Source: Prevotella sp.
GTDB lineage: Bacteria; Bacteroidota; Bacteroidia; Bacteroidales; Bacteroidaceae
Direction of reading: 5' to 3'
Assembly: GCA_017474515.1 (NCBI GenBank)
Contig: JAFVHN010000041.1
Coordinates: 1 to 64,000, forward strand
Length of the DNA stretch: 64,000 bases
Positions 1 to 64,000 of this stretch are shown here, one piece after another. Position 1 is the stretch's first letter, and the number at the start of each line of letters is the position of its first letter. The translations under genes and the position numbers were made by a program. The notes beneath the pieces were generated by a model. The model had not been told where the DNA came from. It saw only the letters and a list, made by a program, of their open reading frames with translations, and ran no database searches.

Positions 1-26
1 ACTCGACTTTCTCAAGTTGATGTAGT

Positions 27-145
27 TCAGGAGTTACAGGAGTTCCGGAGTTCAGACAATACTTCCAGCCTCTGCAAACTGACGAAAAGGGAGTCTTCAG
101 AACTATTGTCTGAACTCCTGTAACTCCTGAACTCCTGTAACTCCA
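27..145. repeat. Imperfect inverted repeat of GAACTCC/GGAGTTC units
   Basis: AT/GC-mixed low-complexity DNA before the first gene. The left arm carries GGAGTTCAGACAATA and the right arm its complement TATTGTCTGAACTCC, with further CTCCTGTAACTCC units on either side. The right end, through AAGAAGCTGAGCGAATG (~146-160), recurs almost exactly near 49945-49960, so this is one copy of a dispersed repeat. No gene is visible in bases 1-225. Confidence 0.7.
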
Positions 146-225
146 AGAAGCTGAGCGAATGCGAAACTTGAAGCAATAATTTGATTAGAAATTTTCCGTT
201 TTATCAACATATATACGTTGTAATC

Positions 226-2991
226 ATGCGAACACTGCGCACATGTTGCCTGCTGGCGGTATTCACGGCCTGCCTGACGGCTTCGGCACAAAGAACCATC
301 AACCTGGCAGGGAAATGGACAATCAAGGCCGAGGGCCTGCAACTGCCGTCCCCTGCCGAGGCCACGTTGCCCGGCTCCATGCTTACCAACCACTTGGGGC
401 ATAAGGTCACCATCGACACGCGGTGGACGGGGAGCACCTACGACTCGTCGTTCTACTTCAACCCCCACATGGCACCATATAGGGAGGACGGCAACGTGAA
501 ATTCCCCTTCTTCCTGACCCCCGACCGCCATTTCGTGGGAAAGGCACGCTATGGGCGCACCGTCACCGTGCCCCGCGAGTGGAAGAAGCGGCGCGTGGTG
601 ATCTTCCTTGAAAGGCCGCACATCGAGACCACCGTCTATGTGAACGGGCGGAAGGCAGGCCACGACATGTCGCTCAGCACACCCCACCAATACGATATCA
701 CCGACCTGGTGAAGTTCGGGAAACCCAACAATATTGAGATTGAGGTGTATAACGGCATTGAAAACGTGTGCGTGGGACAAGACTCGCATAGCGTGACCGA
801 CCAGACGCAGGGCAACTGGAACGGCATTGCAGGGCGCATGGAGTTGCAGAGCCGCCACCCCGTGACGAAGCTTCGCGCCGTGCCCGACCTCACGACAAAC
901 ACCGTGACCATCACGGTCAACGAACAGCAGTTCGTCATCAATATGGGCGATAGCGTGGAAACATGGGACGAGTTCCATCCGCGCCTCTATACGCGCTCCG
1001 TGGTCTATCGCGGCGACACTATTCCCGTGACCTTCGGCATGCGGCAAATCGACATCAGCGGGCCGCAAATACGCTTGAACGGAAAGCCCGTGTGGATGCG
1101 TGGAACCGTGGAGAATTGCACCTTCCCCGAAACGGGATTTCCGCCTACCGACGTGGCATCGTGGGAGCGCATCTTCCGCAAGTGCAAGGACTATGGGCTG
1201 AACCACATACGTTTTCATTCCTATTGTCCGCCCGATGCCGCCTTCACCGCTGCCGACCGGTTGGGACTTTACTTGCAACCCGAGGGACCGTCGTGGCCCA
1301 ACCACGGCGTGAGGTTGCGCCGCGGACAGAGCATCGACCAATACCTTTTGGAGGAGTGCAAGCGCATTGTTGACACCTACGGCCACCACCCCTCGTTTGT
1401 CATGATGGCGGCGGGCAATGAGCCGGCCGGCGACTGGGTGGCCTGGTGCAACGACTTCGTGAAGGAGATGATGCGTTACGACCCCTCGCGCATCTATTGC
1501 GGAGCATCCGTGGGAGGAGGATGGGCGTGGGACGACGGTTCGCAATACCATGTGAAGGGCGGCGCACGCGGACTCGACTGGGACAAAAGCGAGCCACAAT
1601 CGGCCGACGACTACTATCAGCAACTGCTCTTTCCGCGCAACTACAAAGGCACCGAACCCAACCATTCGCCCATCATTGCCCATGAGCAGGGACAGTGGTG
1701 CGCCTTCCCCGACCTGGAGGAAACCAGCCAATACACCGGCGTTTATCAGCCCAGGAACTTTGAAATCTTTGCCGACCTGTTGCGCGAAAACGGCATGGAG
1801 GCGCAGGCCAGGCCGTTCCTCATGGCCAGCGGCAGGCTTCAGACGCTCTGCTACAAATATGAAATAGAGCGCAACCTGCGCACCAAGGACTATGCGGGCT
1901 TCCAACTCCTGAGCCTCAACGACTATAGCGGACAGGGCACGGCGCTCGTGGGACCGCTCACCGTCCACTGGAACGAGAAGGGCTATTGCGACAACCACGA
2001 CTGGACGCAGTTCTGTTCACCCATCGTTCCGCTGGCTCAATTCCCCCGTTTTGTTTTTGAAAACACCGACACGCTGGTCGTTCCCGTGGCAGCCTATAAC
2101 GCCACGGGAAATGCGTTCCGGCAGGTGAGGTGGCGGTACGTTGTCAGTGGAGAGGGCGTTCATTGGGAGGAAGAGGCTTTCCGGGGACCGTTGGCCGAAG
2201 GCAAAACGCCCCTGTGCTTCACCATCAAGAAGGCACTCGGCGACATCCGGCAACCCCTTCAACTTTCGCTCAGGGTGAGCATCTGGAGCGAAGATGCCAC
2301 ACTGAAAATGGCTGAAAACCAATGGGATTTCTGGGTTTATCCCCACAATGGCGATGCTCAGGATGAAACCTCGTTGGCAAACAACATTCTCATTACCGAC
2401 ACGCTCGACGCGAAGGCACTCGACGCATTGCGGTCGGGAGGCCGCGTGCTGCTCACCGCAGGAGGGAAAATCCGCCATGGCGCCGACGTGAAGCATCATT
2501 TCCTGCCTGTCTTTTGGAACACCAGCTGGTTCAAGATGCGGCCGCCGCACACCACCGGCTGCCTCATTCAGGCTGCCCACCCCGTGTTCCGGATGTTTCC
2601 AACCGACGACTGGCAAAACCTGAACTGGTGGCAACTGGTGAACAGGGCGCAGGTGATGAACCTCGACCTGTTGCCCGCCGACTTCCAGCCCATCATCCAG
2701 CCCATTGACACTTGGCACCACAGCCGCAAGCTCGGAATGATGTTCGAGGCCAACATGCTTGGCGGAAAGCTCTTGATGACCACGCTCGACATCAGCCATG
2801 ACCTTGACCGCCGCATTGCCGCGCGCCAGCTAAGGCGCAGCATCCTGGCATATATGCAAAGTCCCGACTTCAATCCGCAACTCACCCTGGAGCCCGAAAC
2901 CGTCACCGCGCTCTACGAACAGGCCACGCGCCAACCAGACATGTTCACCAACGAGTCGCCCGACGAACTGAAACCAAAATTAAACCCGTAA
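226..2991 (+). CDS. Secreted glycoside hydrolase family 2 protein
   Basis: Retaining exo-glycosidase of the beta-galactosidase/beta-glucuronidase fold, 921 aa. I start at ATG 226, not at a TTG 45 bases upstream, because the ATG gives a clean signal peptide (residues 1-20, ending ASAQ). A sugar-binding jelly-roll occupies roughly residues 22-200, followed by an unusually short Ig-like stretch. The TIM barrel (~290-620) shows acid/base Glu399 in GNEP and nucleophile Glu487 in AHEQGQW. About 300 beta-rich residues follow. The signal peptide places it in the periplasm or outer membrane; there is no lipobox. The substrate cannot be read from sequence; plant polysaccharide side chains are plausible given the pectate lyase elsewhere in the window. 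No SusC/SusD genes adjoin it, so it is not in a visible polysaccharide-utilisation locus. A MIP18-family gene follows after 16 bases. Confidence 0.9.
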   Translation: MRTLRTCCLLAVFTACLTASAQRTINLAGKWTIKAEGLQLPSPAEATLPGSMLTNHLGHKVTIDTRWTGSTYDSSFYFNPHMAPYREDGNVKFPFFLTPDRHFVGKARYGRTVTVPREWKKRRVVIFLERPHIETTVYVNGRKAGHDMSLSTPHQYDITDLVKFGKPNNIEIEVYNGIENVCVGQDSHSVTDQTQGNWNGIAGRMELQSRHPVTKLRAVPDLTTNTVTITVNEQQFVINMGDSVETWDEFHPRLYTRSVVYRGDTIPVTFGMRQIDISGPQIRLNGKPVWMRGTVENCTFPETGFPPTDVASWERIFRKCKDYGLNHIRFHSYCPPDAAFTAADRLGLYLQPEGPSWPNHGVRLRRGQSIDQYLLEECKRIVDTYGHHPSFVMMAAGNEPAGDWVAWCNDFVKEMMRYDPSRIYCGASVGGGWAWDDGSQYHVKGGARGLDWDKSEPQSADDYYQQLLFPRNYKGTEPNHSPIIAHEQGQWCAFPDLEETSQYTGVYQPRNFEIFADLLRENGMEAQARPFLMASGRLQTLCYKYEIERNLRTKDYAGFQLLSLNDYSGQGTALVGPLTVHWNEKGYCDNHDWTQFCSPIVPLAQFPRFVFENTDTLVVPVAAYNATGNAFRQVRWRYVVSGEGVHWEEEAFRGPLAEGKTPLCFTIKKALGDIRQPLQLSLRVSIWSEDATLKMAENQWDFWVYPHNGDAQDETSLANNILITDTLDAKALDALRSGGRVLLTAGGKIRHGADVKHHFLPVFWNTSWFKMRPPHTTGCLIQAAHPVFRMFPTDDWQNLNWWQLVNRAQVMNLDLLPADFQPIIQPIDTWHHSRKLGMMFEANMLGGKLLMTTLDISHDLDRRIAARQLRRSILAYMQSPDFNPQLTLEPETVTALYEQATRQPDMFTNESPDELKPKLNP

Positions 2992-3007
2992 CCAGAAAAC
3001 CTCACCC

Positions 3008-3331
3008 ATGACACAAGAGGAAAAAACACTGCTCGAAGGAAAAATCGTTGACGTCATAAAGACCGTTTACGACCCCGAAATCCCCGTCAACATCTTTGAC
3101 CTGGGAATGATTTACAAGATAGACGTGAAAGACAACTGCGAAGTGGATGTCGATATGACTTTCACCGCCCCCAACTGCCCTGCCGCCGACCTCATCCTGG
3201 AGGATGTGCGCACAAAGATAGAAAGCCTGGAGGGCGTGGCCGGCGTCAACGTCAACCTCGTTTTTGAACCCGCCTGGGACCAGTCCATGATGTCGGAAGA
3301 GGCACGGGTGGAACTGGGATTGGACTTGTAA
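3008..3331 (+). CDS. MIP18/DUF59 family Fe-S cluster assembly protein (SufT-like)
   Basis: Small cytoplasmic protein of 107 aa, nearly all one DUF59 domain. The family helps load iron-sulfur clusters onto client proteins. Visible signatures are YDPEIPVNIFDLG near residues 21-33, TAPNCPAAD with the conserved Cys near residue 57, and the family's C-terminal W..MSEEAR..LGL segment. It starts 16 bases after the GH2 gene and may be read through from it, although the two have no obvious shared function. No suf genes lie nearby, so the role rests on family membership only. Confidence 0.88.
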   Translation: MTQEEKTLLEGKIVDVIKTVYDPEIPVNIFDLGMIYKIDVKDNCEVDVDMTFTAPNCPAADLILEDVRTKIESLEGVAGVNVNLVFEPAWDQSMMSEEARVELGLDL

Positions 3332-3376
3332 AAGTTGAAAAGTTGAGAAGTTGAAAAACTCCGGCAGAACTATCGT

Positions 3377-3416
3377 CTGAACTCCTGAACTCCTGAACTC
3401 CCGAACTCCTGAACTC
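3377..3416. repeat. Five tandem 8-bp units CTGAACTC
   Basis: Five head-to-tail octamers (the fourth is CCGAACTC) directly follow ACTATCGT. The TATYGTCTGAACTCC core matches the repeats near 100-145, 49900 and 52030. It fills most of the gap before the LpxH-like gene. Confidence 0.8.
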
Positions 3417-3426
3417 CTTTAAATCA

Positions 3427-4191
3427 ATGAAAAACGTATACATCATCAGCGATGCCCACTTAGGCTCGTGGGCCATCCCGCACGGTCGCATGCAGGAGCG
3501 CCGACTCGTGCGCTTCCTCGACGGCATCAAGGAAAAGGCCGCCGCCGTCTATCTTCTCGGCGACATGTTCGACTTTTGGCACGAATGGAAATACACCGTG
3601 CCGAAGGGCTACACGCGTTTCCTCGGAAAAATCTCAGAACTCACCGACGCCGGCGTGGAGGTCCACTATTTCACGGGCAACCACGACCTGTGGATGTACG
3701 GTTACCTGGAAGAAGAATGCGGGGTTATCCTGCACCGCAAGCCCCTCACCGTCGACATCTACGGCAAGGTGTTCTTCATGGCCCACGGCGACGGGCTGGG
3801 CGACCCCGACAAGAAGTTCAAGTTCCTGCGCCGCATGTTCCATAACCGCGTCTGCCAGCGCCTTTTCGCCAGTCTTCACCCCCGCTGGGCAATGTGGTTC
3901 GGCATGACTTGGGCCAAGCACTCAAGGCTGAAGCATGCCGACGGCAAAGAGGCTCCCTTCATGGGCGAAGACCGCGAGCACCTGGTGGGCTTCGCCAAGC
4001 AATACATGAAAACCCATCCCGACATCGATTATTACATCTTCGGACACCGCCACATAGAACTCGACATGATGCTCAGCCGGAAGGCGCGCCTCATGATCAT
4101 CGGCGACTGGATTTGGCAATTCACCTATGTGGTCTTCGACGGAGAGCACATCCTCCTGGAGGAATATGTTGAAGGGGAATCACAGTTGTGA
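3427..4191 (+). CDS. lpxH: UDP-2,3-diacylglucosamine diphosphatase, LpxH-like
   Basis: Calcineurin-type metallophosphoesterase of 254 aa, predicted to cleave UDP-2,3-diacylglucosamine to lipid X and UMP in lipid A synthesis at the inner face of the inner membrane. Metal-site motifs are all present: SDAHLG (Asp9, His11), GDMFDF (Asp46), GNHD (Asn85, His86), HGDGLG (His120) and FGHRH near the C-terminus. E. coli LpxH is about 240 aa, so length fits. The Bacteroidetes LpxH group is divergent; another phosphoesterase substrate remains possible. It has no lipid A gene neighbours. Confidence 0.82.
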   Translation: MKNVYIISDAHLGSWAIPHGRMQERRLVRFLDGIKEKAAAVYLLGDMFDFWHEWKYTVPKGYTRFLGKISELTDAGVEVHYFTGNHDLWMYGYLEEECGVILHRKPLTVDIYGKVFFMAHGDGLGDPDKKFKFLRRMFHNRVCQRLFASLHPRWAMWFGMTWAKHSRLKHADGKEAPFMGEDREHLVGFAKQYMKTHPDIDYYIFGHRHIELDMMLSRKARLMIIGDWIWQFTYVVFDGEHILLEEYVEGESQL

Positions 4192-4280
4192 TTTCTCGGC
4201 CTTTTTTGCTGTTCCATGAATATAACCTTTTCAAATGGCTTGAAGAACTCAGGCAGTAGCGGAGAGTGACCGTTTTTCCG

Positions 4281-4288
4281 TAACTTTG
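4281..4288 (+). promoter_or_regulatory. -7 box TAACTTTG of the zinc protease gene
   Basis: Matches the Bacteroidetes TAnnTTTG box and lies 20 bases before ATG 4308. No convincing -33 TTTG is visible. Confidence 0.6.
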
Positions 4289-4307
4289 CATCCAAAACAC
4301 CCGTAAT

Positions 4308-6725
4308 ATGAAAAAAATCGTTATCATGCTGTGCGTGGCCTTGATGGCATGCACGGCGGCCGAGGCCAAGAAGAAAAAGAAAGTCATCAACGTTCAGTTG
4401 CCCAAGAAGGAGGTGAGGGCTCCCGCCACGCAGGGGCTCTTCAACGTCCAGCACCATAAGGACGACTGGTATTTCCAGGTGGCCGACTCGTTGCTGGGCC
4501 GTCCATTCCTGGCCGCCACCCGCTTCGTCAGCACCCCCGTGGATGCCGGCATGTACGGCGGCGAACTGGCCAATAGCGTGGTGCTCTATTGGGAGAAGCA
4601 CGACAAGGTGCTCCTCTTGCGCTCCATGATGCACCAGGCCATGGCCGACAGCACCCAGGACATAGCACGCGCCGTGAGGGCGGCCAGCGAGGACCCCATC
4701 GTGGCAAGCCTGAAAATAGACTCCACGCTGACCGACACGTTGAAAAACAAACTCTATAGCGTGAAGGTGAACGACCTGTTCAAGGGCGACAACCAGGTGG
4801 TGAGCGTCTTCAACACCGTGAAAACGCGCATGAACATGGGCGGCATCAAGCCCGAACTGTCGTATATCGACCACATCAGCACCTTCCCCCTCAACACCGA
4901 GGTGACCACCGTGAAAACGTTCACCGTGAAGGGCACCAGCAAGATTCCGGCCGCACAGGAGGCCGGATGGATGACCGTGAAGCTCAACACCTCGCTCGTC
5001 CTTTTGCCCAAGGAGCCCATGCGCCAACGGACCTTCGACCCCAGGGTGGGATATTTCACCGACAGCCACAACCGTTTCGACGACACCCAGCAGATGGTGA
5101 AAAGCAAGAAAATAGCCGTCAGGTGGAGGCTGGAGCCCAAGGACGAGGACATGGACCGCTATCGCCGAGGCGAATTGGTGGAACCGAAAAAGCAAATCGT
5201 CTATTACATCGACCCCGCAACGCCCAAGCAGTGGCGCAAGTACCTCATCCAGGGCGTGGAAGACTGGAACGTGGCTTTCGAGCAGGCCGGCTTCAAAAAC
5301 GCCATCACCGCCAGGGAATGGCCCGAAGACTCCACCATGAGCCTCGAGGATGCCCGCTTCTCGGTCATACGCTACCTCGCCTCGCCCATCTCAAACGCCT
5401 ACGGGCCCCAGATTCACGACCCCCGGTCGGGCGAAATCCTTGAAAGCCACATCGGATGGTACCACAACGTGATGAAGCTCGTACACGACTGGTACATGGT
5501 GCAGGCCGGAGCGGTGGACGAACGCGCCCGCACCGTGAAATTCGACGACGAGTTGATGGGCCAGCTCATCCGCTTCGTCAGCAGCCACGAGGTGGGCCAC
5601 ACGCTCGGACTGCGCCACAACATGGGTGCCAGCTCGGCCACGCCCACCGACTCGCTAAGGAACAAGGCCTGGGTGGAGAAACATGGACACACCGCAAGCA
5701 TCATGGACTATGCCCGCTTCAACTATGTGGCCCAGCCCGAGGACGGCATCTCTGAGAAAGGCATCTTCCCCCGCATCAACGACTACGACAAATGGGCCAT
5801 CAGGTGGGGCTACACCTACTTCCCCGATGCCCCCGACGAGGACACGGAGCGGCTGGCCCTCAACCGCATCACCACCGAGCAGCAGAAGAACCCGCGGATG
5901 TGGTTCGGAGGCGAGGGCAGCGACAACGACCCCAGGGCGCAGACCGAGGACCTTGGCGACGACCCCTTCAAGGCTTCCGACTACGGCGTGAAGAACCTCA
6001 AGCGCATCATGCCCCAACTGCCCACATGGACCTATGAAGAGGGCGACATGGGACAGAACCTGGAGCAGGCCTACACCGCCGTCATCAACCAGATGAAGCG
6101 CTACACCGGCCACGTCTGCCGAAACATTGCCGGACTCTACCACACCAACAAGAGCGCCGAAGAGGCCGGACCCGTCTATCGCATCGAGGAGAAGGCACGC
6201 CAGAAGAAAGCCCTCGACTGGCTGGCACGCAACATCGTCGCCCAGCCTTCATGGCTCATCGGCGAGTCCTATATCATGCGCATCAGCAGCAGTCCCGAGC
6301 GCCTCATCAGGCCCTTGGCCGACCAGATGCTCACCCAGCTGCTTTCAAGTTCCACGCTCAACCGCCTCTGCTGGTATGCCAACGACAAACAGGCCCTTCA
6401 GCCCGAGGAATACGTGAGCGACGTGGTGAACATGTTGTTCGGAAGCGCCACTTACACCGCCGGCAAGACATCGTCGTGGAACCGATACATACAACAGCAG
6501 GCCGTGAGCCGCCTCGTCAAGACGTGGACATCCCTGCAAGGGCAGGACGCACGGCCCTTCGCCACGCTCATGCTTACCACCATCCGCCAACGGTTGCAGG
6601 CCGTCAGGCCCGCCGATGCCGCCACGCGCGCCCATCAGGACGACCTCGTCCAGCAAATCACCCTCGCCTTTGAGGGCAAAACTCCGGCATCGGCCACCAC
6701 CACCGTGACCGTCACGCCGCAATAA
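4308..6725 (+). CDS. Secreted zinc-dependent metalloprotease (DUF5117/DUF5118 type)
   Basis: 805-aa exported protein of a Bacteroidetes family with an unusual gluzincin/metzincin-like centre. The N-terminus is a signal peptide whose LMAC at residues 13-16 could serve as a lipobox, so it may be a lipoprotein; cleavage after AEA is the alternative. Catalytic motif HEVGHTLGLRH runs from His427 to His437, with Glu428 as the likely base. Downstream SIMDYARFNYVAQPED is the Met-turn region. The ~370 residues before the motif correspond to the two DUF domains, and the C-terminal ~200 residues are helical. Substrate is unknown. It has its own -7 box and stands alone. Confidence 0.85.
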   Translation: MKKIVIMLCVALMACTAAEAKKKKKVINVQLPKKEVRAPATQGLFNVQHHKDDWYFQVADSLLGRPFLAATRFVSTPVDAGMYGGELANSVVLYWEKHDKVLLLRSMMHQAMADSTQDIARAVRAASEDPIVASLKIDSTLTDTLKNKLYSVKVNDLFKGDNQVVSVFNTVKTRMNMGGIKPELSYIDHISTFPLNTEVTTVKTFTVKGTSKIPAAQEAGWMTVKLNTSLVLLPKEPMRQRTFDPRVGYFTDSHNRFDDTQQMVKSKKIAVRWRLEPKDEDMDRYRRGELVEPKKQIVYYIDPATPKQWRKYLIQGVEDWNVAFEQAGFKNAITAREWPEDSTMSLEDARFSVIRYLASPISNAYGPQIHDPRSGEILESHIGWYHNVMKLVHDWYMVQAGAVDERARTVKFDDELMGQLIRFVSSHEVGHTLGLRHNMGASSATPTDSLRNKAWVEKHGHTASIMDYARFNYVAQPEDGISEKGIFPRINDYDKWAIRWGYTYFPDAPDEDTERLALNRITTEQQKNPRMWFGGEGSDNDPRAQTEDLGDDPFKASDYGVKNLKRIMPQLPTWTYEEGDMGQNLEQAYTAVINQMKRYTGHVCRNIAGLYHTNKSAEEAGPVYRIEEKARQKKALDWLARNIVAQPSWLIGESYIMRISSSPERLIRPLADQMLTQLLSSSTLNRLCWYANDKQALQPEEYVSDVVNMLFGSATYTAGKTSSWNRYIQQQAVSRLVKTWTSLQGQDARPFATLMLTTIRQRLQAVRPADAATRAHQDDLVQQITLAFEGKTPASATTTVTVTPQ

Positions 6726-6836
6726 TCACAACCCCGCCACCCCGGCACCAGTCCCCGCGAAGGAGCGAAAAAGCCTTGAAACGCAACTTTTTTGAAAAAA
6801 AACCGCCAATCATGCACGCGTTTCAGATTTTTGACG

Positions 6837-6844
6837 TACCTTTG
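6837..6844 (+). promoter_or_regulatory. -7 box TACCTTTG of tRNA-Pro
   Basis: Good TAnnTTTG match 21 bases before the mature tRNA start. Confidence 0.55.
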
Positions 6845-6865
6845 CACCGCTTTTGAAAAAGCAAG

Positions 6866-6941
6866 CGGGATGTAGCGCAGTTGGTAGCGCACTACGTTCG
6901 GGACGTAGGGGTCGGGCGTTCGAGTCGCCTCATCCCGACCA
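6866..6941 (+). tRNA. tRNA-Pro (anticodon CGG)
   Basis: Complete cloverleaf. Acceptor stem CGGGATG/CATCCCG (6866-6872/6931-6937), D arm GCGC/GCGC, anticodon stem CTACG/CGTAG with loop TTCGGGA (anticodon CGG at 6899-6901), variable GGGTC, T arm GGGCG-TTCGAGT-CGCCT. Discriminator A at 6938 is followed by an encoded CCA (6939-6941). A terminator hairpin begins 3 bases downstream. Confidence 0.97.
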
Positions 6942-6944
6942 AAA

Positions 6945-6987
6945 GGAAGGTCTTGCTGACGGATTGTCAGGAGGCCTTCCTTTTTTT
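6945..6987 (+). terminator. Rho-independent terminator of tRNA-Pro
   Basis: GGAAGG...CTGAC pairs with GTCAG...CCTTCC with one or two mismatches, followed by seven T. Confidence 0.8.
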
Positions 6988-7027
6988 GTTTATCGCCGCA
7001 AGAAACTTCTTTACTCCCTATAATATC

Positions 7028-7058
7028 GTTCTCAGTTCAGGCGAATTTGCAATTCGCC
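7028..7058. repeat. GCGAATTTGCAATTCGC palindrome module
   Basis: GTTCTCAGTTCAGGCGAATT and the following palindromic half recur at 36841-36870 and, inverted, at 50070-50100. It is one module of a composite intergenic repeat. The surrounding 6989-7282 contains further short hairpins (an AATTACAAATTCGG type near 7158) and no gene. Confidence 0.75.
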
Positions 7059-7282
7059 TGCCATGAGTATTAGGATTTGCAATCCGAAACCATTGTCTCG
7101 CATTAAAAATGCTGATACTTATTGCTGCCGACTGTGAAACTGTTGAGCTTGCGAAAAATTACAAATTCGGCAGAACGGGGGCCGCCGCCATAACTCATAA
7201 TTCATAACTCAAAACTCATAACTATTAAACGCATCTATGTCCCTGCGGAAAATGCCATTTGTCATTTTGCGCAGGGCCGTCA

Positions 7283-7494
7283 TTTTGTCAAGATTTTTCA
7301 TAAGATTTTTCATTCCCCTTAGAGCTTGACCGCAAATTTCGGGGAGAGATTTGGCAGTTTGAGGCGAGAGAATTGGCAAATCTCTCCCCGAAATTTGCGG
7401 TCAAAACCGAGGTGATTTTCAAGTCATTGATATTCAGCAACTTACAAAATGAGCGCAAAACGGCTCGTTTTGTCAATTTTTTTTACCAATTTTT
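7283..7494. repeat. Dispersed palindromic element, copy A
   Basis: About 210 bp. A perfect 28-bp inverted repeat (arms 7326-7353 and 7377-7404, beginning TTGACCGCAAATTTCGGGG) surrounds a 23-base loop. Both ends carry TTTTGTCAA followed by a T-rich run in the same orientation. The second, smaller palindrome seen in copies C-F is decayed here. No coding potential. Confidence 0.9.
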
Positions 7495-7516
7495 ATCCAT
7501 GTCGCTATCTTCATGA

Positions 7517-7537
7517 GCCGGCGCTTCAAAGCGTCGG
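7517..7537. repeat. CCGGCGCTT/AAGCGTCGG hairpin
   Basis: Nearly the same hairpin as the unit of the tandem array at 11001-11372, so the restriction-modification gene is bracketed by the same motif. An AATTACAAATTCGGCGG hairpin follows near 7593. Confidence 0.65.
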
Positions 7538-7705
7538 AATGGCCCGTTTTTTTGTTCGTTTTTCCGCATAAAAAAGCTGATATCCATTGCTGCCGAATTA
7601 CAAATTCGGCGGGACGGGGGCACCGCATGCCGGCCAACAGAAGGAAAAGGGAGGGTTTTTGCATGTATTTGGTGGAACAAGTCGCAATAAAAAGAAAAAA
7701 GTTTG

Positions 7706-7713
7706 TATCTTTG
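7706..7713 (+). promoter_or_regulatory. -7 box TATCTTTG of the type IIG gene
   Basis: TAnnTTTG match 28 bases before ATG 7742. Because it lies inside the open frame that extends upstream to 7703, it also supports the internal ATG as the true start. Confidence 0.6.
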
Positions 7714-7741
7714 TGGTCGAAAACAAAATCTTCAGCCAATT

Positions 7742-10700
7742 ATGCTATTTCAGAAGAGCATCGTAAATAAATACCAGAACGCGCTCCCCAAGGAAGTTAC
7801 GGCTGCCCCTTGGTCGTGTTACCAGCGGTTTTTTCTTGATAAGGACATTCAGCAGAACATCCTTCAAAGCAAGGAAGAGCAATTCCAGGAGGGCTTCCTC
7901 CGCGAGTTGTTCGTAAAGGTGCTGGGCTATACGCTGAACCCTTCGTCCGACTACAATTTGATTACCGAGAAGAAGAACGAGACGAACGCGAAGAAATCCG
8001 ACGGCGCCATTCTGCTCGACGGGAAGGTAATAGGCGTGATAGAACTGAAAGACCACAAGACCCCCGACCTTGCAAAAGTTGTGACACAGGCCTTTGGCTA
8101 CAAGAACCAGCATGTAGGCACTCGCCTTGTCATTATCTCCAACTTCGAGAAGCTGCGCCTGTATATCGACAATGCCGTGGAATATATGGAGTGGGACTTG
8201 TTCCGGCTTTCTGAAGACGCCTTCCGCGAGCTTTACCTCTGCCTGGCATGGCCGCAAGTGCAGAAGGGGGTTGCCCTGCGGATGATGGAAGAGTCGGTGT
8301 CGTCAGAAGACCAAATCACCAAGGCGCTCTATCGCGACTACTCCCAGTTCAAACGGCTGCTTTTTGCGGACATCTTGAAGCAGAACCCCGTAGCAGAAGG
8401 AGGGGATGAGAAGCAATGGCAACTGCTGCTCTTCAAGAAAACCCAGAAGTTGCTCGACCGCCTCCTTTTCATCTTCTTTGCCGAGGATTGCGGACTATTG
8501 CCGGCCAACTTGATGGTGCAGATTATCGACCAATGGGAACAACTGAAGGAATTTGACGAATACCGCCCCTTCTACGACCGCGTGAAGAAGTATTTCGGCT
8601 ATATGAACACGGGCTTTAAGAACAAGAAAATCGACGTGTTCGCCTACAACGGCGGCTTGTTCAAGCCCGACGAGGTGCTCGACACCATACGCATCAGCGA
8701 CGACCTGCTGGTGGAACACACGCGGCGGCTCTCTACCTACGACTTCAAGAGCGATGTCGATGTGAACATCCTCGGCCACATCTTCGAAAATTCATTGTCG
8801 GAAATCGAGGAAGTAACGCAGCAAATCACAAGTGGCAACGCCCCCTCCATTTCCAAGCGCAAGCAAGACGGCGTGTTCTACACCCCCCAATACATCACCA
8901 AATACATTGTTGACAACACCGTTGGCCGCCTTTGCACGGAGAAGAAGCAGGAACTCGGCATCGACGAATCGGAATACTTCAGCGACCAGCGCCGTCAGAT
9001 GCAGACAAAGAAACGCCTGCTCGCACAACTGCAACAATACCGCGAATGGCTGAAGCAAATCACCATCCTCGACCCCGCTTGCGGAAGCGGCGCCTTCCTC
9101 AATGCCGCCCTGCGTTCATTGATAGACGAGCACAAGCTCATTGACGAGATGGAGATGAAAATTTCCGACTTTTCCCTGCCCTTCGAGGGTGTGGAGAAAT
9201 ACATCCTCGAAAACAACCTCTTCGGCGTTGACATCAACGAGGAAAGCGTTGAGATAGCCCAGCTCTCGCTATGGCTTCGCACCGCCCAACCCCATCGCAA
9301 GCTGAACTCTCTCAACAAAAACATCAAGTGCGGCAATTCGCTCATCAGCGACCCCGCCATAGCCGGCGACAAGGCTTTCGATTGGCAAAAGGAATTCCCG
9401 CAAGTGTTTGAACGCGGAGGATTTGACGTGGTGATTGGAAATCCGCCGTATGTGCATCTTGAAAGCATTTTAGAAACATCCACCCAATTAGATAAAGTCG
9501 GCTTCTCGACATATAATAAAAGAGGAGACCTCTATTGTTTGTTTGTTGAAAAAGCTTTCCAATTAGCCAACATGAATGGGATGGTGTCATATATCATGCC
9601 TAACAAGTGGCTTCAGGCTGGCTATGGCAAAGAACTGAGAGCCTACTTCTTGAGCAAACGCTTGGAAAGGCTTATTGATTTTGGCGATATACAAATCTTC
9701 GAGGGTGCTACCACCTATCCTTGTATATTTGTTGGGCGTAATTCTGAGCCAGCCAAACAAATGTATGTGTCTGTGCTAAAAGCCGCTGATGCAAAAGATT
9801 TCTATCAGAATGTGAAAAACACGGAAGAGTTGTTTGACCTTTCGCAATTCACCAGCGACACATGGGTTATCTCATCACAAAAAGAAAAAGCCCTCTTGGA
9901 GCGTCTTTCATCTTCTCATCAAACGCTCAAAGATTTTATAGGTGGTGAAGCATATAGAGGTGTATTGACAGGACTTTCAGAGGCTTTCCTTATTGATGCC
10001 AAAACATACCAAAGAATCATCTCTAAGGACGAAAGAGCCAAACAAAGAATCTTTCCATTCTTGCAAGGGCGGAATATTACCCCATACGGAAAGGCCGAAG
10101 CAGCCAGCTATCTCATATTGTTTGAGAAGGGCTGGACACAACGAGAGCAGACCTTTGATGATGAAGCTGAAGCATGGAACTATCTGAAGGCTACATATCC
10201 TTCAATAGCTGAATGGCTTGAACCTTTTGCCGAAAAGGGCAGGAAACGAACCGACAAGGGAGATTTCTGGTGGGAGTTGCGAGCTTGCGATTATTATAAT
10301 CAGTTCGCCAAGCCCAAAATAATGTATCAAGCATTCCAAGTCAAGCCCTGTTTTATTTTCGACACGGAGGGTTTTTATTCAAACAATTCTATGTGGTTCA
10401 TCCCAACTGAATGCAAGGCTTTGCTTGCCATTTTCAATTCCCGTATGGGCTGGTGGCTGATAACAAAGTTCTGCTCACAAATTCAAAATGGCTATCAGTT
10501 GATATGGAGGTATTTTGGAAGAATACCTGTTCCGGATTATAACGATGATGACACATTGTTCACCCTTGCCGACACCATGCTCTCCCTTAATAAAGAGTTG
10601 CAGGCGAAGCGCGGCAAGTTCCTTCGCCGCTTGTCAGAGAACATGGAGGGTGTGAAGATAACGACCGCCTTGCAAACGTTTGACCAGCTGGACTTCAAGG

Positions 10701-10939
10701 CTTTCGTGGCTGAATTGAAGAAACAAAAGATAAAGCTGACGTTGAGCGACCAGGATGAGTGGGAAGACTATTTCAACCAATATCATGACGCTTGCCGGCA
10801 ACTCCAAGCGCAGATAGCCCAAACGGACAACGAGATTGATTTGCGCGTCTATCATCTCTACGGTCTCACCTACGACGAAGTGCTGACCGTAGATCCCCAG
10901 ACAAGCATCAAGGCGGAGGAATATGCTTTTGGGGGATGA
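7742..10939 (+). CDS. Type IIG restriction-modification enzyme (nuclease-methyltransferase fusion)
   Basis: 1065 aa with an N-terminal nuclease, a central N6-adenine methyltransferase and a C-terminal recognition domain. The nuclease shows a PD-(D/E)xK motif (GVIELK, Glu101 and Lys103, with an Asp in SDGAILLDGK just before). The methyltransferase shows motif I DPACGSGAF at Asp444 and motif IV GNPPY at Asn567. A TaqI-like specificity region and a helical tail follow. Single-protein architecture means no separate methylase or specificity gene is needed, and none is adjacent. Base composition changes sharply inside the gene: about 9440-10550, the recognition region, is far more AT-rich than both ends. 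The start is ATG 7742 because the upstream in-frame codons overlap the promoter. All key residues are intact, so it is probably active. Confidence 0.9.
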   Translation: MLFQKSIVNKYQNALPKEVTAAPWSCYQRFFLDKDIQQNILQSKEEQFQEGFLRELFVKVLGYTLNPSSDYNLITEKKNETNAKKSDGAILLDGKVIGVIELKDHKTPDLAKVVTQAFGYKNQHVGTRLVIISNFEKLRLYIDNAVEYMEWDLFRLSEDAFRELYLCLAWPQVQKGVALRMMEESVSSEDQITKALYRDYSQFKRLLFADILKQNPVAEGGDEKQWQLLLFKKTQKLLDRLLFIFFAEDCGLLPANLMVQIIDQWEQLKEFDEYRPFYDRVKKYFGYMNTGFKNKKIDVFAYNGGLFKPDEVLDTIRISDDLLVEHTRRLSTYDFKSDVDVNILGHIFENSLSEIEEVTQQITSGNAPSISKRKQDGVFYTPQYITKYIVDNTVGRLCTEKKQELGIDESEYFSDQRRQMQTKKRLLAQLQQYREWLKQITILDPACGSGAFLNAALRSLIDEHKLIDEMEMKISDFSLPFEGVEKYILENNLFGVDINEESVEIAQLSLWLRTAQPHRKLNSLNKNIKCGNSLISDPAIAGDKAFDWQKEFPQVFERGGFDVVIGNPPYVHLESILETSTQLDKVGFSTYNKRGDLYCLFVEKAFQLANMNGMVSYIMPNKWLQAGYGKELRAYFLSKRLERLIDFGDIQIFEGATTYPCIFVGRNSEPAKQMYVSVLKAADAKDFYQNVKNTEELFDLSQFTSDTWVISSQKEKALLERLSSSHQTLKDFIGGEAYRGVLTGLSEAFLIDAKTYQRIISKDERAKQRIFPFLQGRNITPYGKAEAASYLILFEKGWTQREQTFDDEAEAWNYLKATYPSIAEWLEPFAEKGRKRTDKGDFWWELRACDYYNQFAKPKIMYQAFQVKPCFIFDTEGFYSNNSMWFIPTECKALLAIFNSRMGWWLITKFCSQIQNGYQLIWRYFGRIPVPDYNDDDTLFTLADTMLSLNKELQAKRGKFLRRLSENMEGVKITTALQTFDQLDFKAFVAELKKQKIKLTLSDQDEWEDYFNQYHDACRQLQAQIAQTDNEIDLRVYHLYGLTYDEVLTVDPQTSIKAEEYAFGG

Positions 10940-11000
10940 TGTCTCAAAAATGTTGATTTTATAAGAGCCGCCAATAGATGCCGCCAATAGATGCCGCCAA

Positions 11001-11372
11001 TAGGAGCCGACGCTTCCAAGCGTCGGACTATATATCTATCCGAAATTGAATTTAAAGTTACTCCGACGCTATAGGAGCCGACGCTTCCAAGCGTCGGACT
11101 ATATATATCCGAAATTGAATTTAAAGTTACTCCGACGCTATAGGAGCCGACGCTTCCAAGCGTCGGACTATATATCTATCCGAAGTTGAATTTAAAGTTA
11201 CTCCGACGCTATAGGAGCCGACGCTTCCAAGCGTCGGACTATATATATCCGAAATTGAATTTAAAGTTACTCCGACGCTATAGGAGCCGACGCTTCCAAG
11301 CGTCGGACTATATATATCTATCCGAAGTTGAATTTAAAGTTACTCCGACGCTTGGAAGCGTCGGCTCCTATT
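11001..11372. repeat. Tandem array of five 69/71-bp hairpin units
   Basis: Units start at 11001, 11072, 11141, 11212 and 11281, giving periods 71, 69, 71, 69. Each unit has the perfect hairpin CCGACGCTT-CC-AAGCGTCGG, then a TATATATC stretch, then an AT-rich segment with AATTTAAAGTTACTCC. The array closes with the hairpin in the opposite orientation (11345-11366). Degenerate GCCGCCAATAG units flank it on the left, and GGCGGYTYCTATT units on the right. It fills the gap between two converging genes. Confidence 0.92.
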
Positions 11373-11500
11373 TGCGTCGGCTGCTATTTGCGGTTTCTAT
11401 TGCGTCGGCTGCTATTGGCGGCTCCTGTTGCGTCGGCTGCTATTGGCGGTTTCTATTTGCGGCTCCTAAGGGGGTGTTTTCCACTTGTTGCTATAGATTT

Positions 11501-14500
11501 CTATGGGTTTTCGGCCTGCTCCATGTCGATGAGCGAGCGGAACTGGTGGGCGGGCTGGTGGTTGATGTCGAGGGCCTCCACCTCTGCGAGATAGCTCATG
11601 GCGCGTTTCTTGTCGCCCATGCCGTAATGTCCGAGGGCGAGCATGAATTTGCAATGTATGAGGTTCTTGGTGTCGAGTTCCGACGGCTCGCCGCTTGTTT
11701 CCCAAATGAGGAGGTCGGGCAGGGAAACGGCGAAGTAGTCCATGACCTGGTGCTCGAAGATGTGTTGCTTGCCGTAGTTGATGAGCCGGTAGAAACGACT
11801 ATGTGCCTCTCCATCGCGGTGTAGTTTGAGGAGGGCCATGCCCTGATAGAAAATCTTTTCGGGCTTGGCATCGTTGTAGTACATGGCGGCTGCGGGTTCC
11901 CGGGGCCCTGTGGTGGCCTGCTCCCAGCACTCCACGGCTTTCGCTTTAAGTTGAAGAGTGCAGGTTGAAGAATGAGCGGTGGAGGGTGAAGAATTGTCAT
12001 TTGCTTCATTGGCTTTCGCGTCGTAGGCGATGCCGAGCAGGTAGTAGAAGTCGTTTTCCTGAGCGCCGTGGAGCTTGCCTTCGCCAAGATGCCGGGGGTA
12101 TTCAAGGCATTCGTTGAGCAAGGCGATGGCCTTGTCATAGTCCTTTCCGGCGATGGCTTTCTTTGCCAGTTCCACGCGGCAAATCTGGTATTGCGCCGGC
12201 ACTTTTCCTTCGCCTCCCTCCCAGGGGTGGAAGGTGTGGGCGTCGAGTTTCTTCATGGCTTCCTCGTAGCGCCCTGTCTGGTTGAGCAGGGTGATTTCCT
12301 CGAGCACGAGGTCGTCGCGCCGTTGTATGAGCCTGGGGTGTTTTTGCAAGAAGGCCAGCCGTTCGGCGTGGGGTTTTTGCATGCGTTTGTATAGCTGGTC
12401 GAGCTCCATGAGCACGCGAGCGTCGGTGGTGTCGAGGCTGAATGCCTTTTCCATGTACTCCAGGGCCTCGAGGGGGCGGTTCTGTTTGTTGAAGCGTGCG
12501 AGCGCGAGGTTTCGCCACACGGTGGGGAAGTCCGCGTCGAGCGTTGCCGAGCGTTCCCAGTTCTCGATGGCGAGGTCGTATTGCCGCGCCGCGTAGTAGA
12601 GGCACCCGAGGTAGTAGGGCGCCTTGGCCCCTTCTGGGTTGGCGGCCTTGGCGGCGTTGAGCACGCACACGTCTTCCAGGCGGTTGGGGAAGCAGCAATA
12701 GCTGTCGGCTTGCTCGGCCTGTTGGTAGAAGGCGAGGGCCGTGCTCTCGCTGGTGGCGCTCCTGTCTTGGAAATATCCCAGGTAATAGGATGTCATGGGC
12801 GATTTCCTCAAGGCTTTTGCCACGGCGGGGATGGTGAGCACCTGCGCGGCCTCGTCCCAAAGCCCCGCCTGTGCGTAGTCGAGGGCCAGTTCGTGGTAGT
12901 TGCCCACGGCCCCGTGCATCATTTCCACCATTTCCTTGAGCACGTCCTTTTCTTTTGTCAGGAGGTATTTTTCGTAGATGATGCCGTAGTTGAAGCGGTC
13001 GAGCAAGAGCGACTCCCGGATGAGTTGCAGGCGTTGGTTCAGCTCTTTTGAAGTCCCCATCTGCAGCGCGCCCTTCTGGTTGGCCTCCTGCCTGAGCCTG
13101 AGCACGGCGGCTTTCAGTGCCCGCGCCTTGTGGTTGCAACTGTTGAAAACGAGGCATCGGTTCAGCTCTTCGAGGGCGTTGTCGTAGCGGTGTTGCGCCG
13201 TGCTGATGCAGGCCGCCTCGAAGTAGCCGGCGTCGGCCCACGCCTTGTTCCATGTGCTTTTCCAGAACAGGTCGTAAGCCTCTTGTCGGCGGTCCTGGTA
13301 TTTCAAAGCGAGTGCGAGGTTGAAGACGGGCTCGCCGTCGTAGGGGTTGGGATTTCGCTTTTTGAGTATTCTCACGGCTTGTCGCAGGAAAGTCTCGGCC
13401 CTTTGGAAGCGCCCTCGCCTGAGGAACCAGAGCCCCGCCTGGTTGAGGCACCTGACGTCGTCGGGGTCGCGGCGGAGCGCCTCCTCGTAGTAGTCGAGGG
13501 CCGACCAGGTGGCGTGGCGGTATTGCTCCAGGTGGAGTCCGGTGAGGAAGAGCTGGTCGTTGGTCTTCGTGTCCTTGGGCGAAAGGGCGGCCTCGGCGGC
13601 GTCGGGGATGGGGCGTATCTCGTCGTCCTCGGCCGTCCAGGTCATCAACGGGGCACCCTTTGCGTCGGGCCTTGTGATGACGAAAACCAGGTCTTCCATG
13701 TTTGCGCCCTTCACGTCGATGGTTTGCTCAAATACCTCCTCGGGTGAAAGCGCCAGCGTTTGGCTGAAGTATTCCTCGGTTTTAATCTTTGAGCGGAGCA
13801 CCGCCCGCACCGTCTGCCTTGATGTTGCCAGGAGCTTGACGCAAAGGCCGGCGGGCGTCTTTTCTATGTTGAAAATGAAGTCCTTGGTGGCCTGCTTGAC
13901 GATGCCGAGCTCGCGGTAGGGCATGAAATATTGCACGAATTGCTTTTCCTCGTAGGGCATGAGCCATGCGAAGTCGGGCTGGTTCTCGGTATAAACGCCC
14001 GCCATCAGCTCTATGTATGGCCTGAAGGCTTGCTGGCCGTTGGCTTCCGGCGGGAAGGGGTCGGTGAGGTTCCGGTCCCAGGCACGTCCGAAGTCGCCGT
14101 TTCCCCAGGTCCATTGTTTCTTTCCCGGCGAGAAATGGTGGCTGGCCACGTGGAGCATGCCGCCCCTGGTGTCGTTCTCGTAGCCGCCCTCGAAGTTGTA
14201 TTTTGAGTTGACGGCCATGTAGCTGGTGGGCACCTTGATGTTCTTGTAGTTCGAGATGTCCACGCCGGCGGAGTAGTCCATTTTGTAATAGGTGCCGGTG
14301 GCGATGGGGAAACTTGACACGGCGCGCTTGCCGTGGTCGAAGACGGCGTTGACATCGGGCGGGAACACCGACTGGTAGGCGTCGTTGACCTCCACGGCGG
14401 GGTTGGCCCACCAGAGGAAAGTCTGAGGCAGGGGGGTGCGGTTGCTCACGCGGCCCTGTATCTCCAGGAAGGCGCATCCCGGCCGCAAGGTAAATCCGGC

Positions 14501-14974
14501 GGCTCCTTTCTGGTGGAACATCTGTTCCATTTCGTTCATCCACACGGTGATGGAGCCGTCTTCGTTGTCCACGATGGCGGCGTCAACAGGCATAAAGGTG
14601 GAGGGGCGGTGGTGCTGGGGCCAGTTGAACTCTATGCCGCCGGAAATCCACGGGCCGAGCAGGCCCACCAGGGCCGGTTTAATGACGTGGTTGTAGTACA
14701 CGAAATGGCGCTCCTTGATTTTGTCGTACGCCATCTGCACGCGGCCGCCCAGTTCGGGCAAAAGCATGACCTTTATATATTCGTTCTCCAGCCAGATGGC
14801 GTGGTACTGCTTGTCCTCTTTCTTGTCGGACAGGGTTTCAATGACGGGATAAGGGTACACCACGCCGCTCGAGCCCTGATAGACGCGTTTCTCAAGGAAC
14901 ATCGGGTTCTTGTCGGGTTTGCCCACCTCGTAAGTGGGAATGGTTACAAGTTCTCTCCAAGCTTTTACTGACAT
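11501..14974 (-). CDS. DUF5107 and TPR-repeat protein
   Basis: 1157-aa protein. The first ~420 residues form the DUF5107 region, beta-rich and resembling the galactose-mutarotase-like fold of several carbohydrate-active enzymes; LLPELGGRV near residues 93-101 and SGGIEFNWPQHHRP near 131-144 stand out. From about residue 480 the protein is a long run of TPR helices (for example PYYLGCLYYAARQYDLAIENW). There is no signal peptide, so it should be cytoplasmic. It begins 4 bases after the sugar-porter gene, which implies one transcript and a job in handling the imported sugar. Catalytic residues cannot be named from sequence alone. Confidence 0.8.
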   Translation of the reverse strand: MSVKAWRELVTIPTYEVGKPDKNPMFLEKRVYQGSSGVVYPYPVIETLSDKKEDKQYHAIWLENEYIKVMLLPELGGRVQMAYDKIKERHFVYYNHVIKPALVGLLGPWISGGIEFNWPQHHRPSTFMPVDAAIVDNEDGSITVWMNEMEQMFHQKGAAGFTLRPGCAFLEIQGRVSNRTPLPQTFLWWANPAVEVNDAYQSVFPPDVNAVFDHGKRAVSSFPIATGTYYKMDYSAGVDISNYKNIKVPTSYMAVNSKYNFEGGYENDTRGGMLHVASHHFSPGKKQWTWGNGDFGRAWDRNLTDPFPPEANGQQAFRPYIELMAGVYTENQPDFAWLMPYEEKQFVQYFMPYRELGIVKQATKDFIFNIEKTPAGLCVKLLATSRQTVRAVLRSKIKTEEYFSQTLALSPEEVFEQTIDVKGANMEDLVFVITRPDAKGAPLMTWTAEDDEIRPIPDAAEAALSPKDTKTNDQLFLTGLHLEQYRHATWSALDYYEEALRRDPDDVRCLNQAGLWFLRRGRFQRAETFLRQAVRILKKRNPNPYDGEPVFNLALALKYQDRRQEAYDLFWKSTWNKAWADAGYFEAACISTAQHRYDNALEELNRCLVFNSCNHKARALKAAVLRLRQEANQKGALQMGTSKELNQRLQLIRESLLLDRFNYGIIYEKYLLTKEKDVLKEMVEMMHGAVGNYHELALDYAQAGLWDEAAQVLTIPAVAKALRKSPMTSYYLGYFQDRSATSESTALAFYQQAEQADSYCCFPNRLEDVCVLNAAKAANPEGAKAPYYLGCLYYAARQYDLAIENWERSATLDADFPTVWRNLALARFNKQNRPLEALEYMEKAFSLDTTDARVLMELDQLYKRMQKPHAERLAFLQKHPRLIQRRDDLVLEEITLLNQTGRYEEAMKKLDAHTFHPWEGGEGKVPAQYQICRVELAKKAIAGKDYDKAIALLNECLEYPRHLGEGKLHGAQENDFYYLLGIAYDAKANEANDNSSPSTAHSSTCTLQLKAKAVECWEQATTGPREPAAAMYYNDAKPEKIFYQGMALLKLHRDGEAHSRFYRLINYGKQHIFEHQVMDYFAVSLPDLLIWETSGEPSELDTKNLIHCKFMLALGHYGMGDKKRAMSYLAEVEALDINHQPAHQFRSLIDMEQAENP

Positions 14975-14978
14975 AGTC

Positions 14979-16277
14979 TTAGTTGTTAGTTAATTCTTTT
15001 TCAAGTTGTTCCAGTGATTTCCCCTTTGTTTCGGGACAACGGCGGAAAAGGAAGATGAATGCTCCTACGCAGATGGCACTGTAAATCCAGAAGGTGCCGC
15101 TGCTGCCGAGTGCGGCGTTCATCGAGGGGAACGAGAATGTCAACGTGCAACATCCCACCCACAGGGCGAAGGTACAGGTGGCCATGGCGATGCCGCGCAC
15201 GCGGTGGGGGAAGATTTCGGCCAGCAGCGTCCATGTGACGGGTCCGAGCGTCATGGCATAGACCGAGATGGCGGCCACCACCAGTGCCACCATCAGGAAT
15301 CCCGTCATGCCCATGAAATAGCAGGTGCCGAGTACGAAATAGATGATGCCCAGGCCGCCTGCTCCCAGGAGTATCAGTGTGCGGCGTCCCCACCGCTCGA
15401 TGGTGTAGAGTGCCACAATGGTGAACACCACGTTGGCAATGCCCGTGATGACAATGTTGATGAACATGCCATCGACATTGAAGCCGGCGCCCACGAATAT
15501 TTCCTGTGCGTAGTTGAAAATGACATTGGTGCCGCACCATTGCTGGAAGACGGCAATGACCAGTCCGAGCAGCAGCACGCGCCCGTATTTGCTTTGCAGG
15601 AGCTCCTTCAGTCCCGCCTCTTGCCGTGTTTGTTGCGATGCCATTGCGGCCTTCTGCTTCAAATAGACCGGGCTTTCGGGAATGAAGAAACTCATCAGCA
15701 GGAACAATCCGGCCGGCAGCGTCTCGGCCCAGAACATCCATCGCCAGCCCCATTCCACGTTCCACGCCTGGCTTTCGGCCACCGTGGTGTCGCGGGCCAC
15801 GAGCATGTTTACAATCTGTGCTCCCAGAATGCCCAGGACGATGGTCATCTGGTTGAGGCTCACCATTCGTCCGCGGATGGCTGGCGGGCTGACTTCGGCA
15901 ATGTACATGGGCGAGAGGGCCGATGCCACGCCGATGCCCACGCCTCCCACGAAGCGGGCGATGTTGAACAATGTGAAGTCGTTGAAAAGGCCCGTGGCCA
16001 GGGCCGACACGGTGAACAGCACGGCGGCAAACGTCAGCAGCGGCTTGCGCCCGTAGCGGTCGGCGGCGGCTCCGGCCACCATGGCTCCGGCCAGGCATCC
16101 CACCAATGCGGCTGTCATGGCCACGCCTTGCAACAATGGTGACTCGCTGATGCCGAAATAAAGTTCGTAGAACGGTTTGGCGCCGCCTATCACCACCCAG
16201 TCGTAGCCGAAGAGCAGGCCGCCCATGGCCGACACTGCGCAGATGAAATACAGGAATCCTTTTTTGAAGTCTTGCAT
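14979..16277 (-). CDS. MFS sugar porter (sugar:H+ symporter family)
   Basis: 432-aa inner-membrane transporter with 12 predicted helices. Family signatures: the loop 2-3 motif DRYGRKP, RFVGGVGIGVASALSPMYIAE with the following RGRMVSLNQ, PESPVYL before the central loop, the helix 10-11 segment PVTWTLLAEIFPHRVRG, and the C-terminal PETKGKSLEQLE. XylE and AraE belong here; the exact sugar is unknown. Slightly shorter than XylE (~490 aa). It heads an operon with the DUF5107 protein. Confidence 0.88.
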   Translation of the reverse strand: MQDFKKGFLYFICAVSAMGGLLFGYDWVVIGGAKPFYELYFGISESPLLQGVAMTAALVGCLAGAMVAGAAADRYGRKPLLTFAAVLFTVSALATGLFNDFTLFNIARFVGGVGIGVASALSPMYIAEVSPPAIRGRMVSLNQMTIVLGILGAQIVNMLVARDTTVAESQAWNVEWGWRWMFWAETLPAGLFLLMSFFIPESPVYLKQKAAMASQQTRQEAGLKELLQSKYGRVLLLGLVIAVFQQWCGTNVIFNYAQEIFVGAGFNVDGMFINIVITGIANVVFTIVALYTIERWGRRTLILLGAGGLGIIYFVLGTCYFMGMTGFLMVALVVAAISVYAMTLGPVTWTLLAEIFPHRVRGIAMATCTFALWVGCCTLTFSFPSMNAALGSSGTFWIYSAICVGAFIFLFRRCPETKGKSLEQLEKELTNN

Positions 16278-16379
16278 AATGGAAAGTCGCTTTATTTACG
16301 CTTTATTTACTTTTTTATAATAATAACGAGGCGAAATGATGAAATGGTTAAATCGAAAATAAATCGTAAATGGTAAATA

Positions 16380-17684
16380 CTAAGGTTTTTCGCGTTTCAG
16401 CACTTGTGTCATGCAGTGTGCCGCTCCGTAGCCGCTGATGAGGCTTTCCAGCGGCACCCATTCCACGGTGACGCCGGCCTCTTGCAACCGTTGTTGCAAG
16501 GTTTCGCTCTGTCCGCCCACGGCCATGATGTGTCGCGGCGCTATGGTGAGGAAATTGTTGGCGTAGTGCATCTCGTCGTCGTGGTCGATGGGGATGATTT
16601 GGAAGCCCCGCTTGCGGAGGAAGTCCACGAAGGGCCTGTCGCGCTTGATGAGTTTATAGGCCGTCTTTCCCGGCTTTCGCGCCCAGATGTCGCAGGTGAC
16701 GTATTCCGGCTCTCCGGGCTTTGCGGTCAGCCTGCTGCTCACCATGGTGCAAAGGTCGCGGTCGATGATGTTGAAATAGGTGTCGAGGTGCATTTGCATT
16801 TGCCAAAACTTATGGTCGCGCACTACCACCACGGTGTCGTGCCCAAAGGCGTCGGCCTCCAGTATCTGGCGGATGCCCTCGTCGTTGGTGCGCATTCCGC
16901 AGCCGATGAGCGACAGCGTCCCGGCGGGGATGTAGTCGCCGCCCTCCAGTCTGCCGTCGCCGTTGATGCTAAGCACGGGCTGCAGTCCGAGATGTTCGTA
17001 ACAAAGGCTGATGATGCGCGTTTCGGGGGCCCGCTGCGATGAGTTCATGTTGCAGATGATGTGCCCGCGCGGAGTGGTGATGCTTTGGTCGCGGGTGAAG
17101 TAGAGGTTCATCAGCGGGTTTTGGATGTATTCTGCCTCGAGGCCCGTGTTGTTGTCGGTCGCGTGGAGTTTCACCGTGGGTTGCAGTAAAATGCAACGGA
17201 TGAGGTCGGCGCGGCTCATCTTGTGCAGCACGTCCTGCCTGTATTCTTCGGTGCTGACGGAGTCGGCATCGGGAATGTCGCTGATGTCGTAACGCATCGT
17301 TCCCTCGGCAAGCATGCGCAGGCTGTCGGTGCCCACTTCGCCCAAAATATCGGTCACGCTGTGAACGCGTATGCCGTTCTGTTCCAGCATGTTGATGTAA
17401 CCGCGGTGTTCCTCTGCGGCTTTGTCCACGTCGAAATAGTCTTCAAAGAGTCCTGCCGAGGGGTGTATCACGCCGTTGAAAAGCTCCTGGCCCGGAGTGT
17501 GCATGAGGATGTCGGTTGCTTTCAGCCATTCTGCACGCGGAAAGTCGGTTTCGGGTTCCTGTGCCGCCACAGCGGTGGAAAAAACGAGGAAGGCGGAAAA
17601 CAACAGTCGCCGCATTGCTCGCGGACGGCGTTTCGGGGTTGAGGTCACGTCAAGGCGCGGCGTCATTGCTATCTCGGTGCTCAT
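16380..17684 (-). CDS. Exported arginine deiminase family protein
   Basis: 434-aa member of the arginine deiminase/amidinotransferase fold. Motifs in order: FTRDQSI, the guanidine-binding EGGD, MHLDTYF (catalytic His) and GYGAAHCMTQ with the nucleophile Cys424. Arginine deiminases make citrulline and ammonia and are normally cytoplasmic, yet here residues 24-44 (MRRLLFSAF...AVAAQ) form a signal peptide. A start at codon 24 (17615) would give a standard signal peptide; the long start at 17684 fits the -7 box at 17711-17718 with a ~20-base leader. Either way export is likely. There are no arcB/arcC/arcD neighbours, so it is not part of a normal ADI operon. The exact substrate (free arginine or a related guanidino compound) is inferred. 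Confidence 0.85.
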   Translation of the reverse strand: MSTEIAMTPRLDVTSTPKRRPRAMRRLLFSAFLVFSTAVAAQEPETDFPRAEWLKATDILMHTPGQELFNGVIHPSAGLFEDYFDVDKAAEEHRGYINMLEQNGIRVHSVTDILGEVGTDSLRMLAEGTMRYDISDIPDADSVSTEEYRQDVLHKMSRADLIRCILLQPTVKLHATDNNTGLEAEYIQNPLMNLYFTRDQSITTPRGHIICNMNSSQRAPETRIISLCYEHLGLQPVLSINGDGRLEGGDYIPAGTLSLIGCGMRTNDEGIRQILEADAFGHDTVVVVRDHKFWQMQMHLDTYFNIIDRDLCTMVSSRLTAKPGEPEYVTCDIWARKPGKTAYKLIKRDRPFVDFLRKRGFQIIPIDHDDEMHYANNFLTIAPRHIMAVGGQSETLQQRLQEAGVTVEWVPLESLISGYGAAHCMTQVLKREKP

Positions 17685-17710
17685 ATTTCTGTTCTTTTGT
17701 AGTTTTGCTG

Positions 17711-17718
17711 CAAAGATA
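17711..17718 (-). promoter_or_regulatory. -7 box TATCTTTG of the arginine deiminase gene
   Basis: Minus-strand TAnnTTTG match 27 bases before ATG 17684. Confidence 0.6.
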
Positions 17719-17901
17719 GCACTTTTTATTGAATTGCCGCAGGGTTTCTCGGAATAATTGCCGTTGCGGGCGCGGATGAGTCACGGCGGTCTAACGCAAC
17801 AGACGGAACGTTTGGTGCAAAGTTTTGGCTTTTTGTTGAAATCGGAAGAGGAAGATAAAAAGAAAAACGGCATTTTCTTTTACAATTCGTTTTCTTCTTC
17901 G

Positions 17902-17909
17902 TATCTTTG
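17902..17909 (+). promoter_or_regulatory. -7 box TATCTTTG of the PafA-like gene
   Basis: TAnnTTTG match about 30 bases before ATG 17940. The 17719-17900 stretch between the divergent genes shows nothing else clear. Confidence 0.6.
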
Positions 17910-17939
17910 TACCCATAAATCACTAATAACACAAACAAT

Positions 17940-19472
17940 ATGAAGAAGACACTCTTGACAATTTCCATGTTGCTCATGGCTGTCATGGCCATGGCACAGG
18001 AGCGCCCGCGCCTCGTGGTGGGCATTGTGGTGGACCAGATGCGCTGGGATTACCTGTACCGTTTCTACGACGAATACACTTCGGGCGGTTTCCGCCGTCT
18101 GCTGTCCGACGGCTTCAGTTGTGAGAACTGCCAGATTAACTACATCCCCTCGGTGACGGCCATCGGTCACACTTCGGTCTTCACCGGCAGCGTGCCTGCC
18201 ATTCACGGCATTGCGGGCAACGACTTCCTGCTCAACGGCAAGATGACCTATTGCTGCAGCGACACCACCGTGCAGAGCGTGGGCAGCACGACGAAGGCCG
18301 GACAGATGTCGCCGCGCAACATGCTGGCCACCACCATTGGCGACGAGCTGAAGACGGCCACCGACTGGCAGGCCAAGGTGGTGGGCGTGAGCTTCAAGGA
18401 CCGTGCCGCCATCCTGCCCGCCGGCCATTCTGCCGATGCTGCCTACTGGTTTGACAAGACGGCCCTCTGCTTCATCTCAAGCACCTACTACATGACGGAG
18501 CTGCCCAAGTGGGCTGTGCAATACAATGCAAACCTGGCGCGGGAAATCAAGAACCTGAAACGTGGAACGAAGGACGATACCAGCACCATCGACCTGATAC
18601 AGTATGAACCCTTCGGCAACGAAATGACCGTGGGCATGGCCAAAGCCGCCGTGAAGGGTGAACGCCTGGGCCAGGGCAAGGTGACCGACATGCTGACGCT
18701 GAGCTTCTCGTGCCCCGACATCACCGGCCACCGCTACGGCACGCACCACGAGAAGACGCATGCCCAGTATATCGCCCTCGACAAGCAACTGGCCGACTTC
18801 TTCTCGTTCCTCGACGGCCAGGTGGGGCGCGGCAAGTACCTGGTGTTTCTTACTGCCGACCACGGAGCCGCCAACGGCATCCTACAGAACCAGGATCACA
18901 AGATTCCCAGCGGAGGCTTCTTCGTTGGCAAGGAGTTGCGGGACATCAACAAATACCTGAAGAGCCACTTCCGCGTGAACTCCGCCGTGTCCGACGAACT
19001 GAGAATCGTGGACCACATCATGAACTGTATGCCCGTGCTCAACCGCCGGAACATAGAGGCCTTGAACCTTGACGAGCAGAAAGTGAAGGAGGCCATCATA
19101 GCCTATTTTCGCCAGCATCCCGCCGTTCAGCATTGTTTCGACCTTTCGGCCATCAACGATGCCAGCGTGCCGGCCCTTATCCGCGAGAAAGCCGTCAACG
19201 GCTACAACCCCGCGCGCAGCGGCGACATTCAGATTGTGTTGAAACCCGGCTACTACGGCGTGGGTCCAAAGATTGACGCGGGCACCACCCACGGCAACTG
19301 GAATCCCTACGACTGCCACATCCCCTTTGTGGTGATGGGGTGGAAAGTGGAACACGGCAGCACGGCCGCCGAGGTTCACATCACCGACATTGCACCCACC
19401 ATCTGTGCGCTGCTGCACATTCAGATGCCGTCGGGCTGCATAGGCCAGCCCGTGGTGCAGATAACGAAATGA
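17940..19472 (+). CDS. Secreted alkaline phosphatase, PafA-like
   Basis: 510-aa alkaline phosphatase superfamily enzyme with a signal peptide (residues 1-20, ending MAMAQ). Asp32 (metal), nucleophile Thr73 in YIPSVTAIGHTS, Asn94 and the SFKDR motif (Lys153, Arg155) correspond to the residues that mark PafA-type phosphate monoesterases of Bacteroidetes. The second metal site is seen in CPDITGH and TADHGA. PafA enzymes release inorganic phosphate from many monoesters in the periplasm, largely regardless of phosphate level. The gene stands alone and ends at a terminator shared with recQ. Confidence 0.87.
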   Translation: MKKTLLTISMLLMAVMAMAQERPRLVVGIVVDQMRWDYLYRFYDEYTSGGFRRLLSDGFSCENCQINYIPSVTAIGHTSVFTGSVPAIHGIAGNDFLLNGKMTYCCSDTTVQSVGSTTKAGQMSPRNMLATTIGDELKTATDWQAKVVGVSFKDRAAILPAGHSADAAYWFDKTALCFISSTYYMTELPKWAVQYNANLAREIKNLKRGTKDDTSTIDLIQYEPFGNEMTVGMAKAAVKGERLGQGKVTDMLTLSFSCPDITGHRYGTHHEKTHAQYIALDKQLADFFSFLDGQVGRGKYLVFLTADHGAANGILQNQDHKIPSGGFFVGKELRDINKYLKSHFRVNSAVSDELRIVDHIMNCMPVLNRRNIEALNLDEQKVKEAIIAYFRQHPAVQHCFDLSAINDASVPALIREKAVNGYNPARSGDIQIVLKPGYYGVGPKIDAGTTHGNWNPYDCHIPFVVMGWKVEHGSTAAEVHITDIAPTICALLHIQMPSGCIGQPVVQITK

Positions 19473-19487
19473 CCACAATATGACGAC

Positions 19488-19533
19488 AAAAAGGCGGCGA
19501 GATTCGGAAAACTCCGTGTCTCGCCGCCTTTTT
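19488..19533. terminator. Bidirectional terminator between the phosphatase gene and recQ
   Basis: Perfect 15-bp stem AAAAAGGCGGCGAGA / TCTCGCCGCCTTTTT with A and T tails, so it can work on both strands. Confidence 0.9.
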
Positions 19534-19546
19534 CGTTGTTGGCTGC

Positions 19547-21727
<2,181 letters not shown>

Positions 21728-21790
21728 TTCTCTTGGGTCTCCTTTCTTGTGTGCGATGGTTAGTAGTGATTGCCTGGGCCGGTGCTTCGC

Positions 21791-23026
21791 CTACGCCGAC
21801 TCCAGGTGTTGCAATTTGGATTTTTCGAGCTGCTTTTGGGCATACTCCAGTGTGACGGTGAATTGTTTCTTGCGCCCCGAGGGCAGTTCAAACATGGCGT
21901 CGATCATGAGGCTTTCCACGATGGAGCGCAGTCCGCGGGCACCCAGCTTGTATTCCACGGCCTTGTCAACGATGAAGTCGAGCGTTTCGTCGGTGAACTC
22001 CAGCTTCACGCCGTCCATGCTGAACAGCTTCTGGTATTGCTTCACGATGGAGTTCTTGGGCTCCACCAGTATTCGCCGCAACGCCTCGCGGTCCAGCGGG
22101 TTGAGGTGGGTGAGCACGGGCAGGCGGCCGATGATTTCGGGAATGAGCCCGAACGACTTGAGGTCTTGCGGCAAGATGTACTGCATCATGTTCTTCTTGT
22201 CTATCTTCCTGACGTTCTGCACGCTGTTGTAGCCCACCACATGGGTGTTGAGCCGTTGTGCTATTTTCGCCTCGATGCCGTCGAAGGCCCCTCCGCAGAT
22301 GAAAAGGATGTTGCGCGTGTCAACGTGGATGTATTCCTGGTCGGGATGCTTGCGCCCGCCCTGCGGCGGCACGTTCACCATGGTGCCCTCCAGCAGCTTG
22401 AGCAGGCCCTGCTGCACGCCCTCGCCGCTCACGTCGCGGGTGATGCTGGGATTGTCGGCCTTGCGCGCTATCTTGTCTATTTCGTCGATGAACACGATGC
22501 CGCGCTGCGCCGTCTCCACGTTGTAGTCGGCCACCTGGAGCAGGCGGGTGAGGATGCTTTCCACGTCTTCGCCCACATAGCCGGCCTCGGTGAACACGGT
22601 GGCATCGACAATGGTGAAGGGCACGTCGAGCAGCTTGGCAATGGTGCGGGCCATGAGGGTCTTTCCCGTGCCGGTGCTGCCCACCATGATGATGTTGCTC
22701 TTCTCAATCTCCACGCCGTCGTTGTCGTCGGGCTGCTGCAACCGCTTGTAGTGGTTGTAAACGGCCACCGAGAGGAAGCGCTTGGCCTCTTCCTGACCGA
22801 TGACGTATTGGTCGAGGAACTGCTTGATTTCCTGCGGCTTGGGAACCTTCTTGGGTTTGAAATCCTTGCCTTCGGACTTCTTGTTGCCGTTGAGCAGTCC
22901 CGATTCCTTCACGATGCTATAGGCCTGCTTGGCACAGTCTTCGCAAATCTGTGCGTTGATGCCCGTGATGAGCAGTTTCACCTCGGTCTCTGATCTTCCG
23001 CAAAAGCTGCACGATCTTTTTGCCAT
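21791..23026 (-). CDS. clpX: ATP-dependent Clp protease ATPase subunit ClpX
   Basis: 411-aa AAA+ unfoldase that feeds substrates into ClpP. The N-terminal zinc finger has Cys6, Cys9, Cys28 and Cys31. Walker A is VGSTGTGKT (115-123), Walker B is FIDEIDKI (178-185). Pore loop GYVGED lies at 148-153, and the sensor region and C-terminal domain with GARGLRSI are intact. It begins 6 bases after clpP, so the two are co-transcribed. Confidence 0.98.
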
Positions 23027-23032
23027 TTCCCC

Positions 23033-23698
23033 TTATTGTTTCTTTTTGAGCACGTCGTCGATCATGCCGTACTCCTTGGCCTCCTGGGCGGTCATCCAGT
23101 AGTTGCGGTCGCTGTCGGCCCACACCTTGTCGAAGGGTGTGTGGGAGTGCTCGCTGATGATGGTGTAGAGCTCTTTTTTGAATTTCATGATTTCCTTGGC
23201 CTCTATCTCAATGTCGGAAGCCTGTCCCTGCACGCCTCCCAGCGGCTGGTGTATCATGACGCGGCTGTGGGGCAGGGCCTGCCGCTTGCCCTCTGTTCCG
23301 CTCACCAGCAGCACGGCGGCCATGGAGGCGGCCATTCCCACGCAGATGGTGCTCACGTTGGAGGAAATGAACTGCATGGTGTCGTAGATGCCCAGTCCGG
23401 CGGTGACGCTGCCGCCCGGCGAGTTGATGTAGATGGAGATGTCCTTGTCGGGGTCGGTGCTGTCGAGGTAGAGCAGCTGCGCCTGTAGGGTGTTGGCCGT
23501 GTAGTCGTCGATCTCGGTGCCCAGGAAGATGATGCGCTCCATCATCAGCCTTGAGAACACGTCCATCTGGGTGACGTTCAGCTGGCGCTCCTCCAGGATG
23601 TAGGGGTTGAGGTATTGGTTCTGCATGCTTACCACACCGTCGAGCACCATGCTGTTGATGCCCAGGTGCCTTGTAGCGAATTTTCTGAAATCGTTCAT
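23033..23698 (-). CDS. clpP: ATP-dependent Clp protease proteolytic subunit ClpP
   Basis: 221-aa serine protease subunit, barrel partner of ClpX. Nucleophile Ser125 sits in GMAAS and His150 in MIHQP. The position that is Asp171 in E. coli ClpP aligns without gaps to Asn199 (DSDRNYWMTA), giving a Ser-His-Asn triad. Structural motif SPGGSVTAG is normal. Bacteroidetes usually have tig (trigger factor) just upstream; here there is only a ~350-base gap and an unrelated AAA ATPase. Confidence 0.97.
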   Translation of the reverse strand: MNDFRKFATRHLGINSMVLDGVVSMQNQYLNPYILEERQLNVTQMDVFSRLMMERIIFLGTEIDDYTANTLQAQLLYLDSTDPDKDISIYINSPGGSVTAGLGIYDTMQFISSNVSTICVGMAASMAAVLLVSGTEGKRQALPHSRVMIHQPLGGVQGQASDIEIEAKEIMKFKKELYTIISEHSHTPFDKVWADSDRNYWMTAQEAKEYGMIDDVLKKKQ

Positions 23699-23778
23699 AT
23701 ATATATATAATATGTGTTATGGGGTTGTTGTTTCTTTGTGTGCGGGACCTTTGCCAGCAGCACTTGCGTATCAAGATA

Positions 23779-23786
23779 CAAAGATA
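23779..23786 (-). promoter_or_regulatory. -7 box TATCTTTG of clpP-clpX
   Basis: Minus-strand box 80 bases before the clpP start. The rest of 23787-24049 shows no gene or clear structure. Confidence 0.5.
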
Positions 23787-24049
23787 CAAAAAAAACTCGA
23801 CAAAATGCCGAGTTGCGGATTTTTTTTGCGAAATAAACGTTTTTTAACCTGCCGGCACTGTTAGAACCTCCGCTCGCTCCCGCCGCATGGTGCTAACGAT
23901 GCAAGGTTCGGCGGGATTCTTGTTGGTTTCTCAAGTGAAAAGTCCCTCAATGGTTGTCACCTTCTGAACCTTTCTGCTATGCTTGCCGTGAATTAGTCCG
24001 TAGGTGGTTATGAGTGTGAGATGAACCGTTTGCCTGACAAGAGAAATAA

Positions 24050-25162
24050 CTATGACTCGCGAAGCCACAAGGCCATAAACTTATCATAGACCTCGTAAAC
24101 ACCTTGGTTGTGGGTCAGCAACTGCTTCTCCATGAGTGTTTGGGCTGATTTCTGAACGCTGCTTGCAGAAGAGAGATTATACCGTTTGACAAATGCCGCC
24201 CCCGTAATCTGTCTGGCCTTGCCTTCACGGCCGACGGCTACAAGCAGGTCACGCTGACGGATTGTCAACTGATAGAGCAGGTCTTTATAAGCATCTTCAT
24301 TCTGGCTGATAATCTGCCTCTCAGCCCTTTCTTCGTCGCCCAACTTTACGTTGTCTTTTGTGGCGAACAGTTGGTTGAGTACTTTCTGTAGATACCAGGT
24401 CGTACCATCAAACCGTTCGTAGATAGCTTTCACCACCCCATCAGCGATTTCTTTACCGGCCTTTTCAAAATGTTTCTTGGCAAACGCTTCATATTCCGGC
24501 AGAGCCACTGGTTTCAAGAACATAAGGGATACGCTTTGATAGAAGGGCCTTGCCGGCGATGAGAACATCTCGCTCATCATCCTCTTCTGTGAGCCAGAGA
24601 ATATGAATACTGCATTACTACAGTCCTGAACGTAGGTTCGCATCAGTTCCTCTACATTTTGCTCTGGATAGCCACCGACTGTCTGAAATTCGTCGATAGC
24701 GACGATACATCTCCTGTCGGCAGCTTTCAGATAATTGAAGATCTCTTCCAATGTGAAATTGGGCGACTTAATGTCGCCCATACCCAGATTCCAACTGGCA
24801 TTGCCCTGCCCGTCGAAGGAGATGCCAGTGCGGAGTGATGTTACAAAGCGCAGGAAACCATCTACGGCCGACTGTCCACGAGACTTTAGGCGATTTACGA
24901 TGCCATGCCCCATGCGGTAAACCATATCCTGCAGATTCTTTGTGGCATAAATATCGATGAGGAAGGTATAGTACTTCTCTTGAATCTCTTGTTGTGCGAA
25001 ACAGTGATGTATCAGGCCGGTCTTTCCCATACGGCGTGGAGAAATCAGTGCCGCATGATTGCCATTTGTCAGCATGGTGATTAACTCATGAGTCTCGGTC
25101 TTACGGTCGCAGAAATAATCTGCCGACTCATAGCCGTAGGTGATAAAAGGATTCTCTATCAT
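24050..25162 (-). CDS. ATPase_2-type AAA ATPase with C-terminal winged helix
   Basis: 370-aa P-loop protein of the archaeal-type ATPase (PF01637-like) group. Walker A SPRRMGKT lies at residues 41-48. Walker B is CIVAIDEFQ, followed by a sensor-like FIFSGSQKR. About 100 residues after a helical lid look like a winged helix (TGAAFVKRYNLSSASSVQKSAQTL). Function of the family is poorly known; members are common on mobile or accessory DNA. Base composition is clearly more AT-rich than clpP and rhaD on either side, which suggests transfer. It has its own promoter and a palindromic operator-like site upstream. Confidence 0.82.
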   Translation of the reverse strand: MIENPFITYGYESADYFCDRKTETHELITMLTNGNHAALISPRRMGKTGLIHHCFAQQEIQEKYYTFLIDIYATKNLQDMVYRMGHGIVNRLKSRGQSAVDGFLRFVTSLRTGISFDGQGNASWNLGMGDIKSPNFTLEEIFNYLKAADRRCIVAIDEFQTVGGYPEQNVEELMRTYVQDCSNAVFIFSGSQKRMMSEMFSSPARPFYQSVSLMFLKPVALPEYEAFAKKHFEKAGKEIADGVVKAIYERFDGTTWYLQKVLNQLFATKDNVKLGDEERAERQIISQNEDAYKDLLYQLTIRQRDLLVAVGREGKARQITGAAFVKRYNLSSASSVQKSAQTLMEKQLLTHNQGVYEVYDKFMALWLRES

Positions 25163-25187
25163 TTTAAAATGCGCATCTTATTAAGTG

Positions 25188-25218
25188 CAAAGATACATTA
25201 CTATTTTGAGCCGACAAA
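25188..25218 (-). promoter_or_regulatory. Promoter of the AAA ATPase gene
   Basis: Minus-strand -7 box TATCTTTG (25188-25195) with -33 TTTG (25215-25218) 19 bases upstream, a textbook Bacteroidetes arrangement, 25 bases before the start codon. Confidence 0.75.
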
Positions 25219-25220
25219 GG

Positions 25221-25253
25221 ATTATCCAAAAAATATTATCCGATTTGGATAAT
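25221..25253. promoter_or_regulatory. Operator-like palindromes upstream of the AAA ATPase
   Basis: ATTATCCAAA (25221-25230) pairs with TTTGGATAAT (25244-25253), and an inner ATTATCC-N5-GGATAAT overlaps it. Two bases from the -33 box, so a regulator could bind here; the protein is unknown. Confidence 0.45.
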
Positions 25254-25513
25254 TTTATGAAATGGTCGTTCCCATTCTCTCTAATTATTTGCGTTTTGCC
25301 GTTGATGAAGATGATGCCAGCATAATAAAGTCACGTACCTCTACCCCCTCGTCAAGCAGATGCTGACGGAGCAGGACATTCAGCAGATAAGTTTTTTTCA
25401 TCATACCGTCTTTTGAATTTTGACAAAAAGGGTTGCTTGGTTGTTTTGGTGTTTGGAGGTTGGGACGTTTGCCACTGAGAACGGGTGTGATTTTTCAAAT
25501 CTTCAAGCCTTGC

Positions 25514-25724
25514 ATTGTCAATATTCTTTACCAATAAAAAAGCGTTCGGAATGGCCTCGCGGCAAATCTCGGGGGGAAATTTGGCACTTTGGGAGGAGAG
25601 AATTTGCAAATCTCTCCCCGAGATTTGCGGTCAAACTTCGGGTGATTTTAAAGTTGCTGATTATCAATGGGTTACAAAATCACCCTCGAATAGGCGGATT
25701 TTGTCAAGATTTTTCAAATTTTTG
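25514..25724. repeat. Dispersed palindromic element, copy B
   Basis: Most divergent copy. Arms near 25558-25583 and 25607-25634 share GCAAATCTCGGGG / CCCCGAGATTTGC; compared with copy A both arms changed T:A to C:G at the same pair. The small palindrome is decayed. The right end is TTTTGTCAAGATTTTT. The rest of 25254-25513 has no convincing gene. Confidence 0.8.
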
Positions 25725-25774
25725 CGTATGGTTTTACGTTGCCTTCCGGGGTGTTCAAGAGGGTGGGGGAGGGG

Positions 25775-25815
25775 ACAAAAAAGAGGGCCGGAAACCTTTT
25801 CGCGGTTTCCGGCCC
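25775..25815 (-). terminator. Terminator of rhaD
   Basis: 12-bp stem GGGCCGGAAACC/GGTTTCCGGCCC, followed on the minus strand by CTC and six T. Confidence 0.88.
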
Positions 25816-25824
25816 CCGGGGGTT

Positions 25825-26634
25825 TTACTTGGGCAGGTTGAAGGCCCTTGACATCTCGGCCATCTGTTCCTGGCTCATGCCCTCGGGCACGAAGCCCATG
25901 CATCGGGCGTTGATGTAGATTTTTGCGCTTTTCGACAAGACGTCAATCTGGTCGAAGGCGTCCATGGCGTCGAGGCCCTGTGCAAACACGCCGTGCTTTT
26001 CCCAGAGCACCACGTCGTAGTCGTCGAGTTCCCTGAGCGTGGCGTCGGCCAGCTTGACGCTTCCCGGCAACTCGTAGGGAATGATGCCGAGGCCGAGGGG
26101 GCAGAAGGCCTTCGTCTCGGGAATCATCGACCAGAGGATGTTGGTGAGCACGTCCTTGCCCAGCATCTCGCGGTTGTGGCTCATGGCCACCAGCTCTATG
26201 GGGTGGGTGTGTACGGTGGCGGTGTAGGGGCTGCCTTTTTCAATGAGGTGGTTGTGCACGGCCAGGTGGCTGGGCAGCTCGCTGGTGGGCATCACCGGCT
26301 CGTCGGCAATGATGACATAGGAGGCGCAGTCGTCGAGGATGCGGATGACGGAGCCGTTCTGCATGGGCCAGCGGGCCAGGTCGCGCATGCGCTTGCCGGT
26401 GCCTTTGCAATAGAAATAGCAGCCCTTGAGGAAGGGCAGGGTGATGCCGATGGGCTTCACGTCGCTGATGGGGGGCAGGGCGCGCATGTCGTCGTCGGCG
26501 AAGCGCGTGATGTTCACGGTGATGTTTCCGCCGTTGCGCTCGGCCCATCCGTTCTGCCACAGGTAACCGGCCACTTCGGCCGTCTTCTCTACTTCGGCCC
26601 GCAGTTCGGGCCTGCTTTCTAAGATGCTTTTCAT
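25825..26634 (-). CDS. rhaD: L-rhamnulose-1-phosphate aldolase
   Basis: 269-aa class II zinc aldolase that splits L-rhamnulose 1-phosphate into dihydroxyacetone phosphate and L-lactaldehyde. Visible: RNGGNITVN near residues 34-42, the metal-binding TVHTHPIEL (His141, His143), and WEKHGVFAQG with the third His. Length is the usual ~270 aa. rhaA, rhaB and rhaT are absent here, so the gene is separated from a rhamnose operon. It has its own -7 box and terminator. Confidence 0.92.
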   Translation of the reverse strand: MKSILESRPELRAEVEKTAEVAGYLWQNGWAERNGGNITVNITRFADDDMRALPPISDVKPIGITLPFLKGCYFYCKGTGKRMRDLARWPMQNGSVIRILDDCASYVIIADEPVMPTSELPSHLAVHNHLIEKGSPYTATVHTHPIELVAMSHNREMLGKDVLTNILWSMIPETKAFCPLGLGIIPYELPGSVKLADATLRELDDYDVVLWEKHGVFAQGLDAMDAFDQIDVLSKSAKIYINARCMGFVPEGMSQEQMAEMSRAFNLPK

Positions 26635-26664
26635 TTTGATGTTGTTTTAGTTGTGATTCGAGGG

Positions 26665-26672
26665 CAAAGGTA
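26665..26672 (-). promoter_or_regulatory. -7 box TACCTTTG of rhaD
   Basis: Minus-strand match 31 bases before the rhaD start. Confidence 0.6.
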
Positions 26673-26747
26673 CAAAAAACTATCGACATGGGCGAAGGTT
26701 TTTTGCATTATTTGCGCCGGAATGGTCTTGGGAGCGTGTTTTGCGGG

Positions 26748-27107
26748 TCAAATGATGCGCACGTCCTCCATGTGGTCGATTTCGGGCTGTTCGCCCATGC
26801 GGCCCACCACGGTGATGATGTCGAAGCGGATGTCGCGGTCCACGTGGCGCGAGCGTACATAGTGGTTGATGGCGCGGGCCAGCTGTTGGAGCTTGCGGCG
26901 GTTGACGGCGTCGGCGGGGTCGGTAATGTCGCGGCTGGTGCGCGTCTTCACTTCCACGAACACCACCATGTCGCGGTCGAGGGCGATGATGTCGATGTCG
27001 CGGTGCCCCGACGACCAGTCGGTTTCAAGGATGATGTATCCCTGGTCGCGCAGGTAGGCGGTGGCCACTTCCTCGCCCCATTTCCCGAAGTCGTTGTGCT
27101 GTGCCAT
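26748..27107 (-). CDS. YraN/UPF0102 family putative endonuclease
   Basis: 119-aa PD-(D/E)xK fold protein of unknown role found in most bacteria. Motif pieces: GEEVATAYLRDQGY, GHRDIDIIA (catalytic Asp) and VVFVEVKTR (Glu-x-Lys). I choose MAQHND at 27107 because the in-frame extension upstream runs into the terminator of the preceding gene. It is on the same strand as the DUF349 gene but separated from it by that terminator. Confidence 0.88.
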   Translation of the reverse strand: MAQHNDFGKWGEEVATAYLRDQGYIILETDWSSGHRDIDIIALDRDMVVFVEVKTRTSRDITDPADAVNRRKLQQLARAINHYVRSRHVDRDIRFDIITVVGRMGEQPEIDHMEDVRII

Positions 27108-27122
27108 GTGTGTGGATGGTGT

Positions 27123-27150
27123 AAAAAAAAGAGGGCGCACGCGCCCTCTT
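27123..27150 (-). terminator. Terminator of the DUF349 gene
   Basis: Stem GAGGGCGC/GCGCCCTC followed on the minus strand by eight T. Confidence 0.85.
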
Positions 27151-27169
27151 TCATGTTATGGTATCGGTG

Positions 27170-29062
27170 TTATTCTTCCTCGGCGTTCTTCTGGTCGATG
27201 GCCTTGATTTTCTGCCTCACCAGTTCGCAGTCGTCCTTGAGTTTCTGCACCTTGCGGTTCATCTCGTCGATGAGCGAGTTGCCCTTCTTGCTCGATGCGT
27301 TGAGGAAGCCCAGGTTGTTCTCGTAGGTCTGTATCTCCTGCTTCATGGCCTCGTACTTGCGCATGAGCCTTGAGCGCTCGTTGTCGAGGGCGTCGGCGCC
27401 GCGCTCTGCCATGTTCTTGAGCGACGACTTGAAGTTGTCGAGACGGCGGCGGGTGATGCTGACGTTGAGTTCCTTATAGAGCTTGTCGAGCACTTCGTGG
27501 TATTCCTTGAAGAGCTTGTCTTTTTCCTTGAAGGGCACGTGGCCTACGGCCTGGTATTGCTCCACGAGCTGCTGCACCTTTTCCTGCACGTCGTCGGCAC
27601 CTTCTTCGGCCAACGCCTTCAGTTGTGCGATGATGTCGCGCTTCTTGGCCAGGTTCTCGCGCTCGGCGGTCCTGGTGCCGGCGTTGGCGCTGTTGCGTGC
27701 CTCGAAGAATTTGTTGCAGGCGGTGAGGAACTCGTTCCACAGCTGGTCGCCCAGCTTCTTGGGCACCATGCCGATGGTTTTCCATTCCTTTTGCAGGGCA
27801 ATGAACTTGTCGCTGGTGGCTTTCCACTCGGTGCTGTCCTGCAGGGCCTTGGCCTGTTCCACGAGTGCGCGCTTCTTCTCGGCGTTTTCGGCAAAGCGCG
27901 ACTTCATGTCCTTGAAGAATTCTGCCTTGCGGCCGAAGAAGTCGTCGCAGGCGGCGCGGAAACGCTCGAAGATTTTCACGTTCATCTTCTGCGGAGCGAA
28001 GCCGATGGTCTTCCATTCAGCCTGTATCTCGATGATTTCACGGGTGTGCTTCTCCCAGTCGGCGGCGCCTTTGTTTTCTTCCTTGGCAATGGCTTCCACC
28101 TTCTCGCAGAGGGCCGTTTTCTTCTGCAGGTTCTCCTCTTCCCTGGAGCGCAGGTTGTCGAAGTGCTGCTGGTGCTTCTTGTTGATGACGGTGGAAGCGG
28201 CCTTGAAGCGTGCCCACACCTCCTCGCGCAGGTCTTTGGCCACGGGGCCTGTCTCGCGGAATTCCTGGTGGAGCTTCTGCAACTGGTGGAAGGCGCTGAT
28301 GATGTCCTTCTCGTCGTTGAGCTTCTCGGCGGCCTCGCAGAGACGCGTCTTTATTTCAAGGTTTTTCTTGAAGTCGTATTCGCGGGCTTCGCTATTGAGC
28401 TTGAGCAGGTCGTAGAATTGCTCTACATAGAGCTGGTAGCTGCGCCAAAGCTCGTTGGCTTTCTCGGCGGGCACGGCCTTGATGTCTTTCCATTCCTGTT
28501 GTAGTTTCTTGAATTCCTGGAACGACTTGTTGGCTTCCTCGGGCGAGGTGACCATGCCTTTTATTTTCTCAATGATGTCGAGTTTCCTTTTCAGGTTCTC
28601 TTGTTTCTCGTTTTCCTGTTCCTGGAACACCTTGGCTCTTTTTTCCTTGATGATGCCCATTTCGGCCTTGAAGTGTTCTTCGTCCTCATCGGGAAGGATT
28701 GTGTACTTGTCGGGGTCGCCGCCGGCTTCCAGATATGCTTTCTGTGCTGCCTCGCGCTCTGCGAAGTGCAGCTTGTAGAAGACGGTTTTCAGGTATTCCA
28801 CCTCCTCTTTTCCCGGCGTTTCCTCGCCGTGAGCCAGTTCGCGCAGCCTTTCCACCACCTCTTTCTTCGAGGTGTAGGTCTTGGCGGGGCTTTCCTCCGG
28901 GTTTTCCGGCGTTTCGGGTGTCACCGGGGCTTCCGGCGTTTCCGGGGTTTCGGGAATGGCAGCGGATTCAATGGCGGCCTGTTCTTCGTTCACTGCGGTT
29001 TCTTCCGCTTTTTTTTCTTCCAACTGAGCCTCTTGTCCGAGGACGTTTTCTTGAGAGTCCAT
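27170..29062 (-). CDS. DUF349 domain protein, coiled-coil rich
   Basis: 630-aa cytoplasmic protein, almost wholly charged helices and built from repeated DUF349 units (W..I..VP.K....W..F motifs, for example EWKDIKAVPAEKANELW, EWKTIGFAPQKMNVKIF, EWKTIGMVPKKLGDQLW). The N-terminal ~70 residues are a Glu/Pro-rich low-complexity tail. Function is not established for Bacteroidetes members. I place the start at MDSQEN (29062), ten codons inside the longest frame. A -7 box lies upstream at 29109-29116. Confidence 0.85.
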   Translation of the reverse strand: MDSQENVLGQEAQLEEKKAEETAVNEEQAAIESAAIPETPETPEAPVTPETPENPEESPAKTYTSKKEVVERLRELAHGEETPGKEEVEYLKTVFYKLHFAEREAAQKAYLEAGGDPDKYTILPDEDEEHFKAEMGIIKEKRAKVFQEQENEKQENLKRKLDIIEKIKGMVTSPEEANKSFQEFKKLQQEWKDIKAVPAEKANELWRSYQLYVEQFYDLLKLNSEAREYDFKKNLEIKTRLCEAAEKLNDEKDIISAFHQLQKLHQEFRETGPVAKDLREEVWARFKAASTVINKKHQQHFDNLRSREEENLQKKTALCEKVEAIAKEENKGAADWEKHTREIIEIQAEWKTIGFAPQKMNVKIFERFRAACDDFFGRKAEFFKDMKSRFAENAEKKRALVEQAKALQDSTEWKATSDKFIALQKEWKTIGMVPKKLGDQLWNEFLTACNKFFEARNSANAGTRTAERENLAKKRDIIAQLKALAEEGADDVQEKVQQLVEQYQAVGHVPFKEKDKLFKEYHEVLDKLYKELNVSITRRRLDNFKSSLKNMAERGADALDNERSRLMRKYEAMKQEIQTYENNLGFLNASSKKGNSLIDEMNRKVQKLKDDCELVRQKIKAIDQKNAEEE

Positions 29063-29108
29063 CACTGTAATGATATTAAGTTCGTAATTCAAAGGGAAAT
29101 AATGGGTG

Positions 29109-29116
29109 CAAACTTA
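29109..29116 (-). promoter_or_regulatory. -7 box TAAGTTTG of the DUF349 gene
   Basis: Minus-strand TAnnTTTG match 47 bases before the chosen start. Confidence 0.5.
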
Positions 29117-29169
29117 CTTAAAAAATTTGAAAGTACCTAATTTTTGACCTTTTTTTTAACATGAAAGTC

Positions 29170-30096
29170 TTAAATCAGCTTTCTGTACTTCAAAAAGAGC
29201 CATGTGAGGGCACTTCCTCCGATGGAGATAATGAGTGCCACGATAAATCCGAGCGGGTTGTTTTCCATCCCGTTGATGAGGTTCATGCCGAACAGCCCGG
29301 CCACCAGCGTGGGAAACATCATGATGATGGTGACCACGGTGAGCGTTCGCATCACATTGTTCATGTTGTTGTTGATGATGCTCTGATAGGTGTCCATGGT
29401 CGATTCCAGGATGTTGGAGTAGATGTTGGTGGTTTCGCGGGCCTGCGACATCTCGATGTTGACGTCCTCGATGAGGTCGGCGTCGAGTTCGTCCACCTGT
29501 AGTTTGAACTTCAGCTTTGCCAGCAGGTTCTCGTTGCCGCGGATGGAGGTAATGAAATATGTGAGCGAGTCCTGCAGCCGGCTCAGCCCGATGAGCGACT
29601 GGTTGTCCACGTTCTGGTCGAGGTTGCGCTTGGCCTTGTCGATGAGCGTATTGATTTGCTTCAGCCGCTTCAGGTACCACACGGCGCTGGAGAGGAAGAG
29701 CCTGAAAATCATGTCAACATAGTCGGTGAATCCCTCGCCGCGCTTCTGCTGAAAGCTCACGAAGTCAATCATCATGTTTGTTTCGTAGTAGCACACGGTG
29801 ATGGTGACGTCGCGCTTGTGGATGATGCCCAGCGGCACGGTGGTGTAGGGTGTGCGCGAACGTATTTCCTTCACGTATGGTATGCGCAGGATGATGAGCA
29901 TCCAGCCGTCGTCGTACTCATAGCGTGCACGCTCGTCGGTGTCGCTGATGTCGCTGAAAAAATAGTCGGGAATGTTGAAGCGCTCCTCCAGCTCCTGCTG
30001 GTCGTCGTCGGTGGGGCACGTCACCTGAATCCAGCAGTTGGGCTCCCATTCCGGGAGCATGTGCAGGCCTTTGTTTGTGTTCCAGTAGGTCTTCAT
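29170..30096 (-). CDS. corA: CorA-family Mg2+/Co2+ transporter
   Basis: 308-aa inner-membrane channel. A cytoplasmic alpha/beta N-domain is followed by a long stalk helix and two C-terminal transmembrane segments. The signature GMN lies at the end of the first (VAGLFGMNLINGMENNP). Length matches CorA (~315 aa). The long 5' leader has alternative hairpins (30101-30180), which suggests control after transcription starts. Confidence 0.94.
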   Translation of the reverse strand: MKTYWNTNKGLHMLPEWEPNCWIQVTCPTDDDQQELEERFNIPDYFFSDISDTDERARYEYDDGWMLIILRIPYVKEIRSRTPYTTVPLGIIHKRDVTITVCYYETNMMIDFVSFQQKRGEGFTDYVDMIFRLFLSSAVWYLKRLKQINTLIDKAKRNLDQNVDNQSLIGLSRLQDSLTYFITSIRGNENLLAKLKFKLQVDELDADLIEDVNIEMSQARETTNIYSNILESTMDTYQSIINNNMNNVMRTLTVVTIIMMFPTLVAGLFGMNLINGMENNPLGFIVALIISIGGSALTWLFLKYRKLI

Positions 30097-30100
30097 TGTT

Positions 30101-30180
30101 GCTAATCCTCCGAAGAATTAAAAAAGATGAATAATAAAAGACATCTCCGCGAGGATTAGCCCGCTCCGGGCTTTTCATCC
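30101..30180 (-). promoter_or_regulatory. Structured corA leader with two exclusive hairpins
   Basis: Read on the minus strand: GGAT-GAAA-AGCCCG-GAG-CGGGCT-AATCC (30180-30153) folds as one hairpin. The same GCTAATCCTC (30160-30151) is perfectly complementary to GAGGATTAGC (30110-30101), which carries the GGAGGA ribosome-binding-like sequence and ends 4 bases before the corA ATG. The folds compete, so ribosome access could be switched. Not a recognised M-box. Ligand unknown. Confidence 0.5.
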
Positions 30181-30250
30181 TCACGCTTTCACTTGATAAG
30201 TTTCCGCCGGATAATCGTCCATTTTGAATGCTTTTTTGGTTTTACGGGTG

Positions 30251-30258
30251 CAAATGTA
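30251..30258 (-). promoter_or_regulatory. -7 box TACATTTG of corA
   Basis: Minus-strand box with a TTG 19 bases upstream (30278-30280). It implies a leader of about 150 nt that contains both hairpins. Confidence 0.6.
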
Positions 30259-30389
30259 CATAAAAATTTTTTAATTACAAGCCGCCGCGTCAAGTTTTTT
30301 CGATTTTTCTTTCCACATTTCCTTTTCTTCATTACTATCTGGCCTGTCGTTTCCTCTTTATGTACGATGTTGAAAAAAAAGGCGAATAG

Positions 30390-30421
30390 TTTGTCTATGT
30401 CACAGACTTTCGCTACCTTTG
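30390..30421 (+). promoter_or_regulatory. Promoter and possible operator of the toxin-antitoxin pair
   Basis: -33 TTTG (30390-30393), 20 bases, -7 TACCTTTG (30414-30421), then 26 bases to the antitoxin ATG. GCTAC-CTTT-GTAGC is a palindrome over the -7 box, a natural place for antitoxin autorepression. Confidence 0.7.
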
Positions 30422-30447
30422 TAGCACATTTCGCAATACATTTTATT

Positions 30448-30702
30448 ATGGCAACTACAATCAAACGCAAGGCAGCCTCTTTCCGCCTGCCCGACTATCT
30501 TTTAGAAGGGCTAAAGAATGAAGCCCGAAAGCAACACCGCAGCGTAAACAACCTGGTGGAGTTCTTTTTGGTGAATTCCCTGTTCCCAGAGCCTAATGCT
30601 GAGACATTGGAGGCAATGGAAGAATGCAAGTCGGGTGCAGAGCTCGATGAGCTGACGGATGACGACATCAACAATCTTGAAGAGTACATCCAGCATTTAT
30701 GA
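30448..30702 (+). CDS. Ribbon-helix-helix type antitoxin of a YafQ-like module
   Basis: 84-aa protein. Residues ~8-45 (KAASFRLPDYLLEGLKNEA...) look like a ribbon-helix-helix DNA-binding domain; the acidic tail (ELDELTDDDINNLEEY) is the usual toxin-binding part. It overlaps the next gene by ATGA (30699-30702), the translational coupling typical of these pairs. I start at ATG 30448 because it lies 26 bases after a strong promoter; the longer open frame crosses that promoter. Confidence 0.82.
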   Translation: MATTIKRKAASFRLPDYLLEGLKNEARKQHRSVNNLVEFFLVNSLFPEPNAETLEAMEECKSGAELDELTDDDINNLEEYIQHL

Positions 30703-30971
30703 CTGTTCGCTTAAGTACCAAGTTCAAGAAGGACTTGAAACGCTACGAGAACCGCCCCGCCAAGATTGCAGCCTTGAAGGATGTGCTTAAGCATTTGAAG
30801 GACAGCGGCACGGTGCCTTTAAAGTACAAGCCCCACATGCTTTCAGGCAATTATAAGGGTTTCATGGAATGCCACATAGAGGACAATTTCCTCTTGATAT
30901 GGATTGACGAGGCAAAGAACACCATCAAGCTGGTACGCCTGGGCACTCATCAGGAACTTTTCGGAAAGTAA
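30699..30971 (+). CDS. YafQ-type mRNA interferase toxin
   Basis: 90-aa RelE/ParE-superfamily ribosome-dependent ribonuclease. Family features: TKFKKDLKR at the N-terminus, L..H.LSGNYKGFMECHIEDNFLLIW in the core, and the C-terminal LVRLGTHQELF with the catalytic His. Length is that of E. coli YafQ (~92 aa). Coupled to the upstream antitoxin gene by a 4-base overlap. The pair is more AT-rich than its neighbours. Confidence 0.9.
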   Translation: MTVRLSTKFKKDLKRYENRPAKIAALKDVLKHLKDSGTVPLKYKPHMLSGNYKGFMECHIEDNFLLIWIDEAKNTIKLVRLGTHQELFGK

Positions 30972-30997
30972 ATCCCCCTCTTTATTATTATTTCAAT

Positions 30998-31038
30998 AAA
31001 AAAATCTGCCACCTGTTCTTTTGTAGAAAGGTGGCAGA
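30998..31038 (-). terminator. Terminator of the 31076-32272 gene
   Basis: 10-bp stem TCTGCCACCT/AGGTGGCAGA followed on the minus strand by seven T. Confidence 0.88.
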
Positions 31039-31075
31039 CGTTGTTTATGGATGGGCTGCGAAGAGCCGTTGAGGC

Positions 31076-32272
31076 CTATCGTGCCGTTTGCTTCACATGG
31101 CCGTTGATGTAGATGCCCTTGTCGGGCTTCTCGGTCAGCTTGCGGCCTTGCAGGTCATAGAGCGTGCCGTCGGCGTTGTCGTCGTCGGGCCGCGTGATGG
31201 CCGTGGGAATGCCGGGCACAAAGGTAACGGTCAGCTGCACGTTGTAGCCGTTGCGCTGGGCCACGTCGTGCAGGGCGATGTAATAGGTGCCGCGAACGGG
31301 AGCGCGGAAGCCGCCGGTGACGGTGCCGTCTTCCGTGGCATACACCTCCTCGCCGGTGGGCGAGAACACATTGAGCATGCAGGCGCGGTTGGTGGTCAGC
31401 CTCAGGCTGTCGCCTTGATCGGCAAAGACCTGGAACCAGTGGATGTTGTTCTCCGTAGGCTCGCTCACGCTCAGCGGCTCGCCGGGCACGATGGGCTGCA
31501 AGCTCAGCTGTCCGGGCAGGTTGCCGAGGATTTGCCCGCCCACGCGGTAGTCGATGAAGTCTTTCGAGGCCTGTGCCACCTGGAAGTCTTTGTCGAAGAA
31601 GCGCACGTTCAGCCGGTGCTTTGCCCAGGCGTACATCTTGCCGTTGGCCACTACGAAGGCGAAGTTTCGCGAGATGAACGTTGTTTCGCCGATGTCGAAG
31701 TCCTCGTCAAGGATGAAGGGGTTGTCGTCGGACTGCACATCCACCGTTTCGTGGAGGAATTCTCCGTCGTCAATCCAGTATTCGTAGCGCGTGATGTGGT
31801 TGCCCTCTGTCAGTTTCCAGAAGTAGGCGTTGCGCACGTCGGTTACGCCGCCGTTCTTGGTGATGAGCACCATGTTGAGGCTGTGGAAGCCAATGGGCAC
31901 GTCGTCAAGATTGATGTCGAGTGCGACGGTGCCGTTGGTGCTGCTGACCGTTCCTGTCTGCACCACCTTCGTGTCCACCGATGCCACATAGGTGACATCC
32001 TGCAGGTCGGCCAGTGCCGGTGCTTTCACGAAGAAGATTGTGCGGGGTGCGCTCCAGTTGCTCTCTCCCGCCGGGCTGGCCATCACATGGAGCGTGTGGA
32101 AGCCCTCGCGCAGTTCCGAGGCGTCCACGTTCCAGTTCCAAGCACCGGTGGCGTTGGTGGTTACGGAGCGTATGTCTCCGTTGTCAAACCAATAGTATAG
32201 GTGAGTTTGTGCCCGTGCCGCCGTCATGGCCATAAGGAGCAGCAGGCAAAACGTTGTTCGTCGGAAAAACAT
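31076..32272 (-). CDS. Secreted protein with C-terminal sorting-type tail, function unknown
   Basis: 398-aa exported protein; signal peptide residues 1-21 (ending ARAQ). The body is beta-rich, with two similar segments: YYWFDNGDIRSV (residues 26-37) and YEYWIDDGEFLHE (~155), each followed by FHTL/FHSL repeats, which suggests an internal duplication. The last ~30 residues (GTLYDLQGRKL...KGIYINGHVK) match the C-terminal pattern seen on many secreted Prevotella proteins. No enzyme motif is recognised. It is 61 bases from the next secreted gene, likely one transcript. Confidence 0.7.
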   Translation of the reverse strand: MFFRRTTFCLLLLMAMTAARAQTHLYYWFDNGDIRSVTTNATGAWNWNVDASELREGFHTLHVMASPAGESNWSAPRTIFFVKAPALADLQDVTYVASVDTKVVQTGTVSSTNGTVALDINLDDVPIGFHSLNMVLITKNGGVTDVRNAYFWKLTEGNHITRYEYWIDDGEFLHETVDVQSDDNPFILDEDFDIGETTFISRNFAFVVANGKMYAWAKHRLNVRFFDKDFQVAQASKDFIDYRVGGQILGNLPGQLSLQPIVPGEPLSVSEPTENNIHWFQVFADQGDSLRLTTNRACMLNVFSPTGEEVYATEDGTVTGGFRAPVRGTYYIALHDVAQRNGYNVQLTVTFVPGIPTAITRPDDDNADGTLYDLQGRKLTEKPDKGIYINGHVKQTAR

Positions 32273-32333
32273 AGGCTACAGCTATTTATTTTTCACTTTT
32301 CATTTTTTCACTTTTCACTTATCCCTTTTCCCT

Positions 32334-33389
32334 TTATTGCGGCATTTCCACCTCAATATTGACGTGCAGGATGCCGTTGCTGGTGGATTCGGGAGCCGAG
32401 AAGCGCGTGATTTGCGGTGCTGAGGTGAGGGGGCTGAAGGGCGCCGCCGTTCCGCCGTAGATGCTCATCTGCGAGCCGTCGCCACAGGTCATGTTGCTCT
32501 TTGCCCAGTCTGTCAGCTCGTAATAATCGTAGGTGTCTTTCCAGTCTGTGCCGTCGAAGTACTTGAAGATGGCGGTGATGTCCCTGTTCACCACGGTGTT
32601 GGTGGTGCTCTCCTGGTTTGAGAAAAAGTTCGGGGTTGTGCTGTAGCAGTGGTCACAAACGAACGCTTTGGGCGGGAACCGACTGTCTGGGTAGTTAGGA
32701 TTCTGAATGAAGAAGCTGTTGCGTGCCAATCCTTTATTGACAGCATTTCCAGTGGCACCGTTGCTGCCGTTATAGATTACGCAGTTTTCCACATGGACGG
32801 TGGAGCCGGCGGATGCGCACCACATGTCTTTCAGCACGCAGTTGTAGAACGCCACGGTGCTGGAGGCTGGCAAATAAGTTTGCCCGAGCATGTAGCAGTC
32901 CACGAAGCTGACGTTTTCCCACCGGTATAGATTAGTGCCCACTTTGAAGAATTTTCCGAAAACGCATTTGGTGAACTGCGCGTTCTTCAGTCCGGTGTCG
33001 TTGGCGAAATTCACCTCGTCGCGTGTACAGATGCCTTCCATGGTTATTTTGCTATCGGGGAAGTTGGCCATCAAGTCCCATGATGTGCCGAAGGTGATGG
33101 TGCCGTTGAGGATGGTGGGCTGTACGTTCTTCTCCGGCACCGAGCACATTCCGGCGCCGCGGATGGTGATGAGCTTCGACAGTGTGAAGGCACTGTTGAA
33201 CTGCCCGGGTGAGAGCACAATGGTGTAGCCGTGGTCGGCATCGTTGTAGGCTTCCACCAGCGCGTTGGCACCATAGTAGGTGTTTACGTAGTTGCCGTTG
33301 TAGTCAATCAGTGTTGCCACAAGGGTTGTCTGGGCCATGGCCGTATGGGCGATGGCCGTCAATAGCAGTGAAATGATGAATTTTTTCAT
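32334..33389 (-). CDS. Secreted beta-helix-like protein, function unknown
   Basis: 351-aa exported protein; signal peptide residues 1-19 (ending AMAQ). Repeating short strands (ITIRGAGM, PTILNGTITFG, KITMEGICT, VSFVDCYML, VAFYNCVLK, VHVENCVIYN) indicate a right-handed parallel beta-helix like those of polysaccharide lyases or adhesins. No catalytic residues recognised. It is preceded by a -7 box and is probably co-transcribed with the 31076-32272 gene. Confidence 0.68.
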   Translation of the reverse strand: MKKFIISLLLTAIAHTAMAQTTLVATLIDYNGNYVNTYYGANALVEAYNDADHGYTIVLSPGQFNSAFTLSKLITIRGAGMCSVPEKNVQPTILNGTITFGTSWDLMANFPDSKITMEGICTRDEVNFANDTGLKNAQFTKCVFGKFFKVGTNLYRWENVSFVDCYMLGQTYLPASSTVAFYNCVLKDMWCASAGSTVHVENCVIYNGSNGATGNAVNKGLARNSFFIQNPNYPDSRFPPKAFVCDHCYSTTPNFFSNQESTTNTVVNRDITAIFKYFDGTDWKDTYDYYELTDWAKSNMTCGDGSQMSIYGGTAAPFSPLTSAPQITRFSAPESTSNGILHVNIEVEMPQ

Positions 33390-33429
33390 GATAGGTCAGT
33401 TTGAATGTTTGAATATTTAGCGTTGGGTG

Positions 33430-33437
33430 CAAAGATA
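33430..33437 (-). promoter_or_regulatory. -7 box TATCTTTG of the beta-helix gene
   Basis: Minus-strand match 41 bases before the start. Confidence 0.55.
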
Positions 33438-33551
33438 TGAAAAAAAACAGGTTTTTGCAAGTTTTTTTCGTTTTTTTTTCCAGGGGCTTTCAGGGTTGAT
33501 GGGCTTTCAGGTTTCCCTTCCAGCCCATCAATCCTGTCAGTTCCTGCTATT

Positions 33552-35000
33552 TCAGACCTCCTTCAGCGTCTTGGTGAGCAGCTGCCAGAAAGGCTCCACG
33601 GTGCTGATGAGCGCGCGCTCCGTGGTGGTGTGCGGCGAGCGCATGGTTGGTCCGAGGCTCACCACGTCGAGGTGGGGATATTTGCCAAGGATGACCGAGC
33701 ACTCCAGTCCGGCGTGGTCCACCTGAATGATGCCTTCCTTTGCAAAGAGTTCCTTGTATTCCTTGAGCAGCAGGTGGAGTATGGGCGACTGGGGGTTGGG
33801 GTCCCATCCGCCGTAGCTTCCGGCCGTTTCCACCTTCATGCCTGCCATGTTGAAGCAGCTCTGGAGCATGTTCACAATATAGTCCTTCATGTCCTCGCGG
33901 CTGGAGCGAGCCAGTATCTTCAGTGCGGCCTTTCCGTCGGCGATGTCGATGATGGCGAGGTTCGACGATGTCTCCACCACGTCGGGGTAGCTCGGTATCA
34001 TGCGCACCACGCCGTCGTGGCAGGCGTAGATGGCATCCACCAGGTTGTCCTGAATCTCCACGGGCACCTGCATCGTGGGCGTTTCCACGTCCTCCACCAG
34101 CAGTTCAATGCCGCTCTCGATGTTCTTGTACTGGTCGGTGAAGTCTTTCAGCCATTCGTCGGCCAGTTCCCTCAGAGCGGGCACGTTGTCCTTTGGCAGT
34201 GTGAGCACGGTCTCGGCCTTGAAGGGGATGGCGTTGCGCATGTTTCCGCCGTGCCATGAGGTGAGCCTTGCGTCGCAACTTTCAATGGCCTCCCTCACGA
34301 AGCGTACCATCATCTTGTTGGCGTTGCCCCTGCCCTCGTGTATTTCCAGTCCGCTGTGTCCTCCGCGCAAGCCTTTCAGCGTCACCTTCACGGCCGCGTC
34401 GTCCGAGTCGGTTTCCACCTCTTTATATTCCAAGGTTGCGGTGACGTCGATGCCTCCTGCCGAGCCGATGACGAATTTTCCCCATGTCTCGCTGTCGAGG
34501 TTGAGCAGTATGTCGCCGTGCAGCTCGCCTTCGGGCAGGTCGTTGGCGCCATACATTCCCGTTTCCTCGTCGGCGGTGATGAGTGCTTCCACGGGTCCGT
34601 GGCAGAGCGTCTTGTCTTCCATGACGGCCATGATGGCGGCCACGCCCAGTCCGTTGTCGGCGCCCAGCGTGGTGCCTTTTGCCTTCACCCATTCGCCGTC
34701 AATCCACGGCTCTATGGGGTCGGTCTCGAAGTTGTGGGTCGATTCGGGCGTCTTCTGCGGCACCATGTCCATGTGTGCCTGAAGAATGACGCCTTTCTTC
34801 TGCTCCATGCCCGGAGAGGCGGGTTTGCGCATGACGATGTTTCCGGCGGGGTCCTTAAAGGCTTCCACGCCTGCCTGCTTGGCGAAGTCGAGCAGGAACT
34901 GTTGTATTTTCTCTAAGTGTCCGCTGGGGCGGGGCACCTGTGTCAGTGAATAGAAGTTGCGCCAGATACATGCTGGCTTCAGGTTCTTGATTTCGCTCAT
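33552..35000 (-). CDS. pepD: Aminoacyl-histidine dipeptidase (M20 family PepD)
   Basis: 482-aa cytosolic metallopeptidase that hydrolyses Xaa-His dipeptides such as carnosine. Metal and catalytic motifs: LQAHMDMVP (His78, Asp80), GADNGLGVAA, TADEETGMYGA (catalytic Glu), LNLDSE. A lid domain with RGGHSGLEIHEGRGNA and the C-terminal HAGLECS...GPTMRSPHTT are intact. Length agrees with E. coli PepD (485 aa). Confidence 0.93.
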   Translation of the reverse strand: MSEIKNLKPACIWRNFYSLTQVPRPSGHLEKIQQFLLDFAKQAGVEAFKDPAGNIVMRKPASPGMEQKKGVILQAHMDMVPQKTPESTHNFETDPIEPWIDGEWVKAKGTTLGADNGLGVAAIMAVMEDKTLCHGPVEALITADEETGMYGANDLPEGELHGDILLNLDSETWGKFVIGSAGGIDVTATLEYKEVETDSDDAAVKVTLKGLRGGHSGLEIHEGRGNANKMMVRFVREAIESCDARLTSWHGGNMRNAIPFKAETVLTLPKDNVPALRELADEWLKDFTDQYKNIESGIELLVEDVETPTMQVPVEIQDNLVDAIYACHDGVVRMIPSYPDVVETSSNLAIIDIADGKAALKILARSSREDMKDYIVNMLQSCFNMAGMKVETAGSYGGWDPNPQSPILHLLLKEYKELFAKEGIIQVDHAGLECSVILGKYPHLDVVSLGPTMRSPHTTTERALISTVEPFWQLLTKTLKEV

Positions 35001-35032
35001 TGTTGTGGTTGTTTAATTGTTGAAAGTATTTA

Positions 35033-35262
35033 TTTGAAACTAAATGGCGGTTGTTTTTTTGAAACAAATTGGTGTTTTTTTTTGAAACAAATTGGCACGA
35101 ATTATAACAAATTACAACTAATTATTTTTGAAACTAATTGGCTCGAATTATTGCAAATTGCAACTAATGTCTTTTTGAAACAAATTGGCACGAATTATAG
35201 CAAATTACAACTAATGTTTTTGAAACAAATTGGCTCGAATTATAGCAAATTGCAACTAATTA
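35033..35262. repeat. Tandem array of ~46-bp TTTGAAACAAATTGG units
   Basis: TTTGAAAC starts at 35033, 35058, 35081, 35127, 35174 and 35219: two half-length units, then four of 45-47 bp. Full units alternate between GGCACGAATTAT...AAATTACAAC and GGCTCGAATTAT...AAATTGCAAC. A last broken unit (~35291-35316) forms the 3' end of the following minus-strand gene. Confidence 0.88.
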
Positions 35263-35295
35263 TATCTGATATTGATGGTACTGGTTTAAGGCAAA

Positions 35296-36321
35296 TTACA
35301 ACTCGTTTTTTTGAAGATGGACAGGGGTGTTTCCTTGCGATTTTCGTTTGGTCAGCGTGAGCATGAGCCATCCCCATACGCCGAGGAGGACCACCAGGAG
35401 CGTCTGCAACGTGTGGACGGTGAGCACGAAGCAGAGGGCGTGCTCATCCTGCACGCCGTAGAGGATGAGCATGGTCTTCACCGCGAAATGCCACGGGCCG
35501 GCACCGTTGGGCGTCGGCACGATGACGGCGATGCTTCCGACGATGAACGTCACCAGTGCGCATGAAAGGCCCAGGTTTTCGGTGAAGGGGAAGCAGAAGA
35601 ACGTCAGGTAATAGTGCAGGAAATAGCTCAGCCAGATGCCGAGGGTGAAGACCGCGAAGAGCGGCTTGTTGCTCACCGCGCGCAGGGAGATAATGCCCTG
35701 CCAGATGCCGCCCAGGGTGGCCTTCACCTTCTGGTAGATGGCCAGGCGGCGCATGAGCAATGCCGCCATGAGGAGCACGGCCAGCGCGCAGAGCGCCGTC
35801 ACCCAGTATCCGGTGCTTGAGAACCGCCCTAAAAGGCTGTCGAGCGTGGTGCCGGTCTTTTCAAAGAAGGTGCCGAACATGCTCATCTGCCAGAGCAGGG
35901 TGAGCGCCGCCACGCCTAAGACCACCAGCGAATCTACGGCGCGCTCGGTGACCACGGTGCCCAGCGATTTCGAGAACGACGTGCCATCGTGGCGCGTGAG
36001 CACGCCGCAACGCGTGAACTCGCCGATGCGCGGCACCACGAGGCTGGCAGCGTAAGACACAAAAATGGCGTTGATGCAGGTGGAGGTGCGCGGGTGCTCG
36101 CCCAGCGGCGCCAGCGTCTGACGCCAGCGCCAGCCGCGGAACAGCTGTGCCGTCACGCCGAAGGGCATCGACAACAGCATCCACGTCCACGACATGTCGT
36201 CCTGCACCGTGCGGAAAAAGGTGGTGAAGTCCATGCCGCGGTACATCCACCACAATATGCCGCCGCCGAGAATGAGCGGCAGCAGCGTCTTGGCAATGGT
36301 GGTGAGGCCTTTTTTTCGCAT
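35296..36321 (-). CDS. Flippase-like membrane protein (lysylphosphatidylglycerol synthase TM family)
   Basis: 341-aa integral membrane protein with about 8 hydrophobic helices. The conserved WRWRQTLAPLG, SYAASLVVPRIGEFTRC and TERAVDSLVV segments mark the LPG_synthase_TM / AglD-like family, which lacks the synthase domain and may flip or handle lipid-linked substrates. The PNGAGPWHFA near residue 270 is another family motif. The last codons read into a decayed unit of the adjacent tandem repeat, so the C-terminus may have been altered. Substrate unknown. Confidence 0.8.
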   Translation of the reverse strand: MRKKGLTTIAKTLLPLILGGGILWWMYRGMDFTTFFRTVQDDMSWTWMLLSMPFGVTAQLFRGWRWRQTLAPLGEHPRTSTCINAIFVSYAASLVVPRIGEFTRCGVLTRHDGTSFSKSLGTVVTERAVDSLVVLGVAALTLLWQMSMFGTFFEKTGTTLDSLLGRFSSTGYWVTALCALAVLLMAALLMRRLAIYQKVKATLGGIWQGIISLRAVSNKPLFAVFTLGIWLSYFLHYYLTFFCFPFTENLGLSCALVTFIVGSIAVIVPTPNGAGPWHFAVKTMLILYGVQDEHALCFVLTVHTLQTLLVVLLGVWGWLMLTLTKRKSQGNTPVHLQKNEL

Positions 36322-36329
36322 AGCAACCG

Positions 36330-36337
36330 CAAAGTTA
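36330..36337 (-). promoter_or_regulatory. -7 box TAACTTTG of the flippase-like gene
   Basis: Only 8 bases before the ATG, so the transcript would be almost leaderless. Confidence 0.5.
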
Positions 36338-36512
36338 CAAACATTTTCGGATTTTCGCGCCCTTTTTAAGACATAATAACACTACAGGCCCCTCTAATCC
36401 GTTCTGCGCGGCCATTCCCTCCCCTCGGGCTCCACGGGAAGGGGGCTCCCGCTGTTCCCCGAAGGGCGGCGCTTCGCTCCCCTCGGGAGGGGGTAGGCGC
36501 CTCCTTTTTTTT

Positions 36513-36755
36513 GGCGCGAAAAGGGGGATATGAAGACGGGGTAAAATTGGTAAAAAATCTTGACAAAATTGGAAGGTTTTCGACGGAAAATGTAAACCGC
36601 TGAAATTCAGCGGTTTACAAAACCCTTGCGTCTTGACGGCAAATCTCGGGGGAAAATTTGCCAATTTGAGAGGAGAGATTTGCCAAATCTCTCACCGGAA
36701 TTTGCCGTCAAACTCTTTTGGGAAAGAAAAGATTTATGAAAAATCTTGACAAAAC
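36513..36755. repeat. Dispersed palindromic element, copy C
   Basis: Core 36542-36755 with an upstream extension shared with copies D and F (GGCGMGAAAAGGGGGATA). It has the perfect small palindrome GTAAACCGCTGAAA/TTTCAGCGGTTTAC (36592-36618) and the large stem with GACGGC/GCCGTC instead of GACCGC/GCGGTC. AAAAATCTTGACAAAA is at both ends. Confidence 0.9.
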
Positions 36756-36840
36756 CAGGGCGCTTCACTAAATGATGGCGCTTCGCTAAATGATAATTGA
36801 TAAATGATAAAGGCGGCGGCAGTTTTTCACCGGGTCTCAG

Positions 36841-36955
36841 TTCTCAGTTCATGCGAATTTGCAATTTGCCGTTTTCTGTAGGGACATACTTCATGTATGT
36901 CCGAAAACACCCGGATGTGATGGGGCGGGCGGACATACATAAAGTATGTCCCTAC
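36841..36955. repeat. Composite repeat: TTTGCAA module and GTAGGGACATAC hairpin
   Basis: 36841-36870 is the CAGTTCATGCGAATTTGC module. 36878-36955 is an inverted repeat GTAGGGACATACTTCATGTA...TATGTCCCTAC around a ~25-base centre. The same series, inverted, is at 49985-50100. Bases 36756-36840 are AT-rich tandem ATGATAA-like units. No gene lies in 36338-37061. Confidence 0.88.
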
Positions 36956-36990
36956 GCGCGTATGATATTACTTACTGAACAATCCCACAA

Positions 36991-37030
36991 AATAAACCGG
37001 GGAGCCTAACGCGCGTCAAGCTCCCCGGTT
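36991..37030 (-). terminator. Terminator of the arginine/proline cluster
   Basis: Perfect 11-bp stem AACCGGGGAGC/GCTCCCCGGTT, followed on the minus strand by TATTTTG. The T tract is weak. Confidence 0.7.
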
Positions 37031-37061
37031 CAAGAATGCCGTGCTTTTTAGGAAAAAGATG

Positions 37062-38060
37062 TCAGAGCGCCTCGAGCATGTGCTTGAGCACCACCGAGCA
37101 CGATATTTCGCGGTTGGCGGCCTCGGGAATGACGATGGAGTTGGGACTCTCTATGACGTCGTCGGTGACAATGAGTCCGCGTCTCACGGGCAGGCAATGC
37201 ATGAACTTCCCGTTGTTGGTCCACGACATGTGCTCGGCGTCAACCGTCCACGACATGTCGCGCGAGGTGATTTTGCCGTAGTCGGCGGGGTTGGTGACGC
37301 CGGGGTTGCTCCAGTTCTTGGCGTAGATGAAGTCGGCACCCTGGAAAGCGCGGCGCTGGTCGTAATCTACCACGGCGTTTCCCACGAACTGCGGGTCGAG
37401 CTCGTAGCCCTCGGGGTGGGTGATGACCAGGTCCACGTCGGCGGCGTTCATCCACTGGGCGAAGCTGTTGGGCACGGCCTGCGGCAGGGCGCGGCAGTGA
37501 GGTGCCCAGGTGAGCACCACCTTCGGGCGCTTGCCGCCTTTTGCGGCGTTGTCCTCGCCACATACGGGCCTGCCCCAGCTCTCCTCGATGGTGATGAGGT
37601 CGGCGAAGGCCTGCAGGGGGTGGACTGTTGCCGTTTCCATGGCGAAGACGGGCCTGCCGCTATAGCGGATGAACTGCTGGAGCACCGTTTCGGCATAGTC
37701 GTATTCGCGGTCGGAGAGTCCGGCAAAGGAGCGTATGCCGATGATGTCGCAATAGCAGCCCATCACGGGAATGGCCTCGAGCAGGTGCTCGCTCTTGTCG
37801 CCGTCCATGATGACTCCGCGCTCGGTTTCCAGTTTCCACGCTCCGGCGTTGACGTCGAGCACGATGACGTTCATGCCGAGGTTCATGGCGGCCTTCTGCG
37901 TAGATAGGCGTGTGCGCAGGGAGTTGTTGAAGAAAATCATCAGCAGCGTCTTGTTTTTCCCAAGGTGCTGGAATTTGTATCTGTCGGCTTTTATTTCGCG
38001 TGCCTCGGCCATGGCTTTGTGCAGGGGCGCGATGTCGGATGCGTTGATGAAGGTTCTCAT
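37062..38060 (-). CDS. argF': N-succinylornithine (or N-acetylornithine) carbamoyltransferase
   Basis: 332-aa transcarbamylase of the Bacteroidetes/Xanthomonas type that acts on N-acylated ornithine. Carbamoyl-phosphate motif SLRTR (residues 47-51, replacing the STRT of ornithine transcarbamylase) and FMHCLPVRR are intact. Position 90, which is Pro in the Bacteroides fragilis succinyl enzyme and reported to set acyl specificity, is Ser here (GVIMDGDKS); the rest of that loop matches the succinyl type. Last gene of the cluster, followed by a hairpin terminator. Confidence 0.93.
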   Translation of the reverse strand: MRTFINASDIAPLHKAMAEAREIKADRYKFQHLGKNKTLLMIFFNNSLRTRLSTQKAAMNLGMNVIVLDVNAGAWKLETERGVIMDGDKSEHLLEAIPVMGCYCDIIGIRSFAGLSDREYDYAETVLQQFIRYSGRPVFAMETATVHPLQAFADLITIEESWGRPVCGEDNAAKGGKRPKVVLTWAPHCRALPQAVPNSFAQWMNAADVDLVITHPEGYELDPQFVGNAVVDYDQRRAFQGADFIYAKNWSNPGVTNPADYGKITSRDMSWTVDAEHMSWTNNGKFMHCLPVRRGLIVTDDVIESPNSIVIPEAANREISCSVVLKHMLEAL

Positions 38061-38094
38061 TATCGGTGATGGGGTTTTATGGGGTTGGTGAATA

Positions 38095-39339
38095 TTAGGG
38101 GCGGGTTTGTCCGCTGCCCTCGATGAGCCATTTGTAGGTGGTGATTTCCTCGAGGGCCATGGGTCCGCGTGGTCCCAGCTTCTGGGTGGAGATGCCTATT
38201 TCGGCGCCCAGCCCGAACTGTGCGCCGTCGGTGAAGCTGGTGGGCGCGTTCCAATAGACGCAGGCGGCATCGACACTGGCCTGGAAACGCCGGGCCGCCG
38301 CCGTGTCGGCGGTGATGATGGCCTCGCTGTGCCCGCTGCCGTAGCGGTCGATGTGTGCCAGGGCATCCTCCAGGGAGTCAACGGCTTTCAGGGCCATTTT
38401 GTAGTCCATGAACTCGGTGCCGAAGCTTTCGGGGGTGGCGTGTTGCAGATGCGGATATTTGCCGTCGAGGGCGGCGAAAGTGCGTTCGTCGGCATAGATG
38501 ACGACGTTTTTTTCGGCCAGGGGTGCCACCAGCTCGTCGAGACGTTGTAGGTTGTCGAGGGCCTGGGCGTGCACCAACAGGCAGTCGAGGGCGTTGCACA
38601 CCGACACGCGGCGCGTCTTGGCGTTCATCACGATGCGGCGGCCCATCTCCAGGTCGCCGTTGATGTCGAAATAGGTGTTCACCACGCCGGCGCCGGTCTC
38701 TATGACGGGAATGCGTGCGGTGTTGCGCACGAAGTCGATGAGCTTTCGGCCTCCGCGCGGTATGCAGAGGTCCACATATCCCACGGCGTTGAGCATCTGA
38801 GCCGTGGCCTCGTGGGTTGACGGCAGCAGGGTGACGGCCTCGGGGCATACGCCCCTTTTCCGGAGCACTTCGTGGATGAGCGCTACGGCCTCGGTGTTCG
38901 ACTGCTCGGCGTCGCGTCCGCCTTTCAGCAGGCATGCGTTACCGCTTTTGAAACACAGTGAGAATACGTCGAAGGTGACGTTCGGCCGCGCCTCGTAGAT
39001 GATGCCGATGACGCCGAAGGGCACCGCCACGCGCCTCAGGCGCAGCCCGTTGGGCAATGTCCGCTCTTTCGACACATGGCCCAGGGGGGAGGGCAGTGTG
39101 GCCACGTTGCGCATGTCGGCGGCGATGGCCTCCAGCCGGCTGTCGGTGAGCTGCAGGCGGTCGTAGAGCGGGTTGGTGCGCTCCATTCGCGCCAGGTCCT
39201 GTTGGTTGGCCTTCAGCAGGCGCTCCTTGTTGTCCACGATGGCCTGTGCCACGTCGCGCAGGATGTCGTTGCGCAAGGTGTCGTCGAGGGTGGCCACGAG
39301 CTTGCTTGCGTATTTTGCTTTTTCAAATAATGCTTGCAT
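38095..39339 (-). CDS. proA: Gamma-glutamyl phosphate reductase
   Basis: 414-aa NADPH-dependent enzyme, second step of proline synthesis, making glutamate 5-semialdehyde. Aldehyde-dehydrogenase fold with [26 protein letters not shown] and [13 protein letters not shown] (catalytic Cys). Length is standard (E. coli 417). 21 bases downstream of proB. Its leader carries AACCCCATCACCCC. Confidence 0.97.
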
Positions 39340-39360
39340 TTTCTGGGGGTGATGGGGTTT

Positions 39361-40146
39361 TTATAGGGTGGCTTTAAATTCGGTGTGGGGGGTGAGGGCG
39401 GGGCGCTCCATCAGGTCGGGAAGGATGTTGTCGCGCTCGCCATTGGCAATGATGACGCGTATGCCCGCCTGCTGAAGTTTCGACGCCGTGGTGTATTTGG
39501 AGTGCATGCCTCCCCGCCCGAAGGCGCTCTTTTCGGGCTGTATGAACTGGCTCAGGTCTTGCCCGGGCAGCACCTTTTCTATGAGCTTCGCGTCGGGGTC
39601 GTCGGGGTGCGAGGTGTAGATGCCGTCGATGTTTGAGAGCAGGATGAGCGTGTCGGCGGCCATCATCTGGGCGATGAGTCCGCTCAGCTCGTCGTTGTCG
39701 GTGAACATCAGCTCGGTGACGCTTACCGTGTCGTTTTCGTTGACGATGGGGAGCACGCCGTTTTCAAGCATCACGGCCATGCACGCCCGTTGGTTGCTGT
39801 ACTGCTCGCCCGGCTCGAAGTTTTCCTTCATGGTGAGCACCTGTCCAACGTGTATGCCGTATTCGCGGAAGAGGTCGTAGTAGAGTCCCACGAGCTTCAC
39901 CTGCCCCACGGCGGAGAAGAGCTGCCGTTGTTCCACCGAATCGAGGGTGTGGCCGAGGGCGTGGTCAACGGTGAGCTCGCGCCGTCCGCAGGCCACGGCT
40001 CCCGAGCTGACCAGGATGACCTCCATGCCGTTTTTCCTCAGCCATGCCACCTGGTCCACGAGTGCCGACATGCGCGTGACGTCGAGCTTGCCGTCGCTTC
40101 GCGTCAGCACGTTGGAGCCCACTTTGATGACAATACGTTTTTCCAT
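39361..40146 (-). CDS. proB: Glutamate 5-kinase without PUA domain
   Basis: 261-aa amino-acid kinase that makes gamma-glutamyl phosphate and is normally inhibited by proline. Motifs: KVGSNVLTR near the N-terminus, LVSSGAVACG, NENDTVS, GRGGMHSKYTTA. E. coli ProB (367 aa) has a C-terminal PUA domain that is absent here; the frame ends normally, so this is a natural short form. I start at MEKRIVIK (40146), 7 bases after the acyl-CoA synthetase gene; the longer frame overlaps that gene by about 80 bases. Confidence 0.95.
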   Translation of the reverse strand: MEKRIVIKVGSNVLTRSDGKLDVTRMSALVDQVAWLRKNGMEVILVSSGAVACGRRELTVDHALGHTLDSVEQRQLFSAVGQVKLVGLYYDLFREYGIHVGQVLTMKENFEPGEQYSNQRACMAVMLENGVLPIVNENDTVSVTELMFTDNDELSGLIAQMMAADTLILLSNIDGIYTSHPDDPDAKLIEKVLPGQDLSQFIQPEKSAFGRGGMHSKYTTASKLQQAGIRVIIANGERDNILPDLMERPALTPHTEFKATL

Positions 40147-40153
40147 GCCTTCA

Positions 40154-41833
40154 CTATTTTGCCTCGTCCTTGCGGCGGATTTCCACGCGCCGTATTTTTC
40201 CGCTGATGGTCTTGGGCAGTTCGTCCACAAATTCAATGATGCGCGGGTATTTGTAGGGCGCCGTGACGCGCTTGACGTGTTGTTGCAACTCCTTGACGAG
40301 CGGCTCGCCGGCCTTGTCTTTCCATTCCTTTCCGAGCACCACGGTGGCCTTCACCACCATTCCGCGGATGTCGTCGGGCACGCCGGTGATGGCACATTCC
40401 ACCACGGCAGGGTGTGTCATCAGTGCCGACTCCACCTCGAAGGGCCCTATGCGGTAGCCGCTGGACTTGATGACGTCGTCGATGCGTCCCTCAAACCAGT
40501 AGTAGCCGTCCTCGTCGCGCCACGCCATGTCGCCGGTGTGGTAGATGCCGTCGTGCCATGCCTCGCGGGTGAGTTCCTCGTCGCGGTAGTATTCCTTGAA
40601 CAGGCCGATGGGCTTGTTGTTGCCGGCCCTCACCACGATTTCGCCTTTTTCACCGTCTTCGCACGGCGTGCCGTCGGCGCGGAGCAGGTCGATGTCGTAT
40701 TGCGCGTTGGGCATGCCCATGCTTCCGGGTTTCGGCGTCATCCATGGGAACGTGCCAAGGGTCATGGTGGTTTCGGTCTGGCCGAAGCCTTCCATCATGC
40801 GGATGCCGGTCTTTTCCAGGAACTTGTCGAACACGGCGGGGTTGAGGGCCTCGCCGGCCGTGGTGCAATATTCCAGGCTGCTGAGGTCGTACTGGCTGAG
40901 GTCCTCGCGAATCATGAAACGATAGATGGTGGGCGGTGCGCAAAACGACGTCACGCGGTATTTCTCCATCTGCCTGAGCAAGGTGTCGGCGTTGAACTTC
41001 TCGTGGTCGAACACGAACACGGTGGCTCCGGCGAACCATTGCCCGTAGAACTTTCCCCAAACGGCTTTTCCCCAGCCGGTGTCGGCCACAGTGAGGTGGA
41101 GCGAGCCCGGATGCAGGTTGTGCCAGAACACGCCGGTGGTGAGGTGGCCCAGGGCGTAGAGGAAGTCGTGGGCCACCATTTTCGGCTCGCCGCTTGTGCC
41201 GCTGGTGAAGTACATGAGCATGGTGTCGCTGTTCTCATTCTTTTCTGAGGGGCGCACGAAGGGCGGCGCGAGGGGACATTCCTTTTGCCAGTCGTGCCAG
41301 CCGGCGGGTAAGTGCTGGTTGTCGGACGACACCGTTGACGATACGGCCACGAGCGTTTCGACGGTGGGGCTGTCGGGCATGGCGGCCTCCACTTGCGACA
41401 TGACGTAGGGGTCGTCAACGCAGACGATGGCCTTCACGCTGGCCCGGGTGTTGCGGTAAACGATGTCGTGGCGCGTCAGCATGTGGGTGGCGGGAATGAC
41501 CACGGCGCCCAGCTTGTGGAGGGCCAGCATGACCGTCCACCACTCATAGCGCCGCTTGAGGATGAGCATGACGGGGTCGCCCTTGCCAATGCCAAGCTGT
41601 TGCAGATAGCTGGCGGCCTGGTCGCTTTCTTCTTTTAGGCGGGCAAAGGTGGTTCTTATCTCCGCACCCTCGTCGTTGGTCCACAACAGGGCCAGGCCGT
41701 CGGGGTTCTCGGCCGCCCAGACATCCATCACGTCGTAGGCGAAGTTGAAATGCTCGGGGATGATGAATTGCAGGTGTTCCCGGTAATCTTCGGTAGAAAC
41801 GAATGATGTCTGGCGTAAAAAACGTTCTAACAT
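40154..41833 (-). CDS. Acyl-CoA synthetase, medium-chain (ACSM) type
   Basis: 559-aa AMP-forming adenylate enzyme. P-loop YFTSGTSGEPKMVAHD, core motif EGFGQTETT, hinge DEDGYYWFEGRIDDVIKSSGYRIGP and catalytic Lys in PKTISGKIRR are all present. Predicted to charge a carboxylic acid with CoA; the ACSM-like subgroup uses medium-chain, aryl or short-chain acids. Preceded by an HTH-cupin regulator 28 bases upstream and followed by proB 7 bases downstream, so it sits inside the proline cluster with no clear pathway link. Cytoplasmic. Confidence 0.9.
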   Translation of the reverse strand: MLERFLRQTSFVSTEDYREHLQFIIPEHFNFAYDVMDVWAAENPDGLALLWTNDEGAEIRTTFARLKEESDQAASYLQQLGIGKGDPVMLILKRRYEWWTVMLALHKLGAVVIPATHMLTRHDIVYRNTRASVKAIVCVDDPYVMSQVEAAMPDSPTVETLVAVSSTVSSDNQHLPAGWHDWQKECPLAPPFVRPSEKNENSDTMLMYFTSGTSGEPKMVAHDFLYALGHLTTGVFWHNLHPGSLHLTVADTGWGKAVWGKFYGQWFAGATVFVFDHEKFNADTLLRQMEKYRVTSFCAPPTIYRFMIREDLSQYDLSSLEYCTTAGEALNPAVFDKFLEKTGIRMMEGFGQTETTMTLGTFPWMTPKPGSMGMPNAQYDIDLLRADGTPCEDGEKGEIVVRAGNNKPIGLFKEYYRDEELTREAWHDGIYHTGDMAWRDEDGYYWFEGRIDDVIKSSGYRIGPFEVESALMTHPAVVECAITGVPDDIRGMVVKATVVLGKEWKDKAGEPLVKELQQHVKRVTAPYKYPRIIEFVDELPKTISGKIRRVEIRRKDEAK

Positions 41834-41861
41834 TTTTATGGGGTGATGGGGTTAATGGGTT

Positions 41862-42416
41862 TTAGAAAATGATGGCAAGGAAACTCACCGGCTTGTTGCC
41901 GAGGGCACGCATGCCGTGGGGCTGGGTGGCATCAAAGTAGATGCTGTCGCCCTCGTTGAGCACCAGTGTCTTGCTGCCGATGGTGAGTTGCAAAGTTCCC
42001 TCGGTCACCATGTTAAATTCCTGGCCTTCATGTGAGTTCCGCTCCACGGGGGCGCTGTCGTCCTTGGGTTCCACATAGACCATGAAGGGGTCGGCCTTGC
42101 GCCCTCTGAAGCCTGCTGCCAGACTTTGGTATTTGTAGGCTTTCCGTCGTTCCACGCTTTGTCCCTGGCCTTTGCGGGTGAGGTAGTATGAACTCATGTG
42201 CGGCTCTTCGCCAAAGAGCAGCACGTCGAGGTCCACGCCGTAGTGCTTGGCTATTTTCTGAAGGTTGCTCACCGAGAGGTCGCTCTCGCCGTTTTCCATG
42301 TCGAGGTAGGCCTGCAGGGAGATGCCGCAGAGGTCGGCCACTTCCTGAGGTTCGATGTCGAGCACATCGCGGAGGCCTTTCAGTCGCTCGCCTATTTGTT
42401 TGATTGCTTCTTCCAT
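41862..42416 (-). CDS. XRE-type regulator with cupin sensor domain
   Basis: 184-aa transcription factor. Residues ~7-65 form a helix-turn-helix (LDIEPQEVADLCGISLQAYLDMENGESD); residues ~115-184 a cupin (HEGQEFNMVTEGTLQL, LNEGDSIYFDATQPHGM), the usual small-ligand sensor. Directly upstream of the acyl-CoA synthetase gene and likely its regulator. The same two-gene layout recurs at 51431-53743. The ligand may be an acyl compound (inference). Confidence 0.9.
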   Translation of the reverse strand: MEEAIKQIGERLKGLRDVLDIEPQEVADLCGISLQAYLDMENGESDLSVSNLQKIAKHYGVDLDVLLFGEEPHMSSYYLTRKGQGQSVERRKAYKYQSLAAGFRGRKADPFMVYVEPKDDSAPVERNSHEGQEFNMVTEGTLQLTIGSKTLVLNEGDSIYFDATQPHGMRALGNKPVSFLAIIF

Positions 42417-42442
42417 TGTGATTGTGGGTTGATGGGGTTAAG

Positions 42443-43225
42443 TTATTTTGCTCCGGCTTTCAGTCCGCGGATGACGGCGCTGGTGAAGCCGGCGTGTTCC
42501 ATTTCGTTGAGACCCTTGATGGTCACTCCGCCGGGCGTGGCCACCAGGTCGATGGCTTGCTCGGGGTGCATGCCGCTTTCTTCAAGGAGCATCACGGCGC
42601 CTTTCATGGTCTGCATGACGATGTCCTTGGCGTCGTCGGCGCGGAAGCCCAGTTCCACACCACCTTCCGCGGCGGCGCGGATGTAGCGCATGGCGTAGGC
42701 AATGCCGCACGAGGCCAGCGTGGTGCCGGCGGCCAGATGCTTTTCGTCGGTGATGATCACTTTGCCCATGGCCTCGAAGAGCGCCGCCACTTGTTCTGTC
42801 TGTTGTGATGCCTTCGCAACACATGGGACGAGGAAGGTCATGGACTGCAGTTGTGCAATGGCAATGTTGGGAATGGCCAGGAAGAACGGCGGACAGTCGG
42901 GTCCCGCCCATTGCCTGATGTTTTCGGAAGAAGTGCGGGCGGCCACCACGACGAGAATTTTCTGTGTGGAGGCAATGGCGGTTGAGATGTTCTCAATGAC
43001 GCCCTGCACCAACCATGGTTTCACCACTACGAACACCACGTCGGCGCTCTCGGCGGCCAGCACGTTGTCGGCGGTTACGCTGACGCCAGCCTTGGCAAAT
43101 TTGTCGGTCACCCTTGTTGACGGGTCGGCCACGGTGATGTCGTCGTTGCTGAAGCGTCCACATTTGAGCAGACCTTCCACAATGGCACCGCCCATGGCGC
43201 CTGCTCCTATTACTGAAATTTTCAT
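42443..43225 (-). CDS. proC: Pyrroline-5-carboxylate reductase
   Basis: 260-aa NAD(P)H-dependent enzyme, last step of proline synthesis. Rossmann motif IGAGAMGGAIVEGLL at the N-terminus, VVKPWLV, PNIAIAQLQSM, and the C-terminal signature ATPGGVTIKGLNEME. The ATG overlaps the stop of the pectate lyase gene (ATGA at 43222-43225), so it is translationally coupled to that unrelated gene. Confidence 0.96.
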   Translation of the reverse strand: MKISVIGAGAMGGAIVEGLLKCGRFSNDDITVADPSTRVTDKFAKAGVSVTADNVLAAESADVVFVVVKPWLVQGVIENISTAIASTQKILVVVAARTSSENIRQWAGPDCPPFFLAIPNIAIAQLQSMTFLVPCVAKASQQTEQVAALFEAMGKVIITDEKHLAAGTTLASCGIAYAMRYIRAAAEGGVELGFRADDAKDIVMQTMKGAVMLLEESGMHPEQAIDLVATPGGVTIKGLNEMEHAGFTSAVIRGLKAGAK

Positions 43226-44583
43226 ATCTGTTTGTTATAGAATGATTTTCCGCTTTTAATAATGATGCCCTGGGTGTGCTGGCCAATCAGCTGTCCGGCG
43301 GCGTTATAGCAGGCGGCCTTTTCCTCTTTCTTGTCGTTTGAGGCCTCCTTGATGCCTGTCAGCACATTGTCGAGCGTCGCCCCGGCACCCTGCGTGGCCT
43401 GAAGGATTTCGGGCACCTGTTCGGGCGAGAAGAAAGTGTAAGGGTAGGGCACTTCCAGCGACTGGTCCGTGTTTTTCTTGTTAGAATATGTTCCGAAGTT
43501 GACGTTCTGCCGAAGCACATAGAGGTTGTCGCTGCCGTTGCCCGGCCTGAACGGGTTTTTTACGCCATTTTCGGCATAGTTGCCTTCCGCCAGGGCCTGA
43601 GAGCCATCGGCCAGTCCGATGCAGAAATTGTTATTGGGGCAGTTGTAATAATTGTTCAGGGCATGCAACCGCATACCCCTTCCCCACGGCATGCGCCCTT
43701 TGCATCCGTTGCCCCAGATGTTGTATGCAAAGGTGACATATTGCAGGTTGTTGTCTCTCCAGAAAATGCCGTTCGACAGGGGGTGCGAGAAACTGCGCTC
43801 CGTATATCGGAACACGTTCCACGAATAGGTGACAAATTGCGGGTTGCCTTCGCGATAGCCGCTGTCGAGGTTTCCGTCCATGCCGTCGATAAATTCGCAA
43901 TGGTCAATCCACACATGAGTGCCGCCGTTGTTTGAAATCAGGTCGGCGCCGCCGATGTCCACGCTCCCCGGCCCCACGAAGGTGAGGTTGCGGATGATGA
44001 TGTTCTCGTCGGAGGAATTCATGATGAAGATGCCGGCGTTGCGGTAGTTCTCCTGGCTGTCGCCTGTCAGGTCGATGAGCAATTGACGGGTGTGCAGCTC
44101 GCATGCCTCGCCCACGGTCTTGCCGTTGCTGAGTGTGCCGCCGGAACCTGCCTGTGTGGAGTATTGGTCAAGGTTGGCAGCCTCGAGCGCTGCCTTTATC
44201 TCTGGTGTGAGCACCCATTGCGTACAAAGGCGGGCATTGTTGCGCCCCAAGATGGTCTTGTTGCGGGCATTGCTGATGGTGGCTGACTTGTCGAATACGA
44301 AGTCGCCCTGTGAGCCGTCGAGGATGATGATGTCGAAATTGCTGATGGCGTTGACCACCTTCTGACGGTCGTTGCCGGTGGCATAGAGCACCGTTCGCCT
44401 CGGGTTGTCGTTGCCCTCGCCGCCGTTCATGGCATAGGCGGTGCCGTCGGGCGTGCTGCAAGTGGCCCATCCGAAAGGTTCGAGGTTGTTGCCCGCGCCG
44501 TCCGTCTGTGCGGCCGCCGGCATCGTTATGGCCATCATGCCAAGGCACAATGCCGATGAAAGGAATAATCTCAATGCCCGCAT
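43222..44583 (-). CDS. Secreted pectate lyase, PL1 family
   Basis: 453-aa exported polysaccharide lyase cleaving polygalacturonan by beta-elimination. Signal peptide residues 1-25 (ending AAAQ). Parallel beta-helix core with IIIRNLTFVGPG, the Ca2+-binding HVWIDHCEFIDGMDGNLD (residues ~218-235) and FSHPLSNGIFW. The last ~40 residues (AACYNAAGQLIGQHTQGIIIKSGKSF) form a sorting-type tail. The gene lies 7 bases after argD and overlaps proC, inside an amino-acid synthesis operon, which is unexpected. Confidence 0.88.
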   Translation of the reverse strand: MRALRLFLSSALCLGMMAITMPAAAQTDGAGNNLEPFGWATCSTPDGTAYAMNGGEGNDNPRRTVLYATGNDRQKVVNAISNFDIIILDGSQGDFVFDKSATISNARNKTILGRNNARLCTQWVLTPEIKAALEAANLDQYSTQAGSGGTLSNGKTVGEACELHTRQLLIDLTGDSQENYRNAGIFIMNSSDENIIIRNLTFVGPGSVDIGGADLISNNGGTHVWIDHCEFIDGMDGNLDSGYREGNPQFVTYSWNVFRYTERSFSHPLSNGIFWRDNNLQYVTFAYNIWGNGCKGRMPWGRGMRLHALNNYYNCPNNNFCIGLADGSQALAEGNYAENGVKNPFRPGNGSDNLYVLRQNVNFGTYSNKKNTDQSLEVPYPYTFFSPEQVPEILQATQGAGATLDNVLTGIKEASNDKKEEKAACYNAAGQLIGQHTQGIIIKSGKSFYNKQI

Positions 44584-44590
44584 ACGCTCC

Positions 44591-45736
44591 TTATTTATTG
44601 ATATTCAAACATTTGGTGAACCGGCAGATGAAGTCGTCGGCCTCGTCTTTCGACAGGCACAACGGCGGCAAAAGCCGTAGCACGTTCGTGCCGGCACATC
44701 CCGTAAAGCAATGTTCGTTGTAGATGAGCGGCTGCCGCACCTCCTTGTGGGGAATGTCGAGGTCGATGCCGATTATCAGTCCGCGGCCACGCACGTCGGT
44801 GATATGAGGCTCTTCCTGTTGCAATGCCTTCAGCCGGCCGATGAGATAGTCGCCGGTCTGCAGTGCATTCTCCACGAGCCGTTCCTCTTCAAACACGTCG
44901 AGCACGGCCAGCGCGGCGGCACACGCCAGGTGGTTTCCGCCGAAGGTGGTGCCCAGCTGCCCGTAGGCCGGCTTGAAGTCGGGCGAAATGAGCACGCCGC
45001 CCATGGGGAATCCGTTGGCAATGCCTTTGGCCACGGTGATGATGTCGGGCCGTATGCCCAGCCATTGGTGGGCGAAGAACCGTCCGCTGCGCCCGTAGCC
45101 GCATTGTATTTCGTCGCAGATGAGCACCGTGCCGTGTTCGCGACAGGCCTCCTGCAATCCTTTGGCAAACGCTTCGTCAACCATCTGAATGCCGCCCACG
45201 CCCTGTATGCACTCCAGGATGACGGCGCACACGTCGCCTTTCTCAATCTCCGACACCCAGGCCGGCAGGTCGTTCAGCGGCAGATAGGTGACGTGGCCGT
45301 TGGCATTGATGGGCGCAATGATTTTCGGGTTGTCGGTCGCCTCCACGGCCAGCGAGGTGCGTCCGTGGAACGCTTTGCGCGCCGACAATACGCGTGTGCG
45401 CCCCGTGGTGAACGATGCCAGCTTCAGGGCGTTTTCGTTGGCCTCGGCACCGCTGTTGATGAGAAACAGCTGGTAGTCGTCGTAGCCGCTGATGCGCCCC
45501 AGGCGCTCGGCCAGTTCCACTTGCAGAAGGTTCTTCACCGAGTTGGAGTAGAAGCCGAGCCTGCCCAGTTGCTCCGTCACCTTTTCTATATAATGCGGGT
45601 GCGAGTGGCCGATGCTGATGACGGCATGGCCGCCGTAGAGGTCGAGGTATTCCTGACCTTTGTCGTCCCATACCTTGCACCCTTTGCCCTTGACGATGTT
45701 CACATCGAAAAGGGGATACACGTCGAATAGTTTCAT
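44591..45736 (-). CDS. argD: Acetylornithine/succinylornithine aminotransferase
   Basis: 381-aa PLP-dependent class III aminotransferase of arginine synthesis. Motifs: DLYGGHAVISIGHSHP, NSGAEANENALKLA, KAFHGRTSLA, ICDEIQCGYGRSG and VAKGIANGFPMGG with the PLP Lys. Probably uses the N-succinyl intermediate, as in other Bacteroidales. It has its own -7 box (45760-45767) and may start a second transcript of the cluster. Confidence 0.96.
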   Translation of the reverse strand: MKLFDVYPLFDVNIVKGKGCKVWDDKGQEYLDLYGGHAVISIGHSHPHYIEKVTEQLGRLGFYSNSVKNLLQVELAERLGRISGYDDYQLFLINSGAEANENALKLASFTTGRTRVLSARKAFHGRTSLAVEATDNPKIIAPINANGHVTYLPLNDLPAWVSEIEKGDVCAVILECIQGVGGIQMVDEAFAKGLQEACREHGTVLICDEIQCGYGRSGRFFAHQWLGIRPDIITVAKGIANGFPMGGVLISPDFKPAYGQLGTTFGGNHLACAAALAVLDVFEEERLVENALQTGDYLIGRLKALQQEEPHITDVRGRGLIIGIDLDIPHKEVRQPLIYNEHCFTGCAGTNVLRLLPPLCLSKDEADDFICRFTKCLNINK

Positions 45737-45759
45737 TATAATAATATGTTAAACGGCTG

Positions 45760-45767
45760 CAAATATA
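45760..45767 (-). promoter_or_regulatory. -7 box TATATTTG of argD
   Basis: Minus-strand TAnnTTTG match 24 bases before argD, in the 110-base gap after argC. No -33 element is seen. Confidence 0.5.
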
Positions 45768-45846
45768 AATATAATACGCGAATTATAAGCCAGCCGGATA
45801 AAGAATTTTCTTTTTTTCTTTAGGGGAAAATCTTTACAACGACACC

Positions 45847-46905
45847 TTAGAAGGCGGAAGCCTTGAGCCGCAGGCCGGCGGTTTCGTCCAATCCCGACAT
45901 GATGTTCATGTTCTGCACGGCCTGTCCCACGGCGCCCTTCAACAGGTTGTCGATGGCCGAGGTGATAAGGATTTTCCGTCCGAAAACATCTACGTGGACC
46001 AGGCATTTGTTGGTGTTCACCACCTGCTTCAGGTCCACGGGCCGGTCGCTGTAGTGTGTGAACGCCGCACCGTCGTAGAAATCCTTATAGGCTTTTATGA
46101 TGTCGTCGGCGCCCATCTCCTTTTCCATTGTCACCACCTCGGTGGCGAAGATGCCGCGTGCGAAGTCGCCGCGATAGGGTATGAAGTCGATGCTGGCCTC
46201 CAGGTGGCCCTGCACCTGCGTGAGCGACTGGCGAATTTCGGCCAAGTGCTGGTGGGTGAAGGGCTTATAGATGCTCATGTTGCCCATGCGCCACGAGAAA
46301 TGTGTGGTGGCCACGGGTTTCTGTCCGGCCCCCGTGCTGCCCGTTATGGCGTTCACGCTCACGTCGCGAGTGAGCAAACCCATTTGTGCGGCTGGCAGAA
46401 GGCCCAGTTGTATGCAGGTGGCAAAACATCCGGGGTTGGCCACATGCTGCGCCTGCGCGATGGCCGCTTTGTTCAGCTCGGGCAGACCGTAAACATAGTC
46501 GTGGGCGCCCTTGATGCGGAAGTCCTGTGCCAGGTCGATGATTTTCACCGACGGGGGAATGGTATGCTCCTTGAGGAAAGCCTCGCTCTTGCCGTGGCCA
46601 AAGCAGAAGAAGAGCACGTCGATGTCGTCGAAAGGCATTTCGTCGGTGAACCTTAATTCCGTTTCCCCGATAAGCCCTTCATGCACGTCGCTCACCAAAT
46701 TTCCGGCGTTGCTCTCGGAATTGGCAAACACAATCTCCGCCTCTGGGTGGTTAAGCAGCAGGCGGATGAGTTCGCCCCCCGTATAACCCGCGGCGCCAAG
46801 AATGCCGATTCGGAGCCCCCCTCTATCCCCCCAAGGGGGGGAAGTGCAAGTTCCGTTTGTGTGCGCGGAAAAGTGGGGAGAGTTGATGTTGTCGTTATTC
46901 ATCAA
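45847..46905 (-). CDS. argC: N-acetyl-gamma-glutamyl-phosphate reductase
   Basis: 352-aa NADPH enzyme, third step of arginine synthesis. Core begins at residue 31 (LRIGILGAAGYTGGELIRLL); catalytic Cys is in VANPGCFATC. The first ~30 residues (MMNNDNINSPHF...TSPPWGDRGG) are not part of the family. They are encoded by the DUF559 cassette end: 46814-46842 is its inverted repeat. The start codon thus lies inside the cassette and overlaps the DUF559 stop region. Any native ATG was lost or displaced; the enzyme can still be functional with a soluble N-terminal extension. Confidence 0.93.
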   Translation of the reverse strand: MMNNDNINSPHFSAHTNGTCTSPPWGDRGGLRIGILGAAGYTGGELIRLLLNHPEAEIVFANSESNAGNLVSDVHEGLIGETELRFTDEMPFDDIDVLFFCFGHGKSEAFLKEHTIPPSVKIIDLAQDFRIKGAHDYVYGLPELNKAAIAQAQHVANPGCFATCIQLGLLPAAQMGLLTRDVSVNAITGSTGAGQKPVATTHFSWRMGNMSIYKPFTHQHLAEIRQSLTQVQGHLEASIDFIPYRGDFARGIFATEVVTMEKEMGADDIIKAYKDFYDGAAFTHYSDRPVDLKQVVNTNKCLVHVDVFGRKILITSAIDNLLKGAVGQAVQNMNIMSGLDETAGLRLKASAF

Positions 46906-47302
46906 GTTGTTTTTTTATCGTGTTTAGAACTGTTTCCATGTCGCCAAGGACATTTTCATTCTTGAACCTTATTACTTTGTAGCCCTTGCTTGCCAGCCAA
47001 AGGCTTCTTGCCTCATCGTTGGCCTGTTGTTGAGGGAGCTGATGATAACCTCCGTCAAGTTCTATGACCAGTTTCTTGGAAAGGCAGACAAAGTCTGCGA
47101 TGTAGGGTCCAATGATGTGCTGTCTGCGAAAGTGTACACCCATCATATTTTCCCTCAGATACTTCCATAATGCCATCTCGGCAGGTGTGGACTTGGTCTT
47201 GTTTTCTTTGACAAACTCTTTCAGCAATCCATACAACGTTGGGTCGGAAGTGTAGAAGCCAGGCTTTACGTCATCCCCCCTTTGGGGGGACAGAGGGGGG
47301 CT
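46814..47302 (-). mobile_element. DUF559 cassette with ~29-bp terminal inverted repeats
   Basis: Left end 46814-46842 and right end 47274-47303 read, as inverted copies, AGCCCCCCTCTRTCCCCCC then AARGGGGGG, with about two mismatches. Together they enclose a single DUF559 gene. The cassette fits exactly between the argG stop codon and the argC coding region; the argG TAG overlaps the right end. No transposase is present, so movement would need trans factors or the nuclease itself. Confidence 0.75.
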
Positions 47303-47314
47303 ACCTCTTCTCAT
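46895..47314 (-). CDS. DUF559 endonuclease-like protein
   Basis: 139-aa protein (from MRRGSP; the start is uncertain because the frame is open further upstream into argG). Vsr-like/PD-(D/E)xK fold: TPAEMALWKYLRENMMG, FRRQHIIGPYIADFVC (catalytic Asp) and KLVIELDGGYH (Glu). The first ~17 residues (RGSPPLSPQRGDD...) come from the cassette inverted repeat. DUF559 proteins are widespread, with no agreed function. The 3' end overlaps the argC start by 11 bases. More AT-rich than argG and argC, in keeping with insertion. Confidence 0.85.
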   Translation of the reverse strand: MRRGSPPLSPQRGDDVKPGFYTSDPTLYGLLKEFVKENKTKSTPAEMALWKYLRENMMGVHFRRQHIIGPYIADFVCLSKKLVIELDGGYHQLPQQQANDEARSLWLASKGYKVIRFKNENVLGDMETVLNTIKKQLDE

Positions 47315-48506
47315 CCTTGTGTATTCCGTAGTACACCCTGAGTGGCGTGCTTGACACTTTGATGAAGCCCTTGGCCTCATCGGCGGTCCAGCCGGTCTGT
47401 GTCTCGCCGTACTCTCCGAGCTTGCTCCTGGTGAGGTCGTTGTCGCTCACGATGCCCACCGTTTCAAAACCGTAGGGGCGCAGCTTCAGGATGGCGGTGC
47501 CGGTGACGTTGCGTTGCGACGAGGTGAGCATGGCCTCCATGTCGGGCATCACCGGCTCCAGGTACTGGCTTTCGTGCAGGAACATGCCGTACCAGTTGGC
47601 CACCTGGTCCTTCCAGTACTGTTGCCACTTGCTGAGTGTTGACTTTTCGAGCAGGCGGTGCGCCTCGATGATGAGCTTCGGAGCCGCGGCCTCGAAGCCC
47701 ACGCGCCCTTTGATGCCGATGATGGTGTCGCCGACGTTGGCATCGCGGCCGATGGCGTAGGCGGCGCCGATTTCCTCAATCTTCTGGATGGCCTTCACCT
47801 TGTCGTCGAATTTCTCGCCGTTGACGGCGGCTATTTCTCCCTTCTCGAAGGTGATTTCCAGGCGTGTGTCCTCCTTGGCGGTGACATGCTTCAGGTAGGC
47901 TTCCTCGGGCAGCCCCTCTTCGGGGTTGAGCAGTTCGCCGCCGCAGATGCTTGTCCCCCAGATGCCCACGTTGTAGGAGTATTTCAGCTTGGCGAAGTCG
48001 GCCTTGAAGCCGTGGGCGTTCAGATAGTCCACCTCCTCCTTGCGCGTGAGTTTCTTGTCGCGTGTCAGGGTGATGATTTCCACGCCCGGCGCCATCACGA
48101 GGAACGTCATGTCGAAGCGTATCTGGTCGTTGCCGGCACCCGTGCTGCCGTGGGCGATGGCATCGGCGCCGATTTCCTTGGCATAGCGGGCAATGGCGAT
48201 GGCCTGGAAGATGCGTTCCGAGCTCACCGAGATGGGGTAGCAGTTATTGCGTAATACGTTGCCGAAAATCATGTATTTCAGCGACTTCTCATAATATTCC
48301 TGCGTTACGTCGAGCGTCACGTATGCCTTCGCTCCCAGCTTGTAGGCGTTTTCCTCGTTGGTTTTCAGCTGTTCGGGGCTGAAGCCTCCCGTGTTGGCGC
48401 ATGCGGCATAAACCTCATATCCCAGTTCTTTTGCAAGGTACATGACGGTGTACGACGTGTCGAGTCCGCCGCTGAATGCCACAACAACTTTTTTCTTTTG
48501 TTCCAT
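47301..48506 (-). CDS. argG: Argininosuccinate synthase
   Basis: 401-aa ATP-dependent ligase joining citrulline and aspartate. N-terminal PP-loop VVVAFSGGLDTSY, then AHGSTGAGNDQIRFD are diagnostic. I start at MEQKKK (48506), 13 bases after the GNAT gene; the longer frame runs into that gene. The stop codon TAG is formed at the edge of the DUF559 cassette, so the last residue or two could differ from the ancestral end. Confidence 0.97.
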   Translation of the reverse strand: MEQKKKVVVAFSGGLDTSYTVMYLAKELGYEVYAACANTGGFSPEQLKTNEENAYKLGAKAYVTLDVTQEYYEKSLKYMIFGNVLRNNCYPISVSSERIFQAIAIARYAKEIGADAIAHGSTGAGNDQIRFDMTFLVMAPGVEIITLTRDKKLTRKEEVDYLNAHGFKADFAKLKYSYNVGIWGTSICGGELLNPEEGLPEEAYLKHVTAKEDTRLEITFEKGEIAAVNGEKFDDKVKAIQKIEEIGAAYAIGRDANVGDTIIGIKGRVGFEAAAPKLIIEAHRLLEKSTLSKWQQYWKDQVANWYGMFLHESQYLEPVMPDMEAMLTSSQRNVTGTAILKLRPYGFETVGIVSDNDLTRSKLGEYGETQTGWTADEAKGFIKVSSTPLRVYYGIHKDEKR

Positions 48507-48519
48507 GTCTTTTTTCTTA

Positions 48520-49128
48520 TTATTTATTGTTCTTTTCTTTTTCCTCAAGAATGTGAATGCGACTCATCACCTCCTCCGGTATTTTTGCGGGCAGGTGCTC
48601 CTCGGGGTCGAAGAGCATGCCGGTGCAGATGCAGTATTTGCGGCCGGTGCGCTTCAGTATGTCCACGTTCACACATCCCTCGCACCCTTTCCAGAATGCC
48701 TCGTCGTCGGTGAGGTCGGCAAAGGTGACGGGCTTGTAGCCCAGCTGCGTGTTCATCTGCATGACGGCGGCGCCGCTGGTGAGCGAGAAAATCTTGGCCT
48801 TCGGCCAGCGCGTGCGGGCCAGCGTGAAGGTCATGTCCTTGATGCGTTTTGCCAGGTGCCGTCCGCGGTATTTGGGGTGAACGATGAGTCCCGACGTAGT
48901 GACGTACTCCTTGTTCCCCCAGGTCTCAATATAGCTGAAGCCGGCAAATTCGTCGCCGGCCAGCGCTATGACGGCCTTGGCCTCCTTGATTTTTGTCGTA
49001 AGGTATTCGTGTGTGCGCCGCGCAATGCCGGTCCCCCTTACTTTTGCCGCCTCGCTGATGGTGTCAAGAATGATGTCAACGTACTTCTCGTGCGTCTCGT
49101 CGGCCACCAACACTTTGATGTCTTCCAT
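48520..49128 (-). CDS. GNAT acetyltransferase, candidate N-acylglutamate synthase
   Basis: 202-aa GNAT-fold protein; acyl-CoA-binding motif VHPKYRGRHLAKRI near residues 83-96. No argA or argJ is present, and this position in Bacteroidales arginine clusters is held by a GNAT that I recall being reported, from mutant fitness data in B. thetaiotaomicron, as the N-acylglutamate synthase. A Cys-containing tail (EGCVNVDILK...KYCICTGMLFDPEEHL) beyond the GNAT core is unusual. It lies between argR and argG on the same strand. Confidence 0.8.
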   Translation of the reverse strand: MEDIKVLVADETHEKYVDIILDTISEAAKVRGTGIARRTHEYLTTKIKEAKAVIALAGDEFAGFSYIETWGNKEYVTTSGLIVHPKYRGRHLAKRIKDMTFTLARTRWPKAKIFSLTSGAAVMQMNTQLGYKPVTFADLTDDEAFWKGCEGCVNVDILKRTGRKYCICTGMLFDPEEHLPAKIPEEVMSRIHILEEKEKNNK

Positions 49129-49200
49129 CTGATGCTATGATTTTTTTGTCGTTTCCGGGGCCGTGGGTTTATCGTTTCACAAGGGTGCCCCGCCCCCTTT

Positions 49201-49677
49201 TCAGTTAATGTCGGGAATTATCATGCTCAGCCCGTCGATGACCTCCTGATGGCTGACGCCCTGCTTGAGCACCATGAAAATGGTGTCGTCGCCGGCAATG
49301 GTGCCGATGATGGGCGGAATGTCGCTGTTGTCAATGTTGTAGGCAATGGAGCTGGCATAGCCGGGCCGTGTCTTGACAACGGCCATGTTTCCCGAGAAAT
49401 TGATGCTCACGAAGCCGCTGGTCTGCATCATCTCGCGGGCCTTGCGCGGCGTGGACACCCGTTTGTACATGGTGTCGTTGGGCAGCACATACACATACTT
49501 GCCGTTCATCGAGGCGGCCTTCGCCACCTTCAGCTGCTTCAGGTCGCGGCTCAGCGTGGCCTGCGTCAGCTTGAAACCCTCTTTCTCAAGGGCGCGGAGC
49601 ACTTCCTCCTGTGAGCCCAGTTCCATGCTCGAAATGAGCATCTTGAGGGCTTCCATCCTGCTGTTCTTTATTTTCAT
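49201..49677 (-). CDS. argR: Arginine repressor ArgR
   Basis: 158-aa regulator. Winged-helix N-domain with LTQATLSRDLKQL near residues 37-49; C-terminal arginine-binding/oligomerisation domain with GTIAGDDTIFMV. First gene of the cluster, so it probably controls its own operon. A strong promoter lies upstream at 49728-49759. Confidence 0.95.
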   Translation of the reverse strand: MKIKNSRMEALKMLISSMELGSQEEVLRALEKEGFKLTQATLSRDLKQLKVAKAASMNGKYVYVLPNDTMYKRVSTPRKAREMMQTSGFVSINFSGNMAVVKTRPGYASSIAYNIDNSDIPPIIGTIAGDDTIFMVLKQGVSHQEVIDGLSMIIPDIN

Positions 49678-49727
49678 CTGTTGTTAATTTTGCCGTGTTT
49701 ATAGCATGTTTATTCATTTTGAGGGTG

Positions 49728-49759
49728 CAAATGTATACAAAAACTTGCATATTAACAAA
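49728..49759 (-). promoter_or_regulatory. Promoter of argR and the arginine cluster
   Basis: Minus-strand -33 TTTG (49756-49759), 20 bases, -7 TACATTTG (49728-49735), followed by a ~45-base leader. The AT-rich 49736-49800 could hold ArgR sites; none is clear by eye. Confidence 0.75.
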
Positions 49760-49804
49760 TTTCTGGCCAAAAAATTTACAAAATTATAAATTTTTATTCA
49801 AAGT

Positions 49805-49965
49805 TCGGAGAATTCAGTAGTTAAGGAGTTTAGAAGTTTGGGAGTTGAGGAGTTTAGACGATAGTTGTTTGCCCGACGGGGGCTGTGGATGCGCTTCCAC
49901 TATTGTCTGAACTCCTGTAACTCCAGAACTCCTGTAACTCCAAGAAGCTGAGCGAATGTGAAACT
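49805..49965. repeat. Second copy of the GAACTCC/GGAGTTT repeat
   Basis: GGAGTTTAGACGATAGT on the left pairs with ACTATTGTCTGAACTCC on the right, followed by CTGTAACTCC units and the AAGAAGCTGAGCGAATG tail seen at ~146-160. Confidence 0.8.
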
Positions 49966-49984
49966 TGAATAAAATCATACGCGC

Positions 49985-50100
49985 GTAGGGACATACTTTA
50001 TGTATGTCCGCCCGCCCCATTACATCCGGGTGTTTTCGGACATACATGAAGTATGTCCCTACAAAAAACGGCGAATTGCAAATTCGCCTGAACTGAGAAC
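49985..50100. repeat. Inverted copy of the GTAGGGACATAC composite repeat
   Basis: 49985-50062 is the reverse complement of 36878-36955 with a few changes, and 50070-50100 that of 36841-36870. Together with copy D next to it, this is the mirror image of the block at 36513-36955. Confidence 0.9.
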
Positions 50101-50175
50101 AGAGACCCGGCGAAAACTGCCGCCGCCTTTATCCTTTATCCTTTATCATTTTTCATTTAGCGAAGCGCCATTGGT

Positions 50176-50417
50176 TTCGTCAAGATTTTTCATAAAACTT
50201 TTCCTCCCCCAAAGACTTTGACCGCAAATTCCGGGGAGAGATTTGGCAAATCTCTGCCCTCAAATTGGCAAATTTCTCCCTGAAATTTGCGGTCAAGCTC
50301 CGAAGGTTCTGTAAACTGCTGAATTTCAGCAGTTTGTGTTTCTTCTCCGAAACTCTCCGATTTTGTCAAGATTTTTTATCAATTTTTCCCCATGCCCTTA
50401 TCCCCCTTTTCGCCCCT
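50176..50417. repeat. Dispersed palindromic element, copy D
   Basis: Opposite orientation to copies C, E and F. Large stem TTGACCGCAAATT/AATTTGCGGTCAA and small palindrome AAACTGCTGAA/TTCAGCAGTTT; the loop sequence is rearranged relative to E and F. Extends to 50417 by the segment shared with C and F. An open frame from 50265 into the next gene is a by-product of this repeat. Confidence 0.9.
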
Positions 50418-50494
50418 CAGATGAGGAGCGGCAGTTTCTCAACGGCAATCAAAAAGAATTGGCCGGAAAACATGCCGGTTTCAGGAAAAAAGCG

Positions 50495-50502
50495 TAACTT
50501 TG
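50495..50502 (+). promoter_or_regulatory. -7 box TAACTTTG of the HAD gene
   Basis: 18 bases before ATG 50520, which supports that start over the longer frame from 50265. Confidence 0.6.
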
Positions 50503-50519
50503 CAGGAAAAGAACGCTTC

Positions 50520-51233
50520 ATGATGGAAAACAAGCACTACACCGACCTGTTTATCGACTTCGACGACACCCTGTACGACACCCACGGCAATGCCGACATC
50601 GCCTTGCGCGAGCTTTTCGCCGAGCTGCGCCTGGACCGCTTTTTCCCCCGGCCCGAGGTGTTCTACGATGCCTACTGGCTGGCCAACATCGACCTGTGGA
50701 CGCGCTATTCAAAGGGTGAGATAACGCGCGACTTCCTCATCGTGGAGCGTTTCCGCCGGCCGCTGAGCCTGGGCGAGGGGCTGGTGCCCGACGAAGCTTT
50801 TTGCCTGGAGGCCAGCGACCGATTCCTGGAGTTCTGCTCGTCGAAGCCCGGGCTGGTGGAGGGTGCCCGCGACCTGGCCGATTACCTCAGGGCGCGCGGA
50901 TACCGCATGCACATGTGCAGCAACGGCTTCCACGAGGTGCAATACAAGAAGCTGAGGGCCTGCGGGTTGCAGGACCATTTCGACACCATCATCCTGAGCG
51001 AGGATGCCGGCTATAACAAACCGGCGCCGCAATTCTTCGACTACGCCTTCAAAATATCGGGGGCACGGCCCGAAACCACCCTGATGATTGGCGACAACTA
51101 CGCCACTGACATCCTCGGCGCACGTCAGGCGGGCCTCGACACCGCCTTCTTCAACCGCTTCCCGCAATATCCGGCACCGGGCGAGACCAACTATGAGGTG
51201 ACGGCCCTCAGTGAACTGAAAAAACTGTTGTGA
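50520..51233 (+). CDS. HAD-family phosphatase, YjjG-type nucleotidase
   Basis: 237-aa haloacid dehalogenase hydrolase. Motif I DFDDTLYDT (residues ~14-22; nucleophile and acid Asp), motif II MCSNG, motif III Lys in GYNKPAP, motif IV IGDNYATDILGA. Closest in style to YjjG pyrimidine nucleotidases, which dephosphorylate UMP/dUMP and non-canonical nucleotides; substrate is inferred. Starting at the second Met (50523) is equally possible. Confidence 0.85.
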   Translation: MMENKHYTDLFIDFDDTLYDTHGNADIALRELFAELRLDRFFPRPEVFYDAYWLANIDLWTRYSKGEITRDFLIVERFRRPLSLGEGLVPDEAFCLEASDRFLEFCSSKPGLVEGARDLADYLRARGYRMHMCSNGFHEVQYKKLRACGLQDHFDTIILSEDAGYNKPAPQFFDYAFKISGARPETTLMIGDNYATDILGARQAGLDTAFFNRFPQYPAPGETNYEVTALSELKKLL

Positions 51234-51343
51234 AACATGGCAAAAAGTAAGCGAAACGACAACAAAACTTGACAAACTGCAAGAAAAGAGGCCAAAATTG
51301 TGTTAATCTTTTCAAAAATCACCCTTTAAAGATTATTATTTCG

Positions 51344-51351
51344 TACCTTTG
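51344..51351 (+). promoter_or_regulatory. -7 box TACCTTTG of the second HTH-cupin gene
   Basis: About 80 bases before ATG 51431. Confidence 0.55.
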
Positions 51352-51430
51352 CGGCCATTATTTAACAATCAGCCCCGGCCTGTATGCCACTTGCCGGCTG
51401 CTGACAAATAAAAAACATATATATTAAGAA

Positions 51431-52009
51431 ATGAGTAGTCAACACACCATCGTGGGATTCAAAATTAAGAGCATGAGGGAATCCCAGCACCTTTCCATCG
51501 AAGAACTTTCCGAGCGTAGCGGCCTCTCGGCCGAGCAGATAGCGAACATTGAGAACGACGAGTTCCTGCCTTCGCTGGGCCCGCTCATCAAGATAGCCCG
51601 CGCCCTGGGCGTTAGGCTGGGCACCTTCCTCGACGACAACGACGAGCTGGGGCCCGTGGTGTGCCGCGCCTCGGAGCGAAGCAGTAGCATCAGCTTCTCG
51701 AACGACACCACCGACGCCCGCAAGCACATGGACTATCACCCCCTGGCCAAGCAGAAGGCGGGACGCCACATGGAGCCCTTCATCATCGACATTCAGCCGT
51801 CGGAGGAAAAGGAATTTAAGCTCTCGGCCCACGAGGGCGAGGAATTTATCTACGTGATGGGCGGCGAGGTGGAGATAGCCTACGGCAAGGAGAAATACAC
51901 CCTGGGCGAGGGCGACAGCATCTTCTACGACTCCATCGTGAAGCACCATGTGCACGGTGCCGAGGGCAAGGCCGCCAAGATTCTGGCCGTGGTTTATATT
52001 CCGTTCTAA
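51431..52009 (+). CDS. XRE-type regulator with cupin sensor domain (second module)
   Basis: 192-aa protein with the same architecture as the 41862-42416 gene but low identity. HTH ~residues 10-65 (LSIEELSERSGLSAEQIANIENDEF); cupin ~115-192 (HEGEEFIYVMGGEVEIAYG, LGEGDSIFYDSIVKHHV). 72 bases upstream of an acyl-CoA synthetase gene on the same strand, so it likely regulates it. Confidence 0.9.
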   Translation: MSSQHTIVGFKIKSMRESQHLSIEELSERSGLSAEQIANIENDEFLPSLGPLIKIARALGVRLGTFLDDNDELGPVVCRASERSSSISFSNDTTDARKHMDYHPLAKQKAGRHMEPFIIDIQPSEEKEFKLSAHEGEEFIYVMGGEVEIAYGKEKYTLGEGDSIFYDSIVKHHVHGAEGKAAKILAVVYIPF

Positions 52010-52020
52010 AGGGAGGCCGC

Positions 52021-52065
52021 GACAACTGTTGTCTGAACTCCCATACTCCCATACCCCTAAACTCC
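52021..52065. repeat. Short copy of the GTCTGAACTCC repeat
   Basis: ACTGTTGTCTGAACTCCCAT followed by ACTCCCATAC and AAACTCC units, between the regulator and the synthetase gene. Confidence 0.6.
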
Positions 52066-52081
52066 ATATTATATATAAAAG

Positions 52082-53743
52082 GTGAAAAAAGATTTTGCAC
52101 TCTCTGAACGAACCCTGGGCGACTGGCTCGAGCATTGGGCCAAGGTGACGCCCGACAAAGAATATATCGTTTACTCCGACCGCGACTTGCGCTTCACTTG
52201 GAGCGTGTTCAACGAGCGCGTGGACAACCTGGCAAAGGGCCTGCTCGCCATCGGCGTGAAGAAAGGAAGCAACGTGGGCATCTGGGCAACCAACGTTCCC
52301 GACTGGCTCACGTTCCTCTATGCCACGGCGAAAATCGGTGCCGTGCTCGTCACGGTGAACACCAATTACAAGCAGAGCGAGCTGGAATACCTTTGCGAAA
52401 ACTCCGACATGCACACGCTCTGCATTACCGACGGCACCTGGGAATGCGACTATGTGGACATGACCTACACGATGCTGCCCGAGCTTCGCACCTGTGAGCG
52501 TGGCCACCTGCAGAGCAAGCGCTTCCCCTATATGAAGAACGTGGTGTTCATAGGCCGTGAGAAATACCGCGGAATGTTCAACACCGCCGAGCTGCTGCTC
52601 TTGGGGCAGAACATTGAAGACGACGAACTGGAGCGGGCAAAGCGCAACGTGAATTGCCACGACGTGGTGAACATGCAATACACCAGCGGCACCACGGGCT
52701 TCCCCAAAGGCGTGATGCTCACCCACTATAACATTTCAAACGATGGCTATTTCACCGGCGAGAACATGAAGTTCACGCAAGACGACAAGCTCTGCGTCTG
52801 CGTGCCCCTGTTCCATTGCTTCGGCGTGGTGCTGGCCACCATGAATTGCCTCACCCACGGTTGCACGCAGGTGATGGTTGAGAAATTCGACCCGCTGGTG
52901 GTCTTGGCCTCCATCCACAAAGAACGGTGTACGGCCGTCTATGGCGTGCCCACCATGTTCATTGCCGAGCTCACGCACCCCATGTTCTCGATGTTCGACA
53001 TGAGCAGCCTGCGCACCGGCATCATGGCCGGTTCGTTGTGCCCCGTAGAGCTGATGAAGCAAGTGAGCGAGAAGATGTTCCTCACCATCACCAGCGTCTA
53101 TGGCCTCACCGAGAGCTCGCCGGGAATGACGCAGACGTGCCTGGAAGACACCTTCGAGCAACGGTGCACCACCGTGGGGCGCGACTTCCCCTTTGTGGAA
53201 GTGAAAGTGATTGACCCCGAAACGGGCGAGGAATGTCCCGTGGGCGTGCAGGGCGAAATGTGTTGCCGAGGCTTCAACGTCATGAAAGGCTACTACAAGA
53301 ACCCGGAGGCCACCGCCGAGGTGATTGACAAGAACGGCTTCCTACACTCCGGCGACCTCGGCGTGAAGGACGAAAACGGCTATTACCGCATCACCGGCCG
53401 CATCAAGGACATGATTATCCGCGGCGGCGAAAACGTTTATCCCCGCGAGATAGAGGAATTCCTCTACCACATGCCCGGCATCAAGGACGTGCAGGTGGCC
53501 GCCGTGCCGTCGAAGAAATATGGCGAGCAGGTGGGCGCCTTCATCATCCTCCAGGAGGGCGTGAAAATGGAAGCCGAGGACGTGCGCGACTTCTGCAAGG
53601 GCAAGATAGCTCGCTATAAAACGCCCAAGTATGTGTTTTTCGTCGATGAGTTCCCGCTCACCGGGTCGGGCAAAATCCAGAAGTTCAAGCTGAAGGAATT
53701 GAGCCTGAAACTGTGCGAGAAAATGGGCATCGAGGTCATCTGA
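52082..53743 (+). CDS. Acyl-CoA synthetase, FadD-like
   Basis: 553-aa AMP-forming enzyme starting at GTG. P-loop [11 protein letters not shown], core YGLTESSP, hinge [22 protein letters not shown] and C-terminal catalytic Lys in [12 protein letters not shown]. Predicted to make acyl-CoA from medium or long-chain fatty acids. The stop codon lies in the first of three 22-bp tandem repeats. Partner of the upstream HTH-cupin regulator. Confidence 0.92.
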
Positions 53744-53800
53744 CCATATTTGCGCGGCCATCTGACCATATTTCCGTGGTCATCCGACTGAATTTGCAAG
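53735..53800. repeat. Three 22-bp tandem repeats
   Basis: Units start at 53735, 53757 and 53779; units 1 and 2 share CATCTGACCATATTT, unit 3 is diverged (CATCCGACTGAATTT). Unit 1 includes the synthetase stop codon. Confidence 0.85.
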
Positions 53801-53806
53801 AACAAG

Positions 53807-53851
53807 AAAAGGGGCAACCGCCACACGATGATGGCGGTTGCCCCTTTTTCC
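53807..53851. terminator. Bidirectional terminator between the synthetase gene and ilvE
   Basis: 17-bp stem AAAAGGGGCAACCGCCA/TGGCGGTTGCCCCTTTT with A/T tails on both sides. Confidence 0.9.
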
Positions 53852-53878
53852 ATGCCTGGCGGCAAGGAGTGGAAGTTT

Positions 53879-54901
53879 TTATTCTATGACCACGGTTGTC
53901 CAGCCGTGCTTGTCTTCTATCGTGCCGTATTGAATGCCGCGCAGGGTATCGTAGAGTTTGCGCGACATGGGTCCGGGCTGCCCGTCCTTGCTGAACACAT
54001 AGCTTGTTCCCGTCTCCAGGTCGTCGATTTTCGAGATGGGGCTGATGACGGCGGCCGTTCCGCATGCGCCGGCCTCCTCAAAGGTGGCGAGCTCTTCTTC
54101 GGGAATGGGCCTGCGCTCCACCTTCATGCCAAGGTCCTCGGCCACCTGCATAAGGCTCTTGTTGGTAATGCTGGGCAGGATGGACGTTGATTTCGGCGTG
54201 ACGTAAGTGTTGTTCTTGATGCCGAAGAAGTTGGCGGCACCGCATTCGTCCATGTATTTCTTTTCCTTGGCGTCGAGGTAGAACTCGCAGGCATAGCCAA
54301 GGTCGTGGGCTTTCTTGTTGGCCAAGAGGCTGGCGGCGTAGTTTCCGCCCACCTTGTAGATGCCGGTGCCGAGGGGTGCCGAGCGGTCGTGCTCGCGGAT
54401 GATGACGTATGGGTTGGTGGAGAATCCGCCCTTGAAGTAGGGTCCCACCGGTGTCACGAAGATCAGGAAGAGGTATTCCGAGGCAGGATGCACGCCTACC
54501 TGTGCACTGGTGCCGATGAGCAGCGGACGTATGTAGAGCGTTGCTCCGCTCTCGTAAGTGGGAATCCACTCCTGGTTGAGTCTCACCACTTTCTTTACCA
54601 TTTCGCAGAACAGCTCGGTGGGCACTTCGGGCATGAGGATGCCGCGGCAGGTGCTTTGCAGGCGGGCGGCGTTCTCGTCCATGCGGAACACCCTCACCTT
54701 TCCGTCGGGGCAGCGGTATGCCTTCAGCCCCTCGAAGGCTTCCTGGCCGTAGTGGAGCGACGTGGCGGCCATGTGGAGCTTGAGGTATTCGTCGGAGCAG
54801 ACTTCTATCTCGCCCCATTTTCCATCGCGATAGTAACAGCGCACGTTGTAGTCTGTGGGCATATAGCCAAACGACAGACTGGACCAATCTAAGTTTTTCA
54901 T
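53879..54901 (-). CDS. ilvE: Branched-chain amino acid aminotransferase
   Basis: 340-aa PLP enzyme of fold type IV, interconverting Leu/Ile/Val and their 2-oxo acids. LHYGQEAFEGLKAY (49-62), substrate-binding YIRPLLIGT, PLP Lys183 in GIYKVGGNYAAS, DECGAANFFG and EAGACGTAAVISP are typical of the longer eukaryote-like BCAT group. Single gene with own -7 box (54931-54938). Confidence 0.95.
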   Translation of the reverse strand: MKNLDWSSLSFGYMPTDYNVRCYYRDGKWGEIEVCSDEYLKLHMAATSLHYGQEAFEGLKAYRCPDGKVRVFRMDENAARLQSTCRGILMPEVPTELFCEMVKKVVRLNQEWIPTYESGATLYIRPLLIGTSAQVGVHPASEYLFLIFVTPVGPYFKGGFSTNPYVIIREHDRSAPLGTGIYKVGGNYAASLLANKKAHDLGYACEFYLDAKEKKYMDECGAANFFGIKNNTYVTPKSTSILPSITNKSLMQVAEDLGMKVERRPIPEEELATFEEAGACGTAAVISPISKIDDLETGTSYVFSKDGQPGPMSRKLYDTLRGIQYGTIEDKHGWTTVVIE

Positions 54902-54930
54902 ATCCTTTATTGTTTAAAACTGTTCATGTG

Positions 54931-54938
54931 CAAAGGTA
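54931..54938 (-). promoter_or_regulatory. -7 box TACCTTTG of ilvE
   Basis: Minus-strand match 30 bases before the start. Confidence 0.6.
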
Positions 54939-54996
54939 AGGTTTCTTTTTGGAATGAGCAAATTTCTGGGCGATTTATTCTTTCCGGGGCCGCGGC

Positions 54997-55194
54997 TCAC
55001 TGTGCTCCGTCGTCGAGGATGCGGCGTATTTCCTCGTCGGTCTTGGTAAGGCGGTCCTTGCAAAGCTTGATGAGTTCCTGGGCACGCTTCAGCTGAAGGC
55101 CCATTTGGTCGATGTCGAGGTCGTCGTTTTCCATTTTTTCCACGATGCCCTCCAGTTCCTCCACCGCTTTGGCGTAGTTGATTGTTGTATCCAT
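54997..55194 (-). CDS. xseB: Exodeoxyribonuclease VII small subunit
   Basis: 65-aa helical protein; YAKAVEELEGIVEKMENDDLDIDQM followed by L..A..LIK.C is the XseB signature. Pairs with the large subunit encoded 53 bases upstream on the same strand. Several XseB copies bind one XseA. Confidence 0.93.
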   Translation of the reverse strand: MDTTINYAKAVEELEGIVEKMENDDLDIDQMGLQLKRAQELIKLCKDRLTKTDEEIRRILDDGAQ

Positions 55195-55247
55195 AATTGT
55201 CGGGGTTTATTGTTTCAGGTTTTACGTTTGCTTTATTATGATGTCTT

Positions 55248-56570
55248 TCAGGCGTCAGCCTTGGGCTCGCTCTTTTTCTCAACGACTTCCGAGACGAACG
55301 TTCCCCTTTCCACCCTTGTCACGACGCGTGCGCCGGCGGGCAACATGTCGGCATCCTTCACCGCCTTTCCTTCGTAGAGGGTGATGCTGTAGCCTTTTTT
55401 CAACAGTTTCGCGGGGTCTTGCGCCTCCACGCGTTGCTCGAGCAATTGCAGGCGATGGCGTTCACCGCTCATTTTTCTTTCCACAAGCATGGCCTGCTTC
55501 ACCGTTAGGAGCTCCAGCCGTTTATGTTCGTGTTGCAGGACGGTGGCGGCTTTGTTGGCAATGGTTGTGAACAATTTGTCGATGCGTGCTTCCTGCCGGC
55601 TTTTCACAACCGAGAAAAGTGCCGGAATGGCCTGTGCCAGCCGTGCAATCCTCATGCGTTCCACTTCCATCCGCCCCCTGACGTTGGCGGCGACCCGCTG
55701 ACTGGCTTTTTCCACGCGCTCGCTGGCCAGCTTGAGGTGTGCCACAAGGAAGGCGGCGGCGGCCGTGGGCGTTTTCACCCGCGTGTGGGAAATCATGTCG
55801 AGGATGCTTTCGTCGCGGTCGTGGCCGATGCCGGTGATGACGGGCAGCGGGAAGTTGGCAATGTTTTCGGCAAGCGTCAGCGTGTCGAAGCCCGACAGGT
55901 CGGCCACGGCCCCTCCCCCTCGGATGATGACCACGCAGTCGAAGTCGTCCACCCGTTCGTAGATGCTGTTCAGTGCGGCCACGATGCTTTCTTCCACCTG
56001 CTCGCCCTGCATGATGGCTGGAAACAGTTCGGTGTGGAACCAGAATCCGTAGTCGTTGTTGTGCAACTGGTTGACAAAATCGCCATAGCCGGCCGCCTGT
56101 CCGCTACTGATGACGGCGACGTGCTGGGCAAACATATTGAGTGTGAGTTGCTTGTTAAGGTCGAAGACGCCCTCTTCCTTCAGCCGGTTGACGATTTCCA
56201 GGCGTTTGCGTGCCATGTCGCCAAGGGTGTAGGTGGGGTCCACGTCGGTGACAATCCACGAAAAGCCGTAGTTCTCGTGAAACTGCGCATAGACGCATAG
56301 CAGCACCTTCAATCCGGCACGCATGGGCTGTCCGGTGACGCGCTCGAAGTGGTTCTTCACCAGCATCCACGTCTGTTTCCAGCATTTGGCCGGTGCCTGC
56401 GCCACCGGTGTGTTGTTTTGCTCTTTTTGAATGAGCTGCATGTAGCAGTGCCCGCGCACCTCGCGCAGTTCGCTCAGTTCGGCCTCCACCCAGTATTCAT
56501 CGGGCATCTGCAATTCCAGCGTCTGCCTTACCAGGGCGTTGAGTTCAAGTAGTGTGAGGGCTTTTTTCAT
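55248..56570 (-). CDS. xseA: Exodeoxyribonuclease VII large subunit
   Basis: 440-aa single-strand exonuclease subunit. N-terminal OB fold (YWVEAELSELREVRGHCYMQLI), core VISSGQAAGYGDF, RGGGAVADLSGFD and GIGHDRDESILDMIS, coiled coil, then the C-terminal GYSITLYEGKAVKDA. Start overlaps the stop of the subtilase gene by ATGA, so translation is coupled. Confidence 0.96.
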   Translation of the reverse strand: MKKALTLLELNALVRQTLELQMPDEYWVEAELSELREVRGHCYMQLIQKEQNNTPVAQAPAKCWKQTWMLVKNHFERVTGQPMRAGLKVLLCVYAQFHENYGFSWIVTDVDPTYTLGDMARKRLEIVNRLKEEGVFDLNKQLTLNMFAQHVAVISSGQAAGYGDFVNQLHNNDYGFWFHTELFPAIMQGEQVEESIVAALNSIYERVDDFDCVVIIRGGGAVADLSGFDTLTLAENIANFPLPVITGIGHDRDESILDMISHTRVKTPTAAAAFLVAHLKLASERVEKASQRVAANVRGRMEVERMRIARLAQAIPALFSVVKSRQEARIDKLFTTIANKAATVLQHEHKRLELLTVKQAMLVERKMSGERHRLQLLEQRVEAQDPAKLLKKGYSITLYEGKAVKDADMLPAGARVVTRVERGTFVSEVVEKKSEPKADA

Positions 56571-57991
56571 TCTTCGTTCTTCGATGCTGAGGTGTAGGCT
56601 TTCCAGAAATCGGGAATGCCGAAACCGAAAATATTGTCGGGGCAGTCGTTGTTGTCGGCGCAGGCCCTTACCATCTCAATGATTTCGCGGGCCGTCTTTC
56701 CGGGGCACGCCTGCCAGAGGCACGCCACCATTCCCGCCACCAGGGGTGTGGAAAACGACGTTCCTATGTTCTTGCTGATGACCCCGCGGCCGGTGATGAC
56801 CGTTGTCGGGCTGCCCACGGCCATCACGTCGGGCTTCAGCCTGCCGTCGGCCGTCGGTCCGATGGAACTGAAGGCGGCATTCTTGCGGTCGGCGCTCACG
56901 GCGCCCACGGTGATGATGTCGCGGGCATCGGCGGGCGGGCTCACCTTCTTCCACGTGCCCATGCCGTCGTTGCCGGCACTGTTCACCAGCACGATGCCCT
57001 TCGCGGCCAGCATCGATGCCGTGTGCGAGATGAAAGAGCTGCCGTCGAGTTGCTTGTAAATGTAGTCTTGGTCGTCGTCGTCGAAGTCATGGTAGCTGAG
57101 CGAGCTGCTGACGATGTCGGCGCCCACGCTGTCGGCAAATTCCACCCCTGCCGCCCAGAAATCCTCTTCTACCATGGTTTCCGAGCGCGTTTCTTCCGTC
57201 CTGAGCAGCCAGTATTGTGCCTGTGGAGCAGTGCCCATGAACAGGTTGGGCACGTTGGCGGCCATCGTCGAAAGCACCATGGTGCCGTGCTCGGTCTCGG
57301 CAAAGATGTTGTCAGACGTGGGATAAACAAAGTCGGCGTGTCCCACCACCTGTCCTTGTTGTAGTGCCGGAATGACGTCGGCGTTCATAAATCCCCCGTC
57401 GAGCACGGCGATGGTCTTGCCCTGTCCGCGCCATCCTTTGCCATGCAGCCTGTCGCCATTCATCATGCTGACCTGGTCGTAGGTGGCACCGAAGGGGTTG
57501 TCGCTCTCCTCGTTCCAACGGTTGAAATCCGACTCGTAAGTGGAACGCGGCGGACGGCGGTCGAGGCTGTCGGGCGACGCCCACAAACGTTTCACGGCCT
57601 TCACGCAGGGCAGTTTGAGCAGGCTCTTGGCGGTGTCGGCCTTTTTCACCCTCACCACCAGCGTGTTGTTCCATTTGCTGCGGCTCACCACCTGTGTGCC
57701 CGCGCCTTCCACCTGTATAATATAATTAGGTGTGATGGGCAGGTCGGTGCTGTCGAGGGGCAGACCTTGTCGGCGGCGGCGCTCCAGGCTTTTCTCCGAG
57801 AGGAACTCGCGTGGCCGCGACAGGCTGTAGGGGCCGCCCTGCTTGTCGGTGAGCCATACGCGATAGAGCCAGCAGTGGCCGCCGGGGAACTTCGCGCCGC
57901 CGGCGGTGGACGACCAAGCGGGCAATGTTGCCGCCAGCATGAAGAGCAACAGCAGGCGGGCGGGAATGGAAACGGGCTTTATGGTTGTCAT
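56567..57991 (-). CDS. Secreted S8 (subtilisin-like) serine peptidase
   Basis: 474-aa exported protease from MTTIKP (57991); the frame is open 46 codons further but crosses the -7 box at 58086. Signal peptide residues ~1-29. A propeptide-like region leads to the catalytic triad: Asp in IAVLDGGF, His in EHGTMV, Ser in GTSFSTPLVAG; oxyanion Asn in VNSAGNDG. No sorting tail is visible. Its gene is translationally coupled to xseA. Confidence 0.9.
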   Translation of the reverse strand: MTTIKPVSIPARLLLLFMLAATLPAWSSTAGGAKFPGGHCWLYRVWLTDKQGGPYSLSRPREFLSEKSLERRRRQGLPLDSTDLPITPNYIIQVEGAGTQVVSRSKWNNTLVVRVKKADTAKSLLKLPCVKAVKRLWASPDSLDRRPPRSTYESDFNRWNEESDNPFGATYDQVSMMNGDRLHGKGWRGQGKTIAVLDGGFMNADVIPALQQGQVVGHADFVYPTSDNIFAETEHGTMVLSTMAANVPNLFMGTAPQAQYWLLRTEETRSETMVEEDFWAAGVEFADSVGADIVSSSLSYHDFDDDDQDYIYKQLDGSSFISHTASMLAAKGIVLVNSAGNDGMGTWKKVSPPADARDIITVGAVSADRKNAAFSSIGPTADGRLKPDVMAVGSPTTVITGRGVISKNIGTSFSTPLVAGMVACLWQACPGKTAREIIEMVRACADNNDCPDNIFGFGIPDFWKAYTSASKNEE

Positions 57992-58085
57992 CGTAAGGGT
58001 TTTCAGTGAGTTGCGTATTTGACGGGTTGGGGAAAAAAGATGCCATGTGCGGCAAAGTCCATTGGGCGGAGTGTTACCGGGCGTG

Positions 58086-58093
58086 CAAAGATA
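58086..58093 (-). promoter_or_regulatory. -7 box TATCTTTG of the subtilase-xseA-xseB operon
   Basis: Minus-strand match 95 bases before the chosen start. Confidence 0.5.
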
Positions 58094-58201
58094 ATGAAAA
58101 TAAATGAAACGGCAATGCCGCACCGCCATGTATTTTGCCGAAAAAAGGAGAAACCGGGCATTTGGGTTTTATCTTTATTTGATGATGGGCAGCGGGATGG
58201 G

Positions 58202-58412
58202 TAAAAATGGTAAAAATATTTGACAAAATCGGAGATTTTCGGAGAAGAAACACAAACTGCTGAAATTCAGCAGTTTACAGAACCTTCGGAGTTTGACCGC
58301 AAATTTCGGGGAGAAATTTGCCAATTTGAGGGGAGAGATTTGCCAAATCTCTCCCCGGAATTTGCGGTCAAAGTATTTTTGGGGGTGTAAAAATGGTAAA
58401 AAATCTTGACAA
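58202..58412. repeat. Dispersed palindromic element, copy E
   Basis: Nearly identical to copy F over the core: small palindrome AAACTGCTGAA/TTCAGCAGTTT (~58254-58276), large stem with GACCGCAAATTTCGGGG / CCCCGGAATTTGCGGTC, and AATCTTGACAA at the right end (left end AATATTTGACAAAA). It fills the gap between the divergent subtilase and MATE genes; the rest of 57992-58577 has no gene. Confidence 0.92.
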
Positions 58413-58561
58413 GACGGGGCGCTTGCGCAGAGCTAAAGAAGACAACCACGAGAACAAGAGTCCTGAAGATTGATTCGGGTTAAAATGGTTTCCGATGACA
58501 ATAAGCGCCAGAGGTTTTCCAAAAAAATCCCGCTATTGTAGGCGAATTGGAAAAAAACGTG

Positions 58562-58569
58562 TAATTTTG
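58562..58569 (+). promoter_or_regulatory. -7 box TAATTTTG of the MATE gene
   Basis: Ends 8 bases before ATG 58578, which implies a nearly leaderless mRNA. Confidence 0.55.
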
Positions 58570-58577
58570 CAGGCGCA

Positions 58578-59927
58578 ATGGATAATAAGAAAGCAACCCT
58601 TGAGCTGGGCACCAAACCCGTTGGCCGCCTGCTCGTGCAATATGCCATGCCGGCCATCGTGGCCATGGTGGCGTCGTCGCTCTACAACATGGTCGATAGC
58701 ATTTTCATCGGCCAGGGGGTGGGACCGATGGCCATTTCGGGCCTGGCCATCACCTTCCCGTTCATGAACCTCAGCGCGGCCATCGGCGCGTGCATCGGCG
58801 TGGGTGCCTCCACCTGCCTGTCGGTGAAGCTGGGACAGAAGGACTACGGCACGGCGCAACTCATCCTGGGCAACTCGATAGTGCTGAAAATCATCACCGG
58901 CATCATTTTCGGCGCCCTGTGCCTGGTGTTCCTCGACCCCATCCTGCGTTTCTTCGGCGCCACCGACAACACGCTGCCCTATGCTCGTGACTACATGGTG
59001 GTCATCCTCTTGGGCAACGTCTTGACGCACCTCTACTTCGGCATGAACGCCCTGTTGCGTGCGGCCTCCAAACCGCGCAACGCCATGTATGCCACGCTTT
59101 TCACCGTGGTGCTCAACACTTTGCTCGACCCCCTGTTCATCTACACCTTCGGCCTGGGCATCCGCGGTGCGGCCCTGGCCACCATTCTCTCGCAGACTAC
59201 GGCCCTGTGCTGGCAGATATGGCAATTCAGCAACCCCGCCGAACTGGTTCACTTCCGCCGCGGCATCTACCGCATGAGGTCCGACATCATCAAGAACATC
59301 CTGGCCATCGGCATTTCCCCGCTGGCCATGAACGCCTGTTCGTGCATAGTGGTCATTTTCATCAACACCGCCCTGGTGAAATATGGCGGCGACCTGGCCG
59401 TGGGCGCCTACGGCATTGCCAACCGCATAGGGTTCCTGTTCTTCATGGTCGTCATGGGCATCAACCAGGGCATGCAGCCCATTGCCGGCTATAACTACGG
59501 CGCCGAGCAGTTCGGGCGCATGATGCAGGTGCTGAAATACTCCATGATAGCGGCCACGGCCATCATGACGGTGGGATGGATTGTGGGCGAATTGGCGCCC
59601 TATCCCTGTGCGCGGTTGTTCACCAGCGATGCCGAACTTATCAATATCTCCGTTTACGGCATCCGCCTGAACATGATTGCCTTCCCCCTCATCGGCTCTC
59701 AGGCTGTCATCACCAACTTCTTCCAATCCATAGGAAAGGCGAAAATCAGCATCTTCCTCTCGTTGTCGCGACAGATGATTTTCCTTCTGCCGTTGCTCGT
59801 CGCGTTGCCGCCGCTGATGGGTGTCAATGGCGTGTGGGCGGCATTGCCCATCAGCGACGCCGTGGCTTTCGTCGTGACCTGGGGGGTCATGATTTCCTAC
59901 ATGAGGAAAATGAAACAACAAAGATAA
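58578..59927 (+). CDS. MATE family efflux transporter
   Basis: 449-aa inner-membrane exporter with 12 helices in two similar halves. N-terminal PVGRLLVQYAMPAIVAMVASSLYNMVDSIFIGQGVG and second-half GINQGMQPIAGYNYGA are family hallmarks. DinF/NorM-like members export cationic drugs using Na+ or H+; the substrate here is unknown. Confidence 0.93.
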   Translation: MDNKKATLELGTKPVGRLLVQYAMPAIVAMVASSLYNMVDSIFIGQGVGPMAISGLAITFPFMNLSAAIGACIGVGASTCLSVKLGQKDYGTAQLILGNSIVLKIITGIIFGALCLVFLDPILRFFGATDNTLPYARDYMVVILLGNVLTHLYFGMNALLRAASKPRNAMYATLFTVVLNTLLDPLFIYTFGLGIRGAALATILSQTTALCWQIWQFSNPAELVHFRRGIYRMRSDIIKNILAIGISPLAMNACSCIVVIFINTALVKYGGDLAVGAYGIANRIGFLFFMVVMGINQGMQPIAGYNYGAEQFGRMMQVLKYSMIAATAIMTVGWIVGELAPYPCARLFTSDAELINISVYGIRLNMIAFPLIGSQAVITNFFQSIGKAKISIFLSLSRQMIFLLPLLVALPPLMGVNGVWAALPISDAVAFVVTWGVMISYMRKMKQQR

Positions 59928-59992
59928 GGAATATAGGACGTGGCAAGAGTCACCCCATGATTTCCCATCAACCCCATAATTCCCTGTAACGA

Positions 59993-60607
59993 ATGAAAAA
60001 ACAAATTGTTTGCATAGGCCGGCAACTGGGCAGTGGAGGCCGGCTGGTGGCCAAGATGCTGGCCGAGGACCTGGGCTACCGCTTTTGCGACAGCGAGTTG
60101 CTCAACCTGGCGGCCAAGGAAAGCGGGTTCTCCGAGAAATTCTTCGAGCAGAACGACGAGCAGAAGGGCTTCCTCAAGTCGCTCTTCCACCTGCACGCAC
60201 CCCACGTGGGCGACACCAATTTCTACGACAGCCGCTTTTCTCAGGAGAGCCTTTTCCAATTCCAGAGCGACGCCATTCTGAAGGCCGCACAAGAGGGGCC
60301 CTGCGTGTTCGTGGGGCGGTGTGCCGACTATGTGCTTCGCGAACGCCAGGACATGGTGAGCGTTTTCCTTACGGCCGACACCCCTCAGCGCATCGAGGCG
60401 GTGATGAAACGCAACGGGTGCGACGAGGAATCGGCGCGGAAAATCATTCGCGACAAGGAGGCGGCCCGCGCTTCCTATTATAATTATTACACGGGGAAAA
60501 GGTGGGGCAGTGCCGATACCTACGACCTCTGCGTGAACACTTCGCGACTGGGACTGAAGGGAACGGCGCTCTTCATCAGGCTTTTCATGGAACAGATGGA
60601 CAAATGA
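59993..60607 (+). CDS. Cytidylate kinase-like protein
   Basis: 204-aa P-loop kinase. Walker-like GRQLGSGGRLVAKMLAEDLG (9-28) is the cytidylate-kinase-2 family pattern; FVGRCADYVLRE and IRDKEAARASYYNYYTGKRWG correspond to the NMP-binding and lid parts. True cmk is normally a different gene, so the substrate is uncertain. Follows the MATE gene by 65 bases; the leader carries AACCCCAT-type repeats. Overlaps the next gene by ATGA. Confidence 0.85.
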   Translation: MKKQIVCIGRQLGSGGRLVAKMLAEDLGYRFCDSELLNLAAKESGFSEKFFEQNDEQKGFLKSLFHLHAPHVGDTNFYDSRFSQESLFQFQSDAILKAAQEGPCVFVGRCADYVLRERQDMVSVFLTADTPQRIEAVMKRNGCDEESARKIIRDKEAARASYYNYYTGKRWGSADTYDLCVNTSRLGLKGTALFIRLFMEQMDK

Positions 60608-61095
60608 AGAAAATCGGCATCATCAGCGACACCCACGCCCATTGGGACCCTCGGTACCTGCACTATTTTGAGCCTTGTGACGAGATTTGGCATGCAGGAG
60701 ACATCGGGTCGGTGGAGGTGGCACGGCAGCTGGCTGAATTCCGCACGTTCCGCGCCGTTTTCGGCAATTGCGACGGAGGAGACCTCAGGACGATGTTCAC
60801 CGAAAAACTGAGGTGGAAATGCGAGGAAGTGGATGTGCTGATGAAACATATCGGCGGCTACCCCGGCAATTACGACCCGAGCATAAGAAGCCAGATTTTT
60901 GCGCGTCCGCCACAACTGTTCATCAGCGGACACTCCCACATCCTCAAGGTGAAATACGACCGCACGCTCAACCTGCTGCATATCAATCCCGGAGCCGCCG
61001 GATTGCAGGGATGGCACAAAGAGCGCACCCTGGTGAGGCTCACCATCGACGGCAACCGCTTCACCGATTGCGAGGTCATAACGCTGGGCCGGTAA
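60604..61095 (+). CDS. YfcE/MJ0936-type metallophosphodiesterase
   Basis: 163-aa calcineurin-fold enzyme. ISDTHAHWD (metal Asp/His), HAGDIGS, FGNCDGG, HIGGYPG and SGHSHILK are all intact. Family members hydrolyse phosphodiesters of low specificity. Start ATG 60604 overlaps the previous stop (ATGA), so it is coupled to the kinase-like gene. Confidence 0.9.
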   Translation: MKKIGIISDTHAHWDPRYLHYFEPCDEIWHAGDIGSVEVARQLAEFRTFRAVFGNCDGGDLRTMFTEKLRWKCEEVDVLMKHIGGYPGNYDPSIRSQIFARPPQLFISGHSHILKVKYDRTLNLLHINPGAAGLQGWHKERTLVRLTIDGNRFTDCEVITLGR

Positions 61096-61104
61096 ATAAA
61101 ACAA

Positions 61105-61179
61105 ACGGGAAACCACGGACTTTCCTGCCTTTTGTCATTTCAAAAGAGCAAGAAAGTCCGTGGTTTCCCGTTTTTTTTC
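61105..61179. terminator. Strong bidirectional terminator
   Basis: Perfect 20-bp stem (61105-61124 with 61152-61171) starting ACGGGAAACCACGGACTTTC, followed by eight T on the plus strand. Serves converging genes on both sides. Confidence 0.92.
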
Positions 61180-61211
61180 TCCAATGCCGCTACATTATGG
61201 CAGTCCCGCCG

Positions 61212-62231
61212 CTATTGAATGGCCGCCATGCACTCCATCTCAACCAACCATTCAGGACGGCAAACCTTGGCCTGCACAATCACGCGGGGAACGGTGGGGA
61301 AGGCCGTCTGCATAAAACCGTCAATGGCTTGGTAATCAGAGAGGTCGCGAAGATAGACCACAAAGTAGCGCACGGCTTTCATCGTGGCGCCGCCGGCCTT
61401 GAGCAGTGCGCCGATGTTCTCAAGCAGCCGCGCCGCCTGTTTCATCACGTCGCCCACGTAGATGACGTTGCCATGCTTGTCGATGCTGGCCGTTCCCGAG
61501 ATGAAAAGTTGCTGGCCGTCGGCAGACGAAAGGCGGGTGCCGCGCTCGAAGGCCACGCCGTACTCATGGGTGGGATTAAGGAAATCGGGCGCCTTCAGGT
61601 AAGTCTTGTCGCTCTCGCTGATGTCGGGGAAGGTAAGGAAATCTATGGCCACACAGGCAGAGCGGGTATGCGAAAGGCCGCCGATGCCCGTTGACGCAAT
61701 GAAATGGGTGTCGATGGTCAGGCCATAGCGCTGGAAAATGTCGTTGCGCGCTTTCACCACGCCGTTGTAATTGTTGTCGATGTCGCCCACATAGAGCCAG
61801 GTGCGCACGCAATGGGTGTCGAGGCGCAGGCCCCGGTCCTTCAATATGCGCAGGTATTTCTCAAACAACATGATGGTCTGCGTGTATGAGTTGAGACCCT
61901 TCGTCTCGCCGTCGGTGAGGCGAAGGCTGTGGAAAAGGAAGGGGGCCGGGCCGTCGGCAGCCTTCAATAGCAGGGCAACCTTGCTGCCGCAGAGGGGTGC
62001 CTGCTCCACAACGCTGATGGCGGCGCCCACCAGCACTTCCTGGTAAAGGGCCGACTCCACCAGCTGCTGGTACTGGTTTTGCGCATCGCTCAGGAAAACC
62101 TTTGCAAAATGCAGCTGCCATTGTCCGTCGCCAAGGCTGGCCAGCCACTCCGACACCTGGGCGCCAAGGGCGGCCAGGCGCTCCCGGAAAGGCCCCCGGG
62201 CTTCGGGCGTTAGGATGATGTATTTGTCCAT
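61212..62231 (-). CDS. Chorismatase/Rid-superfamily protein
   Basis: 339-aa protein starting at MDKYIIL (62231). The C-terminal ~120 residues are YjgF/Rid-like (ISGTASIDKHGNVIYVGDVMKQAARLLENI, AVRYFVVYLRD, RPEWLVEMEC); the N-terminal part resembles the other half of the FkbO/Hyg5 chorismatase family (TWLYVGDIDNNYNGVVKARNDIF, STGIGG). Such proteins either hydrolyse chorismate or are uncharacterised relatives; active-site residues cannot be assigned here. It is transcribed alone from a -7 box at 62249. Confidence 0.75.
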   Translation of the reverse strand: MDKYIILTPEARGPFRERLAALGAQVSEWLASLGDGQWQLHFAKVFLSDAQNQYQQLVESALYQEVLVGAAISVVEQAPLCGSKVALLLKAADGPAPFLFHSLRLTDGETKGLNSYTQTIMLFEKYLRILKDRGLRLDTHCVRTWLYVGDIDNNYNGVVKARNDIFQRYGLTIDTHFIASTGIGGLSHTRSACVAIDFLTFPDISESDKTYLKAPDFLNPTHEYGVAFERGTRLSSADGQQLFISGTASIDKHGNVIYVGDVMKQAARLLENIGALLKAGGATMKAVRYFVVYLRDLSDYQAIDGFMQTAFPTVPRVIVQAKVCRPEWLVEMECMAAIQ

Positions 62232-62248
62232 TTGTCGCAATTTGAGTG

Positions 62249-62256
62249 CAAAGGTA
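62249..62256 (-). promoter_or_regulatory. -7 box TACCTTTG of the Rid-like gene
   Basis: 18 bases before ATG 62231; it is part of a sequence that is repeated at 62325. Confidence 0.6.
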
Positions 62257-62350
62257 CGGATAAGCGAGCGAAATACAAAAGAAAAGCCCGTTTTCTTTTT
62301 ATTTCCGAGCGAAAGTACCTTATTCAAAGGTACGGATAAGCGAGCGAAAT
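62249..62350. repeat. Direct repeat of CAAAGGTACGGATAAGCGAG
   Basis: 26 identical bases at 62249-62274 and 62325-62350; AATACAAAAGAAAAG also appears after the first copy and again near 62416. Both copies contain a minus-strand TACCTTTG, so the promoter region has been duplicated. Confidence 0.85.
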
Positions 62351-62487
62351 CAGCGATTAAGCGAACGACACGCAAGCTCGCTTGTTAATGTCCGAGCGTG
62401 AGCTGATTATAAAAATACAAAAGAAAAGGCTGTTTTCTTTTGTAAAGATGCCGGGTGCATCCCTCAGATGCGCATTGATGCGCCCAC

Positions 62488-63090
62488 CTATTTTGGTTCT
62501 GTGCCTATAAAGTCAAAATGATAAAACTGCGCTGTGTTCCAAATCTCTCGGCCCTTTCTCAATACCGCCAACAGAGAGCCCAGTTCCAAGTCCGGCCCTT
62601 TCACATGGACGTCAGAATTGTAATGATATTCGCTATCCCACTTGACAGGAACCGTCCTGAAACCATTTTTCAGATAAAAAATCTTCCTCCTGACACAAAC
62701 GGACAACAGTTCGCTGTCGCTCATTGCCACGTCAGTGAGCAGCACATAGGTGCGGTGGGGGTCTTTGCAAATATGTTGCAACAGCATGGAACCGAGCCCT
62801 TCTCCCCGATGCGCCTCATTGATTTGAAGATAAGTGATATAGGTGGCCTGGTAGAAATCAAATGTGATGACATAGCCCGCCAGCTGCCCTTCCACTGCGA
62901 TGGCCCATAACCTTGGGGAAGAACTTTGTGTGTTCTTGCCATAAAGAAGATTCCACAACGTCTTGGCATTGATGCTATCTTCCTCAAAATCTTTTTCTAT
63001 AGCTTTATAGAATTCATCATGGCAAGACACCTGTTTGATAGTGACGGAGGAATTAGAAACGCGGCTCTTATTCATATTTCGTATTTTCAT
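62488..63090 (-). CDS. GNAT family N-acetyltransferase
   Basis: 200-aa protein. CoA-binding motif INEAHRGEGLGSMLLQHI (residues ~100-117) and the preceding beta strands AIAVEGQLAGYVITFDFY are clear. Start at MKIRNMNK (63090), 29 bases after the -7 box; the frame is open to 63261 but would cross that promoter. AT-rich compared with neighbours, so possibly acquired. Substrate unknown. Confidence 0.85.
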   Translation of the reverse strand: MKIRNMNKSRVSNSSVTIKQVSCHDEFYKAIEKDFEEDSINAKTLWNLLYGKNTQSSSPRLWAIAVEGQLAGYVITFDFYQATYITYLQINEAHRGEGLGSMLLQHICKDPHRTYVLLTDVAMSDSELLSVCVRRKIFYLKNGFRTVPVKWDSEYHYNSDVHVKGPDLELGSLLAVLRKGREIWNTAQFYHFDFIGTEPK

Positions 63091-63118
63091 ATTTGTTGGT
63101 TTGATTGTTTTCCAAATG

Positions 63119-63126
63119 CAAAGGTA
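63119..63126 (-). promoter_or_regulatory. -7 box TACCTTTG of the GNAT gene
   Basis: Minus-strand match that decides the start at 63090. Confidence 0.6.
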
Positions 63127-63322
63127 TGTACTAAAAATAAAATAGAAAGCTTTAATATAGGTATAACACTTTGAGAGCATGCAAAAACCTTGAAAGCACG
63201 AGAGGGCCGTCAGCAATATCAGTTGCCAGACATCATCAGTGACCATTTCACCTACTTGCATCCGCCGTCTGCAAAGGTCCTACAGAATCACAGACCTTAA
63301 CGGTTCCCATGCAGACTGGTTT

Positions 63323-63561
63323 GGGCGAAAGGGGGATAAGGGCATGGAGAAAAATTGATAAAAAATCTTGACAAAATCGGAGATTTTCGGAGAAGAAACA
63401 CAAACTGCTGAAATTCAGCAGTTTACAGAACCATCGGAGTTTGACCGCAAATTTCGGGGAGAAATTTGCCAATTTGAGGGCAGAGATTTGCCAAATCTCT
63501 CCCCGGAATTTGCGGTCAAAGTCTTTGGGGGAGGAAAAGTTTTATGAAAAATCTTGACAAA
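63323..63561. repeat. Dispersed palindromic element, copy F
   Basis: Same orientation as C and E. It has all parts: left extension GGCGAAAGGGGGATAAGGGC, AAAAAATCTTGACAAAATCG, small palindrome (63402-63424), large stem (63440-63518), and right AAAAATCTTGACAAA. 54 bases from the restriction gene. The rest of 63091-63614 has no gene. Confidence 0.92.
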
Positions 63562-63614
63562 GCGATTGCGGTGCGCCAAATGAAAAATGCCCCCTAAAAA
63601 GATAAAGCCGTCAC

Positions 63615-64000
63615 TCAGCTCGCGGCAGTCTGGCAGGTTTTTTCCTTAAACAACCTGAACAATTCCGCGACACACATACTTTCGGTGAAAGAACTCTTGA
63701 CGGGGAAGCCGTAAGCCTGCATCACTGCGCGGTCGTTCTCCTGATGAGCCCTGCGCAGTTCTATCGGCATGGTCAGCTCGTCATAGAGGTCGGCCAAGGA
63801 ACAATCGGGGAACTTTGCACGGGCATCCAGAATGGCCTGCGCCGTTTGTGCAATCTTTGCCGCCTGCTGCTCTGTAGGATGGGGCCAGGGGAAGTTGTTG
63901 TAAACAATATCCTTCGAGTAGCGATAGTCGCTCTTTAACCTTCCGCAGACCGCCCGCATCCATGCCATGTGGACATTGCTTTCGAGAATACCGAAATGAT
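63615..64000 (-). CDS. C-terminal part of a YeeA/MmeI-type IIG restriction-modification protein
   Basis: The frame runs off the window end, so only the last ~128 residues are present. FGILESNVHMAWMR, LKSDYRYSKDIVYNNFPWP and the tail ADLYDELTMPIELRRAHQENDRAVMQAYGF are the C-terminal landmarks of single-chain adenine methyltransferase/nuclease proteins (YeeA-like), distinct from the Eco57I-like gene at 7742. The Met at 63968 is internal. The last ~30 residues after the AYGF region are a normal family tail. Whether the enzyme is complete cannot be seen. Confidence 0.85.
   Translation of the reverse strand, partial: HFGILESNVHMAWMRAVCGRLKSDYRYSKDIVYNNFPWPHPTEQQAAKIAQTAQAILDARAKFPDCSLADLYDELTMPIELRRAHQENDRAVMQAYGFPVKSSFTESMCVAELFRLFKEKTCQTAAS

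Follow-up and report, generated by a model that had tools for sequence, protein, structure and literature searches.

A DUF559 nuclease gene between REP-like hairpin ends at the argG/argC junction: possibly a new type of minimal selfish element

The argG/argC junction in the 64-kb window (the whole 64,000-nucleotide stretch of DNA that was analysed) poses a simple question: how does a lone nuclease gene framed by inverted repeats come to lie between two core genes, and could the nuclease itself be what spreads it? The source genome (G000; G and L numbers are our labels for genomes and loci) comprises 3.5 Mb in 118 contigs, is 88% complete, and holds one DUF559 gene. The cassette carrying that gene is 489 bp long (window 46814-47302) and sits at the argG/argC boundary, where all three genes share a strand:

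45847..46902, minus strand: argC, whose probable start codon falls within the element, overlapping the stop codon of DUF559
46814..46842, minus strand: right end (3' side of the nuclease gene), a C-rich head with a hairpin that repeats the left end in inverted form and gives ArgC its N-terminus, SPPWGDRGG
46895..47314, minus strand: DUF559 nuclease gene, 139 aa (PF04480, E 7.4e-33), with a probable start at 47314, an ATG overlapping the end of argG
47274..47302, minus strand: left end (5' side of the nuclease gene), a C-rich head with its hairpin, giving SPPLSPQRGD in frame should translation begin at the ATG at 47314
47301..48548, minus strand: argG, with its TAG stop at 47303-47301, two bases of it from the element

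The two ends, AGCCCCCCTCTATCCCCCCAAGGGGGGGA (46814-46842) and TCCCCCCTTTGGGGGGACAGAGGGGGGCT (47274-47302), form a 29-bp inverted repeat with 26/29 matches (score 23 with +1/-2 scoring), and each is built as a C-rich head followed by a hairpin. Only two C-rich hairpins in the window pass our test, and both are the cassette ends; a shuffled window gives one. The initial annotation had described a transposase-free cassette with inverted repeats of ~29 bp and the nuclease as its sole product, and this is borne out; a Pfam scan of the element gave DUF559 (PF04480) and no known transposase. It had also described a precise insertion at the junction that left both reading frames intact. The position stands, but both neighbours are altered: two bases of the argG stop TAG, its A and its G, come from the left end, and the argC ORF opens at ATG 46902 within the element, so that the right end is read through as part of ArgC. 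The TTG start of argG at 48548 is a mechanical ORF start, and an ATG further in is likelier.

The protein, also known as COG2852 or YcjD, is common in bacteria and has no role assigned to it. Profile searches match it to 3HRL, an 'endonuclease-like protein' (E 2e-32), and to 3R3P, a 'mobile intron protein' (E 8.4e-5) that we take to be I-Bth0305I, with a weak match to the Vsr model (E 0.0075) and weak PADLOC matches to 'HEase' (E 2.7e-7) and DpdF (E 1.6e-4). Judged by sequence, it belongs to the Vsr/PD-(D/E)XK group and not to the HUH enzymes, and PMC1189080 already assigns YcjD to the PD-(D/E)XK superfamily. All the invariant or near-invariant residues that we looked up in a 75-row alignment of relatives are present in the window's copy. 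The nuclease is under purifying selection: dN/dS was computable in 6/15 pairs, five of which gave 0.048-0.178 and one 0.70 with only four changes.

The initial annotation proposed that the translated ends would be recognisable in other genomes, and other DUF559 loci do share inverted ends. Our genus sample comprised 200 genomes, 121 of them with DUF559 in up to 8 copies each, from which we took 70 DUF559 loci (the 30 best-scoring and the next 40 in the search list) and scored each by the best ungapped inverted repeat between its 350-nt flanks, with a threshold of at least 15. The threshold was reached at 57/70 loci, against 0/975 random positions drawn on 39 of those loci (control maximum 13), and 13/70 scored below it. 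Of these 70 DUF559 loci, 58 have a C-rich hairpin within 300 bp on one side or both and 49 have one on each side, and such hairpins were found at 0/20 Y1-transposase loci of the genus, G000's own included.

The association extends well beyond the genus. A single scan across 22 NCBI phyla yielded 80 named DUF559 loci (2 of them unassigned to a phylum), of which 78 were usable and 2 lay too near a contig end. With the same 300-bp limit, 69/78 have a C-rich hairpin on one side or both, against 24/426 random positions in the same loci, and 47/78 have one on each side, against 5/426. A head of the form CCTCACCCC..AACCCCTCTCCC recurs in this genus, Methylococcus, Planktothrix and Sinorhizobium, and element length across DUF559 loci is about 406-871 nt with the DUF559 match inside. 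Covariation of hairpin pairs scored above shuffles but was weak, with one pair changed on both sides and a slid control equally high, and an Rfam search of DUF559 loci gave nothing above gathering scores, its low-threshold matches being to miRNA families only. A link to CGTC-type REPs was dropped, since the alpha-proteobacterial and Neisseria DUF559 loci inspected carry C-rich repeats instead. Sphingomonas plasmids carry DUF559 with C-rich hairpins at the sufB/sufC junction (L208, 1468-1878) and at the junction of a GatB/YqeY gene with dnaG (L205, 1318-1854), both once more boundaries of core genes. In a K. pneumoniae plasmid record (L294, ~2001-2264) the DUF559 gene is decayed and has a stop; its neighbours are cysP and a gene for a Dyp-type peroxidase, and C-rich hairpins follow downstream.

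Within the genus the elements occupy a limited set of core-gene junctions, several of them unrelated to one another. Going by their reading frames, we take these to be argG/argC, the position before argG, gmk, ispF, a 2-oxoacid oxidoreductase, an acyl-CoA dehydrogenase, etf and others. The alterations seen in the window recur elsewhere: in 43/56 elements the downstream ORF (100 codons or longer) begins within the element, against 29.9% of random stretches and 21/56 on the opposite strand, and an upstream ORF ends within 60 nt inside the element in 19/56, against 5.9% of random stretches. The nuclease forms a single reading frame with a host protein, joined through the element end, in the ispF group and two gmk cases, the fusion partners presumably being IspF-like (L047, L049, L051, L061, L135, L141, L142, L147, L152) and Gmk-like (L151, L170) from their motifs. 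Other Bacteroidota carry DUF559 with palindromic ends in frame inside large proteins (L174, L177, L181, L182, L185, L194), which we take to be LeuRS-like (L174, L177), HsdR-like (L181, L185, L194) and MetH-like (L182). The etf junction occurs in three states, with no insert (L144), with an end pair (L153, L169) and with a nuclease element (L164, L166). L156 and L160, from two close species, share a tandem array of ~39-bp repeat units, longer by two units in one than in the other.

A similar range of states exists at argG/argC itself. ArgC was found in 196/200 genomes, and 64 parsed loci gave 61 distinct junctions; one further DUF559-bearing genome, G181, lies outside the parsed set. By reading, 15 junctions hold a nuclease element, 5 an end pair without a nuclease, 2 a single end, 15 a minimal overlap of the two genes and 24 other spacers or genes, shares that are not unbiased because the junctions were picked to include DUF559-adjacent argC. 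In insert-free relatives argG and argC overlap, as in AGAGATGATAAAAGTAGG. The initial annotation had named two outcomes that would speak against it, a cassette present at argG/argC in all relatives and ends absent from other DUF559 loci; neither was found, as junctions without the cassette exist among relatives and the ends are present at other DUF559 loci. Among the 15 nuclease copies at argG/argC, identity is 47.7-88.6% for the element and 76.0-88.8% for the argG flank, and the two are correlated at rho 0.20, compared with 0.57 between one half of the argG flank and the other. This weak element-flank correlation suggests, on sequence comparison, replacement or repeated gain at the site. A single origin was not rejected by tree for the argG/argC copies (AU p 0.08) or for copies at the acyl-CoA dehydrogenase site (p 0.33), and the nuclease was more alike than the flanks in 1/105 argG/argC pairs. 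Other cargo is also seen at this junction. In L111, L117 and L128 (argG/argC of G023, G155 C22 and G179) a different gene lies between long AT-rich inverted ends of the GAAATTAGAATAATTAGAATAATT type, perhaps another inverted-ended cassette. In L066, L088, L108, L109, L110, L115, L118, L119 and L126 a short gene lies between argG and argC, its product presumably resembling a PspC-like domain protein.

The ends also occur without a nuclease gene. In G000 a loose end pattern (at most 3 mismatches) matches 83 times forward and 67 times in reverse, against 67 and 42 for a reversed control, so that the loose-pattern count alone is weak. By reading, the loci contain hairpins, which often form a pair with an inverted end of another kind, and from stretches picked on repeat-bearing contigs we gathered 49 distinct end copies. 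Past the hairpin, their majority sequence is AAGACGTACGGC, similar to that of the left end in the window, ATGACGTAAAGC. In E. coli, where the DUF559 gene is ycjD, the adjacent repeat, reminiscent to us of the 'Box C' repeat, occurs at a median of 19 places per genome. The ends are thus members of a dispersed REP-like repeat population. Since they are not private to the cassette, the spread of ends and the spread of the gene may be two processes.

Movement of the gene is best seen in one pair of species. At the acyl-CoA dehydrogenase junction of L144 and L153 (genomes G026 and G124), the elements differ by 10 mismatches in 567 nt (98.24% identity), while 484 other aligned windows of the same length reach at most 85.0%, with a median of 81.2%; a short cassette has therefore passed recently from one species to another by copying at this site. 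Immediately outside the element, identity over 50 nt is 96% and 90% on the two sides, the right flank is 92% identical from 50 to 100 nt, and identity then falls to ~82%. Short co-converted edges of this kind are what homing leaves. Such clear transfer was seen in 1/85 same-site pairs, and in most same-site pairs the nuclease is less alike than its flanks, the outcome expected of slow vertical descent. The window's own copy was not caught moving, and near-identical cassettes at different sites were not seen among 57 elements, the closest different-site proteins being ~0.27 apart. No crisp single-step empty site was found, as joined-flank alignments to other genomes were noisy and showed junction bases missing where a sharp insertion was sought, and a clean empty site was likewise not found on S. 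meliloti pSymB. Target site duplications were not obvious by eye in the elements inspected. The E. coli ycjD polymorphism (3365/5426 genomes match) was rejected as an empty site because an efflux operon stands there in the two lacking strains that we opened, and PMC12817139 describes such an operon in place of ycjD in strains lacking it.

The initial annotation had proposed a minimal homing-like selfish element. The relatedness to 3R3P and the homing-type transfer signature in one species pair lend that proposal partial support, while the notion that the ends belong to the cassette alone has to give way to the dispersed repeat population. With somewhat better than even confidence, we read the cassette as an autonomous, homing-like element of a bacteria-wide family that combines a DUF559 gene, REP-like hairpin ends, a putative capacity of the nuclease to recognise those ends and cut, and entrenchment at gene junctions. 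In such an element the nuclease would recognise its REP-like ends and nick or cut DNA at or near them, or at cassette-free junctions, and repair from a cassette-bearing copy would then install the element, which is to say that it would home. Ends alone, single or paired, would spread more often, as REP-like debris or as passengers. The elements take over the stop-to-start junction of core genes, where the downstream gene would rely on the element's start codon, and copies would persist because clean loss would be harmful to a gene that needs that codon.

The main rival is a RAYT-like, single-strand transposition, in which the nuclease would act on hairpins in single-stranded DNA at replication and excise or insert ends or whole elements, as TnpA-REP does, with no homing at all. 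Ends of head plus hairpin, inverted pairs and dispersed gene-less pairs do resemble REPs, REPINs and REPtrons, gene-bearing copies look stable while the repeats are many, and the lack of target duplications obvious by eye would also fit. We nonetheless consider this unlikely, as the protein falls by sequence in the Vsr/PD-(D/E)XK group and not among HUH enzymes, and the transfer between L144 and L153 took place at the same locus and left co-converted edges of the homing type.

A second rival holds that DUF559 is a passenger or a host gene, for instance a repair or restriction-like nuclease, with another enzyme moving the repeats. The distribution of nuclease and ends was compared with a covariance model of 23 DUF559 ends of one architecture that was run over the 200 genus genomes; the model is limited in this way because MAFFT misaligned ends with different loops, and other architectures are missed. 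Genomes with DUF559 hold a median of 24 end copies and those without it 0, in a count that ignores kinship, uses a model trained on DUF559 ends and has top values of at least ~33. At least 5 copies are found in 91/121 genomes with DUF559 and in 18/79 without, and the medians are 20 and 0 when two copies per DUF559 gene are subtracted and only strong hits are kept (kinship ignored in both). Y1 genes, present in 111/200 genomes, are associated with end copies at most at the border of significance (Fisher p 0.12, rank test p 0.050, rho 0.14). Exceptions occur both ways: 16 genomes with strong DUF559 have zero model copies, and 15 without strong DUF559 have at least 10. Among the 57 elements, end distance at different sites increases with protein distance (rho 0.25, with 6/2000 permutations as high), and ends within one genome are as far apart (0.417, 18 pairs) as ends from different genomes (0.421, 1488 pairs). 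The ends follow the nuclease and not the host, which is the pattern expected of enzyme-specific ends. The strong conservation of the nuclease would fit a host function, as would the weak PADLOC matches, and the genomes with repeats and no strong DUF559 hit would fit a different mobiliser. We still find a passenger or host gene quite improbable, given that the hairpins are missing from Y1-transposase loci (Y1 being the sole transposase control), that repeat copy number follows DUF559 and hardly Y1, and that the ends co-vary with the nuclease. It is very unlikely that the hairpins are instead RNA-level signals (terminators, mRNA stabilisers or attenuators) around a horizontally acquired gene, with no DNA mobility, for while strong GC hairpins within operons and Rfam matches confined to sub-threshold miRNA families would suit such signals, each side is an inverted copy of the other, the ends are translated inside ORFs, gene-less end pairs lie at the same junctions, and one whole cassette crossed species.

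The homing-like reading can be taken further, to a claim on which we are close to evenly divided: that a transposase-less superfamily of C-rich REPs, spread across bacteria and including the ~20-copy repeat beside E. coli ycjD, has its missing mobilisers in the DUF559 nucleases, and that these drive autonomous elements of a homing type, with a PD-(D/E)XK enzyme, entrenched at stop-to-start junctions of core genes. If this is true, the link between DUF559 and REPs would explain both a nuclease family without a role and some large REP families that PMC3733652 describes as lacking a transposase. It would add a second kind of REP-moving enzyme beside the RAYTs, and show that a homing-type nuclease can exist away from introns and inteins with hairpin ends of its own. 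It would also account for odd N-termini and in-frame insertions (PPLPPEGGAGG-like strings) in Bacteroidota core proteins. E. coli K-12 has ycjD together with the repeats, which opens the idea to a direct test in a laboratory strain.

How does such a cassette compare with known systems? It has a nuclease related to that of Vsr-like homing endonuclease genes (3R3P), and 1/85 same-site pairs clearly shows transfer to another species at the same site with short co-converted edges; it differs from them in lying outside any intron or intein, in its own inverted hairpin ends, in the many unrelated junctions that it occupies and in the dispersed gene-less copies of its ends. Terminal inverted repeats around one gene, with gene-less miniature forms at the same sites, recall MITEs and insertion sequences; unlike insertion sequences, the cassette holds no DDE, HUH, serine or tyrosine recombinase. 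By eye, target duplications are not evident. Rickettsia palindromic elements, which PMC3733652 also mentions, are palindromic DNA inserted in frame into proteins, whereas some of the insertions here have a nuclease gene inside. The closest parallel in layout is the REPtron (a RAYT, or TnpA-REP, of the Y1 HUH type with its REPs), in which, according to PMC3733652 and PMC6006769, a single small nuclease gene has inverted, hairpin-forming repeats on either side, gene-less copies and pairs are numerous in the genome, and some repeats lie inside genes. RAYTs with GTAG repeats are known (PMC3733652). The DUF559 enzyme is PD-(D/E)XK and not Y1 HUH, the Y1 genes of the genus are without these repeats, the heads are C-rich, and the GTAG tag next to the stem is absent from the 98 distinct ends that we read. 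CGTC-tagged and untagged REP families, for which PMC3733652 reports dispersed hairpins, often in head-to-head pairs, intragenic copies and, for CGTC repeats too, no dedicated transposase, are similar in all these respects, while the repeats here form a C-rich family. Our search of titles and abstracts, in which subscription papers are thinly covered, found no literature joining DUF559, COG2852 or YcjD to repeats or mobility. The cassette departs in a defining feature from each known class tested, and DUF559 cassettes may represent a new type of minimal selfish DNA.
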